64,000 bases of DNA from Pseudodesulfovibrio sp. zrk46 (GTDB lineage Bacteria; Desulfobacterota; Desulfovibrionia; Desulfovibrionales; Desulfovibrionaceae), in the NCBI RefSeq assembly GCF_012516435.1, contig NZ_CP051216.1:3285669-3349668 (forward strand). Reading direction: 5' to 3'. Below are positions 1-64,000 of the stretch, one piece after another. Numbering within the stretch: the first letter of the stretch is position 1; every line of letters begins with the position of its first letter. Position numbers and translations under genes: made by a program. Below the pieces are notes generated by a model. The model saw only the letters and a list, made by a program, of their open reading frames with translations, was not told the origin of the DNA and ran no database searches.

Positions 1-474
<474 letters not shown>

Positions 475-1110
475 TTATTTAACTCCCTTTTTCGGGCAGA
501 TGTCGTTTAATTCGCACTCGTCACATTTTGGCTTGCGGGCAGGGCAGACCTCCCGACCAAAGAAAACGAGATAATGATTGATGTCTCCCCATGCCTCTTG
601 GGGATACAGGGGGATGAGGTCCTTTTCCACCTGATTGGGATCAGTTTTGGAAGTCAATCCCATACGGAAAGCGAGGCGTTTCACATGAGTGTCTACGGCA
701 ATGCCTTCATTTATGTTGAAGGCGTTGGCCAGAACGATGCTTGCCGTTTTACGGGCTACGCCGCCCAAAGTAATCAATTCGGCCATGGATTTTGGCACTT
801 CACCATCATACACTTCCATGATGCGGTTTGCAGCTGCCTTAATATTTTTAGCCTTGTTGCGGAAGAATCCGGTGGAACGAACCACTTCTTCAATTTGGGT
901 GACGTCGGCATCAGCCGCGTCTTTAATAGAGGGCCAGCGCTCGAAAAAGACCGGGGTTACCATATTGACCCTTTCATCCGTACATTGCGCGGACAGGGCG
1001 GTTGCCACCAAAAGTTCCCAAGGTGTGGACCAGGTTAAGGCCGGTTCCGGGAAGGGATATCGTTTTGCCAAACGATCGTAGATTTCGATAGCGCGTTCTT
1101 TCTTTTTCAT
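475..1110 (-). CDS. nth: endonuclease III (DNA glycosylase/AP lyase)
   Basis: This base-excision repair enzyme removes oxidised pyrimidines and nicks the abasic site. The protein has 211 aa, the usual family length. The helix-hairpin-helix LGGVARKTASIVL contains the Schiff-base Lys at about residue 121, and VDTHVKR supplies the catalytic Asp at about 140. The C-terminus has a complete [4Fe-4S] motif, C-x6-C-x2-C-x5-C, at residues 189-205. A GGAGAG ribosome site sits just before the ATG. It is followed directly by tgt on the same strand. Confidence 0.96.
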   Translation of the reverse strand: MKKKERAIEIYDRLAKRYPFPEPALTWSTPWELLVATALSAQCTDERVNMVTPVFFERWPSIKDAADADVTQIEEVVRSTGFFRNKAKNIKAAANRIMEVYDGEVPKSMAELITLGGVARKTASIVLANAFNINEGIAVDTHVKRLAFRMGLTSKTDPNQVEKDLIPLYPQEAWGDINHYLVFFGREVCPARKPKCDECELNDICPKKGVK

Positions 1111-1243
1111 ATTCTCTCCAAAGTGTGCGGGCTTTGGTTAGCACCACTCAGATAGAGTCTCAAGTCACAAATATTCTGGATAGTCGTTGCGTTGGTCATG
1201 GAAGCATGTATCATTTCCATATTGATTATCAAGGAGAGATATC

Positions 1244-1558
1244 ATGACGAAAATGTTCGTGTATATGACGTGTGAAACTGAAAAGGAAGCTGAATGCATC
1301 GGAACCGTCTTGGTTGAACGTCGCTTGGCTGCATGTATCAATATTATTTATGGTATGAAAACTATGTATTGGTGGGAGGGCAAAGTGGAGACGGCTAACG
1401 AGGTCGTACTTATTGCCAAGACCAAGTCGAGCCTAGTCGGCGAGTTGACTGAAGCAGTAAAGGCAATTCACAGCTATGACGTCCCTTGCATAGCCGCTTT
1501 GCCCATACAGGGCGGGAATCCAGATTTTCTTGCTTGGATCGTGCAGGAGACAAAGTAG
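1244..1558 (+). CDS. cutA: divalent-cation tolerance protein CutA
   Basis: A 104-aa protein matching CutA1, a small trimeric PII-like cytoplasmic protein linked to copper and other divalent metals; its precise biochemical role remains unsettled in the family. Recognisable segments are ERRLAACINI near residue 30, YWWEGKVETANEVVLIAKT in the middle and HSYDVPCIAALPI near the C-terminus. A strong AAGGAG site precedes the ATG. It lies about 80 bases before the three-kinase cluster and may share its transcript, but no functional link is evident. Confidence 0.93.
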   Translation: MTKMFVYMTCETEKEAECIGTVLVERRLAACINIIYGMKTMYWWEGKVETANEVVLIAKTKSSLVGELTEAVKAIHSYDVPCIAALPIQGGNPDFLAWIVQETK

Positions 1559-1636
1559 CTGTAGCAGGTTCCGTTGACTCTAAAGGCGCAACCCTTTACT
1601 CTCACGGCCAATAAAACGGAATCTTCAGGAGGAAGA

Positions 1637-2569
1637 ATGCAAATCTATATTTCTGGGTCTCTTGCCTTTGATCGCATCATGACCTTTCCCGACAAATTTT
1701 CCAACCATATCCTTCCGGATAAAATTCATATTTTGAATGTTTGCTTCTTAGTGGATGGCATGTCCGAACGCTTTGGCGGTACGGGTGGTAACATTGCTTA
1801 TAATTTGGCCTTGCTGGGCGAAAAGCCTATTTTGCTTAGTCAGGTCGGTAAAGATTTCGCATCGTATGATACTTGGCTGCAGAAACACGGTATCACCGTC
1901 GAAGGAATCCGTACCGTTGAACAGGAATTCACAGCTGGGGCCTACATCACTACTGATCAGTCGGATAACCAGATTACCGGTTTCAATCCTGGTGCGATGA
2001 AGTATCCCAGTCAGTATGATATGGAGAAGGTGGATAAGGCAGAGGGATTGGGTATCATCTCTCCCGGCAACCTGAACGATATGATGGACCACCCTAAGTA
2101 TTATCGCGAAAATAGCATTCCATTTATATTTGATCCGGGTCAGCAGATCCCTGCATTTTCTGGTGAGCAACTTGCCGAAGCATTTGAAGGTGCTGAAATT
2201 CTAATTACAAATGACTATGAACTGGAAATGGTCATGAAATCTACAGGGCTTTCTAAGGACGACATTGTAGATCGAGTTTCTTACCTGATTACTACTTTGG
2301 GGGAAGAAGGATCCATTGTGAACAGTAAAGGCGAAGAGACCATGGTTGCCCCCTGTCCGGTTTCCGAAGTTGCTGACCCCACCGGGGCTGGCGATGCCTA
2401 TCGTTCGGGTTTACTGAAGGGGCTTTCGATGGGCAAGACCGTTGCTGAAGCCGCCAAACTGGGGTCCGTGTGTGCAGCGTACGCAGTTGAGTGTAAGGGG
2501 ACGCAGGAGCACTCTTTCACCATTGAAGAGTTCACAAACCGTTACGAGGCGACTTTCGGCTCTATGTAG
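1637..2569 (+). CDS. PfkB-family kinase, adenosine-kinase-like
   Basis: A ribokinase-superfamily sugar/nucleoside kinase of 310 aa from the ATG at 1637. I chose this start because AGGAGG lies 4 bases upstream; an in-frame extension to 1574 lacks a ribosome site. The N-terminus (GSLAFDRIMTFPDKF, then FGGTGGNIAYNLALLG) closely resembles bacterial adenosine kinases such as mycobacterial AdoK. The PfkB C-terminal signature DPTGAGDA at residues 247-254 has the catalytic base Asp at 253. AMP formation from adenosine is the likely reaction; another nucleoside or sugar substrate is possible. It is the first of three successive kinase-type genes. Confidence 0.85.
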   Translation: MQIYISGSLAFDRIMTFPDKFSNHILPDKIHILNVCFLVDGMSERFGGTGGNIAYNLALLGEKPILLSQVGKDFASYDTWLQKHGITVEGIRTVEQEFTAGAYITTDQSDNQITGFNPGAMKYPSQYDMEKVDKAEGLGIISPGNLNDMMDHPKYYRENSIPFIFDPGQQIPAFSGEQLAEAFEGAEILITNDYELEMVMKSTGLSKDDIVDRVSYLITTLGEEGSIVNSKGEETMVAPCPVSEVADPTGAGDAYRSGLLKGLSMGKTVAEAAKLGSVCAAYAVECKGTQEHSFTIEEFTNRYEATFGSM

Positions 2570-2601
2570 TACGATTACCATACTCGCCAAGGAGGCGCGT
2601 C

Positions 2602-3684
2602 ATGATCGAATTGAGGATCGAATCCATAAAGGCATATCTTAAGCGTGCTTTCGGACATGACGCACAACTCTTGGGAGTGGGGGATATTGGCAATCTTGAT
2701 GAGCAGGGGATGAAGGGCTTCGGCTACGGAAAACCTCTGCTCATTAATTTTGAAGTAGGGGGCAAAGAGCGAGAAGCTGTCATCTCTATTATGAAAGGGG
2801 ATAAATACGGTCATCAGTTTTACTGGGATCGTGCAGCTGTTCTCATGTTTCAGTATGAGACTTCAGCCCGTATGGAATGCCATGTGCGCCCACTAGGACT
2901 GGGGTACGTGGACGGTGATGACCAATTAATTCCGGTTCAGACTGCCAAGGAATTTTTTATCGTTAATGAAAAGCTTGAAGGACACGACTATTTTCTCAAT
3001 TTAGAGCGTATCCGGAAGAAAGGTCTTCTGGACATTGATATAGACACTTCGCGCAACTTTGCCCGTTGGCTTGCAAATGTTCACAGCGCCAAGAATGATG
3101 ACCCTCATCTTTATTTTAGGCGTATTCGAAATTTGATTGGTTCCAGTGAGTGCATATTAGGGCTTATTGATGAGGCTTATCCTCATCCATTCTCTTTTTT
3201 TTCTGATCAGCGTTTTGTCGCGGTGGAAAAAAGGCTTATTGATTGGCGATGGAAGCTCAAGGAGTATTCTCACCGATTGAGTGCGGTTCATGGTGATTTT
3301 CATCCGTGGAACGTACTGGTGACCGAAGATGGCGATTTCTCAGTTTTGGACCGGAGTCGAGGCGAGTGGGGAGAGCCTGGTGGCGATCTGGCCAGTATGG
3401 CGGTCAATTACTTGCTGTGGAGTCTTTATCAACAAGATCGGCTGGCTGGTCCATTTGAGACTCTTTATAAAGTTTATTTCGAAGAATATCTCGAATGCAC
3501 TGGGGATACAGAGGTGCTTGAAGTCATTGGCCCGTTCTTTGTTTTCAGAGGACTCGTCATCGCTTCGCCAGAATGGTACCCCGATCATCCTGAGTCAGTG
3601 CGGAAGCGGCTATTCAATTTCATTGTCAATGTTCTTGAAGACGATGTTTTCGACTGGCAGAACATTAACCGTTACATGGAGTAA
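2602..3684 (+). CDS. aminoglycoside-phosphotransferase-fold kinase, substrate unknown
   Basis: A 360-aa protein of the APH/choline-kinase fold. The catalytic Brenner motif HGDFHPWN starts at residue 230 (catalytic Asp 232), and the metal-binding Asp follows in VLDRSRGEWGEPGGDLA at about 250. The kinase core therefore looks intact. AAGGAGG lies 6 bases before the ATG. It sits between an adenosine-kinase-like gene and an APS-kinase-like gene, 3 bases from the latter, which argues for a shared pathway rather than antibiotic resistance. The fold phosphorylates many small alcohols, so the substrate cannot be named from sequence. Confidence 0.82.
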   Translation: MIELRIESIKAYLKRAFGHDAQLLGVGDIGNLDEQGMKGFGYGKPLLINFEVGGKEREAVISIMKGDKYGHQFYWDRAAVLMFQYETSARMECHVRPLGLGYVDGDDQLIPVQTAKEFFIVNEKLEGHDYFLNLERIRKKGLLDIDIDTSRNFARWLANVHSAKNDDPHLYFRRIRNLIGSSECILGLIDEAYPHPFSFFSDQRFVAVEKRLIDWRWKLKEYSHRLSAVHGDFHPWNVLVTEDGDFSVLDRSRGEWGEPGGDLASMAVNYLLWSLYQQDRLAGPFETLYKVYFEEYLECTGDTEVLEVIGPFFVFRGLVIASPEWYPDHPESVRKRLFNFIVNVLEDDVFDWQNINRYME

Positions 3685-3687
3685 CCA

Positions 3688-4272
3688 ATGGTCTTTGGCA
3701 AGAATGCATGGGCCATTTGGGTCGTTGGCTTGCCGGGAAGTGGCAAGTCATCGCTCGTTCGTGGGATAGCTGACCATCTTAAAGCCAAAGGAATTACGGT
3801 GACAATCCTTGCTATGGATAGGCGGCGCAAAACGTACTTCCCTGAACCAACATATTCTGCTCGCGAGAGAGAGGAAGCCTATGCCCTGCTTGCTGATGAG
3901 GCAGCCTCATTGGTGAAGCAGGGCGAATGCGTTATCATTGACGGTTCAGCTTATAGAAAGGCTATGCGAGATAGGGCGAGATGTCAGATTTCAAGGTTTG
4001 CGGAAATCTATATTTATTGCGATTTGGAGGAGGCTGTACGTCGTGAATCGCTTCGGCCAAATGGGGAAGTTCTGGCTGGATTGTATCATAAGGCATTGGA
4101 ACGAAAAAAAACTGGTCAGGTGTGGCCTGGCCTAGGAGAAGTCATCGGGGTTGATGTTCCATTTGAGGAAAATTCTGATGCGGAACTGGTTATCGATAGC
4201 ACACGGCTTTCACAAGAAGAAACATTGGGAAAAGCCTTGCACTTTCTGGACAGCTGGCTATCCGATGCTTAG
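3688..4272 (+). CDS. adenylylsulfate-kinase-like P-loop protein
   Basis: A 194-aa P-loop kinase most like APS kinase (CysC). Walker A is GLPGSGKSS at residues 14-22, and the C-terminal half keeps a CysC-like layout (YIYCDLEEAVRRE, then GVDVPFEE in place of GIDSPYE). The APS-binding loop is altered: the usual LDGDNVR is LAMDRRRK here, and the FISPYR element reads IIDGSAYRKAMRD. Dissimilatory sulfate reducers use APS directly and do not generally need PAPS, so the substrate may differ from APS. The start is 3 bases after the preceding kinase, indicating one operon. Confidence 0.8.
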   Translation: MVFGKNAWAIWVVGLPGSGKSSLVRGIADHLKAKGITVTILAMDRRRKTYFPEPTYSAREREEAYALLADEAASLVKQGECVIIDGSAYRKAMRDRARCQISRFAEIYIYCDLEEAVRRESLRPNGEVLAGLYHKALERKKTGQVWPGLGEVIGVDVPFEENSDAELVIDSTRLSQEETLGKALHFLDSWLSDA

Positions 4273-4345
4273 TTCAGCGGTGTAGCTGGATACTAAGTAA
4301 ACAAAACCTTCAACTGCCCGTGTATCAGGGTAGGACAATGACTAT

Positions 4346-5695
4346 ATGAAATTTCACATCACCACCTTTGGGTGTCAAATGAACGTGCACGATTCTGATT
4401 GGCTTACCCGCGCTCTAGAGAGTCGCGGCTGGGAAGCTGCAGACGAGGATGAGGCACAAGTATATGTTCTAAATACTTGCTCTGTGCGCGATAAACCGGA
4501 ACAGAAGGTGTACAGTGAGTTGGGACGCATTGCAGCGCATTTAAGGCGTGATGAAGACGTCTTCGCTGCTGTCGGCGGTTGTGTGGCTCAGCAGGTGGGC
4601 CGCGGTTTTTTTGAACGTTTTCCCTTTGTAAAACTGGTCTTTGGTTCTGATGGTATTGCCAATGCCCCCAACGCATTGGAGCGTATCGCAGAGGGTAGCG
4701 ATGAACGAGTGGCCCTGCTTGATTTTGTGTCCATCTACGAAGAGCGCGAGAATCCGGAAGAGCGCACTGTGACTCTTTCTGAGAATCGACAGGCTTTTGT
4801 CAACATCATGCAGGGGTGCGATAACTTTTGCTCTTATTGCATTGTACCTTACACTCGTGGTCGCCAGAAATCTCGTCATCCAGATGCCGTAGTTGAGGAG
4901 TGCCGTGCGTTAGTTGAATCAGGAGTGCGTGAGGTCACTCTCCTTGGCCAGAACGTCAACAGCTTTGGGATGGACAAGGGAGGGGTAGGTGTCAGCTTCG
5001 CGGACTTGTTGTATCGTGTGGCAGCATTGGATGGACTGGAGCGACTTCGTTTCACAACATCTCACCCCAAGGATATTGCTCCAGAAGTCATCAAAGCCTT
5101 TGGTGAACTGACCAACTTGTGTCCATCGCTCCATCTGCCGCTTCAAGCTGGTTCGGATTCTATACTCAAGGCCATGCGTCGCAAATATAACACCAAGCGC
5201 TATCTTGAAATTGTGGACGCTCTCAAAGAAGCTCGGCCTGACATTGCATTGACTACAGACCTCATTGTCGGTTTTCCTGGGGAGACTGAAGAAGATTTCC
5301 AACAGACTTTGGAAATGGTGGAGCGAGTGGGATATGAATCCAGTTTTTCATTTAAGTACTCCGACCGTCCCGGGGTTGCTGCGGTGAATATGGAACCTAA
5401 AGTGGACCCACAGGAGGCATCAGAAAGATTGATGCGCTTGCAGACTTTACAAAATAATATTACTAGAAAATGTCTAAAGAATTTAGAATCTCGGGAAACT
5501 GTGGCTTTTGTTGAGGGACTCAGCCGTAAACAAGATGAAAGCGGAACTTGGTGGAAGGGACGTGATCCTGCCGGGCGCATCATTAATTTTTCGATGTCCG
5601 AGATCAATGGACTTGTCGGTATGATGGTGCCTGTACGCATCACCGAAGCCAAGAAACATTCGCTGGTTGGTGAAAGGATTGGTACGCCGTGGTAA
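4346..5695 (+). CDS. miaB: tRNA-2-methylthio-N6-dimethylallyladenosine synthase
   Basis: A radical-SAM methylthiotransferase that adds the ms2 group to i6A37 in tRNAs reading UNN codons. The length is 449 aa. The N-terminal UPF0004 domain supplies Cys 10, Cys 45 and Cys 79 for the auxiliary cluster. The radical-SAM motif C-x3-C-x2-C is at 158-165 within QGCDNFCSYCIVPYTRG, and a C-terminal TRAM region follows. The 3' end overlaps the next gene by 7 bases, implying coupling. Confidence 0.97.
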   Translation: MKFHITTFGCQMNVHDSDWLTRALESRGWEAADEDEAQVYVLNTCSVRDKPEQKVYSELGRIAAHLRRDEDVFAAVGGCVAQQVGRGFFERFPFVKLVFGSDGIANAPNALERIAEGSDERVALLDFVSIYEERENPEERTVTLSENRQAFVNIMQGCDNFCSYCIVPYTRGRQKSRHPDAVVEECRALVESGVREVTLLGQNVNSFGMDKGGVGVSFADLLYRVAALDGLERLRFTTSHPKDIAPEVIKAFGELTNLCPSLHLPLQAGSDSILKAMRRKYNTKRYLEIVDALKEARPDIALTTDLIVGFPGETEEDFQQTLEMVERVGYESSFSFKYSDRPGVAAVNMEPKVDPQEASERLMRLQTLQNNITRKCLKNLESRETVAFVEGLSRKQDESGTWWKGRDPAGRIINFSMSEINGLVGMMVPVRITEAKKHSLVGERIGTPW

Positions 5696-6180
5696 AAGTC
5701 GAGATTTTTGGTATGGCGATGGATGAACAAAATAAATCGCCTATCATAGTCCTCAAGGATGAGCAGGATCGAGCCATACCTATTTGGATTGGAGCCATGG
5801 AGGCCATGTCCATTTCAATGGCTCTGAACAATACCCCATTCCCTCGTCCAATGACTCACGATCTGTTGCTTAATAGCATTCATGATATGGGTGGCAAGGT
5901 GACGCGTATTGAGGTGACTGATATTGAGGATGGCACTTTCTTTGCCGAGATCGTCGTTTCAACTGAGGGTAAGACTATTCGATTGGACAGTCGTCCTTCA
6001 GATGCGATTGCTTTGGCTGTTCGTGCAGAATGCGCCATATATGTCGGTGGCTCTGTCTTTGAAAAGGCAGGGGCTCCAATTATTGAAGATGCCGAAACTG
6101 TTATCAAGACCCAGGATTCCGATAAGTGGATGGATGAACTGAACAAGCTATCTGAAGATGATACAAAATATAAAATGTAG
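5689..6180 (+). CDS. bifunctional nuclease family (DUF151) protein
   Basis: A 163-aa DUF151/BFN-domain protein. Typical segments are PIIVLKDEQDRAIPIWIG near the N-terminus, RPMTHDLLLNSI in the middle and RPSDAIALAVRAECAIYV towards the C-terminus. Plant and some bacterial members have RNase/DNase activity; the role in this lineage is not established. Translation begins with GTG inside the last codons of miaB, so expression is likely coupled to that gene. The gene pair is typical of this lineage in my recollection, but I cannot verify that here. Confidence 0.88.
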   Translation: MVKVEIFGMAMDEQNKSPIIVLKDEQDRAIPIWIGAMEAMSISMALNNTPFPRPMTHDLLLNSIHDMGGKVTRIEVTDIEDGTFFAEIVVSTEGKTIRLDSRPSDAIALAVRAECAIYVGGSVFEKAGAPIIEDAETVIKTQDSDKWMDELNKLSEDDTKYKM

Positions 6181-6186
6181 GCTACA

Positions 6187-6837
6187 ATGATCGATCTGCA
6201 CACCCATAGTGTTTTTAGTGATGGGGAGCTCATCCCTGCTGAACTCGTTCGCCGCGCAGAAGTTGCGGGTTACAAGGCTATTTGCATTACTGATCATGCA
6301 GATGAGTCTAATATGTATCATTCTTTGGACAATGTTCTCCGTTTCGTCAAGAAACATGGACATTTCTATGATATCAATGTGCTTGCAGGTGTAGAGTTGA
6401 CCCATATTCCCCCCGCTTTAATTAGCGAGATGGTCGGTAAAGCTCGAGAGGCCGGGGCACAAGTGGTTGTTATGCATGGCGAGACACCTGTTGAACCTGT
6501 CGCACCCGGAACCAATCTAGCAGCAATTGAGGCTGGTGTAGACGTATTGGCTCATCCCGGCATGATTACAGATGAAGAGGTGGCCCTTGCTGTAGAAAAA
6601 AAGGTGGCTCTTGAGATCACAACACGTGGCGGCCATAGTTATACCAACGGTCATGTTGTGGCCTTAGCCCGTAAACATGGGGCAAAACTAGTCGTAAACA
6701 ACGATGCTCATGCTCCTCGTGACCTAATAGGACAAGATTTGCGTAAAACAATTGCTCTTGGTGCTGGTTTAACACTTGAGGAATATCGTCAGACTGAAGC
6801 CAATGCCTGGGAAATCGTGCAGCGGTGTATGAAATAG
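6187..6837 (+). CDS. PHP-domain metal-dependent phosphoesterase
   Basis: A 216-aa PHP protein opening with the metal-binding motif IDLHTHSVFSDG, followed by ITDHAD at about residue 37 and a further His cluster (LAHPGM, GGHSYTNGH, VNNDAHAP). This arrangement fits the histidinol-phosphatase-like PHP family. The start is 6 bases after the DUF151 gene, so miaB, DUF151 and PHP look like one transcript. The substrate is not defined by sequence; histidinol phosphate is one option, nucleotide or nucleic-acid ends are others. Confidence 0.85.
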   Translation: MIDLHTHSVFSDGELIPAELVRRAEVAGYKAICITDHADESNMYHSLDNVLRFVKKHGHFYDINVLAGVELTHIPPALISEMVGKAREAGAQVVVMHGETPVEPVAPGTNLAAIEAGVDVLAHPGMITDEEVALAVEKKVALEITTRGGHSYTNGHVVALARKHGAKLVVNNDAHAPRDLIGQDLRKTIALGAGLTLEEYRQTEANAWEIVQRCMK

Positions 6838-6864
6838 GGCAATTGTCGAAGAATCAATTAGTAA

Positions 6865-6892
6865 AAAGCCGTAGCCAGAATGGTGCGGCTTT
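6865..6892 (+). terminator. possible hairpin terminator ahead of the tol operon
   Basis: AAAGCCG at 6865-6871 pairs with CGGCTTT at 6886-6892, with an additional short CCA/TGG pairing inside. The T-run after it is poor (CTTCACAA), so it may be a weak terminator or only a leader hairpin between the PHP gene and tolQ. Confidence 0.45.
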
Positions 6893-6940
6893 CTTCACAA
6901 ATAGAGGGCATTTTCAGCCCAAACAATAACGGGTGATCAA

Positions 6941-7648
6941 ATGAATTTTTTGCCTGACAGCAATATCCTTACACTTCTGATGGGAGCCACTCTAGCCGTA
7001 AAAATGGTCATGATTTTTTTGGCTTTAATGTCTATTTGGAGTTGGACCATTATCTTTTTTAAGTTTTTTACGATTGGCACTGCGCGAAAAAAGGTCATTA
7101 GAGGGTATGATGTCTTTATGGATGCCGAAGACCTTACATCGGGCCTCAAGGCACTTGGTTCCAAGGATCAATCACCTTTGGCTCGAGTCTCAACCCTAGC
7201 GGTGCATGAATTTCGTCTATTGGAAAAGGCTGATGTTAATCGTGAACGAAAGCGGTTACTGGTTAAAGATACACTTCGTCGTGTATTGAAACAGGGAATT
7301 TCAAAAGAAATGCGTGGGTTAACTCGTAACTTGCCATTTCTTGCCACTTGCGCCAATGCGGCCCCGTTTATCGGCCTCTTTGGCACTGTGTGGGGTATTA
7401 TGCACTCATTCCATTCAATCGGATTGGCGCAGTCTGCTGCACTTGCGACTGTTGCCCCTGGAATATCTGAAGCCCTTATTGCCACTGCTATTGGTCTCTT
7501 AGTCGCTATCCCGGCCACCATTTTTTACAACTATTTCCTTGGTAAGCTCAATGAGGTCGAGTCCGGTATGGTTGATTTTGCCGGAGCGTTTTTAAATCGC
7601 GCTGAGCGTGAGATTGCTTGGGCTTCCAAAGGCGAAAAAAAAGCGTAG
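6941..7648 (+). CDS. tolQ: Tol-Pal system proton channel subunit TolQ
   Basis: A 235-aa MotA/TolQ/ExbB-family inner-membrane protein. A first membrane segment lies near residues 15-40, and a long cytoplasmic part is followed by the diagnostic block (FLATCANAAPFIGLFGTVWG, then VAPGISEALIATAIGLLVAIP) forming two further segments. With TolR it conducts protons to energise TolA. It begins the gene order tolQ-tolR-tolA-tolB-pal, which fixes its identity against ExbB. Confidence 0.95.
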   Translation: MNFLPDSNILTLLMGATLAVKMVMIFLALMSIWSWTIIFFKFFTIGTARKKVIRGYDVFMDAEDLTSGLKALGSKDQSPLARVSTLAVHEFRLLEKADVNRERKRLLVKDTLRRVLKQGISKEMRGLTRNLPFLATCANAAPFIGLFGTVWGIMHSFHSIGLAQSAALATVAPGISEALIATAIGLLVAIPATIFYNYFLGKLNEVESGMVDFAGAFLNRAEREIAWASKGEKKA

Positions 7649-7657
7649 GGGGCCGCT

Positions 7658-8074
7658 ATGGCTATTAAGACTGGTGGCGGCTTTCTCAATGAGATCAATG
7701 TGACGCCTTTTGTAGATGTCATGCTTGTACTTTTAATCATTTTTATGGTTACGGCTCCGCTTATGACACAGGGGGTAGAAGTTGATTTACCCACGACTCG
7801 AACAGTTAAGAATTTACCACAAGATTCTGAGCATTTAGTTTTATCAATTAAGAAGAGCGGAGAGCTCTTTCTTGACGAATATGAAGTCGGCTTAGGAGAA
7901 CTTGAAGATCACTTGAAGCGCCTTGTTTCAAAACAAAAGAAGCAGCTTTTCATGCGTGCCGATAAAGAAGTTCCTTATGGCACTGTGGTTCAAGTAATGG
8001 GAGAGATTAAGGCGTCTGGTATTGATCGTCTTGGTATTGTCGCAGAGCAGACTAAAAATGAAAATACAAAGTAA
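7658..8074 (+). CDS. tolR: Tol-Pal system protein TolR
   Basis: A 138-aa ExbD/TolR protein. One membrane helix follows the start, with the conserved proton-carrying Asp in INVTPFVDVMLVLLIIFMV at about residue 21. The periplasmic domain includes LPTT and ends in a short amphipathic part. The start is 9 bases after tolQ with a GGGGGCC-type ribosome site. It is the stator partner of TolQ. Confidence 0.95.
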   Translation: MAIKTGGGFLNEINVTPFVDVMLVLLIIFMVTAPLMTQGVEVDLPTTRTVKNLPQDSEHLVLSIKKSGELFLDEYEVGLGELEDHLKRLVSKQKKQLFMRADKEVPYGTVVQVMGEIKASGIDRLGIVAEQTKNENTK

Positions 8075-8095
8075 TCCCAAAGGGACCCGATTGTT

Positions 8096-8962
8096 ATGCG
8101 GCTAAGCTTGGGCTTATTTCTTTCTCTTCTCCTTCATGTGGGATTTCTGGCGTATGCACTTTTTTGGGCATCTACGACAGATGTGCGCGTTAATATGGAC
8201 CGCCCTGTGTATACTGTAGATTTGTTGTCTCTGGCTCCACCTCCCACTCCTGCACCGGTAGTAGAGGCGCCAACTAAAGAAATTCCTGCCGAGCCTCAGG
8301 CTCCAGTGGTCGAGGCAACATCTGAACCCGTGTCAGAAGTTAAGGAAGCCCCCGTAGTAGAAGCCAAGTCTGAGCCCAAAATCGAACCCAAGGAAGAAAA
8401 AATCAGCCCTAAAAAGGTTGAAAAAAAGGTCGTGAAAAAGAAAGAAGAAAAGCCTAAACCAAAACCTAAGCCTCAAAAGACGGCTGAGCAGTTAAAAATG
8501 GAAGCTCTTGCAGCAGCCAAAGCTACTGTAAAAAAACAGGAGCGTAAGAAGCAAAAGGCTCTTCAGGACGAATTGGCTGCTTTAAAAAAAGAGGCGGGGG
8601 CCAAAACATACTCTCATGGCGGACAAGATGAGGGTGTTGAGGGCGGGCAACAGGGTGGTTTTAAAGGCGGTGTTGGTTCAGGGTTGTCTGAAGTCTACGC
8701 ATTGATTGTAGGGACTGCGATTAAGAAAAATTGGCGTTATCCTACCTTTGCAGGAGAAGCAAACCTCATAACTACTGTAGAAATCGTCCTTGATAAAGAA
8801 GGCAAAATTTTATCATCGAAAATTCTAGCCCCATCAGGAAATGGCGAGTTTGATAATTCGACATTAAGGGCTATTCGTGAAACGGAATATGTAGAGCGAC
8901 CTAGGACAGATCGTGATCGTATTCTACGCATCAATTTTAACAGTCAGGAACTCTCAGAGTAA
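8096..8962 (+). CDS. tolA: TolA/TonB-type periplasm-spanning protein
   Basis: A 288-aa protein in the TolA position. One N-terminal membrane anchor (residues 1-24) is followed by a Pro/Glu/Ala-rich stretch (about 45-105), a Lys-rich and probably helical stretch with KKVEKKVVKKKEEKPKPKPK, a Gly-rich hinge, and a C-terminal TonB/TolA domain with IKKNWRYPTF near residue 205. It should span the periplasm and couple TolQR to TolB/Pal. Sequence alone cannot separate TolA from TonB, but the operon position decides for TolA. Confidence 0.9.
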   Translation: MRLSLGLFLSLLLHVGFLAYALFWASTTDVRVNMDRPVYTVDLLSLAPPPTPAPVVEAPTKEIPAEPQAPVVEATSEPVSEVKEAPVVEAKSEPKIEPKEEKISPKKVEKKVVKKKEEKPKPKPKPQKTAEQLKMEALAAAKATVKKQERKKQKALQDELAALKKEAGAKTYSHGGQDEGVEGGQQGGFKGGVGSGLSEVYALIVGTAIKKNWRYPTFAGEANLITTVEIVLDKEGKILSSKILAPSGNGEFDNSTLRAIRETEYVERPRTDRDRILRINFNSQELSE

Positions 8963-8967
8963 ACTGT

Positions 8968-10278
8968 ATGAAACGCATAGCACTCACATCAATTGTCAGC
9001 GTCCTTGCCATATTTGTGGCTTTTTCTGCCTATGCCGCAGGTCCGTTAACTGTAGATATCCACGGGCCTGGTCAGAGGCTGGTAAATATCGTTCTTCTTC
9101 CTCCAAAAGGGCTCGATGGTAATCCCATACCAAATGCTTCAGCAAAAGCTTTTGAGGAATTGGTTGCCAACAACCTAAGCTATATTCCTTTCCTCAAATT
9201 GATTTCTACGAGTGAACTTTTAGGAGGGGATCCTAGTAAGGGGGTGAAAGGTAGCGATATTGATTTTAAGCCCTTACAGTTAGCCCGTGTCGATCTGTGT
9301 ATGACTACTGGCTGGAATGGGAATTATATTGAAGCACGTGTCTATGAGACATTTAGTGGGCGTCGTGTGGTTGGAAAGTCCTATAATGATGTAGACAAAA
9401 CAACTTTGGCGATGGCAGCAGATCGTTTCTGTTCAGCCTTCTTGGAAGCTTTAGCTGGTAAGAAGGGATTCTTTGATTCCCCAATCGCTTTTGTGCGTCA
9501 AGAAGGTAAGGCTAAAGAAATATATACAGTGCTACCTCAAGGCCGTGAGTTGAAGCGTATCACCAAACTTGGCGGATTCAATCTAAGTCCTGCATGGTCC
9601 ATGGAGGGGGACAAGATCGCTTTTACTCATATTGGTAAGACGCGACATGAACTTGGCGTATACGATAGCAAGGCTAAGAAGATTCATCTTTATACTAAAG
9701 GGCTTGGGCAGACAGTTATTAGTCCTGTCTTTGGCCCTAATGACAGACTAACTGTAGCTCTCAATCGAAATGGTGCCACCAACATCTATGAGTTAGACTC
9801 AAAGATTAAGCCTAAGCGTATGTTGGCACGTAGTCCCTACATTGATGTTTCTCCGAGCTTTGATCGTTCTGGTAATCTTATGGTTTTCACCTCAGGTAGA
9901 GCGGGGAATCCCCACATTTATTTAATGGATATCAAGTCTGGGAAAATTAGCCGAGTAACCCTTACTGGCAAGTATAATACTCATCCGTGTATTAGTCCCA
10001 ATGGCCGTTATGTGGCATATACCCATCGTACTTCCAACGGGCATCGTATTTACTTGCATGATTTATCAACAGGTCGTGAAAAACAGCTGACTTTCGGTCC
10101 TGGAAATGATGAATATCCAGCCTTTGGTCCCGATGGATATTTCGTTGCTTTCGCTTCTAATCGTGCAGGTGAGTATAAACTTTATTTGACTACCCGTCAT
10201 GGGGATACTCCTCGTAAGATATCTACTGGGGCAGGTGCTGCTTTCGCTCCGGCATGGGATACTTCGCTTCAATGGTGA
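8968..10278 (+). CDS. tolB: Tol-Pal system periplasmic beta-propeller TolB
   Basis: A 436-aa periplasmic protein with a Sec signal peptide (MKRIALTSIVSVLAIFVAFS, cleavage probably after AYA at about 24). The N-terminal alpha/beta domain is followed by repeated WD40-like PD40 blades: LSPAWSMEGDKIAFTH, VSPSFDRSGNLMVFTS, HPCISPNGRYVAYTHR and YPAFGPDGYFVAFASN. It binds Pal and works in outer-membrane constriction. It starts 5 bases after tolA. Confidence 0.96.
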   Translation: MKRIALTSIVSVLAIFVAFSAYAAGPLTVDIHGPGQRLVNIVLLPPKGLDGNPIPNASAKAFEELVANNLSYIPFLKLISTSELLGGDPSKGVKGSDIDFKPLQLARVDLCMTTGWNGNYIEARVYETFSGRRVVGKSYNDVDKTTLAMAADRFCSAFLEALAGKKGFFDSPIAFVRQEGKAKEIYTVLPQGRELKRITKLGGFNLSPAWSMEGDKIAFTHIGKTRHELGVYDSKAKKIHLYTKGLGQTVISPVFGPNDRLTVALNRNGATNIYELDSKIKPKRMLARSPYIDVSPSFDRSGNLMVFTSGRAGNPHIYLMDIKSGKISRVTLTGKYNTHPCISPNGRYVAYTHRTSNGHRIYLHDLSTGREKQLTFGPGNDEYPAFGPDGYFVAFASNRAGEYKLYLTTRHGDTPRKISTGAGAAFAPAWDTSLQW

Positions 10279-10401
10279 TTTGTCACTGACAGCGGGTTGA
10301 TTTTTATTGGAAAAAGAGTACACCTATAGCACGGTAACCGCATTGGCTTTAGTTAGCCTAAATCATAATGGCCGGGCCACGGCTCTACAGAAGGAGACGG
10401 C

Positions 10402-10962
10402 ATGAAATTTAGATGGAACCTTGCACTGATGGTCTTTTTGGCTCTCGCGCTGATGATCGGCGCTGGTTGCGCCAAGAAAAAAACGACCAGCACCCCTCCC
10501 GGTGCTCAGGTAGAGGTTAAGGATAACACCGAGTGGACGCCGCCTCCGCCGCCACCAGCTGAGCCTAAGGTTGATGAGGCAGCTTTAGCTGCTGAAGCAG
10601 AAGCTCGTGCTAAGGCTGAGGCTGTTGAGGAGCTTACCAGTGTGGTAATCCATTTTGCTTTTGACTCCTATGAATTGACTGAAGAGTCTCGTGCCATTCT
10701 TGCTATGAAGGCCAACATTATGCGTCGTTATAAGAATGTTCGTGTGGTTATTGAAGGGCATTGTGATGAACGTGGCACTGAGGAATATAACCTGGCCCTC
10801 GGTGAGCGTCGTGCTCGTGCAGCGTATGAGCATCTTGTAATTCTTGGTGTTGATCCTGAACGTATGTCTCTTGTGAGTTTTGGTGAAGAGCGCCCGGTCG
10901 ATCCAGCTCATAATGAAACAGCTTGGGCAAAGAATCGTCGTGCAGAGTTTGTTGTTCAGTAA
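10402..10962 (+). CDS. pal: peptidoglycan-associated lipoprotein Pal
   Basis: A 186-aa lipoprotein. The signal peptide ends in the lipobox LMIGAGC (Cys at about residue 23). A Pro/Ala-rich linker then leads to an OmpA-like peptidoglycan-binding domain with VVIEGHCDERGTEEYNLALG and ERRARAAYEHL. A strong AGAAGGAGA ribosome site precedes the ATG, and a 123-base gap separates it from tolB, leaving room for its own promoter. It closes the Tol-Pal operon; no cpoB/ybgF follows. Confidence 0.97.
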   Translation: MKFRWNLALMVFLALALMIGAGCAKKKTTSTPPGAQVEVKDNTEWTPPPPPPAEPKVDEAALAAEAEARAKAEAVEELTSVVIHFAFDSYELTEESRAILAMKANIMRRYKNVRVVIEGHCDERGTEEYNLALGERRARAAYEHLVILGVDPERMSLVSFGEERPVDPAHNETAWAKNRRAEFVVQ

Positions 10963-10981
10963 GAAGTGTTAGGTACAATTT

Positions 10982-11020
10982 AAGCGCCGCTTTCCAATCG
11001 GAAGGCGGCGCTTTTGTTTT
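10982..11020 (+). terminator. Rho-independent terminator after pal
   Basis: AAGCGCCGCTTTCC pairs with GGAAGGCGGCGCTT (one wobble) around a four-base AATC loop, followed by a TTTTGTTTT tail. It ends the tol-pal transcript. Confidence 0.93.
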
Positions 11021-11078
11021 GAATACTTAAGGAGTTCTTCAAATTAACAGATGCATTTGGATAATTGTAGGAATTGAT

Positions 11079-11552
11079 TTAGAACACCCAAACAATGAAA
11101 TGTAAACATATCAGCGCATAAAGTCCTGCAACACCATCATCAATCATAACACCAAAGCCACCTGAAAATGCAGTTTCAGCCCACCGTACAGGCCAAGGTT
11201 TGAATATATCGAAAACTCGGAACAGAATAAAACCGATGACAATAAACCCGATAGGGATACCTGAGAAAAAGAGTAGGGTGAGCCATTGGCCAAAGAGTTC
11301 ATCAATGATAATGCAGCCTGGATCTTTTTTGCCAAGAACCTTCTCTGCTCGGTTGCAAGCCCATGTTCCTATTGCAAGAAGCATTATGAGTATAAGAATA
11401 CGCCCCCATAATGGAAATGAGAGGAATAGCCATGGCGCAGCAACAATAGCTGCTAGTGCCCCCCAAGTCCCTGGAGCTTTAGGGAAATGACCGATTGGTC
11501 CGAGTGTAGCCAGGGAGGTTGCCAGTTTATCAGATGGGGATGTGTTTGCCAC
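11079..11552 (-). CDS. pgpA: phosphatidylglycerophosphatase A
   Basis: A 157-aa membrane phosphatase making phosphatidylglycerol from its phosphate. It carries the PgpA signatures APGTWGAL, DPGCIIIDELFGQ, FRVFDIFKPWPVRWAE and a final GVMIDDGVAG, with about four hydrophobic segments. It starts 2 bases after maf, so the two are co-transcribed. Confidence 0.94.
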   Translation of the reverse strand: MANTSPSDKLATSLATLGPIGHFPKAPGTWGALAAIVAAPWLFLSFPLWGRILILIMLLAIGTWACNRAEKVLGKKDPGCIIIDELFGQWLTLLFFSGIPIGFIVIGFILFRVFDIFKPWPVRWAETAFSGGFGVMIDDGVAGLYALICLHFIVWVF

Positions 11553-11554
11553 AG

Positions 11555-12172
11555 TTAACCCTCTCTTGCTTCGATTATATTATTTTGAAGTAACGTATCA
11601 AGGACCCTAGCGACGGGCAGTCCTACAACATTGGTGTATGAACCGCGGATGGCAGTGACGAGAAAGGTTCCAATGCCCTGGATGGCGTATGCACCGGCTT
11701 TATCTATTGGTTCGCCAGTAGCAATGTAGCCTTTTAGTTCTGCTTTTGAAGAAATTCGCATGTCGACATCCGTTGTTACGGCATGAGATACAATTTCACC
11801 ACTTGGAAGTATCAGGCAGTATGCCGAGATCACCTGATGTGTTTTCCCCGAGAGAGCACTTAATTTCTCTAAAGCATCAGCTTCATTTTCGGGTTTTCCC
11901 ATAATATCTTCATTTAGCACCACTATGGTATCTGCACCAAGTATCACTTTCCCTTTGTAAGATTTTGAAACCTCGATTGTTTTCATTTCAGCCATCCTGA
12001 GAGCATAGGCTGTTGGTTCTTCACCTATCAATGGCGCAGGTTCTTCTGCTTCACTGGGATGCACTTCGAAATTTAGCCCGAGATCGTTAAGTAACTCACG
12101 CCTACGAGGAGAGCCTGATGCTAGAATAATCGTAGTGTTCGTTTTGAATGGGCCTATGATTGTCTGTTTCAT
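11555..12172 (-). CDS. maf: Maf-family nucleotide pyrophosphatase
   Basis: A 205-aa Maf/HAM1-type nucleoside triphosphate pyrophosphatase that hydrolyses non-canonical or methylated nucleotides. Motifs are ASGSPRRRELLNDLG near the N-terminus, VILGADTIVVLN around residue 75, and DKAGAYAIQGIG with SYTNVVGLPV at the C-terminus. It heads a two-gene minus-strand unit with pgpA and is divergent from the Mot-like pair. Confidence 0.94.
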   Translation of the reverse strand: MKQTIIGPFKTNTTIILASGSPRRRELLNDLGLNFEVHPSEAEEPAPLIGEEPTAYALRMAEMKTIEVSKSYKGKVILGADTIVVLNEDIMGKPENEADALEKLSALSGKTHQVISAYCLILPSGEIVSHAVTTDVDMRISSKAELKGYIATGEPIDKAGAYAIQGIGTFLVTAIRGSYTNVVGLPVARVLDTLLQNNIIEAREG

Positions 12173-12309
12173 AATGTCGATTTCTCTCTCATATTCTGAA
12201 GTACGTCAATTGAGCGGAGGCGACGTTTTTTTGTCGCTTTGGCTTTGAATTTTGTGGATTGATGTTTCTTAATGCTAAATGTTTAAATAAAATAAGCATC
12301 TTACATCGG

Positions 12310-12325
12310 TGGCAGATTTCTTGCT
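12310..12325 (+). promoter_or_regulatory. sigma-54 (RpoN) promoter before the Mot-like pair
   Basis: TGGCAGATTTCTTGCT matches the -24/-12 consensus TGGCA-N6-TTGCW. GG at 12311-12312 and GC at 12323-12324 are separated by exactly 10 bases, the diagnostic spacing. Transcription would begin near 12336, 23 bases before the ATG at 12359, and no competing gene lies in between. Use of this promoter requires an enhancer-binding protein, which is not encoded nearby. Confidence 0.82.
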
Positions 12326-12358
12326 TCATCACATGCGCGTACTAATGCAGGAGAAATT

Positions 12359-13081
12359 ATGCAGGAAATACAGAAAAACAATGGCTCTGATTTTACCTCC
12401 TTTGAGCAGGTTGGCGATCACATTACCGTTCGTGGGATGAATGATTGGGTGGTACCATGGGCTGATTTGATGATGGTCATGTTCGTCTTGTTTGTAGTGT
12501 TATTCGTCTATGCCAGTACGCATCAGGATGTAAAAGTTCTGTTTAGTGATCAAAGTCGTGGCAATGCACAGTCAACAAGTACTCTTGACCCATTAATAGG
12601 GTTGATTGGGCAGATATCAAGTCGAGTTGATTCAACAGGAGCCTCTAGTAACGTACGAATAGCTGGGAAGAAAGTATTATACCGTAATCGTGCCGAAGGG
12701 ATATCTGTCATGAGAGAAGGGCCAAATCGTGTTCGTATTTCATTGCGGGGGGAAATGTTCTTTGCTGCAGGCGATGATGTGTTGAGATCTGATGCATTAA
12801 CATATTTGCGAGAAATTGCTGAAGTTATTCGTTTGAGTGTGGGGATGGTCCACGTAATCGGATACGCTTCTGCTGATGAGGCTGAAGGCAGCAGGAGTTT
12901 TGGACTATCTTCTCGTCGTGCGGATGATGTGGCTGATCTTTTGATGAGTGAATTTAAGATTGATCCTCGAAGAATTGTTGTCTCAGGGCGAGGGGCGTAT
13001 GCGCCAGAATTACCGGGGATATCTGAAGCTAACCAAGAAATGAATAGACGTGTTGAAATAATCATCACAAATGAGAACTAA
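12359..13081 (+). CDS. MotB-like (OmpA-domain) stator protein
   Basis: A 240-aa protein with a cytoplasmic N-terminus and a single membrane helix carrying the MotB-type proton-binding Asp, VPWADLMMVMFVLFVVLFVY, at about residues 33-52. A periplasmic linker follows, then a C-terminal OmpA/MotB peptidoglycan-binding domain with VIGYASADEAEG, LSSRRADDVADLL and MNRRVEIII. AGGAGA precedes the ATG. It is transcribed from a sigma-54 promoter and is followed by a MotA-like gene, the reverse of the usual motA-motB order. It may power flagellar rotation or another proton-driven envelope process. Confidence 0.87.
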   Translation: MQEIQKNNGSDFTSFEQVGDHITVRGMNDWVVPWADLMMVMFVLFVVLFVYASTHQDVKVLFSDQSRGNAQSTSTLDPLIGLIGQISSRVDSTGASSNVRIAGKKVLYRNRAEGISVMREGPNRVRISLRGEMFFAAGDDVLRSDALTYLREIAEVIRLSVGMVHVIGYASADEAEGSRSFGLSSRRADDVADLLMSEFKIDPRRIVVSGRGAYAPELPGISEANQEMNRRVEIIITNEN

Positions 13082-13098
13082 GTCGATTGGAGGCTCTC

Positions 13099-13965
13099 AT
13101 GAATAAAAAGAACTTAATTGGCGTTATCATCAGTCTATTTATTTTTGTCAGTAGTTTCTTGCTGACTGGTGCTGCCGCTGCATATTGGAATGTGGCAGCT
13201 TTCCTAGTTGTTGCTTCTGGACTGACTGCAGCAATGCTCATCAGCTATCCTGTACAACATGTTAAAAATGCATTTATGGTCGCAAAAAATGCTTACACTA
13301 GCGGGCATGTTACCTCAGAAGAGATTGTCACCACGCTACTTGACTTATCAGTCAAGAGTAAGGTTGATGGGATACTATCCCTTGAACGTACAAAGAACGG
13401 CGATACATCTATTTTCCTTAAAAATGGACTTATTCTTCTGGTTGATAACTATAAAGAAGATGAAATTCGTGAAACATTGAATACGGAGATGGCATTCTTT
13501 AACCTGCGACGACAGCAAAGTGAAAGATTCTTTCAAACCATGGCAAAGATGGCTCCTGCATTTGGTGTCGCAGGAAGTGTAATTGGCCTTATTGGTCTTC
13601 TTATGGGGATCAATGACACTGCAGTGATTTTAAAAAATATTCCAGTTGCTTTTATTTCGACACTATACGGATTGGTTTTGAGCAATCTTATCTTTTCGCC
13701 AATTGCAGAAAATATTAATTATTCTACGAGAGCTGAACTCTTGAATCAAAAGCTGGTGATGGAAGGTGTTGTGGCGATAAGTAAGGAGCAAAATTCATAC
13801 AAGCTGGAAAGAAAACTTACCTCTTTCTTAAGTCCGAGTGAGCGAAAGGGTAAGACTGAAACACTACGACGTATTACGCGTAAATATGTACAGAAGCGGC
13901 AAGGTCCTGCTGAACAGGTCGTGGACCCTGCCGATCATTTAAATGATTCTGAACAAGCTGCATAA
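13099..13965 (+). CDS. MotA/TolQ/ExbB-like channel protein
   Basis: A 288-aa membrane protein starting at the ATG at 13099 behind TTGGAGG; a TTG in frame at 13087 overlaps that ribosome site and is unlikely. Two hydrophobic segments lie at about residues 5-55, and two more are in APAFGVAGSVIGLIGLLMG and VAFISTLYGLVLSNLIFSPI, the MotA channel block. A basic C-terminal cytoplasmic tail follows. It lies 17 bases after the MotB-like gene and forms a stator pair with it. It is closer to MotA than to TolQ because of the four-helix layout. Confidence 0.85.
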   Translation: MNKKNLIGVIISLFIFVSSFLLTGAAAAYWNVAAFLVVASGLTAAMLISYPVQHVKNAFMVAKNAYTSGHVTSEEIVTTLLDLSVKSKVDGILSLERTKNGDTSIFLKNGLILLVDNYKEDEIRETLNTEMAFFNLRRQQSERFFQTMAKMAPAFGVAGSVIGLIGLLMGINDTAVILKNIPVAFISTLYGLVLSNLIFSPIAENINYSTRAELLNQKLVMEGVVAISKEQNSYKLERKLTSFLSPSERKGKTETLRRITRKYVQKRQGPAEQVVDPADHLNDSEQAA

Positions 13966-13988
13966 CTAGATTAATCGATTCAATTGTA

Positions 13989-14017
13989 AAAGGAGCTTTC
14001 GGGCTCCTTTTCTTTTT
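13989..14017 (+). terminator. Rho-independent terminator after the Mot-like pair
   Basis: AAAGGAGC at 13989-13996 pairs with GCTCCTTT at 14003-14010 across a six-base loop, followed by TCTTTTT. It isolates the sigma-54 unit from glk. Confidence 0.88.
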
Positions 14018-14059
14018 GCGGGGTTATGATATTCTTCCGCCGACGGAGGTTTGTATTAA

Positions 14060-15004
14060 ATGGCGAAAATATTGGCAGCGGACATAGGCGGAACTAATAG
14101 TCGCTTCGCCTTGTTTGACGACGCAAATGGTGAGCTTGTGATGGAAGATTCCATTTGGCTCAAAACCCATGGGGCAGAATCCTTTGCACAGCTGTTAACA
14201 CAGCTTTGGGAGAGTGATTTTCAAGCTAAGCCTGGTGGGTTCGATAGTGCAGCTCTTGCGGTAGCTGGTGCTGTCCGTGATGGTGTAGAGTGCCCCTATC
14301 TTCCCAATGCTCCTTGGGGAGTAGATCTTCGTAAAGTTGATTTTAGGGTGAGAAAAGCATGCCTTATCAACGATTTCGCGGCACAAGCATATGCCTGTCG
14401 CACTCGTGCTGTAAAGGATGCAATGATTCTTCAAGGTGGTGAAGAGGAAGATGGCGTGATTGGCGTCATTGGGGCTGGAACTGGGCTTGGCTATTCAGCA
14501 CTAATTAAGGGTGAGAATGAATGGGTGGCGTTGCCTTCTGAAGGCGGTCATATGGCTTTCCCATTTACTGGCAAAAAAGAGGCGGAATATTCAGAGTTTA
14601 ATAGACGGGCTAGTGGACGCAATTGGGCCGAGGGGGACAGTGTTGTCACGGGACTTGGTTTGCAGCTTGTTCACAAATTTTTGACAGGAGAAGACAAGTC
14701 TCCTGCTGATATCTCTGAAGCAATCACACCGGAAAGCGAAACCACTAAGTGGTATGCTCGATTTTATGCACGAGCCTGTCGTAATTGGTCTATTGCGCTG
14801 ATGTGTAAAGGTGGTTTGTATATTGCCGGTGGGATAGCTGCAAAAAATCCTATGTTTGTGAATGTCCCCGAATTTCTTGAGGAGTTTCATAATTCTCATG
14901 TGTATGAAGAATTCTTATATTCCGTACCTATTAAACTGAACACCAACGAAGAAAGCGGGTTGCTTGGTGCAGGACTCTACGCCATGCAATTGCTTGGTAG
15001 ATAG
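14060..15004 (+). CDS. glk: glucokinase
   Basis: A 314-aa hexokinase-fold glucokinase of the E. coli Glk type. The phosphate-binding motif is DIGGTNSRFALFDD at the N-terminus, the catalytic Asp lies in LINDFAAQAYA at about residue 103, and GVIGAGTGLGYS is the second ATP loop. PSEGGHMAFP is the family's conserved segment. It phosphorylates glucose at the head of glycolysis. It lies 8 bases before the TVP38 gene and probably shares a transcript with it. Confidence 0.93.
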   Translation: MAKILAADIGGTNSRFALFDDANGELVMEDSIWLKTHGAESFAQLLTQLWESDFQAKPGGFDSAALAVAGAVRDGVECPYLPNAPWGVDLRKVDFRVRKACLINDFAAQAYACRTRAVKDAMILQGGEEEDGVIGVIGAGTGLGYSALIKGENEWVALPSEGGHMAFPFTGKKEAEYSEFNRRASGRNWAEGDSVVTGLGLQLVHKFLTGEDKSPADISEAITPESETTKWYARFYARACRNWSIALMCKGGLYIAGGIAAKNPMFVNVPEFLEEFHNSHVYEEFLYSVPIKLNTNEESGLLGAGLYAMQLLGR

Positions 15005-15012
15005 GAGCGTTA

Positions 15013-15708
15013 ATGCAGACTGCTACCATGAAGAGGCTTTCAATTATTTCAGTCATTATTGTACTTGTGGCTTGTTATTTTCTGTTTGATTTGGGGCAGT
15101 TTTTTTCTCTCGAATATCTCAAAGAATCTCGCGAAAAATTCCAAGGACTATATGACAAACATACCTTTGTAGTCTTGGGTGCATATTTTCTGCTATACGT
15201 TGTGGTTACAGCCTTGGCTCTACCGGCAGCTACGGTAATTACTTTGGCAGGAGGTGCTTTGTTTGGGCTGGTAACTGGTGTAGTCGTTGTCTCTTTTGCT
15301 AGCACTATTGGTGCGTCAGTAGCTTTTTTGATGTCTCGATATTTGTTACGAGGTTGGGTGCAAAGTAGATTTAGTGACAAACTGGCGAAGGTTAATGATG
15401 GGATTGAAAAAGATGGCGCGTTCTATCTATTCACCTTGCGCTTAATTCCGGTTTTCCCTTTTTTTGTCATCAATACCGTCATTGGCCTTACATCAATGCA
15501 TTTAAAAACATACTATTGGGTTTCTCAATTGGGCATGTTTCCGGCAACTGTTGTCTATGTCAATGCAGGTAAGGAGTTGGGAGAATTGGAGTCTCTTTCA
15601 GGGCTTTTATCTCCAAGTTTGATTATTTCTTTTGCTATTTTAGGTGTTTTCCCTCTTGTGGTTAAGAAAGTCCTTGGTTGGTTTCAATCTAGGAGATCAA
15701 ATGGTTAG
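15013..15708 (+). CDS. TVP38/TMEM64 (VTT-domain) membrane protein
   Basis: A 231-aa polytopic membrane protein of the DedA-like VTT superfamily. An N-terminal helix at about 9-30 is followed by the conserved core LPAATVITLAGGALFG, a GASVAFLMSRYLLRGW segment and LRLIPVFPFFVINTVIGLTS near residue 140-160. Relatives act in lipid scrambling or small-molecule transport. Its last codons overlap the following flavoprotein start by 8 bases, a pairing also seen in other bacteria where both are fused or adjacent. Confidence 0.88.
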   Translation: MQTATMKRLSIISVIIVLVACYFLFDLGQFFSLEYLKESREKFQGLYDKHTFVVLGAYFLLYVVVTALALPAATVITLAGGALFGLVTGVVVVSFASTIGASVAFLMSRYLLRGWVQSRFSDKLAKVNDGIEKDGAFYLFTLRLIPVFPFFVINTVIGLTSMHLKTYYWVSQLGMFPATVVYVNAGKELGELESLSGLLSPSLIISFAILGVFPLVVKKVLGWFQSRRSNG

Positions 15709-17152
15709 TTTTGATTATGATTTAGGAATCATCGGCGGTGGAGCAGCAGGACTAACGGTTGCATCCGGAGCTTCTCAGCTAGGTGTAAAGACACTACTGA
15801 TTGAAAAGGAGTCAAAGCTTGGAGGAGACTGTCTTCACTACGGGTGTGTGCCGAGTAAGACTTTGATAAAAACCGCTTCAGTTTATCATAAAATGAAAAA
15901 TGCTGAACGGTATGGTCTGCCAAAGGTTGATCTGCCACCTATTCAATTCTCCAAGGTGGCAGAGCGAATTCAGAATGTCATTGAGGCTATTCAAATTCAT
16001 GACTCGGTGGAACGATTCTGCGGGTTAGGTGTAAAAGTGGAATTTGGTAATGCCTATTTTGTTGATGAGCATACCGTTGAGTTCAATAGCAAACGAGTTT
16101 CAGCTAAATTTTGGGTAATTGCTACAGGTTCTGAACCTGCAGGGTTGCCTTTAGCTGGAATTGAAGATGTCGATTATTTGACCAATAAGGACTTGTTCAG
16201 TCTTAATGAATTACCGAAATCAATGGCCGTTTTGGGTGCTGGTCCTATTGCTTGTGAAATGGCACAGGCCTTTTCTCGTTTGGGGGCAGAAGTAATCATT
16301 CTTCAACGAAGTGGGCAGATTTTGTCTGCAGAAGATGAAGACATGGCTATTGTCGTTCAAGATGCTTTTTGTGAAGAGGGCATTGATTTGAAATTGAATA
16401 CCCAATCTACTGCTGTAAGAAAGACAAGTTGTGGTACTGAAATCGTCTATGAGCAGGGAGGGGAGGCTCATATTATATGTACGGAGAAATTACTTATTGC
16501 TGCTGGCCGTAAGCCGAGTATTGAGAGTCTTATGTTGGACAATGCAGGTGTCAAATATGATTTGCGAGGAATTGCTGTAGACAACAGAATGCGCACCTCA
16601 TGTAAGCATATTTTTGCAGCGGGTGATGTGATTGGCCAGTTCAAATTTACACATGCTGCAGGGTATGAAGCGAGCATCATTATATCTAACATTGTATTCC
16701 GATTGCCTCGGAAAGCTGATTATACTTGGTTGCCTTGGTGTACTTACACTGAGCCTGAGTTTGCCAGTGTTGGTATGAACGAGAAAAGAGCAAAGATGGC
16801 GGGAATTGAATATTCTGTTTGGATAGAAGAGTTTTCTGATAATGATCGCGCTAGGGCAGAAGGAGCCTCTGAAGGACGAATCAAACTTGTACTGGATAAA
16901 AAAGAGAAACCACTTGGCGTACAAATCGTTGGCCATCATGCTGGAGAGCTCGTTGCTGAGTGGGTGGCTGCATTGAATGCCAATACAGGGCTTACAACTC
17001 TAGCTTCAGCAATTCATCCATATCCAACTGTTAGCGAAATCAATAAAAGAGTAGCAGGAAAGGTGCTTTCTCGTAAAATCTTCTCAGATAAAGTTCGTAA
17101 GACATTGAGCTTTGTTTTTGATTACAAAGGCCGGGCCTGCACCCTTGATTAA
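15701..17152 (+). CDS. FAD-dependent pyridine nucleotide-disulfide oxidoreductase (MerA/Lpd-like)
   Basis: A 483-aa class I flavoprotein disulfide reductase. The start is the ATG at 15701 behind AGGAGAT. An FAD-binding GIIGGGAAGLTVASG opens the protein. The redox-active disulfide C-x4-C is present in GGDCLHYGCVPSKTL at about residues 40-54. A second GxGxxA motif (VLGAGPIACEMAQAF) near 175 binds NAD(P)H, then FAAGDVIGQ, and a dimerisation domain with the conserved HPYPTVSE closes it. It overlaps the TVP38 gene by 8 bases. The substrate is unknown; a mercuric reductase role is unlikely without mer genes or a heavy-metal domain. Confidence 0.9.
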   Translation: MVSFDYDLGIIGGGAAGLTVASGASQLGVKTLLIEKESKLGGDCLHYGCVPSKTLIKTASVYHKMKNAERYGLPKVDLPPIQFSKVAERIQNVIEAIQIHDSVERFCGLGVKVEFGNAYFVDEHTVEFNSKRVSAKFWVIATGSEPAGLPLAGIEDVDYLTNKDLFSLNELPKSMAVLGAGPIACEMAQAFSRLGAEVIILQRSGQILSAEDEDMAIVVQDAFCEEGIDLKLNTQSTAVRKTSCGTEIVYEQGGEAHIICTEKLLIAAGRKPSIESLMLDNAGVKYDLRGIAVDNRMRTSCKHIFAAGDVIGQFKFTHAAGYEASIIISNIVFRLPRKADYTWLPWCTYTEPEFASVGMNEKRAKMAGIEYSVWIEEFSDNDRARAEGASEGRIKLVLDKKEKPLGVQIVGHHAGELVAEWVAALNANTGLTTLASAIHPYPTVSEINKRVAGKVLSRKIFSDKVRKTLSFVFDYKGRACTLD

Positions 17153-17217
17153 ATGGTCAAACCTATGTAAGTGACCACCTTCATTTTGCTTAAATTGAAA
17201 ATTTGAGGTGATTCCCT

Positions 17218-17700
17218 ATGGGTGACAAAAGCCGATACCAAAAAATGTTCCCGGTATCTTGGGAGCAGTTGCATCGTGACTGCCGGGCTCTTTCTTGGCG
17301 TCTCATGGAGAAGGGGCCGTGGAAAGGAATTATCGCCATCACTCGTGGCGGCTTAGTCCCTGCAGCTATTCTTGCCCGCGAACTCGAAATACATCTAATC
17401 GATACAATCTGTATTTCCAGTTATAATTGGAAAGACCAGGGAAGTGCCAACATTCTTAAAACCATTGAAAATGACGGCGAGGGCTGGCTGTTGATCGACG
17501 ATCTTGTCGATACCGGCAAAACCGCCAAAGTCGTGCGAGAAATGGTTCCAAATGCTCATTTTGCTACAGTTTACGCCAAGCCTGAAGGGCGTCCAATGGT
17601 GGAAACATATATTACAGAAGTTAGTCAGGATACATGGATTCTCTTTCCATGGGATGCTGCTTCTCAGTTTGTGGAACCTATTATCCAGACTGTTGATTAA
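17218..17700 (+). CDS. gpt: xanthine-guanine phosphoribosyltransferase
   Basis: A 160-aa purine salvage enzyme converting guanine and xanthine to nucleotides with PRPP. The PRPP-binding loop is [16 protein letters not shown] at about residues 88-103, [20 protein letters not shown] lies near residue 35, and the C-terminal ILFPWD is typical of Gpt. It stands just upstream of a BMP-type nucleoside transporter, fitting a purine uptake and salvage theme. Confidence 0.95.
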
Positions 17701-17742
17701 AGCGAAAAAAGTTTGTCAGATATTTTGCGGAAAAGAGTACAT

Positions 17743-17773
17743 CGCTTTTCAAAGGGTGTTGCCCTAAAAGGCG
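17743..17773 (+). promoter_or_regulatory. leader hairpin before the nucleoside ABC operon
   Basis: An extended stem-loop: CGCTTTT at 17743-17749 pairs with AAAAGGCG at 17766-17773 and AGGG with CCCT inside. It has no T-run, so it is not a typical terminator. It ends 47 bases before the first gene and could be an mRNA stability or regulatory element. It does not match the purine riboswitch core that I know. Confidence 0.35.
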
Positions 17774-17820
17774 TGCTGAGATATTGAGGTTTGATCTTAA
17801 TGTTAACGGAGAGGTTCCCC

Positions 17821-18957
17821 ATGAAAAAGATGCTGAAACTGTTTGTCGTCGTCGCTTCTATGGCGATGATGCTGTCTCTCTTCGCCTGTGGCGAAGCACC
17901 CCAGGAGAAAAAGCCTGAACCGGCCCCTGCGCCAAAGGCTGAAGCTCCCAAGGAAGAATCCAAGAAAATCAAAGTTGGATTCGTCTATGTTTCTCCAGTT
18001 GGTGATGCAGGCTACTCCTACGCTCATGATCAGGGGCGAAAAGCAGTGGACGCACTGGATTGGACTGAGACGGCTTTTGTCGAGTCTGTACCCGAGGGAG
18101 CTGACTCTGAGCGTGTTATTCGTAACATGGCCCGTAAAGACTTTGATGTAATATTCACCACCAGCTTCGGCTACATGGATCCGACTATCAAGGTCGCGAA
18201 GGAATTTCCCGAAGTTGATTTCATGCACTGCTCTGGCTTCAAGAAGTCCGAAAACGTGAATAACTACTTCGGCCGCATCTATCAGTCCCGTTTCCTCACC
18301 GGTATGGTCGCTGGCGCTATGACCAAGTCCAATAAGCTTGGTTACGTGGCAGCTTTTCCTATTCCCGAAGTTATTCGCGGTATCAATGCATATACCATCG
18401 GTGCTCGTATGATGAACCCGGACGCAGAAGTCCGCGTTGTCTGGACCAAGACATGGTATGATCCCGCATTGGAAAAGGACGCAGCTAAGTCTCTGCTGGA
18501 CGCCGGTTGTGATGTGATCGCCCAGCATCAGGATTCCCCAGCTCCTCAGGAAGCTGCTCAGGAGGCTGGTGCCTACTCCGTTGGCTACAACTCTGATATG
18601 TCCTCCTTTGCTCCTAAGGCTCATTTGACCTCCGCTATTTGGAACTGGGCTCCGGTTTACGTGAAGACTGTGGAAGAAGTTAAGAACGGCACCTGGAAGG
18701 GTGACCAGTCCATCTGGTGGTCCATGGCTGACGGCGTTGTTGATATCGCCCCCATGGGGCCCATGGTTCCTGAGGACGTCAAGGCTAAGGTTATGGCTGA
18801 GAAGGCCAAGCTCGTAGCTGGCAACGACACCATCTTTGCCGGTCCTATCAAGAACCAGAAGGGTGAAGTGGTTATCGCAGAAGGAACCACCGCTCCTGAC
18901 GGTGATCTGCTTGGCATGACTTGGTTTGTCGAAGGCGTTGTTGGAACCACCGAATAA
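17821..18957 (+). CDS. BMP-family nucleoside ABC transporter substrate-binding lipoprotein
   Basis: A 378-aa lipoprotein of the BmpA/PnrA (Med) family. The ATG at 17821 is preceded by GGAGAGG. The signal peptide ends in LSLFAC with Cys at about residue 22, followed by a Pro/Ala/Lys linker and the binding fold (KVGFVYVSPVGDAGYSYAHD, then VIFTTSFGYMDPTIKVA). Characterised relatives bind purine nucleosides. It heads an operon with two permeases and a double ATPase. Confidence 0.93.
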   Translation: MKKMLKLFVVVASMAMMLSLFACGEAPQEKKPEPAPAPKAEAPKEESKKIKVGFVYVSPVGDAGYSYAHDQGRKAVDALDWTETAFVESVPEGADSERVIRNMARKDFDVIFTTSFGYMDPTIKVAKEFPEVDFMHCSGFKKSENVNNYFGRIYQSRFLTGMVAGAMTKSNKLGYVAAFPIPEVIRGINAYTIGARMMNPDAEVRVVWTKTWYDPALEKDAAKSLLDAGCDVIAQHQDSPAPQEAAQEAGAYSVGYNSDMSSFAPKAHLTSAIWNWAPVYVKTVEEVKNGTWKGDQSIWWSMADGVVDIAPMGPMVPEDVKAKVMAEKAKLVAGNDTIFAGPIKNQKGEVVIAEGTTAPDGDLLGMTWFVEGVVGTTE

Positions 18958-18973
18958 AAACTTTGGACACTAC

Positions 18974-20038
18974 GTGCTAAAGATCAGAAAACGAGAAGAA
19001 CCCTGGAAGTGGGGCGCCCTGGTTATTTTCCTGGGCGCCCTGCTCTTTTCCCTCGCAGTGAGTGCCTTGCTCCTTTGGGGGCAGGGCAAGGATGCTCTGC
19101 AAGGGCTTAATATCCTATGGCAAGGAAGCTTTGGTCATTTGTGGGCTCTTGAAGGTGCACTTCTCAAGGCGATTCCTCTTTTCTTATGCTCCTTAGGTGT
19201 AGCCGTAGCCTTCCGCATGCAGATTTGGAACATCGGTGCAGAGGGGCAATTCGCCCTAGGTGCAATCGGTGCCACATGGATGGCACTAAGTTTTCCGAAC
19301 ATGCCCGCGATTGTCCTAATGCCACTCATGTTCATCATGGCTTTTGTTCTCGGTGGTATTTGGGCACTCATCCCTGCAATTCTACGGTTGAAGCTTAGGG
19401 TTAATGAAATCATTTCAACTCTGATGCTCAACTACATCGCAATATTACTCCTCGATTACCTTGTGTTTGGCGTGTGGAAGGACCCTACTAGCTTTGGCTT
19501 CCCCATGACTCCCGAATTTTCGCCGTCTGCCGTGATTTCTGGAATCGCGGGCAGCAAGGTCCATTGGGGACTGGCATTTTGTGCTGTCGTCGGTGTCGGC
19601 CTGTGGGCTTTTATGAGTTTTACCCGACTCGGTTTCGAGCTCAAAGCCAGTGGCGAAGGTGCTCGCGTGGCCAAGTATGCCAAGATTCGATACGGAATGC
19701 TTGTGATGCTCGTTATGGCGCTGTCTGGTGGTTTCGCTGGTTGGGCCGGATGCATCGAAACATCTGCCGTTCTTAATCGTTTGCAACCAAGTCTTATGGT
19801 AGGATATGGCTACACCGCCATCGTCGTGGCGTGGTTGGCCCGTTTGGAGCCGCTTAACATTGCCTTCGCCTCTTTCCTGCTGGCAGCCCTCCGTGTGGGG
19901 GTAGAAAACCTTCAGCTGGAGCTCCAAATTCCGGCAGCCTTTGGCACGATCATGGAAGGCATGATCTTGTTGACCGTTTTGGCAGGACAGTTCTTCCTGA
20001 TGTACAAACTGGAACGCAAACCGCGTTCGCAGGACTAG
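18974..20038 (+). CDS. nucleoside ABC transporter permease 1
   Basis: A BPD_transp_2-family permease of about 354 aa, with eight to ten hydrophobic segments. MQIWNIGAEGQFALGAIGAT at about residue 80 is the family motif, and INEIISTLMLNYIA-like sequence follows near 145. The start is uncertain: GTG at 18974 is taken here, but in-frame TTGs at 18926-18941 overlap the end of the binding-protein gene, and no clear ribosome site decides. Translation coupling to that gene is likely either way. Confidence 0.9.
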   Translation: MLKIRKREEPWKWGALVIFLGALLFSLAVSALLLWGQGKDALQGLNILWQGSFGHLWALEGALLKAIPLFLCSLGVAVAFRMQIWNIGAEGQFALGAIGATWMALSFPNMPAIVLMPLMFIMAFVLGGIWALIPAILRLKLRVNEIISTLMLNYIAILLLDYLVFGVWKDPTSFGFPMTPEFSPSAVISGIAGSKVHWGLAFCAVVGVGLWAFMSFTRLGFELKASGEGARVAKYAKIRYGMLVMLVMALSGGFAGWAGCIETSAVLNRLQPSLMVGYGYTAIVVAWLARLEPLNIAFASFLLAALRVGVENLQLELQIPAAFGTIMEGMILLTVLAGQFFLMYKLERKPRSQD

Positions 20039-20048
20039 ATAGAAGCCT

Positions 20049-20966
20049 ATGTGGGAATTTCTGATACCGCTGTTTGCTGCCACAGTGCAGTCTGGAACGC
20101 CGATTCTCTACGCCACCCTTGGTGAAATGATGACTGAGAAGGGCGGCGTGCTGAATCTCGGTGTTGAAGGCATCATGGCTGTTTCGGCTTTGGCTGCTTT
20201 TACTACCAGCATGGTAACTGGTTCACCGTGGCTTGGTTTTTTTGCAGGTGGTGGCGCTGGCATGTTAATGGCTGCTTTGCACGGTTTCGTTTGCATAACA
20301 TGCCTCGGAAACCAAGTTGTTTCAGGTCTTGCTCTGACCATTCTCGGCGTAGGTGTGACGAACTTTCTGGGTGTTCCCTATGTAGGCCTACCAGCGCCGG
20401 GCTTCGATGCATTTGACTTTCCGCTGCTTTCACAGATTCCCGTCATTGGTGACATCTTTTTCCAGCATGACATGCTTGTATATGTCTCATTTGTCATACC
20501 ATTTATCTTCTGGTTTTTCTTTCGACGTACTAGCTTCGGTCTACACGTCTCAGCTACTGGCGAGATGCCAGCAGCAGCTGCAGCTGCCGGTTTGAAACCC
20601 ATCCGACTGCGTTACTTTGCCGTTATCGCGGGCGGTTTTCTCATTGGCCTAGGTGGTGCTTATCTTTCACTGGCTTATACTCATCTTTGGACAAACGGCC
20701 TTTCTGGTGGCCGTGGATGGATTGCGGTGGCCTTGGTCATTTTCGCTTTCTGGCGCCCTGGCCGTGCCGTGACAGGTGCCTATCTCTTTGGCGGTGTTAT
20801 GGCTTTCCAACTGCGTTTGCAGGCAATGGGTACCAATTTACCATCCTCTCTTCTGCTGATGCTGCCGTATATTTTGACCATTCTTGTTTTGATCCTATCT
20901 GCAGCCCGTGGTCGTCGTATCGACGCACCTGCCGCGTTGGGTACCAACATTGAGCCGGAGGGATAG
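20049..20966 (+). CDS. nucleoside ABC transporter permease 2
   Basis: A 305-aa BPD_transp_2 permease. LGEMMTEKGGVLNLGVEGIM near residue 25 and GNQVVSGLALTILGVGVTNF near 85 are family motifs, with about eight hydrophobic segments. It pairs with the preceding permease to form a heterodimeric channel. It begins 10 bases downstream of permease 1 and ends 4 bases before the ATPase. Confidence 0.94.
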   Translation: MWEFLIPLFAATVQSGTPILYATLGEMMTEKGGVLNLGVEGIMAVSALAAFTTSMVTGSPWLGFFAGGGAGMLMAALHGFVCITCLGNQVVSGLALTILGVGVTNFLGVPYVGLPAPGFDAFDFPLLSQIPVIGDIFFQHDMLVYVSFVIPFIFWFFFRRTSFGLHVSATGEMPAAAAAAGLKPIRLRYFAVIAGGFLIGLGGAYLSLAYTHLWTNGLSGGRGWIAVALVIFAFWRPGRAVTGAYLFGGVMAFQLRLQAMGTNLPSSLLLMLPYILTILVLILSAARGRRIDAPAALGTNIEPEG

Positions 20967-20970
20967 ACTT

Positions 20971-22506
20971 ATGGAAGCTTTTCGTTTCGTCCGTCCTGAG
21001 GGGGTGCGTAAGTTGCCTGAGGATGCCAAACCGGTAGTCAGCCTCAAAGGGTTAACCAAGCGTTTTGGCTCTGTGACCGCCAATGATTCCATTACCCTCG
21101 ATATCTACCCGGGTCGCATTAAAGCGCTTCTAGGCGAGAATGGCGCTGGCAAGTCTACCATGATGTCCATGCTTGCTGGTCGTTATCGTCCTGACGAAGG
21201 GCACATTGAGGTGAATGGGAATCCTGTACGTTTTCAGTCTTCTAAGGATGCCATTGCTGCAGGTATAGGAATGGTTTACCAGCATTTTATGTTGGTGGAT
21301 TGCATGACCGTGGCCGAAAATGTGCTTCTTGGGCAGGAGGGCAGTCTTTTCATCAAGCCCAAAGAGATGGAAGAACGCGTGGGCAAGCTGGCCGAAGAAT
21401 ATGGCTTAGAAATTGATCCAGCTGCACATATTTCTGATCTCTCCATGGGAGAGCGGCAGGTTGTGGAAATTCTCAAGCTTTTATACCGCGAGAGTCGTAT
21501 CCTCATTTTTGATGAACCCACTGCGGTGCTTACACCAGAAGAGACGACAAAGCTTTTTGATGCACTTTGGCGTATGACCGAGCAGGGGAAGTCCATCATT
21601 TTTATTAGTCACAAGCTGGAAGAAGTAATTGCCTTGGCCGATGAAATTGCCATACTGCGGCGCGGTAGAATTGAGGGCGAGCTTGATCCTACGGGTATCG
21701 AATCCAAGGCAGATCTTGCCTCCCGCATGGTAGGCAAAGAAGTTCTGCTTGAAGTGGACCGTGAGCCTATGAAAGTCGGTGACCCGGTTTTAGAAATCAA
21801 AAATATGAATGGTCTGGGCTTGCGTGAAATAGATCTGGAAGTCCGTAAGGGTGAGGTCGTAGCTCTGATCGGTGTAGCGGGAAACGGTCAAAAGCCATTG
21901 GTGGAAGCCATTACTGGCTTAATTAAGCCGCCTGTGGATACCGTGTTTATCATGGGCCTGCCGTGGCGTAAGTTTTTTGCTGAATCCACTTGGAACCGTT
22001 CCATGTGCTATATTCCTGAGGATCGTCTTGGCTTGGCTACACTGCGTAATCAGAATTTGGTGGACAACCTGCTGTTGACTACCCGTAAGGGCTTTGCCAA
22101 AGGGTGGTTCCTGGACAAGAAGCAGGCTGAGAAAGATACTATCGATCTTATCGAGAAGTTTGATATTCGTCCGGGACGTATCCACGCCCTAGCCTGGCAG
22201 CTTTCTGGTGGTAACCTACAAAAGGCAGTGCTTGCTCGTGAGCTTTTCCGTGAGCCGCGTCTGATAGTTGCCGAACAACCCACTCAGGGACTGGATGTTT
22301 CTGCGACAGAAGAAGTCTGGCACCGTTTGCTCGCTGCTCGAGACATGGCAGGCATTCTGTTGGTGACCGGCGATTTGAATGAGGCTTTGCAATTGGCAGA
22401 TCGAATCGCTGTTATTTATCGTGGTGAAATACTCGGCATCCTGCCTACATCTGACCCCGATACTGTTAACAAAATCGGCCCGCTTATGGCTGGTGTAGTC
22501 GACTAG
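20971..22506 (+). CDS. nucleoside ABC transporter double ATPase subunit
   Basis: A 511-aa protein with two ABC domains, as in sugar and BMP-type importers. The ATG at 20971 follows GGAGGG. Domain 1 has Walker A GENGAGKST at about residue 57, signature LSMGERQ and Walker B ILIFDEPTAVL. Domain 2 has the degenerate Walker A GVAGNGQK, a good signature LSGGNLQK, and LIVAEQPTQGLD with Gln-Pro variation. Such asymmetry is usual in this family. It completes the four-gene transporter. Confidence 0.95.
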   Translation: MEAFRFVRPEGVRKLPEDAKPVVSLKGLTKRFGSVTANDSITLDIYPGRIKALLGENGAGKSTMMSMLAGRYRPDEGHIEVNGNPVRFQSSKDAIAAGIGMVYQHFMLVDCMTVAENVLLGQEGSLFIKPKEMEERVGKLAEEYGLEIDPAAHISDLSMGERQVVEILKLLYRESRILIFDEPTAVLTPEETTKLFDALWRMTEQGKSIIFISHKLEEVIALADEIAILRRGRIEGELDPTGIESKADLASRMVGKEVLLEVDREPMKVGDPVLEIKNMNGLGLREIDLEVRKGEVVALIGVAGNGQKPLVEAITGLIKPPVDTVFIMGLPWRKFFAESTWNRSMCYIPEDRLGLATLRNQNLVDNLLLTTRKGFAKGWFLDKKQAEKDTIDLIEKFDIRPGRIHALAWQLSGGNLQKAVLARELFREPRLIVAEQPTQGLDVSATEEVWHRLLAARDMAGILLVTGDLNEALQLADRIAVIYRGEILGILPTSDPDTVNKIGPLMAGVVD

Positions 22507-22569
22507 CGGGAAACGCTTATATTTCGAGATGTCTCGAGTTTGAATACTGTTTAATTCAAGGAGTTGGAA

Positions 22570-23331
22570 ATGAAGTTTAATAAGTTTAATGCAACCATTA
22601 TGTTGGCCTTGGCCCTCTTGTTGGGTGCATTTACTGCGTCCGCCTTTGCCGGTTCCACTTTGGAAAAGGTCAAGAAGGCCGGGGTAATCTCCGTAGGCAA
22701 CAGCCCTGACTATCCTCCGTTCGAATCAATTGGCGATACTGGTGAGCGTATCGGTTTCGATGTTGACCTGCTTAATGCTATTACCGAGAAACTGGGGGTT
22801 AAGATCAACTGGGTAACCATGGAATTTGCTGCCATTGTTACCGCAGTCCAGTCCGGGCAGGTCGACATGGGTATGTCTGGTTTTTCCGTTACTCCCGAGC
22901 GCGCCAATGCCGTGAGTTTCTCAAAACCCTACATAGCCAGTGGTCAGGTTCTGGTTGTTCGTACTGATTCAGATATTAGTTCTCCCGCTGACCTTAAGGG
23001 TAAAAAGATTGCCGTACAGCTGGGCACTACCGGCGAGCAGCAGGCTGATAAAATCGAAGGTGCCAGTGTTGTCAAACCCGAGACCTATAACATTGCTTTC
23101 ATGATGCTTCACAATAAGGCTGCCGACGCTGTTGTCGCAGACCTGTCTGTAGCCGAAGAGTTTGTCAAGAAGGGCACTTTCAAGCGTGCTGGTGAGCCTC
23201 TTTCCTTCGAAGAGTTTGCCATGATCTCCCGCAAGGGTAATGACGACTTGCTTAATGCTTTGAATAAGGCTCTCGAAGAAGTGAAGAAGGACGGCACCTA
23301 CGACGCTATCGTCAAGAAATGGGGCCTGTAA
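22570..23331 (+). CDS. amino-acid ABC transporter substrate-binding protein
   Basis: A 253-aa periplasmic protein of SBP_bac_3. The ATG at 22570 follows AAGGAGTTGG. The signal peptide ends near ASAFAG (residue 25), followed by GVISVGNSPDYPPFESI, IGFDVDLLNAITEKLGV and KIAVQLGTTGEQQAD, all typical of polar or basic amino-acid binders. A stable hairpin separates it from the permease gene, so it is likely expressed in excess of that gene. Confidence 0.93.
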   Translation: MKFNKFNATIMLALALLLGAFTASAFAGSTLEKVKKAGVISVGNSPDYPPFESIGDTGERIGFDVDLLNAITEKLGVKINWVTMEFAAIVTAVQSGQVDMGMSGFSVTPERANAVSFSKPYIASGQVLVVRTDSDISSPADLKGKKIAVQLGTTGEQQADKIEGASVVKPETYNIAFMMLHNKAADAVVADLSVAEEFVKKGTFKRAGEPLSFEEFAMISRKGNDDLLNALNKALEEVKKDGTYDAIVKKWGL

Positions 23332-23345
23332 GATTGTATTAAAAT

Positions 23346-23377
23346 CAGCCGGGTAGGTTTCCTGCCCGGCTGTTTTT
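23346..23377 (+). terminator. intercistronic terminator-like hairpin between binding protein and permease
   Basis: CAGCCGGGTAGG at 23346-23357 pairs with CCTGCCCGGCTG at 23361-23372 (one wobble) around a three-base loop, followed by TTTTT. The permease begins only 14 bases later, so this is probably a partial terminator that lowers downstream expression and stabilises the upstream message. Confidence 0.88.
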
Positions 23378-23390
23378 CCGAGGAGTCGGC

Positions 23391-24101
23391 GTGGATTTTT
23401 CTCTGGTCTTTAAACACTATGAAATGCTCCTGAATGGAGCAACAGCAACGCTTCAGGTTACCTTTGGTGCTCTCGCCATGGGGCTTGTACTGGGCGTGTT
23501 TGCCGGAACCTGTCGCATTAGCCGCAGGTTGCCCATTCGAATTGTCGCTGATTTATATATTCAGATTATTCGCGGCACCCCGATGCTGCTTCAGATTTTT
23601 TTCTTTTATCTCGGTTTTCCCCAAATTTATATGATGATTACCGGAGAAGGTATAACCCCAGACCCATTGATCACTGGTATCATTGCACTCGGTATCAATA
23701 GTGGTGCATACAATGCTGAGATCATTCGCGCAGGTATTCAATCCATCAACAAGGGACAAATGGAGGCTGCGCGTAGTACAGGTTTGACTCATACGCAATC
23801 TATGATTTTTGTCATTCTGCCTCAGGCATTTAAACGTATGATTCCACCCTTAGGTAATGAACTGATTGTTCTTTTGAAGGATTCTTCACTTATTTCCACT
23901 ATTGGTGTGGCAGAACTCATGTTCTCTGCTAAGGTTCTTGGAGCTCGTTACTATACATATGTACCATTCTTGGTAGGTGCAGGTTGTATATATCTAACAC
24001 TTACTTTCACATTCTCTCGTTTTTTCAACGCGTTAGAGCGTAAGCTTCATGCCGGTAGTGGTGCTCGGGAGGATGCTGGAAAGATACCTGATTTGGGTTA
24101 A
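23391..24101 (+). CDS. amino-acid ABC transporter permease
   Basis: A 236-aa HisMQ-type permease beginning at GTG 23391 behind GAGGAGTCG. It has about five membrane segments. The EAA loop is EAARSTGLTHTQSMIFVILP at about 124-145, and LYIQIIRGTPMLLQIFFFYL lies near 56. No ATPase gene of the GlnQ/HisP type follows; the next gene is a dGTPase. The transporter must borrow an ATPase encoded elsewhere or the gene has moved. Confidence 0.93.
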   Translation: MDFSLVFKHYEMLLNGATATLQVTFGALAMGLVLGVFAGTCRISRRLPIRIVADLYIQIIRGTPMLLQIFFFYLGFPQIYMMITGEGITPDPLITGIIALGINSGAYNAEIIRAGIQSINKGQMEAARSTGLTHTQSMIFVILPQAFKRMIPPLGNELIVLLKDSSLISTIGVAELMFSAKVLGARYYTYVPFLVGAGCIYLTLTFTFSRFFNALERKLHAGSGAREDAGKIPDLG

Positions 24102-24195
24102 TTAGAGTAGTGATATTAATTAGAGCTTTGGATTTCCTTTGATTTTTGTTCATCGATCATAGATCAGCATATTTTCAATGCTCTAAGGAGGCACA

Positions 24196-25470
24196 GTGAA
24201 CAATTGTTATTACACAGAGTTTGATACTGAGTGGATTGGACGTGGACAGTCTAAGAATGTCAAAGGACGTACTCCCTTTGAACAAGATCGTGATCGAATC
24301 ATATATTCACCTGCTTTTCGACGTCTTCAAAACAAGACACAAGTATTTCTATCTGGTGAATTTGATTTTTATCGAACAAGATTGACTCATTCTATGGAAG
24401 TTTCTCAGATCGGAAGATCAATTGTAAATCATTTGAATCGATCTTCTGATGTATTGAATTCCAGTTTTTATATTGATCAAGATTTGGTTGAATCGATCTG
24501 CTTGGCTCACGATATTGGGCATCCTTCGTTTGGGCATGCAGGTGAAGAGGTTCTCAATGAATTGATGCTTAATTCTGGAGGCTTTGAGGGTAATGCTCAG
24601 AATCTTAGAATCCTCGTTGACCTATTTTATCGAAATAGGACTCAGTGGGCAGGCATGAATCCAACTCGAGCCTTTCTTGATGGAATGCTCAAATATAAAA
24701 CTCTATTTTCTAATTCAGAAAAGAAAAAGAATCATTTTGTCTATGATTTCCAGCGAGATATTCTCGATTTTGTTAGTCCAGAAGTGCCTTTTGATTCTCA
24801 TTTTACCAGTGAAAGAGAGTTGAATTCATTCAAGTCGATTGAATGTAAAATTATGGACTGGGCTGATGATATTGCATATTCCATACATGATATTGATGAT
24901 GGCATTCGTGCCGGATTCATCACTATCAAAAAAATTCGAAATTGGATTGAAGAAAAAGAAATTGATTATACGGGAGATGACCACTCGTTTCTTGGATCAC
25001 TATGCGATGCAATAATTGATGAGAGTTTTAGTGCGTTTCTGGCTCGTCTGATCGGGCAATTTATCCATTCGACTACTTTAATCAAGCGACGTAATCTACT
25101 ATCGAATAAAACCAATCGATACCGATTCGATATCTCCGTGGATAATGAAAGCAAAAATTTGTGCAAATTGCTCAAGATGTTGGCCGTTAATCTTGTTTTT
25201 TATACTCCACAAGTACATCAGTTAGAGTACAAGGGAGGTGAAATATTACGCAAAGTCTTTTCCGTAATGGAGGAGGAGTATGTGCATTCGGCAAAGCCAA
25301 GTTTTCGGCTATTGCCAGCACATTATCATCATGCTTTGTCTGGTCAGGACGATCATATAAAACGAAGAATGTTGTGTGATTACTTATCTGGCATGACAGA
25401 TGGCTTTGTTGTTCGGACCTATAAACGCCTCTTTGATCCTGATTTTGGTTCTATTAATGATTTGATTTAA
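24196..25470 (+). CDS. dgt: deoxyguanosinetriphosphate triphosphohydrolase (dGTPase family)
   Basis: A 424-aa HD-superfamily enzyme removing triphosphate from dGTP or other dNTPs. It starts at GTG 24196 after AAGGAGG. The metal site is RLTHSMEVSQIGRS near residue 60 and LAHDIGHPSFGHAGEEVLN near 100, with a further Asp in MDWADDIAYSIHDIDDG around 220. Base composition is visibly AT-rich compared with the transporter genes before it (15 of 60 G/C in the line from 24421, against 32 of 60 in that from 18421), which could indicate transfer. dNTPase activity can restrict phage replication in some bacteria. Confidence 0.9.
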   Translation: MNNCYYTEFDTEWIGRGQSKNVKGRTPFEQDRDRIIYSPAFRRLQNKTQVFLSGEFDFYRTRLTHSMEVSQIGRSIVNHLNRSSDVLNSSFYIDQDLVESICLAHDIGHPSFGHAGEEVLNELMLNSGGFEGNAQNLRILVDLFYRNRTQWAGMNPTRAFLDGMLKYKTLFSNSEKKKNHFVYDFQRDILDFVSPEVPFDSHFTSERELNSFKSIECKIMDWADDIAYSIHDIDDGIRAGFITIKKIRNWIEEKEIDYTGDDHSFLGSLCDAIIDESFSAFLARLIGQFIHSTTLIKRRNLLSNKTNRYRFDISVDNESKNLCKLLKMLAVNLVFYTPQVHQLEYKGGEILRKVFSVMEEEYVHSAKPSFRLLPAHYHHALSGQDDHIKRRMLCDYLSGMTDGFVVRTYKRLFDPDFGSINDLI

Positions 25471-25524
25471 TAGAGTCGTGTCGCTTGATTAATGACTACA
25501 GACAAAAAATAGCATGGGATGATC

Positions 25525-25938
25525 ATGCCTGAAATTCAATGGACTGAAGATCACTCGGTAGGTGTTGCAGAAATTGATGCCCAACATAAAGAATTAGTAA
25601 AAATTACTAATAGGTTGTTCTTAGGGATTATGAATGACAGTGCTTTTCAAGTACTTTTGGATATTCTTTATGAACTAGAAAGATATGTTGAGTACCATTT
25701 TTCATATGAAGAGGAACTGCTCAAAACATATGGCTATTCTCATCAAGCGTTAGTTGAGCATATCGAAGAACATCATCGAATAAAAAATCAAGTCTCCATA
25801 TTTATCAAAGAATACTCTTCAAATTGGGAAACTATGGATATTGAGGTATTTGATTTCCTGAGGGATTGGACTACTGACCATTTATGTACAACTGACGCCA
25901 TGTATAAGGATTTTTTTAAACGGAACAAAGTCTTTTAG
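25525..25938 (+). CDS. bacteriohemerythrin
   Basis: A 137-aa hemerythrin-like O2-binding protein. The start is taken at ATG 25525 (MPEIQW); an ATG two codons earlier is equally possible. The di-iron ligands fit the family: AEIDAQHKELV, YVEYHFSYEEELLKTYGY, HQALVEHIEEHHRI and DWTTDHLCTTDAMYKDFF. The protein probably handles or senses oxygen in an anaerobe. It ends in a shared terminator with the convergent lipoprotein gene. Confidence 0.93.
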   Translation: MPEIQWTEDHSVGVAEIDAQHKELVKITNRLFLGIMNDSAFQVLLDILYELERYVEYHFSYEEELLKTYGYSHQALVEHIEEHHRIKNQVSIFIKEYSSNWETMDIEVFDFLRDWTTDHLCTTDAMYKDFFKRNKVF

Positions 25939-25949
25939 AGTTCACAAAA

Positions 25950-25977
25950 AAAGTCCCGCTAGAAGCGGGACTTTCTG
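25950..25977. terminator. bidirectional terminator, hemerythrin / small lipoprotein
   Basis: AAAGTCCCGCT pairs perfectly with AGCGGGACTTT around AGA. A T-rich tail follows on the plus strand and a seven-base run of T follows on the minus strand, so it serves both convergent genes. Confidence 0.9.
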
Positions 25978-25979
25978 TT

Positions 25980-26204
25980 TTATTTAGTCTCTTGTATTAC
26001 TTCGATATCTTCTTGGTTGAGGATAACCTCTTTACCATCATCGTTTTTAAATTTGTAGGTCTCACTTTGGACATCATATTCCAGTGACCCTTTTGCCGTG
26101 TATGTTTTGCCAGCCTTTGTGGTTACCTGATAAGTCTTTGCTCCACAGCCTGCCAGCACACATGTTAATAACAGTGCAAACATTATAGTTAAGAAACGGT
26201 TCAT
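25980..26204 (-). CDS. YgdI/YgdR-family small lipoprotein
   Basis: A 74-aa lipoprotein with signal peptide and lipobox CVLAGC (Cys at about residue 20). The mature part, YQVTTKAGKTYTAKGSLEYD followed by YKFKNDDGKEVILNQEDIE, matches the YgdI/YgdR SH3-like lipoprotein family of unknown role. The gene is monocistronic, with a shared terminator at its end. Confidence 0.88.
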   Translation of the reverse strand: MNRFLTIMFALLLTCVLAGCGAKTYQVTTKAGKTYTAKGSLEYDVQSETYKFKNDDGKEVILNQEDIEVIQETK

Positions 26205-26264
26205 ATCTATCCTCTTTGGTTGAATAGGTTGTTTCTTATACAGTAAATTTTACTTGTATTGCAA

Positions 26265-26285
26265 CATTATTCCGGAAGAATAATG
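26265..26285 (-). terminator. weak hairpin at the end of the threonine operon
   Basis: CATTATTC and GAATAATG flank a five-base loop just beyond the amidohydrolase stop. On the minus strand no T-run follows (TTGCAATA), so terminator function is uncertain. Confidence 0.35.
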
Positions 26286-26306
26286 GTGATATCAATAATT
26301 GTGCGC

Positions 26307-27113
26307 CTAGATAAGCAGATGGGTGGCGTTTGACATAACATTTTCGAATTCAACAGAAGAAAGTGAAAGGCGTGCTTTGAGCTGGTCAATCTCTGTACCT
26401 GCATCGAATAATGGATAGTCACTACCAAAAAGAATTCTTTCTGTACCAAAGGCCTGGAAAAGAGTGTTTAATTTTTCGTCACTTACAAAATCCATGGCGC
26501 TCGATGTGTCAACAAATACATCTGTATTGGCGAGGTGTTCGATTACATGGTCCCAATGACGGTAGCCTCCCATGTGAGCTGCAATAATCGCTGGTTTGGG
26601 AAACATTTTACGCAATGCAGCCAATTTTTGGGGACAAGAGGGATTCTCTGCCGGTGGAAGTATGTCTCCGACGTGGAAAAGGCATATAAAACGATCTTCT
26701 ATCATTTCCATTACGTCGAATAACTTCGGGTCATCCATGCGATAACCTTGGAAGTCTGGGTGAAATTTTAGGCCCTTAATGTTGTTGCGTTCTAAACGAT
26801 CAAGTTCAAACTCTACCCGATCAAAGTCGGGATGAATGGTGCCAAAAGGGATAAGTGCGTCGTGTTCCTTCTTCATCTGGATAGCCCAGTTATTAGCCGG
26901 GATAACCTGTGATGGGTCTGTTGCCGCAGAAAGAACGACAGCTTTGTCAACATTGGCTGCTTTCAGGCGGTCAAGTAAATCGTCCACAAGTCCTGTTCCT
27001 ACAGGAGTAATGGAGTAATGACCTTCAAGCTGCGCAAGGACTTTATCAGCAATTTTAGGATGAAAAACGTGTGTGTGGACGTCGATAAACATTCGAGGAG
27101 GTTGCCAGATCAT
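26307..27113 (-). CDS. TIM-barrel amidohydrolase (amidohydrolase-2 / ACMSD-like)
   Basis: A metal-dependent hydrolase of up to 268 aa; an ATG at 27092 (MFIDVHTHVFHP) is an alternative start and neither has a good ribosome site. Metal ligands are visible as DVHTHVF at the N-terminus, a His in CLFHVGDILPP, IIAAHMGG and LFGSDYPLFD near the C-terminus. Substrates in this family range from decarboxylation to lactone or amide hydrolysis, so none is assigned. It is the last gene of the aminotransferase-homoserine operon. Confidence 0.8.
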   Translation of the reverse strand: MIWQPPRMFIDVHTHVFHPKIADKVLAQLEGHYSITPVGTGLVDDLLDRLKAANVDKAVVLSAATDPSQVIPANNWAIQMKKEHDALIPFGTIHPDFDRVEFELDRLERNNIKGLKFHPDFQGYRMDDPKLFDVMEMIEDRFICLFHVGDILPPAENPSCPQKLAALRKMFPKPAIIAAHMGGYRHWDHVIEHLANTDVFVDTSSAMDFVSDEKLNTLFQAFGTERILFGSDYPLFDAGTEIDQLKARLSLSSVEFENVMSNATHLLI

Positions 27114-27154
27114 TGGGCGACTGTAAACGCTTGTTTCACACTTAAATCATTTTA

Positions 27155-27574
27155 TTATACAAAGAGTTCCTTAAGCCATTCAGGGATACGTACAGGCTTT
27201 CCTTGAGAATTGACGGCAGCGTGTTCGGTCATACCTGTAGCATGTAGAATAGATTTTTCTATATTCCAGACTTCATAAGAGAACTTCATCGAGGCTCGTT
27301 TCCATTCACTTATGCCCACACGTATGAATATTTCGTCATCAAATCGGACAGGCACACGATAACGTGACTGCGCTTCGCGAACAGGTAGGATGATTCCGCG
27401 CTGTTCAACTTCGGCATAACTCATACCATGTTCACGAATGAAAAAACTGCGTGAACGTTCATAAATATGGAGGTACTCTGCATAATAGAGCACCCCCATG
27501 GTATCGGTTTCACCGTAAGAAACAAAGTGATTATACCAGCTTTGGCCGGTAACATATTCAATCTTGGGAGCCAT
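27155..27574 (-). CDS. YbgC/4-hydroxybenzoyl-CoA-type acyl-CoA thioesterase
   Basis: A 139-aa hotdog-fold thioesterase. The active-site segment YGETDTMGVLYYAEYLHIYE matches the DTD-x-x-G-V-x-Y pattern with the catalytic Asp at about residue 23. The start overlaps the stop of the preceding PGM-like gene (TAATG). YbgC is often next to tolQ; here it is far from the tol operon and sits among amino-acid genes instead. Confidence 0.87.
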   Translation of the reverse strand: MAPKIEYVTGQSWYNHFVSYGETDTMGVLYYAEYLHIYERSRSFFIREHGMSYAEVEQRGIILPVREAQSRYRVPVRFDDEIFIRVGISEWKRASMKFSYEVWNIEKSILHATGMTEHAAVNSQGKPVRIPEWLKELFV

Positions 27575-28770
27575 TACTTCAATCCGATTTTTTCGATGGC
27601 ATAAGACAGAAGCTCGTAGCCCTTATCTAACTTTAGCCCCGTTGATTTGGCAGTAGATTCGGAAAAAGTCTTCACGCCAGAGGCCTTACAGCCTGGGCCG
27701 TTGATGATGAAGGGGACGGGATCTGTAGTGTGTGTACGCTCCACGATAGGTGTGTAGTGATCACACGTAATAATCCAAGCTACTTCTTCATTTTTTAGAG
27801 CTTCTCGTAATGGCGCAACCACATTAGCGTCAAAACGGCTAATTGCTTCCACTTTATCTTTAGTATCACCACCATGACCGCACTCATCTGGCCCTTCTAG
27901 GTGAACGAACACAAAGTCGTTGTCCTTGAGGAACTCCAAGGCTGCGTCGACTTTGCCCTCATAGTTTGTATCAAGTAGTCCGGTTGCGCCTTCAACATCA
28001 ATGACTGACATCCCAGAGGCGTAGCCAAGTCCTTTGATCAGGTCCACAGCAGAAATAACAGCGCCATTCATTCCAAACGTTTCTTTGAAGTTTGGCAAAC
28101 TGAGCGGACGTCCCTGCCCCCAGGGCCAAATGGAGTTGGCCATCGACATGTTGATGTCACGGTCATCCAGAAGTTCTTTGGCCTCAAATAGCAGATCCCA
28201 AAGAAGAGGGCTTTTGGAATATTTACGCAGGTCAAGCTTTATGGGTTTATCGGTAATGTCGTGTGGCGGATTAATAGCAATATTTGCGTCATCGGTATTT
28301 GCACCGCCTTTTTGGACTAACAGATGTCGATACTGAATACCTGGGATAAATTGATACGTGTCATTGCCTAGCTTGTCTTGCAACTTTTCTATCACCGGTC
28401 GGGAGACATCGGAGGATATGTGACCGGAAGAATAGTCACGCATGTATCCATCGATGGTAAGCTTAGAAACAGTGACTAGGTTGAGCCGCCAGACAAGGTC
28501 GTCAGGGGCGAGCTCAAGGCCTTGAGCTGCGGCTTCAATAGGGCCACGGCCAGTATGATAAGTCGTTGGGTTAAAACCGAGTAGCGCCATGTTAGCAACG
28601 TCAGAACCTGGCAGCATGCCTTCAGGAACAGTCTGGGCGCGACCAACGATGCCGGTACGTGCCAATTCGTCCATATTTGGTGTGTCTGCAGCTTCCATGG
28701 TCGTCTTGCCCCCCAGTTCCTTCAAGGGCCAACCTCCCATGCCGTCCGCGATAAGATAGAGTAGTTTCAC
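27574..28770 (-). CDS. phosphoglycerate-mutase-fold protein, probable homoserine kinase
   Basis: A 398-aa alkaline-phosphatase-superfamily protein of the archaeal-type cofactor-independent PGM (ApgM) family. Metal residues are in LIADGMGGWPL at the N-terminus and EGMLPGSDVANMALLG near residue 55, with LEGPDECGHGGD and ITCDHYTP later. A subgroup of this family is annotated as proposed homoserine kinase (TIGR02535) because it clusters with threonine genes in genomes lacking ThrB. Here it lies 10 bases after homoserine dehydrogenase, so that reading is favoured over glycolytic mutase. Confidence 0.8.
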   Translation of the reverse strand: MKLLYLIADGMGGWPLKELGGKTTMEAADTPNMDELARTGIVGRAQTVPEGMLPGSDVANMALLGFNPTTYHTGRGPIEAAAQGLELAPDDLVWRLNLVTVSKLTIDGYMRDYSSGHISSDVSRPVIEKLQDKLGNDTYQFIPGIQYRHLLVQKGGANTDDANIAINPPHDITDKPIKLDLRKYSKSPLLWDLLFEAKELLDDRDINMSMANSIWPWGQGRPLSLPNFKETFGMNGAVISAVDLIKGLGYASGMSVIDVEGATGLLDTNYEGKVDAALEFLKDNDFVFVHLEGPDECGHGGDTKDKVEAISRFDANVVAPLREALKNEEVAWIITCDHYTPIVERTHTTDPVPFIINGPGCKASGVKTFSESTAKSTGLKLDKGYELLSYAIEKIGLK

Positions 28771-28780
28771 TGTTTATATC

Positions 28781-30079
28781 CTACAATATGCGGAACTTCA
28801 CGCACGGTTCAACGGTGAAGTCCATGGCGTCAATTTCATTAATAACAGCATCCACGTTTCGGGCTGAGGTTTCATGGCTTATAATGACTAATGGAACACC
28901 CTCGGCTCCGGATTCACCTTTTTGTACAGCTTGGGCAATGGATACGTTGTGCTCGGCCATGGATTTGGTGATGGCGGCCATGACGCCGGTGCGATCCTGT
29001 ACAGTAAAGCGGAAGTAGTACTTCGATTCTGACTCTTCGGGAGGAAGTATGTCAGCTTTAGCAATAGGCTGGTTGTTGAAACCACTGTTGTCCGGATCGA
29101 AGGCGGAGCAGCGCATCTTCTTGGCTAGATTCATAATGTCTGCCAATACAGCGCTACCGGTGGGTAAGTCTCCAGCCCCTTGACCATGCAGCATTATGGG
29201 GCCAACCGCATTGCCTTCTAGACGCACGGCATTGTAATTGCCACCAACTCGAGCCAGTAGGTAGGTGTAAGGCACAAGAGCAGGGTGTACGCCAGCTTCC
29301 AACTTGCCGTCCACGTTCATGACATGGGCCAGCAGTTTGACTCGATAGCCAAATTCACGAGCGAATTCGATATCCATAGGCGTTACGTTGGTAATACCCT
29401 GTATCGGAATGTCGGAAAGGGGGTAATCTACACCATAGGCCATTCGAATGAGGACACACAGCTTATGAGCGGTATCGAAGCCTTCGATGTCAAAAGTGGG
29501 GTCCGCCTCGGCATAGCCGAGGTCTTGTGCATCGGCTAAAGCAGTCTGGAAATCCATTCCTTTAGTAGTCATTTCTGATAGAATGTAATTTGCAGTGCCA
29601 TTCATAATGCCAAGCATTTTGACTATTTCGTCCCCAGCCAAACTTTCTTTAAGGGTTTGGACAATAGGGATGCCGCCTGCGCAGCTGGCCTCGAACATAA
29701 GGCCCATGTGATTGTCGCGGGCAGCGTCAAAAAGTTCTAGCCCATGTTCTGCTAATAAGTGTTTGTTTGCAGTCACAACATGCTTGCCTGCGGCAAAGGC
29801 CTTGAGAATTAAATCCTTCGCAGTATCCAGCCCCCCCATAAGTTCAACGATGATGTCCACATTCGGGTCGTTGACCAGAACTTCGGGGTCATCGGTGAAA
29901 GTTACATTTGGGCCTGGATTGAATGCGCGCTTCTTGTTCAAGTCGCGCACAAGCACAGATGTGATCTCGATCTTTTTGCCGAGTCGTTTGAAAATTCGAT
30001 CTGCATTTATATCAAGAATTTTGGCCAATCCAGAACCGACTGTTCCGAAGCCACCGAGGGCGATTTTAATGGATTCCAT
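28781..30079 (-). CDS. hom: homoserine dehydrogenase
   Basis: A 432-aa enzyme reducing aspartate semialdehyde to homoserine. NAD(P)-binding LGGFGTVGSGLAKIL is at the N-terminus, VTANKHLLAEHG near residue 105, the catalytic signature block GFDTAHKLCVL around 205, and a C-terminal ACT domain (FTVQDRTGVMAAITKSMAEH) that may mediate feedback control by threonine. It begins 2 bases after the aminotransferase and 10 bases before the PGM-like gene, forming the core of a threonine/methionine precursor operon. Confidence 0.96.
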   Translation of the reverse strand: MESIKIALGGFGTVGSGLAKILDINADRIFKRLGKKIEITSVLVRDLNKKRAFNPGPNVTFTDDPEVLVNDPNVDIIVELMGGLDTAKDLILKAFAAGKHVVTANKHLLAEHGLELFDAARDNHMGLMFEASCAGGIPIVQTLKESLAGDEIVKMLGIMNGTANYILSEMTTKGMDFQTALADAQDLGYAEADPTFDIEGFDTAHKLCVLIRMAYGVDYPLSDIPIQGITNVTPMDIEFAREFGYRVKLLAHVMNVDGKLEAGVHPALVPYTYLLARVGGNYNAVRLEGNAVGPIMLHGQGAGDLPTGSAVLADIMNLAKKMRCSAFDPDNSGFNNQPIAKADILPPEESESKYYFRFTVQDRTGVMAAITKSMAEHNVSIAQAVQKGESGAEGVPLVIISHETSARNVDAVINEIDAMDFTVEPCVKFRIL

Positions 30080-30081
30080 TA

Positions 30082-31293
30082 TTACCCCTTAGAGAAAAAT
30101 TTTCGAAGGTTACGTACTGCCTGATTGGTGCGGTGACGATTTTCTACAAAGCTAAAGCGTACATGGTCATCGCCGTACTGGCCGAAACCGAGACCTGGAG
30201 AGACCGCAACTTCGGCTTCCTTGAGCAGCATCTTGGCGAACTCAACAGACCCCATTTTTTTGAATTCATCGGGAATTTCAGCCCAAAGGAACATGGTTGC
30301 TTTAGGCGGTGTTACTTCCCAACCGATACGGTTGAGGCCATCACACAGAGCATCACGTCGATCTTTATAAACGTCCATGATTCCTTGAACGGCGTTGTCC
30401 ATATCATCTTGAGTGAACTTTGGTTCCGGGTCCAAATCACCGTTAAGGGCACAGGCGGCTGCAATTTGAATCGGTTGGTATATTCCGTAGTCGAGGTAAG
30501 ACTTGATGCGGGTCAGAGCCTGCACCATTTCTTGATTACCAGCACAGAAACCAACACGCATCCCCGCCATAGAATAGCTCTTGGTCATGGAAAAGAACTC
30601 TACGCCAACGTCCTTGGCTCCTTCGGCTTGAAGGAAGCTAGGAGCCTGATACCCATCGAATACAAAGTCGGCGTAAGCGAGATCGTGGATGACAAAAAGG
30701 TCGTGTTCCTTGGCGAAATCGACAATACGCTGAAAGAAGGGCAACTCAATGCACTGGGTGGTCGGGTTATGAGGGAAGTTAATGATCAACAACTTTGGCT
30801 TGGGCCAAGTGTGTTTGACAGCGGTTTCAAGATTTTCAAAAAAATCTTGTCCAGGCCCTATGGGGACGCGTCGAACATCAGCACCAGCGATGATAGAAGC
30901 ATACGGATGAATCGGATAAGCTGGATCCGGAGCTAGAACGACGTCGCCAGGGCTGAGCATAGCCAATGCCAAGTGCGCCAGACCTTCTTTGGCTCCCATT
31001 GTCACGCATATCTCTTGATTACGATCTAGAGAAACATCATATCGGCGAAAGTACCAATCACAGGCTGCTTTACGCAGTCCTTTGATGCCTTTTGATGCTG
31101 AATATTTGGAGTTTCCCGGCTTATACGCCGCTTCAGTCAGTTTGTCGAGAATAGGCTTTGGGGTTGGCACATCGGGATTGCCCATGCCCAGGTCGATGAT
31201 GTCCGCGCCCGCGTGACGCATTTTCATCTTCAGCTCGTTAACCTGGGCGAAAACATAGGGGGGCAGTCGATCAACTCTCGCAAATTTTGACAT
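30082..31293 (-). CDS. alaC: AlaC-type class I aminotransferase
   Basis: A 403-aa PLP-dependent aminotransferase very similar to E. coli AlaC (glutamate-pyruvate transaminase). The segments [29 protein letters not shown] and [12 protein letters not shown] are recognisable, and the PLP Lys lies in [17 protein letters not shown] at about residue 240. Its place ahead of hom suggests a role in aspartate-family metabolism too. GAGGAG precedes the ATG. Confidence 0.88.
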
Positions 31294-31332
31294 GATAAAA
31301 AACTCCTCAATAATATATAGTAGAATTACAAT

Positions 31333-31361
31333 TTCTTACTCATGGGGTGGGGCGCTGTCAA
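31333..31361 (-). promoter_or_regulatory. possible sigma-70 promoter for the alaC-hom operon
   Basis: On the minus strand TTGACA (plus 31356-31361) and TAAGAA (plus 31333-31338) are separated by 17 bases, 40 bases before the start codon. The -35 is perfect and the -10 is poor. Confidence 0.4.
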
Positions 31362-31512
31362 AATGAAAATCAACGAAATATAATATATGACAATAGTGTT
31401 TTTACCTTTCCGGCTGTCAAACTGTCTTGACCTTGGAAAGACTTTTCCATAGCGTCATTTGTTCATAATAAAAAAAGATCCGCGACTCGCGCGGTATATG
31501 AAGGAGAGTTTG

Positions 31513-32436
31513 ATGGTCCAGAAGTCCGAAACCATTTGGTTTGATGGCAAACAGGTCCCTTGGGATGAAGCAAACGTTCACGTTTTGACCCATACATTAC
31601 ATTATGGCGCAGGTGTATTTGAAGGAATCCGCGCATATGAATGCGCTGATGGCTCCTCCGAAGTCTTCCGCTTGGAAGAACATATGATTCGCTTGGTAAA
31701 TTCTGCTAAAATTTTGGGTATCACTGTTCCCTATACAGCAAAGGAACTGACCGAAGCTGCAGTTGAGACCTTGAAGTTGAATAAACTTGCTGGTGCTTAT
31801 GTGCGTCCGCTAGTCTTTATTGGTGAAGGTGCAATGGGGGTTCACCCTGGTGACAACCCGATCCGTACGGTTATTGCTTGCTGGCCTTGGGGTGCATATC
31901 TCGGCGATGACGCTTTGGAAAAAGGTATCGCCGTCAAGTGTTCTACGTTTAATCGTCACCACGTTAATGTCATGATGACCAAATCTAAAGCCTGTGGAAA
32001 CTACGTCAATTCAGTATTGGCCAAAACAGAAGCTGTTGCTGACGGTTACCATGAAGCCATTTTACTTGACACAACAGGACACGTTTCAGAGGGGTCCGGC
32101 GAGAACATTTTCATGGTTGTCAACGACGTTATCTACACGCCTCATCAGGACGGGGTTTTGGGTGGATTGACTCGCAATTCCATTATGACTTTGGCTAACG
32201 ATCTGGGGTACGAAGTTCGCGAAGAACCCTTAACTCGCGACATGTTGTATGTAGCTGATGAAGTTTTCTTCACTGGAACAGCAGCTGAATTGACTCCTAT
32301 CAGTTCTATCGACCGTCGCCAGATTGGAGACGGCAAGGCTGGCCCTGTTGCAAAGCTTTTGCAGACTGAATACTTCAAGATTGTGAAGGGTGAAAATCCT
32401 GATTACGAGCACTGGCTGCATCGTTACTCCGTATAA
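31513..32436 (+). CDS. ilvE: branched-chain amino acid aminotransferase
   Basis: A 307-aa fold-type IV PLP aminotransferase for Leu, Ile and Val. The start ATG 31513 follows AAGGAGAG; the frame is open to 31459 but without another ribosome site. Motifs are HYGAGVFEGIRAYE at about residue 35, VRPLVFIGEGAMG, KSKACGNYVNSVLAKTEA containing the PLP Lys at about 160, and EGSGENIFMV around 197. It is divergent from the threonine operon. Confidence 0.95.
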   Translation: MVQKSETIWFDGKQVPWDEANVHVLTHTLHYGAGVFEGIRAYECADGSSEVFRLEEHMIRLVNSAKILGITVPYTAKELTEAAVETLKLNKLAGAYVRPLVFIGEGAMGVHPGDNPIRTVIACWPWGAYLGDDALEKGIAVKCSTFNRHHVNVMMTKSKACGNYVNSVLAKTEAVADGYHEAILLDTTGHVSEGSGENIFMVVNDVIYTPHQDGVLGGLTRNSIMTLANDLGYEVREEPLTRDMLYVADEVFFTGTAAELTPISSIDRRQIGDGKAGPVAKLLQTEYFKIVKGENPDYEHWLHRYSV

Positions 32437-32461
32437 TATCTTAAATTTTAATATTATTAAC

Positions 32462-32508
32462 GACCAAGTTTTGGCGTGAGTCAACCTCACGCCTGACTTG
32501 GTCTTTTT
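32462..32508 (+). terminator. Rho-independent terminator after ilvE
   Basis: A long hairpin: GACCAAGT pairs with ACTTGGTC, and GGCGTGAG with CTCACGCC inside, followed by TTTTT at 32504-32508. Confidence 0.92.
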
Positions 32509-32691
32509 GGGTGCAGCGCTGTGCGCCCATTGAGACGTAACGCGCAGTTTTGAGCTTGATAGAAAGTCTAGAAAATCACTTTATCATCTGGTAAGAGAGA
32601 TTAGATTCGGCAAGTGATTCCCGACTCTTCTTGTCTTTATCCAATTTTTTCGGCTGGATATTCTGGCCGCGCCAAACTTTCAGGTTTTTTT

Positions 32692-34632
32692 ATGAGCACA
32701 TCGAATTTGACTGCCAAATATCGTCCGCAAACATTTCACGATGTTGCCGGTCAAGAAGCCATCAAGGCGATCCTTTCTCGTGCGGCAGCATCGGATAAAG
32801 TTGCTCCGGCCTATCTTTTTTCAGGTACGCGTGGTGTCGGTAAAACGACTATTGCCCGTGTTTTTGCCAAGGCGCTTAACTGTGTAAATGCTCCCACGGC
32901 TGAACCGTGCAACGAGTGTTCGAACTGTAGACAGATTACGGCTGGTGTTGCTGTAGATGTTATTGAGATTGATGGCGCTTCCAACCGCGGCATCGATGAC
33001 GCTCGGCGTTTAAAAGAAGACATCGGGTACGCACCGGTAGAGTGTCGATATAAGGTCTTCATAATTGATGAGGCGCACATGCTCACTAAAGAGGCATTTA
33101 ATGCGCTTCTTAAGACATTAGAAGAGCCGCCACCACGAGCAACCTTCATCATGGCCACCACTGAGCCGCACAAATTCCCGGCCACAATCATTAGTCGTTG
33201 TCAGCATTATATCTATAAGATGTTGTCTCAGCAGGAATTAGTGGCCCATCTTGAAAACATTATGAACATGGAAGAACTCCCCTTTGAACCGGGAGCACTT
33301 CAGATTATTGCCAAGCGCGGTGCCGGTAGTGTGCGTGATTCCATGTCCCTACTGGGCCAGGCTCTTGCCATGGGATCGGATGTTTTGCGCGAAGAAGATG
33401 TTCGCAGTTTCCTTGGGTTGGCCGGGCAAGATGTGTTTTTCCAGCTTATGGAGGCCATGCATGCACGAAATCTTGTCTCCGTGGGTATGGTTCTGCGGCA
33501 GGTGCTAGACCAAGGGCTGGATCTCGGTTTTTTCCTTCGTGAGTTGACCAACTGTTGGCGCAACATGTTCATGCTGCGTCAGGCGGGCCAAGAGGCTTTG
33601 CCTTTACTCGGTTTATCCGGTGATGAAGCTGCAGGATGGATGGGGTGGGCTGGAAAATTCGAGCCTGCGCACATTCATGCCTGTTGGCAAATGACTTTGG
33701 ACGGCCAACGTCGCGTTATGACCAGCCTTGAGCCTGCATTAGCTCTGGAATTATTGCTGTTGAACCTTACAAGTCTTCCGGATCTTATTAATTTGGAAAA
33801 TGTTGGTGATGCTTCTCCAGCTCAGAATAAATCTCCCCAACGTCCGATGGGCGGGCAAGGTGGTGTTCCCGGTGGAGGGTATGGTTCTCCTCAAGGTGGA
33901 CCGGGTGGATTCACACCACAAGGCGGTGGTGGGCAAAGCGGACAGGGTTTTAACCCGCAACAGCAACAAACGGCACAGCAAGTCTCGTCTATGCAACAGG
34001 TGAATACAGTTCAACATCCACAGATGCAGCGTCAGTCTTCACCGTCGCGTGATGTGCCACCTCAATCGGAACCGCCGACGAATGAGGGGGCTCCGTTAGA
34101 ACCTGAGCCTGCTTCTCAACAGGTCACATCCTCTCAGTCAGTACAGAAAGTTCAACCTGAGTCAACTCTTGAATCCAAGGAAGTCTCATCATCTGAGACC
34201 ATCTCCGTAGCAGGTCAAACAATACAGGATCCAGCTTCAGAGGCTATGGCAAAACAGTCGGTTTCTGTTCCTCCCGGATCACGCAATTGGTCTGGTTTTC
34301 TGCAATACGTGGAGTCCAAAAACGGGCAGTCGCCGGTCAAGGCTAATCGACTTAGAGCTGCCGCTGGGGAATTCAAGGGGAAGGAATTGGTGATCCGTTG
34401 TACGTCGCGCATGCTTTGTGAACAGCTTTCGGATAAACAAGTGCTTTTGGCTTTGGATGGATTTACTAGGGAGTACTTTGGTCCCATGGTTGAAGTTAAA
34501 GTCGAAACAGGTGATATTGCTGTCCGCAAGTCGGACAAGCTATTGCGGGAAGAGGCAGAAGCTCATCCTGGAGTGAACAAGATTATGAAAGAATTCAGTG
34601 CACAGCTGATGTCTGTTGCTTCACGTAATTAG
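32692..34632 (+). CDS. dnaX: DNA polymerase III subunits gamma/tau
   Basis: The clamp-loader ATPase, 646 aa from the ATG at 32692 (MSTSNLTAKYRP); earlier in-frame codons are outside the family start. Walker A GTRGVGKT is at residues 45-52, a zinc motif with Cys 73, 76 and 79 follows, and FIIDEAHML is Walker B. A Gly/Gln/Pro-rich linker covers about residues 375-525 (bases 33820-34260), and a short conserved C-terminal domain ends the protein. I see no A-rich slippery site for a gamma-length product. It leads a dnaX-ybaB-recR set. Confidence 0.95.
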   Translation: MSTSNLTAKYRPQTFHDVAGQEAIKAILSRAAASDKVAPAYLFSGTRGVGKTTIARVFAKALNCVNAPTAEPCNECSNCRQITAGVAVDVIEIDGASNRGIDDARRLKEDIGYAPVECRYKVFIIDEAHMLTKEAFNALLKTLEEPPPRATFIMATTEPHKFPATIISRCQHYIYKMLSQQELVAHLENIMNMEELPFEPGALQIIAKRGAGSVRDSMSLLGQALAMGSDVLREEDVRSFLGLAGQDVFFQLMEAMHARNLVSVGMVLRQVLDQGLDLGFFLRELTNCWRNMFMLRQAGQEALPLLGLSGDEAAGWMGWAGKFEPAHIHACWQMTLDGQRRVMTSLEPALALELLLLNLTSLPDLINLENVGDASPAQNKSPQRPMGGQGGVPGGGYGSPQGGPGGFTPQGGGGQSGQGFNPQQQQTAQQVSSMQQVNTVQHPQMQRQSSPSRDVPPQSEPPTNEGAPLEPEPASQQVTSSQSVQKVQPESTLESKEVSSSETISVAGQTIQDPASEAMAKQSVSVPPGSRNWSGFLQYVESKNGQSPVKANRLRAAAGEFKGKELVIRCTSRMLCEQLSDKQVLLALDGFTREYFGPMVEVKVETGDIAVRKSDKLLREEAEAHPGVNKIMKEFSAQLMSVASRN

Positions 34633-34669
34633 CAGTAACTTCAATATATAATTTTTAGGAGAATATACG

Positions 34670-34978
34670 ATGAACATGAAAGAAATGATCCGTCAGGCCC
34701 AGGTTATGCAGCGCAAAATGAGCGATAAGCAGGAAGAGTTAAAGCAGACCATCGTGGAAGCATCCAGTGGTGGCGGCATGGTTACTGTTAAGGCTAACTG
34801 TGGTCAGGAGGTGTCTGAAATTATTATAGAAGACTCTGTTATGGAATCCGGCGACAAAGAAATGCTTCAGGATTTGGTGCTGACTGCCACTAATGAAGCA
34901 CTCAAAAAGTCCAAGGAAGTGATGGAAAAGGAGTTGTCCTCCATTACCGGGGGCATGAGCATCCCTGGCATGTTTTAA
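34670..34978 (+). CDS. ybaB: YbaB/EbfC nucleoid-associated protein
   Basis: A 102-aa DNA-binding protein, alpha-helical at the start (MKEMIRQAQVMQRKM) with the family strand VEASSGGGMVTVKANCGQ. It usually lies between dnaX and recR, as here. A strong AGGAGA ribosome site precedes the ATG. Confidence 0.95.
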   Translation: MNMKEMIRQAQVMQRKMSDKQEELKQTIVEASSGGGMVTVKANCGQEVSEIIIEDSVMESGDKEMLQDLVLTATNEALKKSKEVMEKELSSITGGMSIPGMF

Positions 34979-35010
34979 AGGTCGCTAGAACTATTTGATC
35001 GTTTAGGATG

Positions 35011-35044
35011 GTACCGTGCGCCATGCGCACGGTACTTTCGTTTC
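35011..35044 (+). terminator. terminator-like hairpin after ybaB
   Basis: GTACCGTGCGC pairs perfectly with GCGCACGGTAC around CAT, followed by TTTCGTTT. recR begins 49 bases later, so this may partly attenuate recR transcription. Confidence 0.75.
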
Positions 35045-35092
35045 TAGCTTTTGTCTTACAACGCTGCGTGCGTCATTTCTAAGGAGTTGTCA

Positions 35093-35698
35093 TTGCAGAA
35101 TCTTCCTGGCCCACTTAAGTTGGTGGTGGAGCAATTGTCCTCTCTGCCGGGCATTGGCCCAAAGTCCGCACTCCGTATAGCCCTGACTCTACTCAAAATG
35201 CCCATGGAAAAGGCTAGCGTTGTTGGTCAGTCTATTCTTGACCTCAGAAAAAGCCTCTGTCTGTGTGACGATTGTGCCTGTCTTGCCGAATCCAGCCCTT
35301 GTGCTATCTGTGCCGATTCAACCCGTGACGACGACCAACTCTGTTTGGTCCCGGAGTGGGATGCATTGCTCGCCATGGAAGCGATGGGCATCTATAAAGG
35401 GAAATATCTTGTATTGGGGGGCTTGCTGTCTCCGTTGGATGGAGTAGATCCTGGTCAGTTGGAGATAGATCGTTTGCGACGTCATCTTAGTAGCGGTCGC
35501 GTCCATGAGTTGATTCTGGCTCTCGGTGCTACCTTAGATGCTGAATCCACGGCTTCGTATATCAAAAACATGGTTGAAACAGATTTCCACAATGTGAACG
35601 TAAGTCGCTTGGCTCAAGGCATCCCCATGGGAGGCGAGGTCAAGTTCATGGACAAGGAAACTTTAAAGCAATCCTTGGTACATCGACAAAAAATTTAG
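35093..35698 (+). CDS. recR: recombination mediator RecR
   Basis: A 201-aa RecR, the exact E. coli length, using a TTG start at 35093 because AAGGAG lies 6 bases upstream. It has the N-terminal helix-hairpin-helix (SSLPGIGPKSALRIALTLL), a four-Cys zinc finger (CLCDDCACL to CAIC) near residue 55-75, and a Toprim domain (LCLVPEWDALLAMEAMG, YLVLGGLLSPLDG). It loads RecA with RecF/RecO during gap repair. Confidence 0.95.
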   Translation: MQNLPGPLKLVVEQLSSLPGIGPKSALRIALTLLKMPMEKASVVGQSILDLRKSLCLCDDCACLAESSPCAICADSTRDDDQLCLVPEWDALLAMEAMGIYKGKYLVLGGLLSPLDGVDPGQLEIDRLRRHLSSGRVHELILALGATLDAESTASYIKNMVETDFHNVNVSRLAQGIPMGGEVKFMDKETLKQSLVHRQKI

Positions 35699-35715
35699 CG
35701 TGGACAACGACCTAC

Positions 35716-37923
35716 ATGAACGAAGAACTTACCTATATTTCCGGCGCGGAAGTTCAATCCGTCATATATCATAACAAGGATAATGGTTACACCATAGCCC
35801 GTGTGCGAGTTAAAGATGAACCGGGGTCAATCTCCATCGTGGGCATTATGGGTGAGCTAGTTGGCGGCTCAACACTAGATTTACATGGAAAATGGACTAC
35901 CCACCCAAAGTTCGGACGGCAATTCGAGGTTAAAACTTTTGAAGAGGCTCGTCCTGCCACTGAAAATGGAGTCATCAAGTTCCTTCAGTCCTCTATTAAA
36001 GGCGTAGGTGAAAAAACTGCCTCCATCATGGTGGAAGAGTATGGTGTTGAAGTTCTTGATCTACTAGATGAAGACCCCGAAGAATTGCTCAACATCAGAG
36101 GCATTTCAAAGAAAAAACTTAAAGATATCATTGAGTCGTGGGGGAAGCAGCGGGAAATCAAAAATCTGCTTGTTTTCCTTCAAACCCACAAAGTGCCGAC
36201 TACATTTGCTGGGAAAATTTTCCATATATATGGTGCACAGGCTGAGTCTAAGCTACGTGAAAATCCATATGATCTTGCATATGAAATAAGAGGTGTTGGT
36301 TTTCGAACAGCTGATCAAATGGCTATGAAGTTAGGATTTGCTTCTGACTGTGCCCAGAGGCTCGAGGCTGCAATTGTGTATCACCTATTCCAGTATTGCG
36401 AGCGCGGTGGACACATGTTTATCCTTAAGGACAAGCTGTTGGACGAAGTGGCCAAGATGCTAGGTGCTGGAGATTTTAATAAGCTTGAACTGGCCTTGTT
36501 CTCTTTGGAAGAAAAGAAACGGGTTCGCATAGAGGATTTGCCAGAGCAGCACTTAAATGACGCCGTGTATCTCATGCATTTCTATCATTATGAGAACGAG
36601 ATAACTCAACGGCTGTATCAATTAGTGAGTCACCCTACACCGGTAAGTAGAAAAAAGATCGAAAAAACCTTGCCACGCGTCGAGAATAAGTTGGGTTTTA
36701 CTTTGTCCGAAGAGCAGCGTGATGCTGTGTTCAAGGCTTGTAGCAACAAGGTCTTCATCGTCACTGGTGGGCCGGGCACGGGTAAGACCACCATCACCAA
36801 GGCAATTATGCTTACGCTTCGAGAGTTGGGGCTTAAGATTAAACAGGCCGCTCCTACAGGCCGTGCTGCCAAGCGAATGGCAGAAGCCACCGGGCATAAT
36901 TCACAGACGATCCACCGCCTTCTGCAGTACCAACCTGACGGAGGATTTCACTATTGCGAAGATCAAAAACTGCGTGCTGATGTACTGGTCGTAGACGAAG
37001 CGAGCATGGTGGATGCGCAGCTATTCTTAGCTTTGTTACGCGCTATTCCACATACGTGTCGTCTGATCCTTGTGGGGGATGTAAACCAGCTTCCTAGCGT
37101 GGGCCCGGGTAATATACTTTCCGATCTCATCAATTCTCACCGTGTTCCCTGTGCCGTATTGACCTATATATTTCGCCAAGCGCAGGAAAGCTTCATCGTA
37201 GTCAATGCCCACCGCATTAATGTTGGTAAATTCCCGCGTCACCATCCGCAGCAGGCACCAGAAGCTGATTTCTTTTGGATTCCTCAAGAGGATACGACCA
37301 AGGTGCAAAAGCTTGTTTTGGACAGTGTTTGTGCTCGTATTCCTGAGCGATATGGTCTCGATCCATTACGGGATATTCAGGTGCTTACTCCGATGCATAA
37401 GGGCGAGGTAGGAACGCAAGCCCTGAATGTGGCATTGCAGGGACGCCTTAATCCTCCAAGCCCTGATAAGCCTGAACTCAAACGAAAATTTGCCACTTAT
37501 CGTGAAGGCGACCGTGTTATCCAGCTTAAGAACAACTATGATAAGGAAGTGTTCAATGGTGATCTCGGATGGATCTTGGAGGTCGACCCAGATTCGCAGG
37601 AACTGTTTATTGAATTTGATGGGCAACGGGTGATCATGGAGTCGAGTGAATTGGACGAGTTGAATCTTGCTTATGCTGTTTCTGTCCACAAATCGCAGGG
37701 CAGTGAATACCCAGCGGTCGTTATGCCCATTGTGACGCAGCATTTTTTGCTTTTACAGCGAAATTTATTGTACACAGGTCTGACACGTGCACGTGAGTTG
37801 GCAGTGCTTATTGGTAGCGAACGAGCTTTTCAGATTGGTCTGCACAATGCTACGGCAGGGCAGCGCAGCACACACCTTGCGCATCGATTGCGCACTATGT
37901 TCGATCAGAATCGTCTGATTTGA
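35716..37923 (+). CDS. recD2: RecD2-type ATP-dependent DNA helicase
   Basis: A 735-aa 5'-3' superfamily 1B helicase of the RecD2 type that works without RecBC. A characteristic N-terminal region has YHNKDNGYTIARVRVKDE and helix-hairpin-helix repeats (SIKGVGEKTASIMVEEYG; LNIRGISKKKLKDI). Walker A is GGPGTGKTT near residue 352, VVDEASMVDAQLF follows, and AYAVSVHKSQGSEYP near 655 is motif V/VI. It starts 17 bases after recR and belongs to the same repair unit. Confidence 0.94.
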   Translation: MNEELTYISGAEVQSVIYHNKDNGYTIARVRVKDEPGSISIVGIMGELVGGSTLDLHGKWTTHPKFGRQFEVKTFEEARPATENGVIKFLQSSIKGVGEKTASIMVEEYGVEVLDLLDEDPEELLNIRGISKKKLKDIIESWGKQREIKNLLVFLQTHKVPTTFAGKIFHIYGAQAESKLRENPYDLAYEIRGVGFRTADQMAMKLGFASDCAQRLEAAIVYHLFQYCERGGHMFILKDKLLDEVAKMLGAGDFNKLELALFSLEEKKRVRIEDLPEQHLNDAVYLMHFYHYENEITQRLYQLVSHPTPVSRKKIEKTLPRVENKLGFTLSEEQRDAVFKACSNKVFIVTGGPGTGKTTITKAIMLTLRELGLKIKQAAPTGRAAKRMAEATGHNSQTIHRLLQYQPDGGFHYCEDQKLRADVLVVDEASMVDAQLFLALLRAIPHTCRLILVGDVNQLPSVGPGNILSDLINSHRVPCAVLTYIFRQAQESFIVVNAHRINVGKFPRHHPQQAPEADFFWIPQEDTTKVQKLVLDSVCARIPERYGLDPLRDIQVLTPMHKGEVGTQALNVALQGRLNPPSPDKPELKRKFATYREGDRVIQLKNNYDKEVFNGDLGWILEVDPDSQELFIEFDGQRVIMESSELDELNLAYAVSVHKSQGSEYPAVVMPIVTQHFLLLQRNLLYTGLTRARELAVLIGSERAFQIGLHNATAGQRSTHLAHRLRTMFDQNRLI

Positions 37924-38080
37924 TCGTAATAATCGTTCCTGAAACTTGCATTCTCAATTGAAAAATGATGAATTGTTATCTGGTATTATCCGGCTCCTAT
38001 ATTCTCGAATGCTTGCGGAGCTAATTGTGTAGTAAATACTTTATGTAACCAATTTGAATACATCTAAAAAGGAGTCCTCC

Positions 38081-38584
38081 ATGCTGAGTGATAAGCTTGA
38101 AGCCGCACTTAATGAACAAATGAACTGGGAGATATATTCTGCTCACATCTACCTCTCCATGTCCTCGCATTTTGCCCAGGAAGGACTTGGTGGTTTTTCC
38201 AAGTGGATGTTTGCCCAGTACCAAGAAGAAATGTTCCACGCCCTGAAGTTCTTTGATTATATTAATGAGGCTGGTGGTCATGCTAGACTCGGCCAAATCG
38301 ATGCTCCTCAAGCTTCCTGGGAGACTCCTTTGGCTGCCTTTGAAGAGGCTCTAGAACATGAGAAAGGTGTAACCGCTCGTATCAATAAGATCGCAGACTT
38401 GGCTATGGACGAGCGTAACCACGCCGTTGGCATCTTCTTGCAGTGGTTTATCTCCGAGCAGGTTGAGGAGGAAGACAGCGTTGGTGATATCGTAGGTAAG
38501 CTGAAGATGCTCGGTGACGGTGGTGGGCTGTTCATGCTTGACCGTGACCTCGGCGTTCGAGTCTTTACTGCTCCCGCTGAATAA
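38081..38584 (+). CDS. ferritin
   Basis: A 167-aa non-heme bacterial ferritin. The ATG at 38081 follows AAAAGGAG. Ferroxidase residues are apparent in EQMNWEIYSAHIYLSMS, QYQEEMFHALKFFDYI and FLQWFISEQVEEED. It stores iron in a 24-mer and limits iron-driven oxidation, useful beside an oxygen-sensitive metabolism. It is monocistronic, with its own terminator. Confidence 0.95.
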   Translation: MLSDKLEAALNEQMNWEIYSAHIYLSMSSHFAQEGLGGFSKWMFAQYQEEMFHALKFFDYINEAGGHARLGQIDAPQASWETPLAAFEEALEHEKGVTARINKIADLAMDERNHAVGIFLQWFISEQVEEEDSVGDIVGKLKMLGDGGGLFMLDRDLGVRVFTAPAE

Positions 38585-38594
38585 TTGAGCCTAC

Positions 38595-38628
38595 AAGGCC
38601 GGAGGACAACATCCTCCGGCCTTTTTAT
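38595..38628 (+). terminator. Rho-independent terminator after ferritin gene
   Basis: AAGGCCGGAGGA at 38595-38606 pairs perfectly with TCCTCCGGCCTT at 38612-38623, followed by TTTAT. Confidence 0.93.
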
Positions 38629-38651
38629 TATCCGCAGTCACAGGAGTTTGA

Positions 38652-40331
38652 ATGTCGCGCCAGAACATTAATATTGTAATAGGCGGTGCGGCCGGACAGG
38701 GGCTTGCAACTATTGGAACCCTTTTCTCCAAGGCTATGACCCGATCCGGCTACAATGTGCTAGTCTTGCAAAAATATATGTCGCGTGTTCGCGGCGGCCA
38801 CAACACCTTTGCTGTGCGCATGGGGGTGGATGAGATCGTTTCCCCAACCGATGAGATTGATATTTTGGTGGCTTTGAATGCCGAGACCGTGAATCTGCAT
38901 CGTGGAGAATTAGCTGAGGACGGCATCATTATCTGCGGAGATGATATTGATAAAGGAGATGTTTCAGGTCTGCTCATCCCCTTCAATGATCTAGCCTCCA
39001 AGCCTTTATTTTATAATACCGTCGCATTGGGTGTACTTGGATCCGTTCTGTGTCAGGATATCTGCTATTTTGAGCAAATGTTAAGTGAGGCTTTCGGCAA
39101 AAAAGGCAATGAGGTGGTGCAGGCCAATTTAGATGTCCTACGAATTGCGTTTGATTGGGTGAAAGCGAAGGAAGCTGTGTATGATTGTTTACCAGTGCCC
39201 CAATATGGCGAAAACAAGTTGATGCTCAACGGTAACGAGGCCATTGCTATGGGAGCATTGGCTGCGGGATGTAATTTCCTTTCTTTTTACCCCATGTCTC
39301 CCTCCACTTCCATTGCTCAGACTCTCATTGGCAAGGGACGCGGATTGGGACTTAAATATGAGCAGGTGGAAGATGAGATTGCAGCCATAAATATGGCCAT
39401 TGGTGCTTCCTTTGCTGGAGCGCGTCCCATTGTTACCACTTCGGGTGGCGGTTTTGCCCTTATGGTTGAGGGAGTCAGTCTGGCAGCTGTGTCGGAGACC
39501 CCATTGGTAACTGCAGTTGTGCAACGCCCTGGCCCGGCAACAGGTATGGCGACCCGCACCGAACAGGCAGACCTCAATCTAGTCCTATACGCCGGACATG
39601 GAGAATTCCCTCGCGCCATTTTTGCACCGGCTACAGTGGAGGAATGTTTCTACCTGACCCATCGTGCATTTGATCTGGCAGAGCAATATCAGACTCCCAT
39701 GTTTATTTTATCAGATCAATTTTTAGCTGATTCCTATCAAAGTGTGGATGTTTTTGATCTTGATGCACTTCCTGATATCGCTAAGCCCATGCTGACAGTG
39801 GGTGGGGGATACAAACGCTATGAATTGACTGAAGATGGGGTGTCGCCCAGATTAGTGCCAGGATTTTGCGAAACGCTGGTTCGCGGTGATTCTCACGAGC
39901 ATGATGAAAATGGCCGCATAACCGAAGATGGTGAGAATCGTATACGCCAGAACTCCAAACGGCTTGTTAAGGGATGCGGTCTTTGGCAGGACGTTATTGG
40001 CCCTGATTATTACGGAGAGAAAGGTGCAGATTTGGTGCTTCTATGCTGGGGAACAACGCTTGGTGCATGTTTGGAGGCGGCCGAACAAGTGGATAATCAT
40101 TCTGTAGGGGTGCTTCATTTCAAGCAGGTTTATCCGCTTCGTGAAGAGCAATTTATGGAATTTCTTGAAGAAGCTGGTGAAGTGGTCGCTGTTGAGGGAA
40201 ATGCCACAGGTCAATTTGCCCGTTTTTTGGCACAAGAGACCGGCTTTCGAGTTGGAGCGTATGTTTTGAGGTTTGACGGTCGGATTATGACCCCTCAATA
40301 TGTCCTCAGGGGACTTGAAAGCATCCTTTAA
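38652..40331 (+). CDS. korA: 2-oxoacid:ferredoxin oxidoreductase, fused gamma-alpha subunit
   Basis: A 559-aa KorA-type subunit. Residues 1-180 are the gamma domain (IVIGGAAGQGLATIGTLFSK, YMSRVRGGHNTFAVRMG). The alpha domain follows with GNEAIAMGALAAGCNFLSFY, PMSPSTSIAQTL, VEDEIAAINMAIGASFAG and VVQRPGPATGMATRTEQAD. With KorB it oxidatively decarboxylates a 2-oxoacid (2-oxoglutarate is the usual guess) to acyl-CoA, reducing ferredoxin. No separate 4Fe-4S delta subunit is present, which is normal for this two-subunit type. Confidence 0.92.
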   Translation: MSRQNINIVIGGAAGQGLATIGTLFSKAMTRSGYNVLVLQKYMSRVRGGHNTFAVRMGVDEIVSPTDEIDILVALNAETVNLHRGELAEDGIIICGDDIDKGDVSGLLIPFNDLASKPLFYNTVALGVLGSVLCQDICYFEQMLSEAFGKKGNEVVQANLDVLRIAFDWVKAKEAVYDCLPVPQYGENKLMLNGNEAIAMGALAAGCNFLSFYPMSPSTSIAQTLIGKGRGLGLKYEQVEDEIAAINMAIGASFAGARPIVTTSGGGFALMVEGVSLAAVSETPLVTAVVQRPGPATGMATRTEQADLNLVLYAGHGEFPRAIFAPATVEECFYLTHRAFDLAEQYQTPMFILSDQFLADSYQSVDVFDLDALPDIAKPMLTVGGGYKRYELTEDGVSPRLVPGFCETLVRGDSHEHDENGRITEDGENRIRQNSKRLVKGCGLWQDVIGPDYYGEKGADLVLLCWGTTLGACLEAAEQVDNHSVGVLHFKQVYPLREEQFMEFLEEAGEVVAVEGNATGQFARFLAQETGFRVGAYVLRFDGRIMTPQYVLRGLESIL

Positions 40332-40342
40332 AGGAGTCAACC

Positions 40343-41173
40343 ATGGCAAACATTGATGTATACGGCGAATTTGAGACCTCTTGGTGTCCAGGCTGCGGTA
40401 ATTTCTCGATTTTGAAATCCTTGAAGGAGGCCTTGGCGGAGTTGGATATCCCTCCACATAAGCTTATGGTGTCTTCCGGAATTGGACAGGCTGCAAAGAT
40501 GCCACATTATATAAATTGTCACATGTTTAACGGACTACATGGGCGCTCTCTGCCGGTGGCACAAGGTATGAAGATGGCAAATCCGGAAATGACAGTTGTC
40601 TGCGTATCCGGTGACGGTTGCTCTTATGGCGAAGGAGGTAATCATTTTACAGCGGCCATTCGGCGCAACTTGGATGTGACCTTGCTGGTGCACAATAATC
40701 AAATTTATGGACTCACCAAAGGGCAGGCTAGCCCGACAACTGCACGAGGGCATGTGACTAAAGCTCAGCCCGATGGCGCAGCTTCCGATGCGTTTAACCC
40801 GGTGGCTGTGGCAATTGCACAAAAGGCTGGATTTGTTGCCCGTGCCTTCAGTGGAGAGCCTGAGCATCTTGTCGGAACAATCAAGGCAGCAATTGAGCAT
40901 GATGGTTTTTCCTTAGTGGATATTTTGCAGCCCTGTGTTTCCTTTAACAAAATCAATACATTCTCATGGTACAAAGAGCGTGCCTATATATTGGATAATC
41001 ACGATGAAACCGACTGGTGCGCAGCATTGATGAAAGCTGGAGAGTTCCCCGATCGCATTCCCCTTGGTGTACTCTATCGCAAGATGGAACCACACAATGG
41101 GGATGGCGTATTACTCGCCAAGCACGAGTATGCGAAATCGGACCTGAAAGAATTACTGCAATCCTTTGCTTAG
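40343..41173 (+). CDS. korB: 2-oxoacid:ferredoxin oxidoreductase, beta subunit
   Basis: A 276-aa TPP-binding beta subunit. The cluster-binding CPGCGNFSILKSLKEAL is near the N-terminus, the TPP motif GDGCSYGEGGNHF with VHNNQIYGLTKGQASPTT is near residues 90-130, and a further Cys lies in LVDILQPCVSFN at about 200. It follows korA by 11 bases and has AAAGGAG before the ATG. Confidence 0.93.
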   Translation: MANIDVYGEFETSWCPGCGNFSILKSLKEALAELDIPPHKLMVSSGIGQAAKMPHYINCHMFNGLHGRSLPVAQGMKMANPEMTVVCVSGDGCSYGEGGNHFTAAIRRNLDVTLLVHNNQIYGLTKGQASPTTARGHVTKAQPDGAASDAFNPVAVAIAQKAGFVARAFSGEPEHLVGTIKAAIEHDGFSLVDILQPCVSFNKINTFSWYKERAYILDNHDETDWCAALMKAGEFPDRIPLGVLYRKMEPHNGDGVLLAKHEYAKSDLKELLQSFA

Positions 41174-41181
41174 CAAGGATT

Positions 41182-41207
41182 AAAGGGGCTTCGTGGCCCC
41201 TTTTTGC
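41182..41207 (+). terminator. Rho-independent terminator after korB
   Basis: AAAGGGGC pairs with GCCCCTTT around a TTCGTG loop, followed by further T residues. Confidence 0.9.
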
Positions 41208-41273
41208 TTTACAAATCTGGGTAACTCTGAGAAGGGTTCTTTCCCATAAGAAAAATTGTTTTGCGAGGTAGCG

Positions 41274-42956
41274 ATGAGCAACGAAGCAGAAAAAATCATC
41301 TATTCGATGTACAAGGTGACTAAACGTCACGGTCAGCGTGAAGTGCTGAAAGATATTTCACTTTCCTATTTCTACGGAGCCAAGATCGGTGTGCTCGGTC
41401 TAAACGGTTCCGGTAAGAGTTCTCTGCTTAAAATTCTGGCAGGTGTGGATACCGAATTTGATGGTGAGACGCAGGTAAAGGATGGTTTCACTATCGGTTA
41501 CCTTGAGCAGGAACCTTTGGTGGACGAAACCCGTACCGTGCGTGAAATCGTTGAAGAAGGTGTCGGAGAAATCATGGATATCATCCGTGAATACAACGAA
41601 ATCAACGAAAAATTCGCCGAACCAATGGATGACGATGAGATGAACGCTCTTATCGAACGTCAGGGGCAGGTGGGTGAGCTCATGGATGCCAAAGGTGCAT
41701 GGGATATTGATTCCAAGCTTGATATGGCCATGGATTCCCTGCGTTGCCCCCCCGGGGATACTCCGGTGAACGTCATTTCTGGTGGTGAAAAGCGTCGCGT
41801 AGCGCTTTGCCGTCTATTGCTTCAGTCTCCAGACATTCTACTTCTTGACGAACCCACCAACCACTTGGATGCCGACTCCGTTGCTTGGTTAGAAAAGTTT
41901 CTTTCCACCTTCCCTGGCACAGTAATCGCGGTTACTCATGATCGTTACTTTCTTGACAATGTGGCAGGGTGGATCCTTGAACTTGACCGTGGACGTGGCA
42001 TACCTTGGAAGGGTAATTATTCCTCTTGGTTGGAACAGAAGCAGAATCGTTTGGCTCAAGAAGCGAAGCAGGATGCTGAACGCCAGAAGACGTTGGCCCG
42101 CGAACTTGAATGGATCAAAATGTCTCCCAAAGGGCGTAGAGCAAAGGGCAAGGCTCGCATTAATGCATACGAAGCTATGGTTTCACATGAGTCCGAGCGT
42201 TTGGCTGACGATCTCCAAATATACATTCCTCCGGGACGCCATCTCGGCAAGCAGGTCGTCATTGCTGAAGGTGTTAGCAAGACCATGGGGGACAAGCTTC
42301 TTGTGGAGGACATGAACTTTATCCTGCCTCCTAATGCTATTGTCGGTATCATTGGACCTAACGGTGCCGGTAAGTCTACACTCTTTAAGATGATTATTGG
42401 TGAGGAAAAGCCCGATTCAGGTGAAATGATCATCGGCCAGACTGTTGATATGGCCTACGCTGACCAGAATCGTGACTCTTTGATTCCCGGTAAAAGTGTA
42501 TACGAGATCATCAGCGAAGGTGCTGAATTCATCAAGCTTGGCGAGCGTGACATAAATGCTCGGGCTTATTGTTCCAGGTTCAATTTCACTGGTTCAGACC
42601 AACAGAAGTCCGTTGACGTTCTCTCTGGAGGAGAGCGTAACCGAGTTCACATGGCCCAGATGCTTAAATCTGGTTCTAACGTGCTCTTGCTTGACGAACC
42701 TACTAATGACCTCGACGTGAACACTATGCGTGCCTTGGAGGACGGTCTTGAAAACTTTGCCGGCTGTGTGCTGGTTATTAGTCACGACCGCTGGTTCCTC
42801 GATCGTATCGCCACTCACATTATTGCTTTTGAAGGCGATTCTAAAGTTGTTTTCGTAGAAGGCAATTATAGTGACTACGTGCAGGATCGTAAGAAGCGTC
42901 TCGGCGTAGACGCCGATCAGCCTCATCGAATCAAATTTCGGAAGTTGACTCGGTAG
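41274..42956 (+). CDS. ettA: ABC-F translation factor EttA
   Basis: A 560-aa soluble protein with two ABC domains; E. coli EttA has 555 aa. The start is ATG 41274. Domain 1 has GLNGSGKSSLLKILAG near residue 38, VISGGEKRRVALCRLLLQSP and LLLDEPTNHLDADS. The linker is basic (PKGRRAKGKARINAYE), and domain 2 has GPNGAGKST and VLSGGERNRVHMAQML. EttA gates entry of ribosomes into elongation according to ATP level. It has no transmembrane region. Confidence 0.95.
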   Translation: MSNEAEKIIYSMYKVTKRHGQREVLKDISLSYFYGAKIGVLGLNGSGKSSLLKILAGVDTEFDGETQVKDGFTIGYLEQEPLVDETRTVREIVEEGVGEIMDIIREYNEINEKFAEPMDDDEMNALIERQGQVGELMDAKGAWDIDSKLDMAMDSLRCPPGDTPVNVISGGEKRRVALCRLLLQSPDILLLDEPTNHLDADSVAWLEKFLSTFPGTVIAVTHDRYFLDNVAGWILELDRGRGIPWKGNYSSWLEQKQNRLAQEAKQDAERQKTLARELEWIKMSPKGRRAKGKARINAYEAMVSHESERLADDLQIYIPPGRHLGKQVVIAEGVSKTMGDKLLVEDMNFILPPNAIVGIIGPNGAGKSTLFKMIIGEEKPDSGEMIIGQTVDMAYADQNRDSLIPGKSVYEIISEGAEFIKLGERDINARAYCSRFNFTGSDQQKSVDVLSGGERNRVHMAQMLKSGSNVLLLDEPTNDLDVNTMRALEDGLENFAGCVLVISHDRWFLDRIATHIIAFEGDSKVVFVEGNYSDYVQDRKKRLGVDADQPHRIKFRKLTR

Positions 42957-42968
42957 TAAACTGAAATA

Positions 42969-43014
42969 CTGAATAAAAAAGCCCCAGTCAGTTGGCTGGG
43001 GCTTTTTTATTCAG
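42969..43014. terminator. bidirectional terminator between ettA and the EAL-CBS-GGDEF gene
   Basis: A 19-base inverted repeat: CTGAATAAAAAAGCCCCAG pairs with CTGGGGCTTTTTTATTCAG across eight loop bases. A run of T on each strand lets it serve the two convergent genes. Confidence 0.93.
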
Positions 43015-43031
43015 TATAGAAATATTCACAA

Positions 43032-45299
43032 TTAGCAGGAGCCGAGAGGTGGTCTTCGATCCATTGCAACTGAGTTGCCAGGTTTGGACTTGGCGAATTT
43101 TTTAATATGGGCAGCGCGTTCTCCTATTTCCATTAATGAACATTGACCACATATTTCAATTACCCCGAGTGATATTGAAACAAGTGGAAATCGACCTTTC
43201 TTTCCGTCACGTCCCTTTGCTTCAATCCACCCTCGTTTACGATCCTCTTCACAATAACAATTTTTGACGAGTCGACCAAAACATCGGATGACTGATGTGC
43301 AAATGCGTTCAACTGTATCGGGGGAAGTTATTAACACGAAATCATCCCCCCCTATGTGACAAAGACTTGCATTTTTCCCTGCATGTTTTTTAGTGGCCCA
43401 ACTCATAATGTCTGCGGCCAATCGTATGATTTGATCTCCATTCTTGAAACCATAAGTGTCATTATATACTTTGAAATGGTCCAAGTCTCCGTAAATTATA
43501 CTGAAACGACGTTCTTGGGCTATCCGACTTTCTACTTCTTGCTCAATAGAGACATTACCGGGAAGACCAGTAAGAGGGTTTGTCCCTTTCGCCATTTCCA
43601 CTTGGATTTTGGCCATTGCATTCAGAAGATCCTGAACGGATACCATTCCGTATAGATATCCTTTTCTGGTTACAATGATATCATCGTATGCTTTGAGTGA
43701 TTCTCGTTGCATCGCCTTGCGGGCTACCTGCTCAACTGGCATATCTATGTCGACGATTAGCGGCATATTATCCATGACTGTTTCAACAGGACGCCTAAAA
43801 TATAAAGCAATCCCATATCGTGAGGATAGTTGTCTATTCAAATGATATTCCATCACTAGGCCACGTGGGATGTTATTGTCGGCTACTATTATCGAGGAAA
43901 ACCTGTCATTAGTTTTAAAAAACTGTTGTGCGTCTGAGACCAGATGTGAAGGAAGAATTGAGTGGGGCGGTTTAGCGAGATCTCCGATTGGAAGAGAACA
44001 GGTTATGGACTTGCTGGCAACTTCATTTACCGATTGGAGTTCTTGACATTCCTTAGTCAAATTAGGCTTTGGTTTGTCTGGACGAGCAAGAAAATACCCT
44101 TGCCCACAGTGCACACCAATATCTTTTAGACAAACAGCTTGTTCTTTGGTTTCTATGCCTTCAGCAATAATTTGTGAGCCTATTTTATCAGCAAAAGTAA
44201 CAGTAGTTTCGACTAGAGCGCGCTTAACTGGGTCTTTGTGAATCTGATCAATTAATGATTTGTCCAGTTTAATATATTCTGGCTGGAGTTCCGCAATAGT
44301 CGTTAACCCTGCATATCCGGCTCCTGCATCATCTACTGCAACTTTAAAACCTTGATTGCGATAGTGGTCTAAGGTGCGGTAAAATAATTCAAACTCTTGG
44401 ACGCTATGGCGTTCAGTAATTTCGAAAACGACGTTGTCAGAAGAGAGTCCAGCTTGCTCCATAAGTTCTAAAGTTTTGCCAGGGGAGAACTCGGGGTCAG
44501 CCATTGTTTTGGGGTGAATATTAAGGAATAGTTTTTGACCTTCTTTTAGCTCTCCGGCATTGGCAATTGCAGATTCTCGACAAAGTTTTTCTAAAGCAAA
44601 TAGACGCCCTAGGTGTTCAGCCGTTTCGAAAAGAATGACAGGTGAATGAAAAGAATTACCTTTGGGCCCTCTTGTTAGAGCTTCCCATCCAATAATATTC
44701 CCGGATTTAAAATTGAGAATCGGTTGATAAAGAGTAGAGACCATTCGTTGTGCTAAAATTGAATTGAAGCGCCTGGCTATAGACAGTCCTTTCATATTCA
44801 AAGGCAAACGAAGCATTTTTCGAGCTTCATCAATACCTGAATTGAAATGTATTTTTGAGTTTGTCTCATCCGTATAGTTAACAGTCGCGTAGCCCATGCC
44901 AAGATCAATTCCCAATCCCGTTTGGCGGAACATTGTTTTCTTTAGAGCATCTTGGGCGTTAATTTTGTACTTGTAGCCAATATCCGCCGGGGCTGAAGTC
45001 TGGGGCACAACAAAGGCAAGTTCTCCAGGGCCAACTTTAATAGCTTCGCTATTAGAACCACCAAGAGATATGTTCAGGTTCTGCTTAAGTTCAAATTCAA
45101 GTTGCTCTATGAAACCTTCGCCGTACATTTCTTTCAGAATATAATAGTCTTTTATGGCAATTAGAATGAGAGCTTGCTCTTGGTAGGGAATAAGACTTTT
45201 TGTGGCCAAAAGTTGATCAGGTAATTCCATGTGCATTAGTGCCCCTTCACTCGCGCGTGCGCGCTTATTCAATATTTTTTTGAGTAAAGAACTCGTCAT
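43032..45299 (-). CDS. EAL-CBS-GGDEF c-di-GMP signalling protein with degenerate N-terminal domain
   Basis: A 755-aa cytoplasmic protein. Residues about 40-150 resemble a degenerate GGDEF domain (MYGEGFIEQLEFELKQNL). The EAL phosphodiesterase domain keeps its catalytic set: WEALTRGP (206-208), FLNIHP (Asn 260), FEITER (Glu 293), VDDAGAG (Asp 323-324), Lys 344 and AEGIET (Glu 380). Two CBS-like repeats follow at about 440-565 and a C-terminal diguanylate cyclase domain with IGGDDFVL at 650. No RxxD inhibitory site precedes it. Both activities may be intact, regulated by CBS ligand binding (usually adenine nucleotides). Confidence 0.92.
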   Translation of the reverse strand: MTSSLLKKILNKRARASEGALMHMELPDQLLATKSLIPYQEQALILIAIKDYYILKEMYGEGFIEQLEFELKQNLNISLGGSNSEAIKVGPGELAFVVPQTSAPADIGYKYKINAQDALKKTMFRQTGLGIDLGMGYATVNYTDETNSKIHFNSGIDEARKMLRLPLNMKGLSIARRFNSILAQRMVSTLYQPILNFKSGNIIGWEALTRGPKGNSFHSPVILFETAEHLGRLFALEKLCRESAIANAGELKEGQKLFLNIHPKTMADPEFSPGKTLELMEQAGLSSDNVVFEITERHSVQEFELFYRTLDHYRNQGFKVAVDDAGAGYAGLTTIAELQPEYIKLDKSLIDQIHKDPVKRALVETTVTFADKIGSQIIAEGIETKEQAVCLKDIGVHCGQGYFLARPDKPKPNLTKECQELQSVNEVASKSITCSLPIGDLAKPPHSILPSHLVSDAQQFFKTNDRFSSIIVADNNIPRGLVMEYHLNRQLSSRYGIALYFRRPVETVMDNMPLIVDIDMPVEQVARKAMQRESLKAYDDIIVTRKGYLYGMVSVQDLLNAMAKIQVEMAKGTNPLTGLPGNVSIEQEVESRIAQERRFSIIYGDLDHFKVYNDTYGFKNGDQIIRLAADIMSWATKKHAGKNASLCHIGGDDFVLITSPDTVERICTSVIRCFGRLVKNCYCEEDRKRGWIEAKGRDGKKGRFPLVSISLGVIEICGQCSLMEIGERAAHIKKFAKSKPGNSVAMDRRPPLGSC

Positions 45300-45423
45300 A
45301 GAAGTCTTCCTAGTCGAACTTAATGTGTTGTTGTGAAGACATCAGCTTTCAAACTCAGCAAGTCTACATTACAGCTACAGACAAATGTTACCAAAAAGTG
45401 ACGGGTGTATGCTGGTTTCGTAG

Positions 45424-45458
45424 AAATAAAAAAGGCGACAGTCGAAACTGTCGCCTTT
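45424..45458 (-). terminator. Rho-independent terminator after accDA
   Basis: AAAGGCGACAGT pairs with ACTGTCGCCTTT around a four-base loop, with TTTATTT-like sequence and a run of T following on the minus strand. Confidence 0.92.
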
Positions 45459-45480
45459 AAATTATGAGTATTGGGTTAGA

Positions 45481-47727
45481 CTATCGGTAATATAGATTGC
45501 GCCCACCAATTGTCAGGAATGCTTGGTGCAGATTTTTGCGGATATCCTTACGACTCCATACGCCTTGAATATGCCCACGAGAAAGAGCTTTGAAGCAATT
45601 ATGGTAATCCGGTGGTATTTCGATACCAGTCGTTTCTTTGATGACGCCAGGGCCTGCAAAACCGAGTCGTGAGGAACGAACTGCAAATTGATAAGGAGAG
45701 CAGCCAAGAAATGAAGCCACTGGACCTGCGTAAGAGTTGGTATCATACAGTACTATATAAAGGCCGCCTTCTTCAATATACTTTCGCACAGCCATAGTGA
45801 CCCTAGGCATCTGAATCAGCCCATTCACTCCTTCCTGAATACGGATGCCGGCAGTTCCGTGAACATAAGCCAAGAACGGCTGATGTTTTGTTTGTGCCAA
45901 CTCAAGAGCACGAATGAATTTTTCGCCTTCCGCTGCGCCGACAGAACCACCACGGAAGTTGGCGACTAATGTGGCACAAGTCAAATGCATACCTTCAAGA
46001 GTTGCATTGAAAGTTATACAGCTTGACTCGAGGCCTGTCTTTTCCTTTGCAGCACTTACCCGTTTCTCAAAGTTCGGGAAGTCTGTGGGGTTGCCTGAAG
46101 CTATATCGCGATTGAATTCGCGGATTGTTCCTTTGTCAAAGATATTGTGGAGATACCATTGATATTCCATAGGGAAATTGTAGCCACAGTGAGGGCATAC
46201 CCCTGCGAAATCGGTGAACAAATCACGGGCCCAAATGTCTAGGCAGCCACGTTTTTCTGCATGAGGGCAGGTGATCTCTCGATCCTGTCGAGCTTGCGGG
46301 CTAATATATCCGTTTCCGTTAGTCATTAGCTCTTGGCTTTCATCTACTTTGGAAAGCCCCGTAAGTTCGATTGCCTGCTTTTGTTCTTCTTGGGTTTTTA
46401 CTCCAAATTTTTTCATTATAGCGCGATACGCGGCATCCATGCGACCAGTGACGACATGGATCTCATCAGTAGCCTCTTCCATGAAGCGTGAAATGCGCTG
46501 TTTAAAAGGTTTAACAATTCCATAAAGAAGTGCAGAAGTGGTGCTAGATACGATTCGTGTACTGGTTGCATTTAGCCGTTCCAGCATTGAGCGGTTATCT
46601 TGATATGCGCTCTGCGCCAATTTACGGTATTTTTTGAATCGACGGACGATCAGACGCTGGCGAGCCTTGTCGCTTAGAGACCAACGAACAATGATGTCTG
46701 TGTGCTTTCGAAAATGACGAAGCGCAATAGCACGAAACAATGAAAAGCCTCGCACTGACAGGGTGACTTCGTCGGTTGCACGAACTACTTGCTCTCGAAC
46801 TTGTTTATAGAATTCAAAGTGGTCTGCACGGGCTCCCAAGGAAGGTTCTTCGATAATTTCATCGATATATCCATTCTTGAGATTATCCTGTGCAGTGATA
46901 CGTTGAGAAATTGCACAAGATTCGATTAATTCCACTGGGGCTCGCTCAGAACCACGGATACGGCCTTCAATAGCTGCAGCCCCTTCCGGAGATATAACCG
47001 AATAATACCCATGAGAAAGCATGAGACGTTTATCTGCCATACCAATGGCTTCAGCGCCACCTGAGCCACCTTCGGAAAAGATGGCAATGATGGGAACGGG
47101 CAAGCCCGCCATTTCGTATATATTTTCTGCAATCTGCTGTGCAGCTCCAGGAAAGTCCTCAATTGGATAGGAACCTGGAGTGTTTACATATGCATGGATG
47201 GGGATTTGCTCTCTAGCAGCGACTTTCATGTATTTGAGAGCTTTGCTATTACCCCAGGGTTTGATCGAACCACCATTACGGAATTCCTGACCATGACCTT
47301 TTTCTTGGCCAACGACCATGACAGGTTGGTTAATGATTTTCTTTCCTTTACGGCGGGAGATGTAGGCTCTAGCGATAAGCATACCTGGGTCGATGGAGTG
47401 TTCATCCATGCCACCAATCTCGGTATAGTTATCGTATACGTTTTCCAAAATGTCTTTAAGGCAAACACGTTGAGGATGACGAACGATTCGCACCTTATCC
47501 ATGGCAGTTAGCTGCGCATCGATTGCTGATTCCATGGTCGACAAGCGTTTGTCCAACGATTGTACAGCCCGTTGCGCCATATCTTCAGAGGCCACACTAT
47601 ATTTGGCCGGGAACGCCTGAATCTCTTTTGCAAAGGCATCAAGCTCTGGGCGGGCCTTGTTGCCCAAGATGTCACGGGTGTAGTTTACCCGTTCCAAGAG
47701 TTCATTGAGTTTCTTGTCTATATTCAT
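45481..47727 (-). CDS. accDA: fused acetyl-CoA carboxylase carboxyltransferase (alpha and beta domains)
   Basis: A 748-aa fusion. The N-terminal half is AccA-like (VRIVRHPQRVCLKDILEN; FSEGGSGGAEAIGMADKRLM; VISPEGAAAIEGR). The second half is AccD-like with a zinc Cys set (TCPHAEKRGC, then GVCPHCGYNF) near residues 490-530, ATLVANFRGGSVGAAEGEKF, and RLGFAGPGVIKETTG. Separate accA and accD genes are the norm. It follows accC by 11 bases in one operon. It transfers carboxyl from biotin to acetyl-CoA (or propionyl-CoA) for fatty-acid or anaplerotic use. Confidence 0.93.
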   Translation of the reverse strand: MNIDKKLNELLERVNYTRDILGNKARPELDAFAKEIQAFPAKYSVASEDMAQRAVQSLDKRLSTMESAIDAQLTAMDKVRIVRHPQRVCLKDILENVYDNYTEIGGMDEHSIDPGMLIARAYISRRKGKKIINQPVMVVGQEKGHGQEFRNGGSIKPWGNSKALKYMKVAAREQIPIHAYVNTPGSYPIEDFPGAAQQIAENIYEMAGLPVPIIAIFSEGGSGGAEAIGMADKRLMLSHGYYSVISPEGAAAIEGRIRGSERAPVELIESCAISQRITAQDNLKNGYIDEIIEEPSLGARADHFEFYKQVREQVVRATDEVTLSVRGFSLFRAIALRHFRKHTDIIVRWSLSDKARQRLIVRRFKKYRKLAQSAYQDNRSMLERLNATSTRIVSSTTSALLYGIVKPFKQRISRFMEEATDEIHVVTGRMDAAYRAIMKKFGVKTQEEQKQAIELTGLSKVDESQELMTNGNGYISPQARQDREITCPHAEKRGCLDIWARDLFTDFAGVCPHCGYNFPMEYQWYLHNIFDKGTIREFNRDIASGNPTDFPNFEKRVSAAKEKTGLESSCITFNATLEGMHLTCATLVANFRGGSVGAAEGEKFIRALELAQTKHQPFLAYVHGTAGIRIQEGVNGLIQMPRVTMAVRKYIEEGGLYIVLYDTNSYAGPVASFLGCSPYQFAVRSSRLGFAGPGVIKETTGIEIPPDYHNCFKALSRGHIQGVWSRKDIRKNLHQAFLTIGGRNLYYR

Positions 47728-47738
47728 AACATATTGGG

Positions 47739-49196
47739 TTAGAATTCAAGAAGATTTTCCGTCTTTTCGATGAGGAACGGAATGTTTGACTTCATGGCAA
47801 GCCCACTGGAGTCAATACCGTTGAGACGGAGGTCGTTGAGGAATGCCACACCACGTTCCTTGGCTTCTTTAAGGTCTTTACCCCAGATGATGGCCAAAGC
47901 GAGGTTGGGATCGTATTCAGTTGGAATCTGATAGGGACGATCCTGAGGAACATGAGAATGGAATTTGACCCATTCTTGATTCGTTAAAGCAAGTTCTTCA
48001 ATTTTACCGACCCATGGTGTGAATCCATTGTCAGTATCCTCAGCAATGAGTCGATACTCAATTGATACACCATCAAAGGTTACATCATCCTGAGTGTAGC
48101 CGAGATCTTCACCTAAACCGATACGAATCTGTTCACGGATTAGGTTTACATCCGGATTACCCTTGACTTTCGCAATGTCTGCAGAAACACCGTTCTCTAC
48201 CTGAATACGAGTGTTTACTTCCATCAGAAAAGGTTCACCTTGAGGTGTTACGATCCATTCCCAGGTGCCTACGTTGTCATATTTGATCTCACGAGCAATA
48301 GAGAGGGAATATTCAGTAATGTCGTCCAGAAGCTTCTGTGCGTCGAATGTGTAATTAAGGTCTTCAGGACAGAATCCTGGAGCGACCTCAATGCGCTTTT
48401 GGAGACCCGGAGATTGCACCGAGCAATTACGAGTGCCAAAGTGAACTGGATTGGTTCCGGAACGATCTGATACAATCTGGACTTCAAGATGATTGAAGTT
48501 AAAGACACGCTGCTCAATCAGGATGCCTTCGTCGTTGAAGGTCCGGAGAGAGAAGTTGCGGATACGGCGATAAGTCTGGCGAAAGCGAGCCATATCTTCG
48601 CATTCGTCAATTCCCATTCCACCGCCACCAGCTGAAGCTTTCACCAAGACGACAGGGCGTTTGATCCCCATTTGCTCTTGAAATTCAAAGAGGCTTTCGG
48701 CAATGGCTTCAGCTTCAAGTTCATCGTAAATTGCTCGATCAGAGCCGGGCACAGTTGGAACACCGAGCTTACGAGCAAGTCTTTTGGTGTTGATCTTATC
48801 ACCCAATTCTTGAATAACATTCCAAGAAGGGCCTATAAAAGTCATTGGACGGTCTCGCTCGACAACACGACGGGCAAAACGATAGTTCTCTGAAAAGAAG
48901 CCGTAACCCGGATGGATGGCTGTTGCGCCAGCTTCGTCGGCTACGGACAGGATATCACCTGCATCAAGATAGTTCTGGATTCGGTAAAGCGACTTTTCGC
49001 CGCCTAGTTTACGGGCCACATCAATATGGCCAGAGTCTCTGTCTTCATTGGTATACAAGGCGACGAAGGGGAGGCCTAAATCATGACAGGCTTCCATGAT
49101 CCTTACGGCGATTTCGCCTCGATTGGCTATAAGTACTTTATTACCTTCAATGCTCACGGAATCATCATCTCCTGAGATTTGGTTTTGAAGCTGCAT
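47739..49196 (-). CDS. accC: biotin carboxylase subunit
   Basis: A 485-aa ATP-grasp enzyme. The start ATG 49196 (MQLQNQ) has an AAAGG site; a longer in-frame extension to 49238 lacks one. NKVLIANRGEIAVRIMEA, ATAIHPGYGFFSENYRFARR, VLVKASAGGGGMGIDECEDM and FLMEVNTRIQVENGVSADI are diagnostic. No biotin-carrier domain (no AMKM motif) follows the C-terminus, and no accB gene is visible in the window. It is first in a two-gene operon with accDA. Confidence 0.94.
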   Translation of the reverse strand: MQLQNQISGDDDSVSIEGNKVLIANRGEIAVRIMEACHDLGLPFVALYTNEDRDSGHIDVARKLGGEKSLYRIQNYLDAGDILSVADEAGATAIHPGYGFFSENYRFARRVVERDRPMTFIGPSWNVIQELGDKINTKRLARKLGVPTVPGSDRAIYDELEAEAIAESLFEFQEQMGIKRPVVLVKASAGGGGMGIDECEDMARFRQTYRRIRNFSLRTFNDEGILIEQRVFNFNHLEVQIVSDRSGTNPVHFGTRNCSVQSPGLQKRIEVAPGFCPEDLNYTFDAQKLLDDITEYSLSIAREIKYDNVGTWEWIVTPQGEPFLMEVNTRIQVENGVSADIAKVKGNPDVNLIREQIRIGLGEDLGYTQDDVTFDGVSIEYRLIAEDTDNGFTPWVGKIEELALTNQEWVKFHSHVPQDRPYQIPTEYDPNLALAIIWGKDLKEAKERGVAFLNDLRLNGIDSSGLAMKSNIPFLIEKTENLLEF

Positions 49197-49350
49197 TAAA
49201 TAGCCTTTCTTTAAGTGTATTGCAAATATTACAATCATCTGTTTTTATTTATTAATTTTCACTAAAACGATAAAACGTCTGTTTAAATTCATAGTTATGG
49301 ATTTTTGACAAAAAAATAGGTAAAAAACAGTTCGCTCAAAAGAGGTGAGG

Positions 49351-49380
49351 TTGGTTTTGTCATAATTGGCAATATATAAA
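49351..49380 (+). promoter_or_regulatory. possible sigma-70 promoter before the flavoprotein gene
   Basis: TTGGTT at 49351-49356 and TATAAA at 49375-49380 are 18 bases apart, and the start codon is 25 bases further on. Match is moderate. Confidence 0.35.
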
Positions 49381-49404
49381 AGATCAACTTGAGGGGGAGA
49401 GTTT

Positions 49405-50667
49405 GTGAATTACGTAATTGTCGGAAATGGCGTGTCTGCCATCGGTGCCATTGAGGGCATCCGTCAGCAAGACAAGGATGGGAAGATTCTTGTTATTAGT
49501 GACGAAGCTGTGCCCACTTACGGGCGTCCGCTAATTTCTTATTATTTATCGGACAAAATTAAATTTGAAACCCTCCCATTTCGGTCGGAAGAATTTTATA
49601 AAAGTAATAATGTTGAGATGCGTCTCGCATCTCGAGTAATCGGGATTGATACAAGCTCAAAAAAGCTAACATTGGATTCGGGAGATACTGTCTCTTATGG
49701 GAAATTATTGCTTGCTACAGGTGGGACACCTGTAAAGCCGCCGCTCCCAGGCATAGATGGTCCTGGCGTTCACAACTTTACAACTGTTGCACACGCTGAA
49801 GCCCTTAAAGAGTTGGTGGACAAAGTTCAAAAGGTTGTTGTTATTGGCGCGGGCCTGATTGCCTTGAAAGCTGCCGAAGGTTTCGCAGAAAAAGGAGTGG
49901 ACGTTACAATCGTAGTTCGCTCTCGGATTATGCGCACTTACTTTGACGAAACAGCAGGTGATTTAATCGTCAACCATCTAGAAAAAAATCGTATTAAATT
50001 CCTTCAGGGGTGCGGCACTAAAGAGATCGTCCGATTCGATGATGGCACCATAAAGGGCGTTGAAACCGATCAGGGTTTGGTTGAGGCCGATGTAGTTATT
50101 GTCGCGGCGGGCGTCAGACCCAACATGGGCTTGGCAGCTCAAGCCGGAATTACAACTGGTCAAGGGATACGAGTTAACGACTACATGGCAACGAGTGATA
50201 GCGATGTCTTTGCAGCTGGAGACGTCGCAGAAGCCAAAGATATGCTTACCGGTGAGTATACAGTGCGTCCCATTTGGCCCAATGCTTACTCTCAAGGTCG
50301 ATATGCGGGGATAAATATGGCTGGAGCTGACAAGCCATATTCAGGTGGCATGTCGATGAACTCAATCACGTATTACGGCCTTCCTACAATTTCTGTAGGT
50401 GAAACCAATGTCGAGGGTAAAGATGGATACGAAACCAGCATATACCTTGATGAGAAGAGCTCTATTTATCGTAAGCTGATCTTTAAAGATGATATGCTCG
50501 CAGGCTGCATTTTGATTGGTGAGATCGATGCAGCTGGATTCTATACTAGTTTTATTAAAAACAGCTTTAAACTTGATGCCGAAGCCAAGGCACGGCTGAT
50601 TGAGGGGGATCCATCTCCAGCGTTATGGCCAGATGAATTTATCGAAGGAATGATGAACAACCCCTAA
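49405..50667 (+). CDS. NAD(P)H-dependent FAD oxidoreductase (rubredoxin-reductase/NirB-N type)
   Basis: A 420-aa flavoprotein starting with GTG 49405 behind GGGGGAG. The N-terminal FAD motif VIVGNGVSAIGAIEGIRQ is followed by PTYGRPLISYYLS, a second dinucleotide motif VVVIGAGLIALKAAEGFAE near residue 150, and VFAAGDVAEAKDM near 270. It has no Cys-x-x-Cys disulfide or extra domain. Likely partners are rubredoxin, ferredoxin or another one-electron acceptor; the substrate is not fixed. It stands alone and ends in a shared terminator. Confidence 0.9.
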   Translation: MNYVIVGNGVSAIGAIEGIRQQDKDGKILVISDEAVPTYGRPLISYYLSDKIKFETLPFRSEEFYKSNNVEMRLASRVIGIDTSSKKLTLDSGDTVSYGKLLLATGGTPVKPPLPGIDGPGVHNFTTVAHAEALKELVDKVQKVVVIGAGLIALKAAEGFAEKGVDVTIVVRSRIMRTYFDETAGDLIVNHLEKNRIKFLQGCGTKEIVRFDDGTIKGVETDQGLVEADVVIVAAGVRPNMGLAAQAGITTGQGIRVNDYMATSDSDVFAAGDVAEAKDMLTGEYTVRPIWPNAYSQGRYAGINMAGADKPYSGGMSMNSITYYGLPTISVGETNVEGKDGYETSIYLDEKSSIYRKLIFKDDMLAGCILIGEIDAAGFYTSFIKNSFKLDAEAKARLIEGDPSPALWPDEFIEGMMNNP

Positions 50668-50685
50668 ATCAATCACATTAGGATC

Positions 50686-50720
50686 AAAAAAAGGCCGTAT
50701 AATAATTACGGCCTTTTTTT
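50686..50720. terminator. bidirectional terminator, flavoprotein / adenylate cyclase
   Basis: AAAAAGGCCGTA pairs with TACGGCCTTTTT around a seven-base loop, with A/T runs either side. Further flanking AATCAATC and GATTGATT also pair, giving a long symmetrical hairpin. Confidence 0.9.
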
Positions 50721-50727
50721 GATTGAT

Positions 50728-52956
50728 TTACTTTGTCTTGTGGGTGAATACTCCATCCCAATCATCGCCCGGATGTTCGTCGATAAGATGATCGCAACGC
50801 TCAATGTACAATTTGTAGAGCAAAGGCTCCATCTCGATTGCGTCCAATTCTTCAAACAACTTTTTGGCTTCAGTGAATTGCTTTTTTAAATATAATTCAT
50901 GAGCCTTTTCGTATTTATCAAGCTCTGCTTGGCGCTTTTTGGCGTCATCATAGCGGTATGATGTATATATTGTAACTGGTTCAACTTTTCCCTTAACTCG
51001 TACGCTATCAAGAATACGAAAATAGTATTTTCCTTCACAGGCATCCACAATGGTCTGGCTGACGATTAACTTTTGTCCATAAAATTTGGTCAAACCTTCA
51101 AGGCGTGAAGCAAGGTTAACATTGTCACCGATAAGAGTGTAGTCAAACAAGTCCGCAGATCCCATATTGCCAACACGGACAGAACCAGAATGAATTCCGA
51201 GTCCTACCGCAATAGTAAAGCCATACTTCTCAATAAATATTTCATTGAGATCGCCAAGCTTTTCTATCTGTAATAGTGCTGCTTCTAAGGACTTTTCTTG
51301 ATGATTCTCTATGTCTAAAGGAGCATTCCAAAAAGCCATGACAGCATCGCCGATGAATTTATCGAGTGTTCCCTGATTTTCCGTGATTATACGAGTCATT
51401 GGAGTGAGGTAATCATGAAGAAGATTGGTTACCTGCGTTGGGGTCAACTTCTCTGAGAGAGATGTAAAACTTCGTACATCTGAAAATTGGATCGTAATGT
51501 CCTTCTCTTGCCCCTCTAGTGAAAGTGCATCTGGGTCTTCCATAATTTGTGAGATGACTGATGGAGCTAGGTAGTGAGCAAACGCACCATGGATGAATTT
51601 CTTTGCATGTTCCTCTCGCCAGAATTTTATCATGGTCAATAATAAGAAAGTTAGGGCGAGGTTGATGTAAGAATAGAGTGGTGAAATATATAGTTTGTGT
51701 TCCGTGTAAAGCTCGGTCGATCCATACCACATGCCAGCGCTAGCGACTATTAGAGGGATAATCATCCATAGAGCTTTTGCCCACATAAGTAGGAAAGTGG
51801 TAGCTAATCCGATCGATAGCATTGCTATAAATTCTACACCAGTTGCCCAATCTGGTTTGCTTATGAAGTCCTTAGACCAGATGTTGTCGATGATTGTTGC
51901 GTGAGCTTCTACGCCTGGGTAGCTTGGATCCAGTGGCATAGCTCTAATATCTTTAAGGCCAGCCGCAGAGGTTCCAATGAAAGCGATTTTACCCTGAAGT
52001 TCCCCTGGCAGGAGTCTTTTGTTGAGAATGTCGCTTGCACTGATATATCTAAAAGTTTTAGATGGTCCTCTATAATTGATGAGCATTCTGCCTCGATGGT
52101 CTGTAGGAATGACTATCTTTCCAAATCGAACAGATTCAATTCCTGAAGTCGACATTTTTACTACCACAGATTTTATTCCTGTTGCCTGCATGAGGGCGGC
52201 AAGGGCTAAGCTGGGGTAGTATTTGTCGTTCCAACTAAATAAGAGTGGAACTTTTCGATAGATAGAATCTTCGTCTGCAGCAATTGTAATGAACCCTGTC
52301 CTTTGTGCAGCCATAGATAAAACGGGGAGTGGGCAAATTGCTTCCTCTGCCTTGAATAATACGTCATGAGGGGAAGGGGAGCCAGGTACAGATAGTACTG
52401 CAACTTTTGCAGGCTTGATAAAACAATCTCTAGTTTGATGAGCGATCCCTTCTTCTATGGAAAGAGCTTGCGTAAGAAAGTCGATGCCGAGGACAAATGG
52501 CCCCGTTTTCAAATAATGTGCTAGAAGTTTGTCATTGTCGCGCAACGATTCTGGCAAGCCTTCAATCTTTGTATCCAGCTTCAGTTCTTTCTTCCATTGC
52601 TTTTGAAGAATTGAAGGGGATGTTTTATCGGGTTCAACGAAAATGATATCGGTTGCGACTGAGGCTGCGCCATACGCTTGGAGCATTTTCAATAACATTG
52701 CTACTCTATATCTAGGCCATGGCCATTGCCCCATTTCGGCAAGACTTTTTTCATCTATATCAACAATAATAGGTATATCAGTCGCATTTGAACTGTGATA
52801 TTTTGATAAATATTGGTCGTATAATTTGTTGTCAAGAAAGCGTAAGAACTGAGGCTGAATAGCAAAAAGGGCGGCCATCAAAACCGAAGCACCTATGCCC
52901 ACTGTCAGTAGAATCAACTGATCCACTTTAAATGCTTTCTTAAAGAAACTGAGCAT
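50728..52956 (-). CDS. CHASE2-domain adenylate cyclase
   Basis: A 742-aa membrane sensor. The start ATG 52956 follows AAAGGAGA. An N-terminal helix leads into a periplasmic CHASE2 domain (DIPIIVDIDEKSLAEMGQWP), then about three membrane helices near residues 365-440. The class III cyclase domain has metal Asp 493 in QFSDVRSFTSLSE, LDKFIGDAVMAFW near 530, and DYTLIGDNVNLASRLEG with the catalytic Asn and Arg. A short C-terminal TPR-like helical part follows. All catalytic residues are present, so cAMP production is likely. It is divergent from the type I secretion genes. Confidence 0.93.
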   Translation of the reverse strand: MLSFFKKAFKVDQLILLTVGIGASVLMAALFAIQPQFLRFLDNKLYDQYLSKYHSSNATDIPIIVDIDEKSLAEMGQWPWPRYRVAMLLKMLQAYGAASVATDIIFVEPDKTSPSILQKQWKKELKLDTKIEGLPESLRDNDKLLAHYLKTGPFVLGIDFLTQALSIEEGIAHQTRDCFIKPAKVAVLSVPGSPSPHDVLFKAEEAICPLPVLSMAAQRTGFITIAADEDSIYRKVPLLFSWNDKYYPSLALAALMQATGIKSVVVKMSTSGIESVRFGKIVIPTDHRGRMLINYRGPSKTFRYISASDILNKRLLPGELQGKIAFIGTSAAGLKDIRAMPLDPSYPGVEAHATIIDNIWSKDFISKPDWATGVEFIAMLSIGLATTFLLMWAKALWMIIPLIVASAGMWYGSTELYTEHKLYISPLYSYINLALTFLLLTMIKFWREEHAKKFIHGAFAHYLAPSVISQIMEDPDALSLEGQEKDITIQFSDVRSFTSLSEKLTPTQVTNLLHDYLTPMTRIITENQGTLDKFIGDAVMAFWNAPLDIENHQEKSLEAALLQIEKLGDLNEIFIEKYGFTIAVGLGIHSGSVRVGNMGSADLFDYTLIGDNVNLASRLEGLTKFYGQKLIVSQTIVDACEGKYYFRILDSVRVKGKVEPVTIYTSYRYDDAKKRQAELDKYEKAHELYLKKQFTEAKKLFEELDAIEMEPLLYKLYIERCDHLIDEHPGDDWDGVFTHKTK

Positions 52957-53154
52957 GAGGTCTCCTTTGCTGTTCATATTAATAAAAAAGCAACTGCTAA
53001 TGTTCTTTAATTTATAACTAAAATAGATTAACTGTTGCTATAAATAATTATTTTTTATAATGTGTTTGTGACAATTTACTAAATTTGCATCTAATTGTCC
53101 GAAATTGTTGCTAATGAATTTGACATGAAGTTTTTATACATACGGGAGAGGGCT

Positions 53155-54477
53155 TTGAAAAGTCTGTTCAAAGTTAATCTGATTGTTTTGCTGGCCTGTG
53201 TCATTGCATTTGGTGGGGTAAATGTGGTGAACGCTCAGGAAGTGCGCGACCTTAAGCTCGATTCACTTCTTGAGGAATTGGTTAAGAGCCATGATCGTAT
53301 TAAGGCTTCAGAAGCGCAGCTTGAATCAGTCAAGCATCAGCTTGAAAGTGCTAAGGGGGCATGGTTGCCTCAGGTTGATGCCACCATAGAAGGGGGCAAG
53401 GAAAATATTAAAAAGCCTGACAACAAGGAAACCCAGTTCACTCGTAATGAACAAACAATCAGTGCAACCCAACAACTATTAGATTTTGGAGCTGTTTCTG
53501 GCCCGGTTGACGCTGCAGCTGGACAGGTTAAGGAGTATGGTGCGCTGCTCTCTCAAACAAAGCAGGAAATAGTTGCCCTTGGTATTACTGCCTACTTGCG
53601 AGTTGTGCGTTCTCGTGAACTTGTTAAGTATGCGAAGCGTTCCGAGAATAGTGTCAAAGAGCTTTCCGGCATGCAAGAAGTGCTGGTTGAAAGAGGTGCT
53701 GGCTATTCATACGAAGAACTTCAAGTTAAAGGGCAACTGGCAGGGGCTCAATCATATCGAGTTACGCAGGAAAGGGAGCTTCAAGCTTCAGTTAATAATT
53801 TTAAATCCGTCTTTGGTTTCGCCCCTACTGAGGAAGAGATCCTCTTAATGGATACAGTTCCTGTCCCCCGTAAATACCTTCCAGGTAGCCTTGATGATGC
53901 CATTGCCATTGCGTTTGACAACAACCCTATGCTTCTTGAAACTCAATATTCTTTAGAGCGCCTTGAAGGCGACCTCAGGACTCAGCGTTCTGGATATTTC
54001 CCACAACTTGAGGCAGTTCTTGAGGCTGAACGTAAAGAGAATGATCAGGGTACATCTGGTTTACGTTATGAACAGCGTGGCACGCTTGCTATTAGTTACA
54101 ACCTGTTTTCAGGCATGCAGGACACTGAGAACATTCGCTCTGTTAAGTCAGAAATGACGAGTGCTCGGCGTACCTTACTTGACCGTAGACGCACTGTTGA
54201 AGAAAGTGTTCGCAATGCATGGCTTGAGTTGACGACCTTGCGTCAGAACTCTGAATTATATGAAACTCAGGCAAATATTACTTGGGAATTTTTGGGTCTG
54301 GTCAAAAAGAAGAAGGCGACAGGTGAAGAGGTTCGTCTTCTTGACATTCTTGTTGGCGAAAGAGATTATATTAACGCCATTAGTGCGAAAGTAGCTACAG
54401 ACATTGACATCATTATTGCCGGATATACGCTTCTGTACGAGATGGGACTCATTACGGAAGACATTACCGAAATTTAG
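53155..54477 (+). CDS. TolC-family outer membrane efflux/secretion protein
   Basis: A 440-aa OMP of the TolC/LapE family. I prefer the TTG start at 53155 (GGGAG lies 6 bases upstream and the signal peptide then begins MKSLFKVNLIVLLACVIAFG, ending near NAQ); ATG 53125 is the alternative. Two outer-membrane efflux repeats occur, including QLESAKGAWLPQVDATIEGG and DLRTQRSGYFPQLEAVLEAE, with heptad-rich helices between. It is the outer-membrane pore of a three-part type I secretion system. Confidence 0.9.
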   Translation: MKSLFKVNLIVLLACVIAFGGVNVVNAQEVRDLKLDSLLEELVKSHDRIKASEAQLESVKHQLESAKGAWLPQVDATIEGGKENIKKPDNKETQFTRNEQTISATQQLLDFGAVSGPVDAAAGQVKEYGALLSQTKQEIVALGITAYLRVVRSRELVKYAKRSENSVKELSGMQEVLVERGAGYSYEELQVKGQLAGAQSYRVTQERELQASVNNFKSVFGFAPTEEEILLMDTVPVPRKYLPGSLDDAIAIAFDNNPMLLETQYSLERLEGDLRTQRSGYFPQLEAVLEAERKENDQGTSGLRYEQRGTLAISYNLFSGMQDTENIRSVKSEMTSARRTLLDRRRTVEESVRNAWLELTTLRQNSELYETQANITWEFLGLVKKKKATGEEVRLLDILVGERDYINAISAKVATDIDIIIAGYTLLYEMGLITEDITEI

Positions 54478-54529
54478 TTAGTTCAAACAAGGCCATTTGT
54501 TTATAATTCTCCATCCTTGAGGAGTTGGT

Positions 54530-56221
54530 ATGAACGAGCTTTTAAGACGGCTGTTCCGATCCAAGCCTCTTGCGGTGGAGATTGTTATAGCATCATTGTT
54601 TGTCAACATTCTGTTTCTTGCTTCTCCAATCTTTGTCATTCAAATCCTGAGCCGTTATATCGGCTATGGTTTCGACGGAACTCTATACACACTTACGGCA
54701 GGAATGTTGATTGCCCTTGTTCTTGGAATGGGCTTCAACGTCGTCAGGACAAAGATGTGTGCTGCGGTGAGCGCAGAACCTGATCGTCAATTACAAGCCG
54801 CAGTACTTGATGCATTGTCTCAGCTTAAAACAGCTGCATTAGACCGCATTCCACAAGCTAAAATCCAAGAAGTTATGGCTGCTCCCCAAACTGTGCAAGG
54901 CGCATATGAGGCATCCCGAATCGCTTCTGTGCTGGACATGCCTTTCTTCGTATTGTTTTTTCTGGCAGTCTTTTTCCTTAGTCCTGTTCTTGCAATAGTG
55001 ACTTTGTTAGCTGTGATTATGACAATGATCGCAGGTAAAATGAATATGAATCGTTCTCGCAGTGTAGACAGTACAATGCGAGAAGTTCTTGTTCAGCATC
55101 GTGGTGGTGTCAACTCAGCAATTCATGGGGCTGAGACCGTTCGTGCATATCACGGCGGTAGTTTTCTTAGAAGCATATGGATGGGACAGGTTGAGAAGCT
55201 GGCGGAGTTGCGTGAGAGGATCGTTGTTCAAAAGAGCTGGTCACTGGCTATCGTACAAGGTCTAAATTCATTGTTGAAAGTTGCAATTTATGCCGTTGGA
55301 GCTAAGCAAGTCGTTATGGGAGAACTTTCTGTTGGCTCCTTAATCGGCGCAAGCATTCTTTCTGCCAAAACACTTCAGATCTCTACAAGTTTCATGCAAT
55401 CTGTTTTGATGATGGGGAAAGCAAACGACGCTATGCGCATGATCAATGAATTCATTGGCTTACCGAGAGAAGCTAGTGGTGGAACTGCCATGAAACAGTA
55501 TTCTGGGCGCTTAGAATTCAAGGATGTTGCAATTGCCTTTCCGGGGGCAACAGGGCCCTTGTTTGAGTCATTGAATTACTCCATTGAACCAGGTTCTGTT
55601 GTTGGCATCCTCGGAGCAAATGGCGCAGGAAAGACAACCCTATCTAAATTAGTTGTAGGTCTCTTAGATCCCGGTCGAGGACAAATATTGGCAGATGGTG
55701 TTGACTTACGCCAGCTTGCTCCAGAGTGGTGGCGACGCCAAATAATGTATCTTCCGCAAGAACCAACATTTCTCAATGGATCGTATAAAGAGAATATTAC
55801 GCTTTTGAATCCTGATATTGATGATGCTAAGCTTAATGAAGTAGTTCGTCTCGCTGATTTACGACGGTTTCTTGATAGTAGTGCAACTGGAATGGAAACT
55901 TTTGTTAAGGAAGGGGGGCATAACCTGCCACTAGGTATTCGCAAGCGTCTAGCCTTGGCTCGTGCTTTAGTTGGGCAGGGGCGTATTGCGGTATTTGACG
56001 AACCCACTGAAGGATTAGATGTTGAAGGCGCAGAAGCTGTATTTCAGGTGATGAATTTATTGGCTAAACAAGGTGTTACGCTTTTTGTCGTTTCTCGGGA
56101 TCCTAATATTATTAAAGGGTTCGGTAGTGTCATCGATCTTAATAGCAAACCTATCCCTAAGGTCGGTGTCATACAGAAGAAAACAGCAGCACCTGAACAG
56201 GGTGCGTCAATGAAGTCTTAG
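54530..56221 (+). CDS. type I secretion ABC transporter (PrtD/HlyB class, no peptidase domain)
   Basis: A 563-aa half-transporter with six membrane helices in residues about 20-290 and no C39 or degenerate C39 domain. The ABC domain has Walker A GANGAGKTT at about residue 362 and Walker B IAVFDEPTEGLD near 486. The signature helix reads LPLGIRKRLALARAL, a departure from LSGGQ. It starts 52 bases after the TolC gene. Fits the PrtD/AprD branch that exports unprocessed C-terminal-signal substrates. Confidence 0.92.
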   Translation: MNELLRRLFRSKPLAVEIVIASLFVNILFLASPIFVIQILSRYIGYGFDGTLYTLTAGMLIALVLGMGFNVVRTKMCAAVSAEPDRQLQAAVLDALSQLKTAALDRIPQAKIQEVMAAPQTVQGAYEASRIASVLDMPFFVLFFLAVFFLSPVLAIVTLLAVIMTMIAGKMNMNRSRSVDSTMREVLVQHRGGVNSAIHGAETVRAYHGGSFLRSIWMGQVEKLAELRERIVVQKSWSLAIVQGLNSLLKVAIYAVGAKQVVMGELSVGSLIGASILSAKTLQISTSFMQSVLMMGKANDAMRMINEFIGLPREASGGTAMKQYSGRLEFKDVAIAFPGATGPLFESLNYSIEPGSVVGILGANGAGKTTLSKLVVGLLDPGRGQILADGVDLRQLAPEWWRRQIMYLPQEPTFLNGSYKENITLLNPDIDDAKLNEVVRLADLRRFLDSSATGMETFVKEGGHNLPLGIRKRLALARALVGQGRIAVFDEPTEGLDVEGAEAVFQVMNLLAKQGVTLFVVSRDPNIIKGFGSVIDLNSKPIPKVGVIQKKTAAPEQGASMKS

Positions 56222-56230
56222 GTGGTGAGC

Positions 56231-57595
56231 ATGAACAATCATGAGAAGTCTACCGATGTGGATAAGACCACCAAGTTCTTTTTTTATCTCTGTGTAACCT
56301 TTTGTGTTAGTTTTTTTGTGTGGGCTTCAATTGCCCCTTTAGATATTGTTAGTGATGCTATCGGTGAAGTTGTTCCTAGCTCAAAAGTAAAACGAATTCA
56401 GCACCTTGAAGGTGGCATTGTCCACGAAATTAAGATTCGTGAAGGGGATTTGGTTGAAATTGGACAGGCGTTGATTGAACTTGAAGCAACAGCTAGCGAT
56501 TCAACTGTTGAAGAACTTAATGTACGTGTGTCATCTCTGAAAACGCAGATTGCCAGACTGAATGCTGAATCCAGATGGTTTAATGTAAATGCTGATGATA
56601 CATCCAAACCAGTCAAGAAAGGGAATGATAGATCGAGTTTTTCAGCTTCATTGTTTACGATTGAGCCAGATTTTTCCCAGTCATTGCGCGAAGAATCACC
56701 CGGCTTAGTTGAACAGGCTAGTGAATTGTATAAGGCTCGCCGAGAGCGCTTTATAAATGATATCAACTCACAAAAAGAAAAGATAAAACAACGCGAGCAA
56801 GATATTCAAGAAATTACGGTAAGAATCCGTAACCAGAAGCAAAATTTGAAATATGTACAAGAGCAAATTAAGATTAGTGAGGATTTACTAAAAGACAAGT
56901 TGACCTCGCGGTACAAACACTTAGGATTTCTCAAAGAAGAGTCTAATCTTATTAGTAAAATTGAAGAAGATAATGCTGCTTTGACTCGCTCTGAGTCAAC
57001 GTTATCAGCTGCTAAAGAAAAGCTGGACCAAATATCCAATACATTTCACGAAGAAGTTCAAGAGGAATTGCGTAAGTCTCAAAGAGAGCTTCTAGAGTTT
57101 TCTCAACGCTTACGAAAAACCGCAGATAGTTTAAAAAGGACCGTTATCCGTTCACCAGCACATGGAATAGTCAAATCAATTTATGTAATGGGAGAGGGTG
57201 AGGTTGTTCAGCCAGGAATGACAGTGCTTGATATTGTGCCTGGAGGAGATAAGCTCGTTATTGAGGCTCATTTGGCCTTGGGAGATATTGGCTATGTGCA
57301 GGTTGGCCAACCAGCTACAGTTAAGCTTGCTACTGGTGACGCTCGCATGTTTGGAAACTTGGATGGCATAGTAACGCGAATTAGCCCTGATGCTATTACA
57401 ACGCAGGAAGGGGATACTTATTATCGTGTGATGGTTGAAACAGAAAGCGATCGTTTCGAAAAGGATGGTAAAAAATACCAACTGTATCCTGGTATGCGGT
57501 TACTAGTTGGTATTAAGACCGGAGAGCGAACGGTAATGGAGTATCTTCTTTATCCATATTTCGACACGCTTTATCATGGCCTTCAAGAAAGATGA
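56231..57595 (+). CDS. type I secretion membrane fusion protein (HlyD family)
   Basis: A 454-aa periplasmic adaptor. GTG codons at 56222 and 56225 also lie in frame directly after the ABC stop; the ATG 56231 is preferred for its GGTGG. One N-terminal membrane helix (FFFYLCVTFCVSFFVWASIA) leads to lipoyl-like halves (QHLEGGIVHEIKIREGDLVE; IRSPAHGIVKSIYVMGEGEV) separated by a long coiled coil at about residues 100-300. It links the ABC transporter to TolC. No secreted-substrate gene lies between or after these three genes. Confidence 0.93.
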   Translation: MNNHEKSTDVDKTTKFFFYLCVTFCVSFFVWASIAPLDIVSDAIGEVVPSSKVKRIQHLEGGIVHEIKIREGDLVEIGQALIELEATASDSTVEELNVRVSSLKTQIARLNAESRWFNVNADDTSKPVKKGNDRSSFSASLFTIEPDFSQSLREESPGLVEQASELYKARRERFINDINSQKEKIKQREQDIQEITVRIRNQKQNLKYVQEQIKISEDLLKDKLTSRYKHLGFLKEESNLISKIEEDNAALTRSESTLSAAKEKLDQISNTFHEEVQEELRKSQRELLEFSQRLRKTADSLKRTVIRSPAHGIVKSIYVMGEGEVVQPGMTVLDIVPGGDKLVIEAHLALGDIGYVQVGQPATVKLATGDARMFGNLDGIVTRISPDAITTQEGDTYYRVMVETESDRFEKDGKKYQLYPGMRLLVGIKTGERTVMEYLLYPYFDTLYHGLQER

Positions 57596-57675
57596 TTTTC
57601 AAGCTTTAGACGACGAAATAAGTTGCGTATGAAAAGACGCAGGGTGTATAGATGGTTGCAATCAACTGCTGTTAG

Positions 57676-57888
<213 letters not shown>

Positions 57889-57910
57889 AAGTCATTTGTT
57901 AGCTCAAGGG

Positions 57911-57939
57911 AAAAGGCCGCACTTGATGCGGCCTTTTTT
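57911..57939 (+). terminator. Rho-independent terminator after ferredoxin gene
   Basis: AAAAGGCCGCA pairs with TGCGGCCTTTT around CTTGA, followed by more T residues. Confidence 0.93.
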
Positions 57940-58013
57940 CTTTATAGATCTATATACCCTCAAGCCACAATAGCCAATCGGCTATGAAACTGGCTCGATT
58001 GTCGAATGAGGTA

Positions 58014-58034
58014 TGAACTGCCCCCCCGAAATGA
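58014..58034 (+). repeat. possible left end of the decayed IS3-family element
   Basis: TGAACTGCCCCCCCGAAA has the TG-x-ACTGCCCC look of IS3-family terminal repeats. An imperfect counterpart, GGAGGCAGGTCAG at about 58766-58778, may be the other end. No target duplication is evident. Confidence 0.35.
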
Positions 58035-58162
58035 TTATCTTCAAGCGCAATGAAGCCGGCGTTGTCGTGCCTAAAGGGGACGAGTTGCAGATGTCTGCCG
58101 TCAATTGGCCATAAATGTCGTCGCAAATATGTGAATAATGTTCAGGCTGTATTCATGGGTTA

Positions 58163-58710
58163 GAGCGTCGGACGTGCAAGGTCATCGGATAACCTCGGAC
58201 CAGTCAACGGTACCAGAGGTGTGTGGCTGACGACGAAGAGGCATTGACCAACATCATCATATACTATGTCAGCGAGTATGGACGATTGGGCTTATGACTT
58301 CGTCATGGGGTGCACACATTTTGGCAAAGCATTTTACATACTGACCATCATCGACGAGTTGTCACGAGAATGCCTTGGAATAACTGGTGCGAGAAGTATG
58401 AAGACCGAGGATGTGATGACTGTCCTTGTAAACCTGTTGTCAGCTGAGGACAACCAGACTTCATCAGGTCAGACAACGGTTCAGAATTCAGAGCGAAAGC
58501 GATCAGAAGGTGGATTAAAGACGTCGGAGTGAATACTGCTTCCATCGAGCCCGGCAACTTATGAGAAAACGGATACAGCGAAAGTTTCACTGATGGATGT
58601 TACGGGATGAACTATTGGATGGAGAGATATTTTATTCGCTGAAGGAGGCTCAGGTCGTGATCGAAACTTGGCGGCAGTCGCGCGATTCTTCCTAGGGATA
58701 TTCGGCTAGA
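58163..58710 (+). pseudogene. decayed IS3-family (IS407-like) transposase OrfB
   Basis: OrfB fragments are readable in four frames. From 58163: ERRTCKVIG, stop, PRTSQRYQRCVADDEEALTN and YYVSEYGR (start of the helix-turn-helix-21 region). From 58287: WAYDFVMGCTHFGKAFYILT and IIDELSRECLGI (first DDE Asp in YDF). From 58463: IRSDNGSEF (second Asp), then SIEPGNL, stop, ENGYSESF (Glu). From 58603: RDELLDGEIFYSLKEAQVVI, ETWRQ, SS, stop, GY. Stops are at 58190, 58562 and 58693, and a deletion joins the N-terminal part directly to the integrase core. The element cannot be active on its own. Confidence 0.9.
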
Positions 58711-58849
58711 GGCTGGACAATCTCAGCAGGAAGAGTGCAGACCAACATAAGCCGGAACATCAACTGGAGGCAGGTCAGTTTTAGACCATAGTAAATCGTG
58801 GTGGTGTGTCGATTATTCTTGGGAAGAAACAAGTGCCTTCGTAAATTGG

Positions 58850-59308
58850 TTACTTTCTCTTTGCAAGGAACTTAATGCGTAGTTCTTCTACACGATTTCT
58901 GTTAGTATTGAGATCAAAGTAACCAACTCGTGAAGCCGATCGTAAGTGAATCACTCCATACTCCTTATCGTAGAAGCACTCCAAATCATCCACAAAACGA
59001 AATATGCGGGTTGTGAATTCTGCACGCACGTAATTGTCATTAATTTCTATAACTTTTCCTCCAGACATTGATTCGATAAGGTTGGATAAGTCCATCATGA
59101 CAACGTCCAGACTGTCGTTGCTGGGTATGGTTTCAACTCTATATCTTTCAATACTTGCTTGAGTGCAAACACAGTTATCCTTTGTAGGACAATCAGATAA
59201 ACGGTCATCCCTTAGGCCAAGATTATTCGGTGTCTTTCTTGACCAGGAAGCAAGGATGAATAGAAAAGCAAAAAGAATGATTAATAGAACAGAAAACAAT
59301 CTTATCAT
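58850..59308 (-). CDS. DUF1499 domain protein
   Basis: A 152-aa protein with one N-terminal membrane helix (residues about 3-22, FSVLLIILFAFLFILAS). The DUF1499 core has LGLRDDRLSDCPTKDNCV, GGKVIEINDNYVRAEF and YGVIHLRSASRVGYFD. DUF1499 proteins are widespread and have no assigned function. It stands alone beside the decayed transposon and ends in or near its edge. Confidence 0.85.
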   Translation of the reverse strand: MIRLFSVLLIILFAFLFILASWSRKTPNNLGLRDDRLSDCPTKDNCVCTQASIERYRVETIPSNDSLDVVMMDLSNLIESMSGGKVIEINDNYVRAEFTTRIFRFVDDLECFYDKEYGVIHLRSASRVGYFDLNTNRNRVEELRIKFLAKRK

Positions 59309-59619
59309 TTTATTCTATCTGTTTTGTATGATTAATATAATCAGCCGAAGACGTGCATGTACAAGTTGTATTCGTATTATCTTTTAGACATTCTCAAGTA
59401 GCTGATGACATATTGTTTGTATTCGATGCATTGCGCAGGGATATTCTGAACGGTTTATATCGAATTGTTGTACCCTAGGGAAATACATAAACATAATTAT
59501 GGTAGAGTTTGCTTCTTCTTGACGTAAAGTTATGAATCTCATCGATTCGGCTTTATGTCCATGAGCTTATTGAAAAAACTAAATATTATAAAGCAAATGA
59601 TGTTAGTGGTGTTGAGTAG
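59309..59619. other. intergenic stretch of about 310 bases
   Basis: Lies between the start of the DUF1499 gene and the end of the HD-GYP gene, both on the minus strand. It is AT-rich. I find no convincing gene, RNA or terminator; a weak minus-strand TTGTAC/TATATT pair near the DUF1499 start has an overlong 19-base spacer. Confidence 0.5.
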
Positions 59620-61029
59620 TCAAGGAATTATACCATCTGTCTTTTTAAACCAGCGTAGAAAAGCATCCACACATTGAGGACAAAACTGACGGCCTCGTTC
59701 TTCCAAAAGGATCTTAACAGCTCGTTTTTTCGACATAGGCTCACGGTAGGGCCGTTTGGCTGTCATAGCCTCGAACGCATCAGCGACAGCAACAATACAA
59801 GCCTCAAGAGGGATTTCATGACCTTTAAGTTTTGAAGGATATCCACCTCCATCCCAGCGTTCATGATGATGGACAGAAACCTCTAATATTTCACTAAGGA
59901 GATCGATTGGCTTAAGGATTTCTTCAACGATTTTGACATGACTTTTGATATGTTCGTATTCGTCAGGCTCAAGCTTCCCTTCTTTTAGTAAGACACTATC
60001 TCGTACTCCTATTTTCCCTAAATCGTGTAATTGCCCTGCGACGTGAAGCCCATTCAATTGATCTTGAGTAAACCCCATTTCTAATCCAATGCCTATTGAT
60101 ATCGCGGCGACTCGAGAAGAGTGTCCTGCAGTACTGCTGTCACGTGCTTCAAGGGCCTGAACTAGACTGCTAATTGCTGATAAAGTTGTTTTGTTTTCGA
60201 TTTGTAAACGCTCTCGCTCTTCAAGCATTTCGCGAAAAAGGGAATTGAAAACTTGCTCGATAATTACGGTTAGTTGGCTAACAGTGAATGGTTTAATTAA
60301 ATATGATGCTGCGCCTTGTCGTAGTAGTTGACGAATGAGCGGTCTGTCGTTTTCATTTGACATAAATACGACTGGAATTGAGGAAAATTCTGACTTCTTT
60401 ATTGCCTTACATAACTGACAGCCATCCATTTTTGGCATCATTACATCGGTTAAAATTAATTCTGGCCTACATTCATACAACATTTCAAATGCCTCAAAGC
60501 CATTATCGGCTGTACTTACGACAAAACCTTCCTGAGTTAACCCTTGTTGAATGAAATTTCGTATTGATGGCGAGTCATCTACAACAAGAATGTGGCTACC
60601 TGTAAGAAAAAGGTGAGCATCTAGAAGATCAATGATGCGCATTATATTGTCGCTCATTTTTCCATCTTTAGACAGATAGGCATCTGCCCCAACCGCAAAT
60701 CCTCGTTCAATATGTGCATCTGTTGTTAATGTAGAAAGAACTATGATCGGAATATGAGCTGTATTCTCATTTTGTCTTAGTTTTGTACAAAGCTGAAATC
60801 CATCCATATGTGGCATATCAATATCAGTTATTATCGCATCATGATGGCGAGATAGCGCCTTATCTAATGCTTCCACGCCATCTTTTGCCATATCGACTTT
60901 GAAGCCTGCTTCTGTCAGATAATTATTCAAAACATATCGGGCAGAAGAAGAATCATCCGCAACTAATATGCTAGGCGGCTTGTCAAGCTTGGAAAGCCTA
61001 TTTAAACAGTTGTATGAAATAGTGTTCAT
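59620..61029 (-). CDS. response regulator with two REC domains and HD-GYP phosphodiesterase
   Basis: A 469-aa signalling protein. REC1 has ILVADDSSSARYVLNNYL and phospho-acceptor Asp in IITDIDMPHMDG; its switch Lys is followed by Asp rather than Pro (YLSKDG). REC2 has HILVVDDSPSIRNFIQ and LILTDVMMPKMDG with YLIKPF. The HD-GYP domain is complete: GHSSRVA, QLHDLGKIGVRD and HHHERWDGGGYPSKLKG. It should degrade c-di-GMP when phosphorylated. No partner kinase is adjacent. Confidence 0.94.
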   Translation of the reverse strand: MNTISYNCLNRLSKLDKPPSILVADDSSSARYVLNNYLTEAGFKVDMAKDGVEALDKALSRHHDAIITDIDMPHMDGFQLCTKLRQNENTAHIPIIVLSTLTTDAHIERGFAVGADAYLSKDGKMSDNIMRIIDLLDAHLFLTGSHILVVDDSPSIRNFIQQGLTQEGFVVSTADNGFEAFEMLYECRPELILTDVMMPKMDGCQLCKAIKKSEFSSIPVVFMSNENDRPLIRQLLRQGAASYLIKPFTVSQLTVIIEQVFNSLFREMLEERERLQIENKTTLSAISSLVQALEARDSSTAGHSSRVAAISIGIGLEMGFTQDQLNGLHVAGQLHDLGKIGVRDSVLLKEGKLEPDEYEHIKSHVKIVEEILKPIDLLSEILEVSVHHHERWDGGGYPSKLKGHEIPLEACIVAVADAFEAMTAKRPYREPMSKKRAVKILLEERGRQFCPQCVDAFLRWFKKTDGIIP

Positions 61030-61210
61030 GTGATCATATTAGCTCTTCTACAATTTTTTTGGCAACTACAATTGATTTCTATGTGAATAATTATAACAAG
61101 GAGTCATGGGGGAGTCAGAGTTGATGCAATACGTAAGAAGTTGCTAAAAGGTCTGCCTAATAGCGCTAAAGTTAATTGCAAGAAGCAATTCAATGGTTGC
61201 CTAAAAATGC

Positions 61211-61239
61211 TTGCCAGTTGCGAAGAGTCTGTTTATATC
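61211..61239 (+). promoter_or_regulatory. sigma-70 promoter of tRNA-Ser
   Basis: TTGCCA at 61211-61216 and TATATC at 61234-61239 are separated by 17 bases, placing a start near 61246, about 20 bases before the mature tRNA. Confidence 0.65.
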
Positions 61240-61266
61240 TCCTTTCCACATTGGCGTTTGCCAAAA

Positions 61267-61362
61267 GGAGAGGTAGCGAAGTCCGGCCGTAACGCGCTCG
61301 ACTCGAAATCGAGTTGGCGGTGAGTAACCGTCACGTGGGTTCGAATCCCACCCTCTCCGCCA
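61267..61362 (+). tRNA. tRNA-Ser (anticodon CGA)
   Basis: A full cloverleaf is readable. Acceptor arms GGAGAGG and CCTCTCC pair perfectly with discriminator G and encoded CCA. Anticodon stem CTCGA/TCGAG encloses loop CTCGAAA, giving anticodon CGA at 61304-61306 for UCG codons. A long class II variable arm (GGCGGT with AACCGTC) and T arm GTGGG-TTCGAAT-CCCAC confirm serine type. Confidence 0.96.
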
Positions 61363-61373
61363 CGAAAACATTG

Positions 61374-61410
61374 GGACTATAGGTAAATGCCTGTAGTCCT
61401 TTTATTTTTC
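61374..61410 (+). terminator. Rho-independent terminator after tRNA-Ser
   Basis: GGACTATAGG at 61374-61383 pairs with CCTGTAGTCC at 61390-61399 (one wobble) across TAAATG, followed by TTTTATTTTT. Confidence 0.9.
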
Positions 61411-61637
61411 ATTGGTGCACTAAGCATTATATCCGATTTAGTAATGGTTGTGGTTCATTGACGTACATGTAGACTGTCCACACTTAACAGATTAGAACCT
61501 CTCTAGGATTGCTTCAAAGCGAATCAATCGTGATTAGAACGGATGTTATTAGCGATTACTAAGAAAGAATGAAGGGTGATGGACGAGAATCACAAGAAAT
61601 CGAGATAAAGACGAAACTTACCTCTCTTTGTAAAATA
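61411..61637. other. non-coding stretch after tRNA-Ser
   Basis: About 227 bases with no open frame, repeat or structural RNA that I recognise. No copy of the tRNA 3' end is seen, so there is no positive sign of an integrated element here. Confidence 0.5.
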
Positions 61638-61675
61638 TAAAAAAGGCCCCCGTATTAAAATCACGAGGGCCTTTT
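61638..61675 (-). terminator. Rho-independent terminator after the NifX-like gene
   Basis: AAAAGGCCC and GGGCCTTTT flank CGT/ACG pairing with one mismatch and a nine-base loop; a run of T follows on the minus strand. Confidence 0.85.
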
Positions 61676-61695
61676 CATATTATACGATATTCAAT

Positions 61696-62085
61696 TTATA
61701 GTGGTTTCAAATCATGTTTATGATCGTGCCCATGACTGTCACAATCATGGTGATCACAGGTTATGAGTTTGTCCTTTATGTGTCCAGAAATCCACCCAGC
61801 TGCAACGTTATCAATTGGGCCGGAACAACCGCGAATAACTTCAATGCCATTTTGAGTAAGAATGTTTACTGCGCCTTGTCCCATGTTGCCTGCGAGCATT
61901 ACTTTTACACCCATCTGGGCCAAAACTGGTGCGATGTCAGATTTACAACCACATCCCTCAGGTGAGTCCATGGCTTCAGTCTTAATTATCTCCTTGGCAT
62001 CATTCAATGTCATAATAGTGTAGTGATCACAATGGCCGAAATGGTCATCAATTTGTCCATTGCGAGTGGGAAGAGCAATTTTCAT
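61696..62085 (-). CDS. NifX/NifB-like (dinitrogenase iron-molybdenum cofactor) protein with His-rich tail
   Basis: A 129-aa protein of the Nitro_FeMo-Co family. KIALPTRNGQIDDHFGHCDH with the family's DxHFG pattern starts it, GCGCKSDIAPVLAQMGVKVM and GNMGQGAVNILTQNGIEVIR form the core fold. The C-terminus is CDHHDCDSHGHDHKHD, a metal-binding tail. Family members outside nitrogenase clusters are thought to handle iron-sulfur or molybdenum species; no nif gene is near. Confidence 0.9.
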   Translation of the reverse strand: MKIALPTRNGQIDDHFGHCDHYTIMTLNDAKEIIKTEAMDSPEGCGCKSDIAPVLAQMGVKVMLAGNMGQGAVNILTQNGIEVIRGCSGPIDNVAAGWISGHIKDKLITCDHHDCDSHGHDHKHDLKPL

Positions 62086-62165
62086 ATTTCATCTCCTGTC
62101 GGTTTCAAATATTGATAAGGAAACAAAATAATCACCTTCATAATTTTGTAAAGAGACTGTAATTA

Positions 62166-62186
62166 TTCAGACTTTTATAGTCTGAA
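62166..62186. promoter_or_regulatory. perfect inverted repeat between tadA and the NifX-like gene
   Basis: TTCAGACT and AGTCTGAA flank TTTAT. It is downstream of tadA and about 80 bases upstream of the NifX-like start on the minus strand. No T-run follows, so an operator or mRNA hairpin is as likely as a terminator. Confidence 0.35.
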
Positions 62187-62217
62187 ATAGAAAGCAATAA
62201 AAATTACTACATAATAA

Positions 62218-62709
62218 TTAACGCTTTCTTTTCTCAAGAAAAAAACGCTTCAGAAGTGAACTACATTCGCTCTCCATTACACCACTTAAATACCAAAGCT
62301 TATGATTTGTAAATGGAAGGGCAGAGCCTTCAAGATTTGATACTATGGCTCCTGCTCGAGGATCTAGTGCTCCAAAAACTACACCTCCAATACGGGCGTG
62401 CAGAAGTGCACCGGTGCACATCAGGCAAGGCTCAAGGGTAACAGCAAGGATCGTTCGAGGAAGACGATAGTTGCCTAACCTATTTCCTGCATATCTTAGA
62501 CATAGAATTTCTGCGTGAGCCGTAGGGTCCTTCGTTGCAATAGGCTTGTTATGGGCCTTAGCAATGAGATCGCCGGATTCAGTGAACAAGGCCGCGCCGA
62601 TGGGAGCTTCTCCCATCTGTGCGGCCTTGCATGCTTCCTGAAATGCGACGTCCATGAGGGCGCGCCAACTATTTCCATTGAGCGCGGCAGGAGGCGTCGG
62701 TAACGGCAT
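62218..62709 (-). CDS. tadA: tRNA-specific adenosine deaminase
   Basis: A 163-aa zinc deaminase making inosine at position 34 of tRNA-Arg(ACG). The catalytic HAEILCLR and zinc motif PCLMCTGALLHARI (P-C-x2-C) match TadA, and the RIGGVVFGALDPRAGAI segment is typical. It lies 17 bases after purQ on the minus strand and may share its transcript. Confidence 0.92.
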   Translation of the reverse strand: MPLPTPPAALNGNSWRALMDVAFQEACKAAQMGEAPIGAALFTESGDLIAKAHNKPIATKDPTAHAEILCLRYAGNRLGNYRLPRTILAVTLEPCLMCTGALLHARIGGVVFGALDPRAGAIVSNLEGSALPFTNHKLWYLSGVMESECSSLLKRFFLEKRKR

Positions 62710-62726
62710 ATTATACCTACGTAATC

Positions 62727-63542
62727 CTATTGACCTTTTAGGTACTTAACACCAGCTTCCAACATGGCCAAACCAAGCGGCATGTCTGGATTGGTGCCAC
62801 GCGTCCAAGAGGGGTGATTGGTAGGGTGGTTATACGCCTCGGGGTGAGGCATCAATCCCAGAATACGACCAGTGGGATCGGTCAGCCCAGCAATGCCCAT
62901 AGGAGAACCGTTGGGGTTGAAGGGGTAGTCTTGAGTTGGCTCCTTGGTTTCGGGATCGATGTACTGAACAGCGTATAAATTGTTGTCTATGATCTCCTTG
63001 AGCATGACATCATCCATAGGAATAATCTTCCCCTCACCATGACGAATAGGCACTTCAAGATAGTCAAGCCCCTTGGTGAAAACGCAGGGAGAGTTAGGGT
63101 TGGTCTTCAGGGTGACCCAACGATCTTCGAAGCGACCTGAATCGTTATAGGAAAGTGAGACCTGACGTTCAAAATATTTACCACCTACCGCGGGGAGTAG
63201 GCCAAGCTTGCACAAAAGCTGAAAGCCATTGCAAATGCCGAGGATGATACCACCGTTATCAAAAAATCCTTTCAACTGATCAAGGACGGGGTTACCATCT
63301 TCGGTGCTGGACCAACGCCAACGGAGGGCTGCAGCTTGTGCAGCTCCGAGATCGTCACCATCCAGAAATCCGCCAGGACAAAGGAGGTAATTATACTTCT
63401 CCATCGTAACATGCCCTGCGGCAAGGTCGGAAAAGTACACAATATCCGTATTGTCCGCTCCAGCGGTTTTAAGCGCGTATGCGGATTCATCGTGACAGTT
63501 GGTACCGTATCCGGTAATGACAAGGGCGTTAACGCGAGCCAT
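62727..63542 (-). CDS. purQ: phosphoribosylformylglycinamidine synthase glutaminase subunit PurQ
   Basis: A 271-aa class I glutaminase supplying ammonia to FGAM synthase in purine synthesis. The nucleophile Cys lies in GIILGICNGFQLL at about residue 101, ALVITGYGTNCHDESAYALK starts the protein, and the His/Glu pair is in LGLMPHPEAYNHP near 235. It is longer than the usual 220-230 aa of small PurQ and resembles the C-terminal glutaminase of large PurL. It is divergent from pyrG. Confidence 0.92.
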   Translation of the reverse strand: MARVNALVITGYGTNCHDESAYALKTAGADNTDIVYFSDLAAGHVTMEKYNYLLCPGGFLDGDDLGAAQAAALRWRWSSTEDGNPVLDQLKGFFDNGGIILGICNGFQLLCKLGLLPAVGGKYFERQVSLSYNDSGRFEDRWVTLKTNPNSPCVFTKGLDYLEVPIRHGEGKIIPMDDVMLKEIIDNNLYAVQYIDPETKEPTQDYPFNPNGSPMGIAGLTDPTGRILGLMPHPEAYNHPTNHPSWTRGTNPDMPLGLAMLEAGVKYLKGQ

Positions 63543-63719
63543 GAATTTCTCCTCTCTCTATTGACTTTGTGGCTGTACCCTGCAAAATATTTGCGAAGCA
63601 ACGATTTGCTGGGCTGCAACATACTTGTCCAGCGCTAGTCAGTCAACACGGATAACAAGTGAGTTTATCCGTGAAATTCTTTTATAATTCAAAAGCATAA
63701 CGAAGGGGCTCTCTCTCGT

Positions 63720-64000
63720 ATGAAAACCAAATTCATTTTTATAACGGGTGGTGTTCTGTCCTCCTTGGGCAAAGGTTTGTCTGCTGCAGCCATTGGCGCA
63801 CTCCTTCAAGCCCGTGGTCTCAAAGCGACCATTCAGAAACTCGACCCGTATATCAATGTCGATCCCGGCACCATGAACCCCTTCCAGCATGGTGAGGTTT
63901 ACGTCACTGACGATGGTGCCGAAACCGACCTCGACCTGGGTCACTACGAGCGTTACTTGAATACCGCGCTGAGCCAGCAGAACAACTACACCTCCGGCTC
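63720..64000 (+). CDS. pyrG: CTP synthase, N-terminal part (cut by window edge)
   Basis: Starts at ATG 63720 with an AAGGGG-type site about 15 bases upstream. The first 93 codons are visible and contain [20 protein letters not shown], the P-loop of the synthetase domain, [20 protein letters not shown] and DLGHYERYL. The enzyme converts UTP to CTP using glutamine. The glutaminase half lies outside the window. Confidence 0.96.

Follow-up and report, generated by a model that had tools for sequence, protein, structure and literature searches.

A conserved pair of APH-fold and APS-kinase-like genes, loosely accompanied by a PfkB-family kinase, in Desulfovibrionales, other bacteria and archaea

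Several described kinases come close to the proteins studied here. 5-Methylthioribose kinase (MtnK) acts on a SAM-derived sugar, and Cj1415 is a CysC-like cytidine diphosphoramidate kinase. In COG2187-COG0645, an APH kinase and a P-loop kinase are fused, and Rv2004c, an APH-plus-P-loop kinase, lies beside Usp in the mycobacterial dormancy regulon. The locus analysed here belongs to a stretch of 64,000 nucleotides from Pseudodesulfovibrio sp. zrk46 (the window, meaning the whole of that stretch), and it contains an APH-fold kinase gene (APH), an APS-kinase-like gene (APSK) and a PfkB-family gene (PfkB), with the following features.

1637..2569, + strand: PfkB, nucleoside-kinase-like, 310 aa, loosely associated partner of APH and APSK
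2375..2398, + strand: catalytic motif DPTGAGDA of PfkB (residues 247-254), nearly all invariant in 11 sequences
2602..3684, + strand: APH, a kinase of the APH fold with 360 aa, the first gene of the core pair
3289..3312, + strand: catalytic loop HGDFHPWN of APH (residues 230-237), with H230, G231, D232, H234, P235 and N237 invariant in 42 diverse sequences
3349..3351, + strand: D250 of APH, invariant in the same 42 diverse sequences
3688..4272, + strand: APSK, a P-loop kinase of 194 aa resembling APS kinases, the second gene of the core pair
3727..3750, + strand: P-loop GLPGSGKS of APSK (residues 14-21), read from the sequence
3808..3831, + strand: LAMDRRRK of APSK (residues 41-48), an altered LDGD-x-x-R acceptor motif with D44 and R47 kept
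3940..3942, + strand: D85 of APSK, a residue that marks the pair subfamily (found in 58 of 61 pair members and in none of the 13 others)

All three kinase genes were intact, core motifs included, and lay on one strand with gaps of 32 bases (PfkB-APH) and 3 bases (APH-APSK); open reading frames, Pfam matches and motifs thus agreed with the initial annotation, which had described three intact kinases with this spacing. The start of PfkB was placed at the ATG at 1637, with AGGAGG just 5' of it, the mechanical reading frame beginning at the TTG at 1574. The window proteins matched Pfam PfkB, APH and APS_kinase with E-values of 2.6e-43, 5.4e-9 and 6.9e-16, respectively. The APH match scored 36.6 bits against a cut-off of 23.2, with the catalytic HGD...N and D present (by analogy, D250 is presumably the metal-binding position), and the APS_kinase match scored 59.1 bits against 21.1. 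None of the three window kinases reached an NCBIfam cut-off. The trio was flanked by cutA on one side and miaB on the other, in a stretch that recurs across the Desulfovibrionales and whose other genes we take, by look, to be nth, a bifunctional nuclease, PHP and tolQRAB. The order cutA-(PfkB)-APH-APSK-miaB was found again in relatives, and in the alignments made within the order the identity to the window proteins was 62-79% for APH, 52-63% for APSK and 57-84% for PfkB. The recurrence of this gene order and the conservation of its members speak against a chance arrangement. No riboswitch was found in the window and 12 loci, a promoter and terminator scan did no better than on shuffled sequence, and defence-system models gave marginal matches at most.

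APH and APSK were kept together or lost jointly, and they form the core pair of the locus. Among 348 genomes of the Desulfovibrionales, APH was found in 142 and APSK in 143, with APSK present in all the APH genomes (142/142); the one genome of the order with APSK and without APH, G502, was 66% complete. Across the order, each of the two genes was found in 32 of the 59 genera and, counting the better genomes alone, in 118 of 246. Some APH copies were partial, and that of G512 (43% complete) contained stops. In a set of 41 relatives, APH and a close APSK occurred in the same 33 genomes and both were missing in 8, including G014 (81% complete); this pair count refers to the close APSK, the table for these genomes also listing other, distant APS-kinase-like genes. 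At the level of the phylum, 28 of 395 genomes contained APH, and APSK was present in 28/28 of these; two extra APSK matches came from G143, where APH was cut by a contig end, and from G078, a marginal match lying in a different gene setting. Similarly, APSK was found somewhere in 29 of 30 genomes taken from 80 named loci (the best 80 of at least 217 relatives), 20 of the 30 having been picked because APSK was unrecognised within the locus. The sole genome of that set without APSK (G443) was a 1.3 Mb record.

Mere linkage is insufficient to explain this pattern, since both genes were kept unlinked in G029 (∼0.86 Mb apart), G371 (∼1.0 Mb apart on one contig) and G503 (on separate large contigs). 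In G408 they were adjacent, at the end of a contig, and a single contig of G741 carried two APH-APSK pairs in opposite orientation (C34:7175-8817 and 12664-14309). In G012 and G021 both genes were gone, and PfkB was followed directly by miaB.

PfkB was present in 29 of the 41 relatives, 4 of which had no pair, and was missing from 8 of the 33 pair-bearing ones. The resulting split (all three genes in 25 genomes, the pair alone in 8, PfkB alone in 4 and none in 4) ruled out a single three-gene pathway. PfkB comes and goes independently, as a loose companion to the two core genes; the three-gene order noted at the outset was conserved in the Desulfovibrionales, and as a pair in other phyla, with PfkB as its inconstant element. 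The best PDB relatives of PfkB were 3b1r/3b1n ('Ribokinase, putative', 1e-63) and the adenosine kinase 4o1g (1.4e-55), and its best NCBIfam score was 118 bits against a cut-off of 450. From these matches, it is probably a PfkB-family nucleoside kinase, with adenosine as the likeliest substrate. In G026 and G035, where the pair was absent, PfkB lay 130 and 77 bases 3' of metK, respectively (metK was scored in G026). Its placement in the window is possibly a chance grouping.

Relatives of APH, with 49-74% identity once the query's own record was set aside, were found in named genomes of many phyla, including among others Nitrospira, Acidobacteria, NC10, betaproteobacteria and Bipolaricaulota for the bacteria, and Methanothrix, Methanoperedens, ANME-1, Bathyarchaeota and Freyarchaeota for the archaea. 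The named loci were the best 80 of at least 217 relatives, drawn from at least 596 pattern matches, a set that leans towards the query L059; by title, 40 were archaeal (38) or Bipolaricaulota (2), and 40 belonged to other bacteria. An APSK of the same sequence cluster was present in 58 of these best 80 of at least 217. Identities of ∼50% were seen for the pair when some bacteria were compared with methane-cycling archaea, and in the trees of both APH and APSK the Desulfovibrionales grouped with f55 bacteria, near methane-cycling archaea; the deeper fork of the APH tree had a support of 93/95 and was not starred. Counts of neighbours refer to sequence clusters, of which as a rule one member was scored, and are lower bounds because open reading frames were wrongly called in some GC-rich stretches, the ahcY of L152 being visible through profile-match coordinates alone. 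In two ANME-1-type loci (L164:868-4111 and L165:3151-6531), APSK came after two CdhD-family genes (scored in L164), overlapping the second of them in L164. In the ANME-1-like loci L146, L151 and L154, APH was divergent from thiolase-like and HMG-CoA-synthase-like genes (by look); L154 is titled Nitrosotalea and, having the same neighbours as L146/L151, may be mis-binned.

As judged from sequence comparison, the APSKs of the pair form a subfamily of their own within the APS-kinase-like proteins, with altered acceptor-site residues. We compared 61 pair-member APSKs, picked for diversity, with 13 further APS-kinase-like proteins from the genomes retrieved; most of the 61 adjoin APH, and profile matches in APH genomes supplied nine from L155-L169 as well as those of L164/L165. 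The pair members formed one clade (99/96), which was recovered in 98% of 200 bootstrap trees; among the 13 others, two were long branches. APSK retains the P-loop, D44, R47 and R61. G at residue 43, however, was found in none of the 61 pair members versus 12 of the 13 others, Y56 was present in 61/61 with F in its place in 12/13 others, and Y65 was present in 61/61 versus 0/13. Overall, the 61 pair APSKs depart from the 13 others both in the LDGD motif and in the F/N/S residues. The positions changed are presumably those that bind APS in true APS kinases. The alteration at LAMDRRRK, already singled out in the initial annotation, was confirmed in this comparison of 61 with 13 proteins, together with the separate clade and the changed acceptor-site residues. 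With TIGR00455 (cut-off, 138.7 bits), the window APSK (68.1) and the L068 member (111.5) both scored below, and the L062 pair member passed (142.7), which counts against a clean split. The model of the window APSK (pLDDT 92.9) had APS kinases as best matches (TM 0.78/0.87 to 7yq1). Weak matches of APSK to KTI12 and L-seryl-tRNA kinase were obtained as well. A sat-like gene, identified by sequence reading, lay near three of the 13 other APS-kinase-like genes (L170-L172). In the archaeal L170 (5974-10097), sat-like, DHH-like, AP-superfamily-like and APS-kinase-like genes stood together (by look), an arrangement similar to those of L171 and L172 and possibly a PAPS/PAP unit.

The window APH was modelled with a pLDDT of 88, and most of the top Foldseek matches were 5-methylthioribose kinase (TM 0.52-0.64), closely followed by other APH kinases; the match to 5-methylthioribose kinase was weak (11-14% identity, rmsd of 5.6-8.3 Å). 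The sequence profile of APH found no significant relative among solved structures, and the APH member of L053 gave no Pfam match at E 0.01.

Neighbours of the pair in distant genomes point to SAM/adenosine metabolism. Among the 40 archaeal/Bipolaricaulota loci of the best 80 of at least 217 relatives, ahcY was found in 22 and adjoined APH in 19, the one member that was scored reaching 656.7 bits as S-adenosylhomocysteine hydrolase (cut-off, 497.6); an ahcY of that cluster was found in 0 of the 40 other-bacterial loci of the same best 80 of at least 217. An amidohydrolase like 5'-deoxyadenosine/MTA/SAH deaminases occurred in 6 of those best 80, the one member scored lying below every curated cut-off. 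The gene order in L115 was amidohydrolase-ahcY-APH, and PfkB adjoined APH in L113 and L124 and was divergent from it in L054. In L115, a Bipolaricaulota locus, APH and APSK were separated (6569-7658) by what look like a four-helix-bundle gene and a small gene pair of toxin-antitoxin type. Among the 30 APH genomes, ahcY was found in 29 (25 above the cut-off) and a window-type PfkB (at least 245 bits) in 3, with weak PfkB matches in 7 more. PNP_UDP_1 enzymes were present in 30/30, so that adenosine has another exit, which counts against the SAM/adenosine reading. Within the Desulfovibrionales, ahcY lay away from the pair and was above the cut-off in 39 of 41 genomes, pair or no pair, and G031 and G039 had the pair and no clear ahcY; a simple dependence of the pair on ahcY within the order was thereby ruled out. 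The published 5-deoxyribose pathway includes kinase, isomerase and aldolase steps (PMC6079011). We did not retain this pathway, since neither its isomerase nor its aldolase was recognised beside the pair among those neighbours that were named, few of them scored. The placing of the pair in the SAM/adenosine area is supported but contested, because the other bacterial loci resemble stress islands. For its part, the salvage of adenine nucleotides or adenosine envisaged in the initial annotation gained from the neighbours in distant genomes (ahcY, amidohydrolase, PfkB and metK) and survives as regards this setting, with a core of two genes in place of a three-gene pathway.

We tentatively prefer, at something short of an even chance, a reading in which APH and APSK work as one unit of two enzymes, carrying out two linked phosphorylations on a by-product of SAM use that is a ribosyl compound or a nucleoside. 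The substrate could be adenosine, 5'-deoxyadenosine, methylthioadenosine or the sugar remaining after base removal. APH, with a predicted fold nearest to that of methylthioribose kinase, would phosphorylate the sugar, perhaps as the first step, and APSK, with its acceptor pocket rebuilt, would put a second phosphate on the APH product, two phosphates perhaps ending up on one molecule. PfkB would be an optional neighbour from the same metabolic area. In a more general form, which we consider rather unlikely, this would be an undescribed two-step pathway common to Bacteria and Archaea: a nucleoside or ribose stemming from SAM would be phosphorylated by an MtnK-fold kinase and next by a re-purposed APS kinase, as a nonorthologous route clearing adenosine-type by-products in organisms with S-adenosylhomocysteine hydrolase and without a PfkB-type adenosine kinase.

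Also on the unlikely side is a stress/detoxification pair, in which the small molecule phosphorylated by APH and APSK would be toxic or linked to dormancy, and the proximity of ahcY an accident of archaeal gene order. Such a role would suit the loci of Nitrospira, Acidobacteria and other bacteria, in which stress-type clusters occur. Among the best 80 of at least 217 relatives, the Usp cluster was found in 11 loci (scored in L063), and the S30AE/cold-shock, LonB-like and NAPRTase clusters in 17, 16 and 10, respectively (one representative each scored), with an isochorismatase-family cluster in 6. Usp-like genes were also seen, by look, near pair genes in G029 (L179) and L190, and Rv2004c may offer a parallel. 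However, none of these clusters, the isochorismatase one included, was found in the 40 archaeal/Bipolaricaulota loci of the same best 80 of at least 217, and a conservation of ∼50% between bacteria and archaea would be unusual for a detoxification kinase.

The remaining explanations each account for part of the data. An ordinary APS kinase, in a locus handling APS, PAPS or PAP, would agree with the fold and Pfam family of APSK and with the L062 score. The same can be said of the inositol-monophosphatase-family gene found directly 3' of APSK in six Methanoperedens-type loci (L125, L127, L137, L140, L142 and L144; L125 scored) and in f54 (L069, scored; L190 and L191, by look), two unrelated lineages; that family includes PAP phosphatase. 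Nevertheless, the separate clade, the Y56, Y65 and D85 residues, the low TIGR00455 score of the window APSK and the presence of the sat-like gene near different APS-kinase-like genes all speak against this reading, which leaves APH unexplained and which we regard as decidedly improbable; the APS/PAP recycling suggested earlier found little positive evidence beyond that phosphatase-family neighbour. A similarly low probability is given to RNA-related kinases, PSTK/KTI12-like and tied to tRNA modification. The weak KTI12 and L-seryl-tRNA kinase matches would fit them, as would neighbours such as miaB, a TIGR01177-type methyltransferase, polyA polymerase and a ThiI-like gene, but these neighbours differ by lineage, APSK is nearer to APS kinases than to PSTK, and miaB belongs to the conserved stretch and remains where the pair is lost. 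Sugar activation, with APH supplying a sugar phosphate to a nucleotidyltransferase, is improbable: such genes adjoin APH or APSK in L107 (by look), L136 and L063/L150 (L063 and L136 scored), yet in few lineages only, and APSK would go unexplained, so that little beyond these scattered neighbours speaks for the nucleotide-sugar pathway once considered for the locus. A chance grouping of functionally unrelated genes within a conserved housekeeping neighbourhood could draw on the conservation of the flanks (cutA, miaB and the tol genes) across the order, but it is extremely improbable given the 142/142 co-occurrence, the joint loss, and the pairing of both genes when unlinked, in other phyla and in archaea.

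The kinase folds are known, and the APH-APSK pair is undescribed as far as the open-licence papers searched show; nor did a passage search in the main text of a D. vulgaris mutant study (PMC10102598) find anything on these genes. Almost never apart in the genomes searched, and with no role in those papers, the two genes make a clear target in the search for a new metabolic step. Sulfur-assimilation calls would be misled by the gene name 'adenylyl-sulfate kinase' in such genomes, should the APSK subfamily turn out not to be an APS kinase.

Set against the known systems, APSK resembles APS kinase (CysC, adenylyl-sulfate kinase) in its fold, P-loop, D44, R47 and R61, and differs from it in having no G ahead of D44, Y56 instead of F, the new Y65 and D85, and a clade of its own; moreover, the partner of APS kinase is ATP sulfurylase, whereas that of APSK is the APH kinase. 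Cj1415 may be a parallel to APSK, as a CysC-like protein with another substrate. In the case of APH, the modelled fold suggests a likeness to MtnK, its best match, but methionine-salvage partner genes were not recognised. PfkB resembles the PfkB-family nucleoside/adenosine kinases (3b1n, 4o1g) in its full-length sequence match and catalytic DPTGAGDA, and departs from them in scoring below every NCBIfam cut-off. Finally, the pair may be likened to the fused COG2187-COG0645 in the succession of an APH and a P-loop kinase and in its stress neighbours in bacteria, and differs from it in that the P-loop partner is APS-kinase-like.
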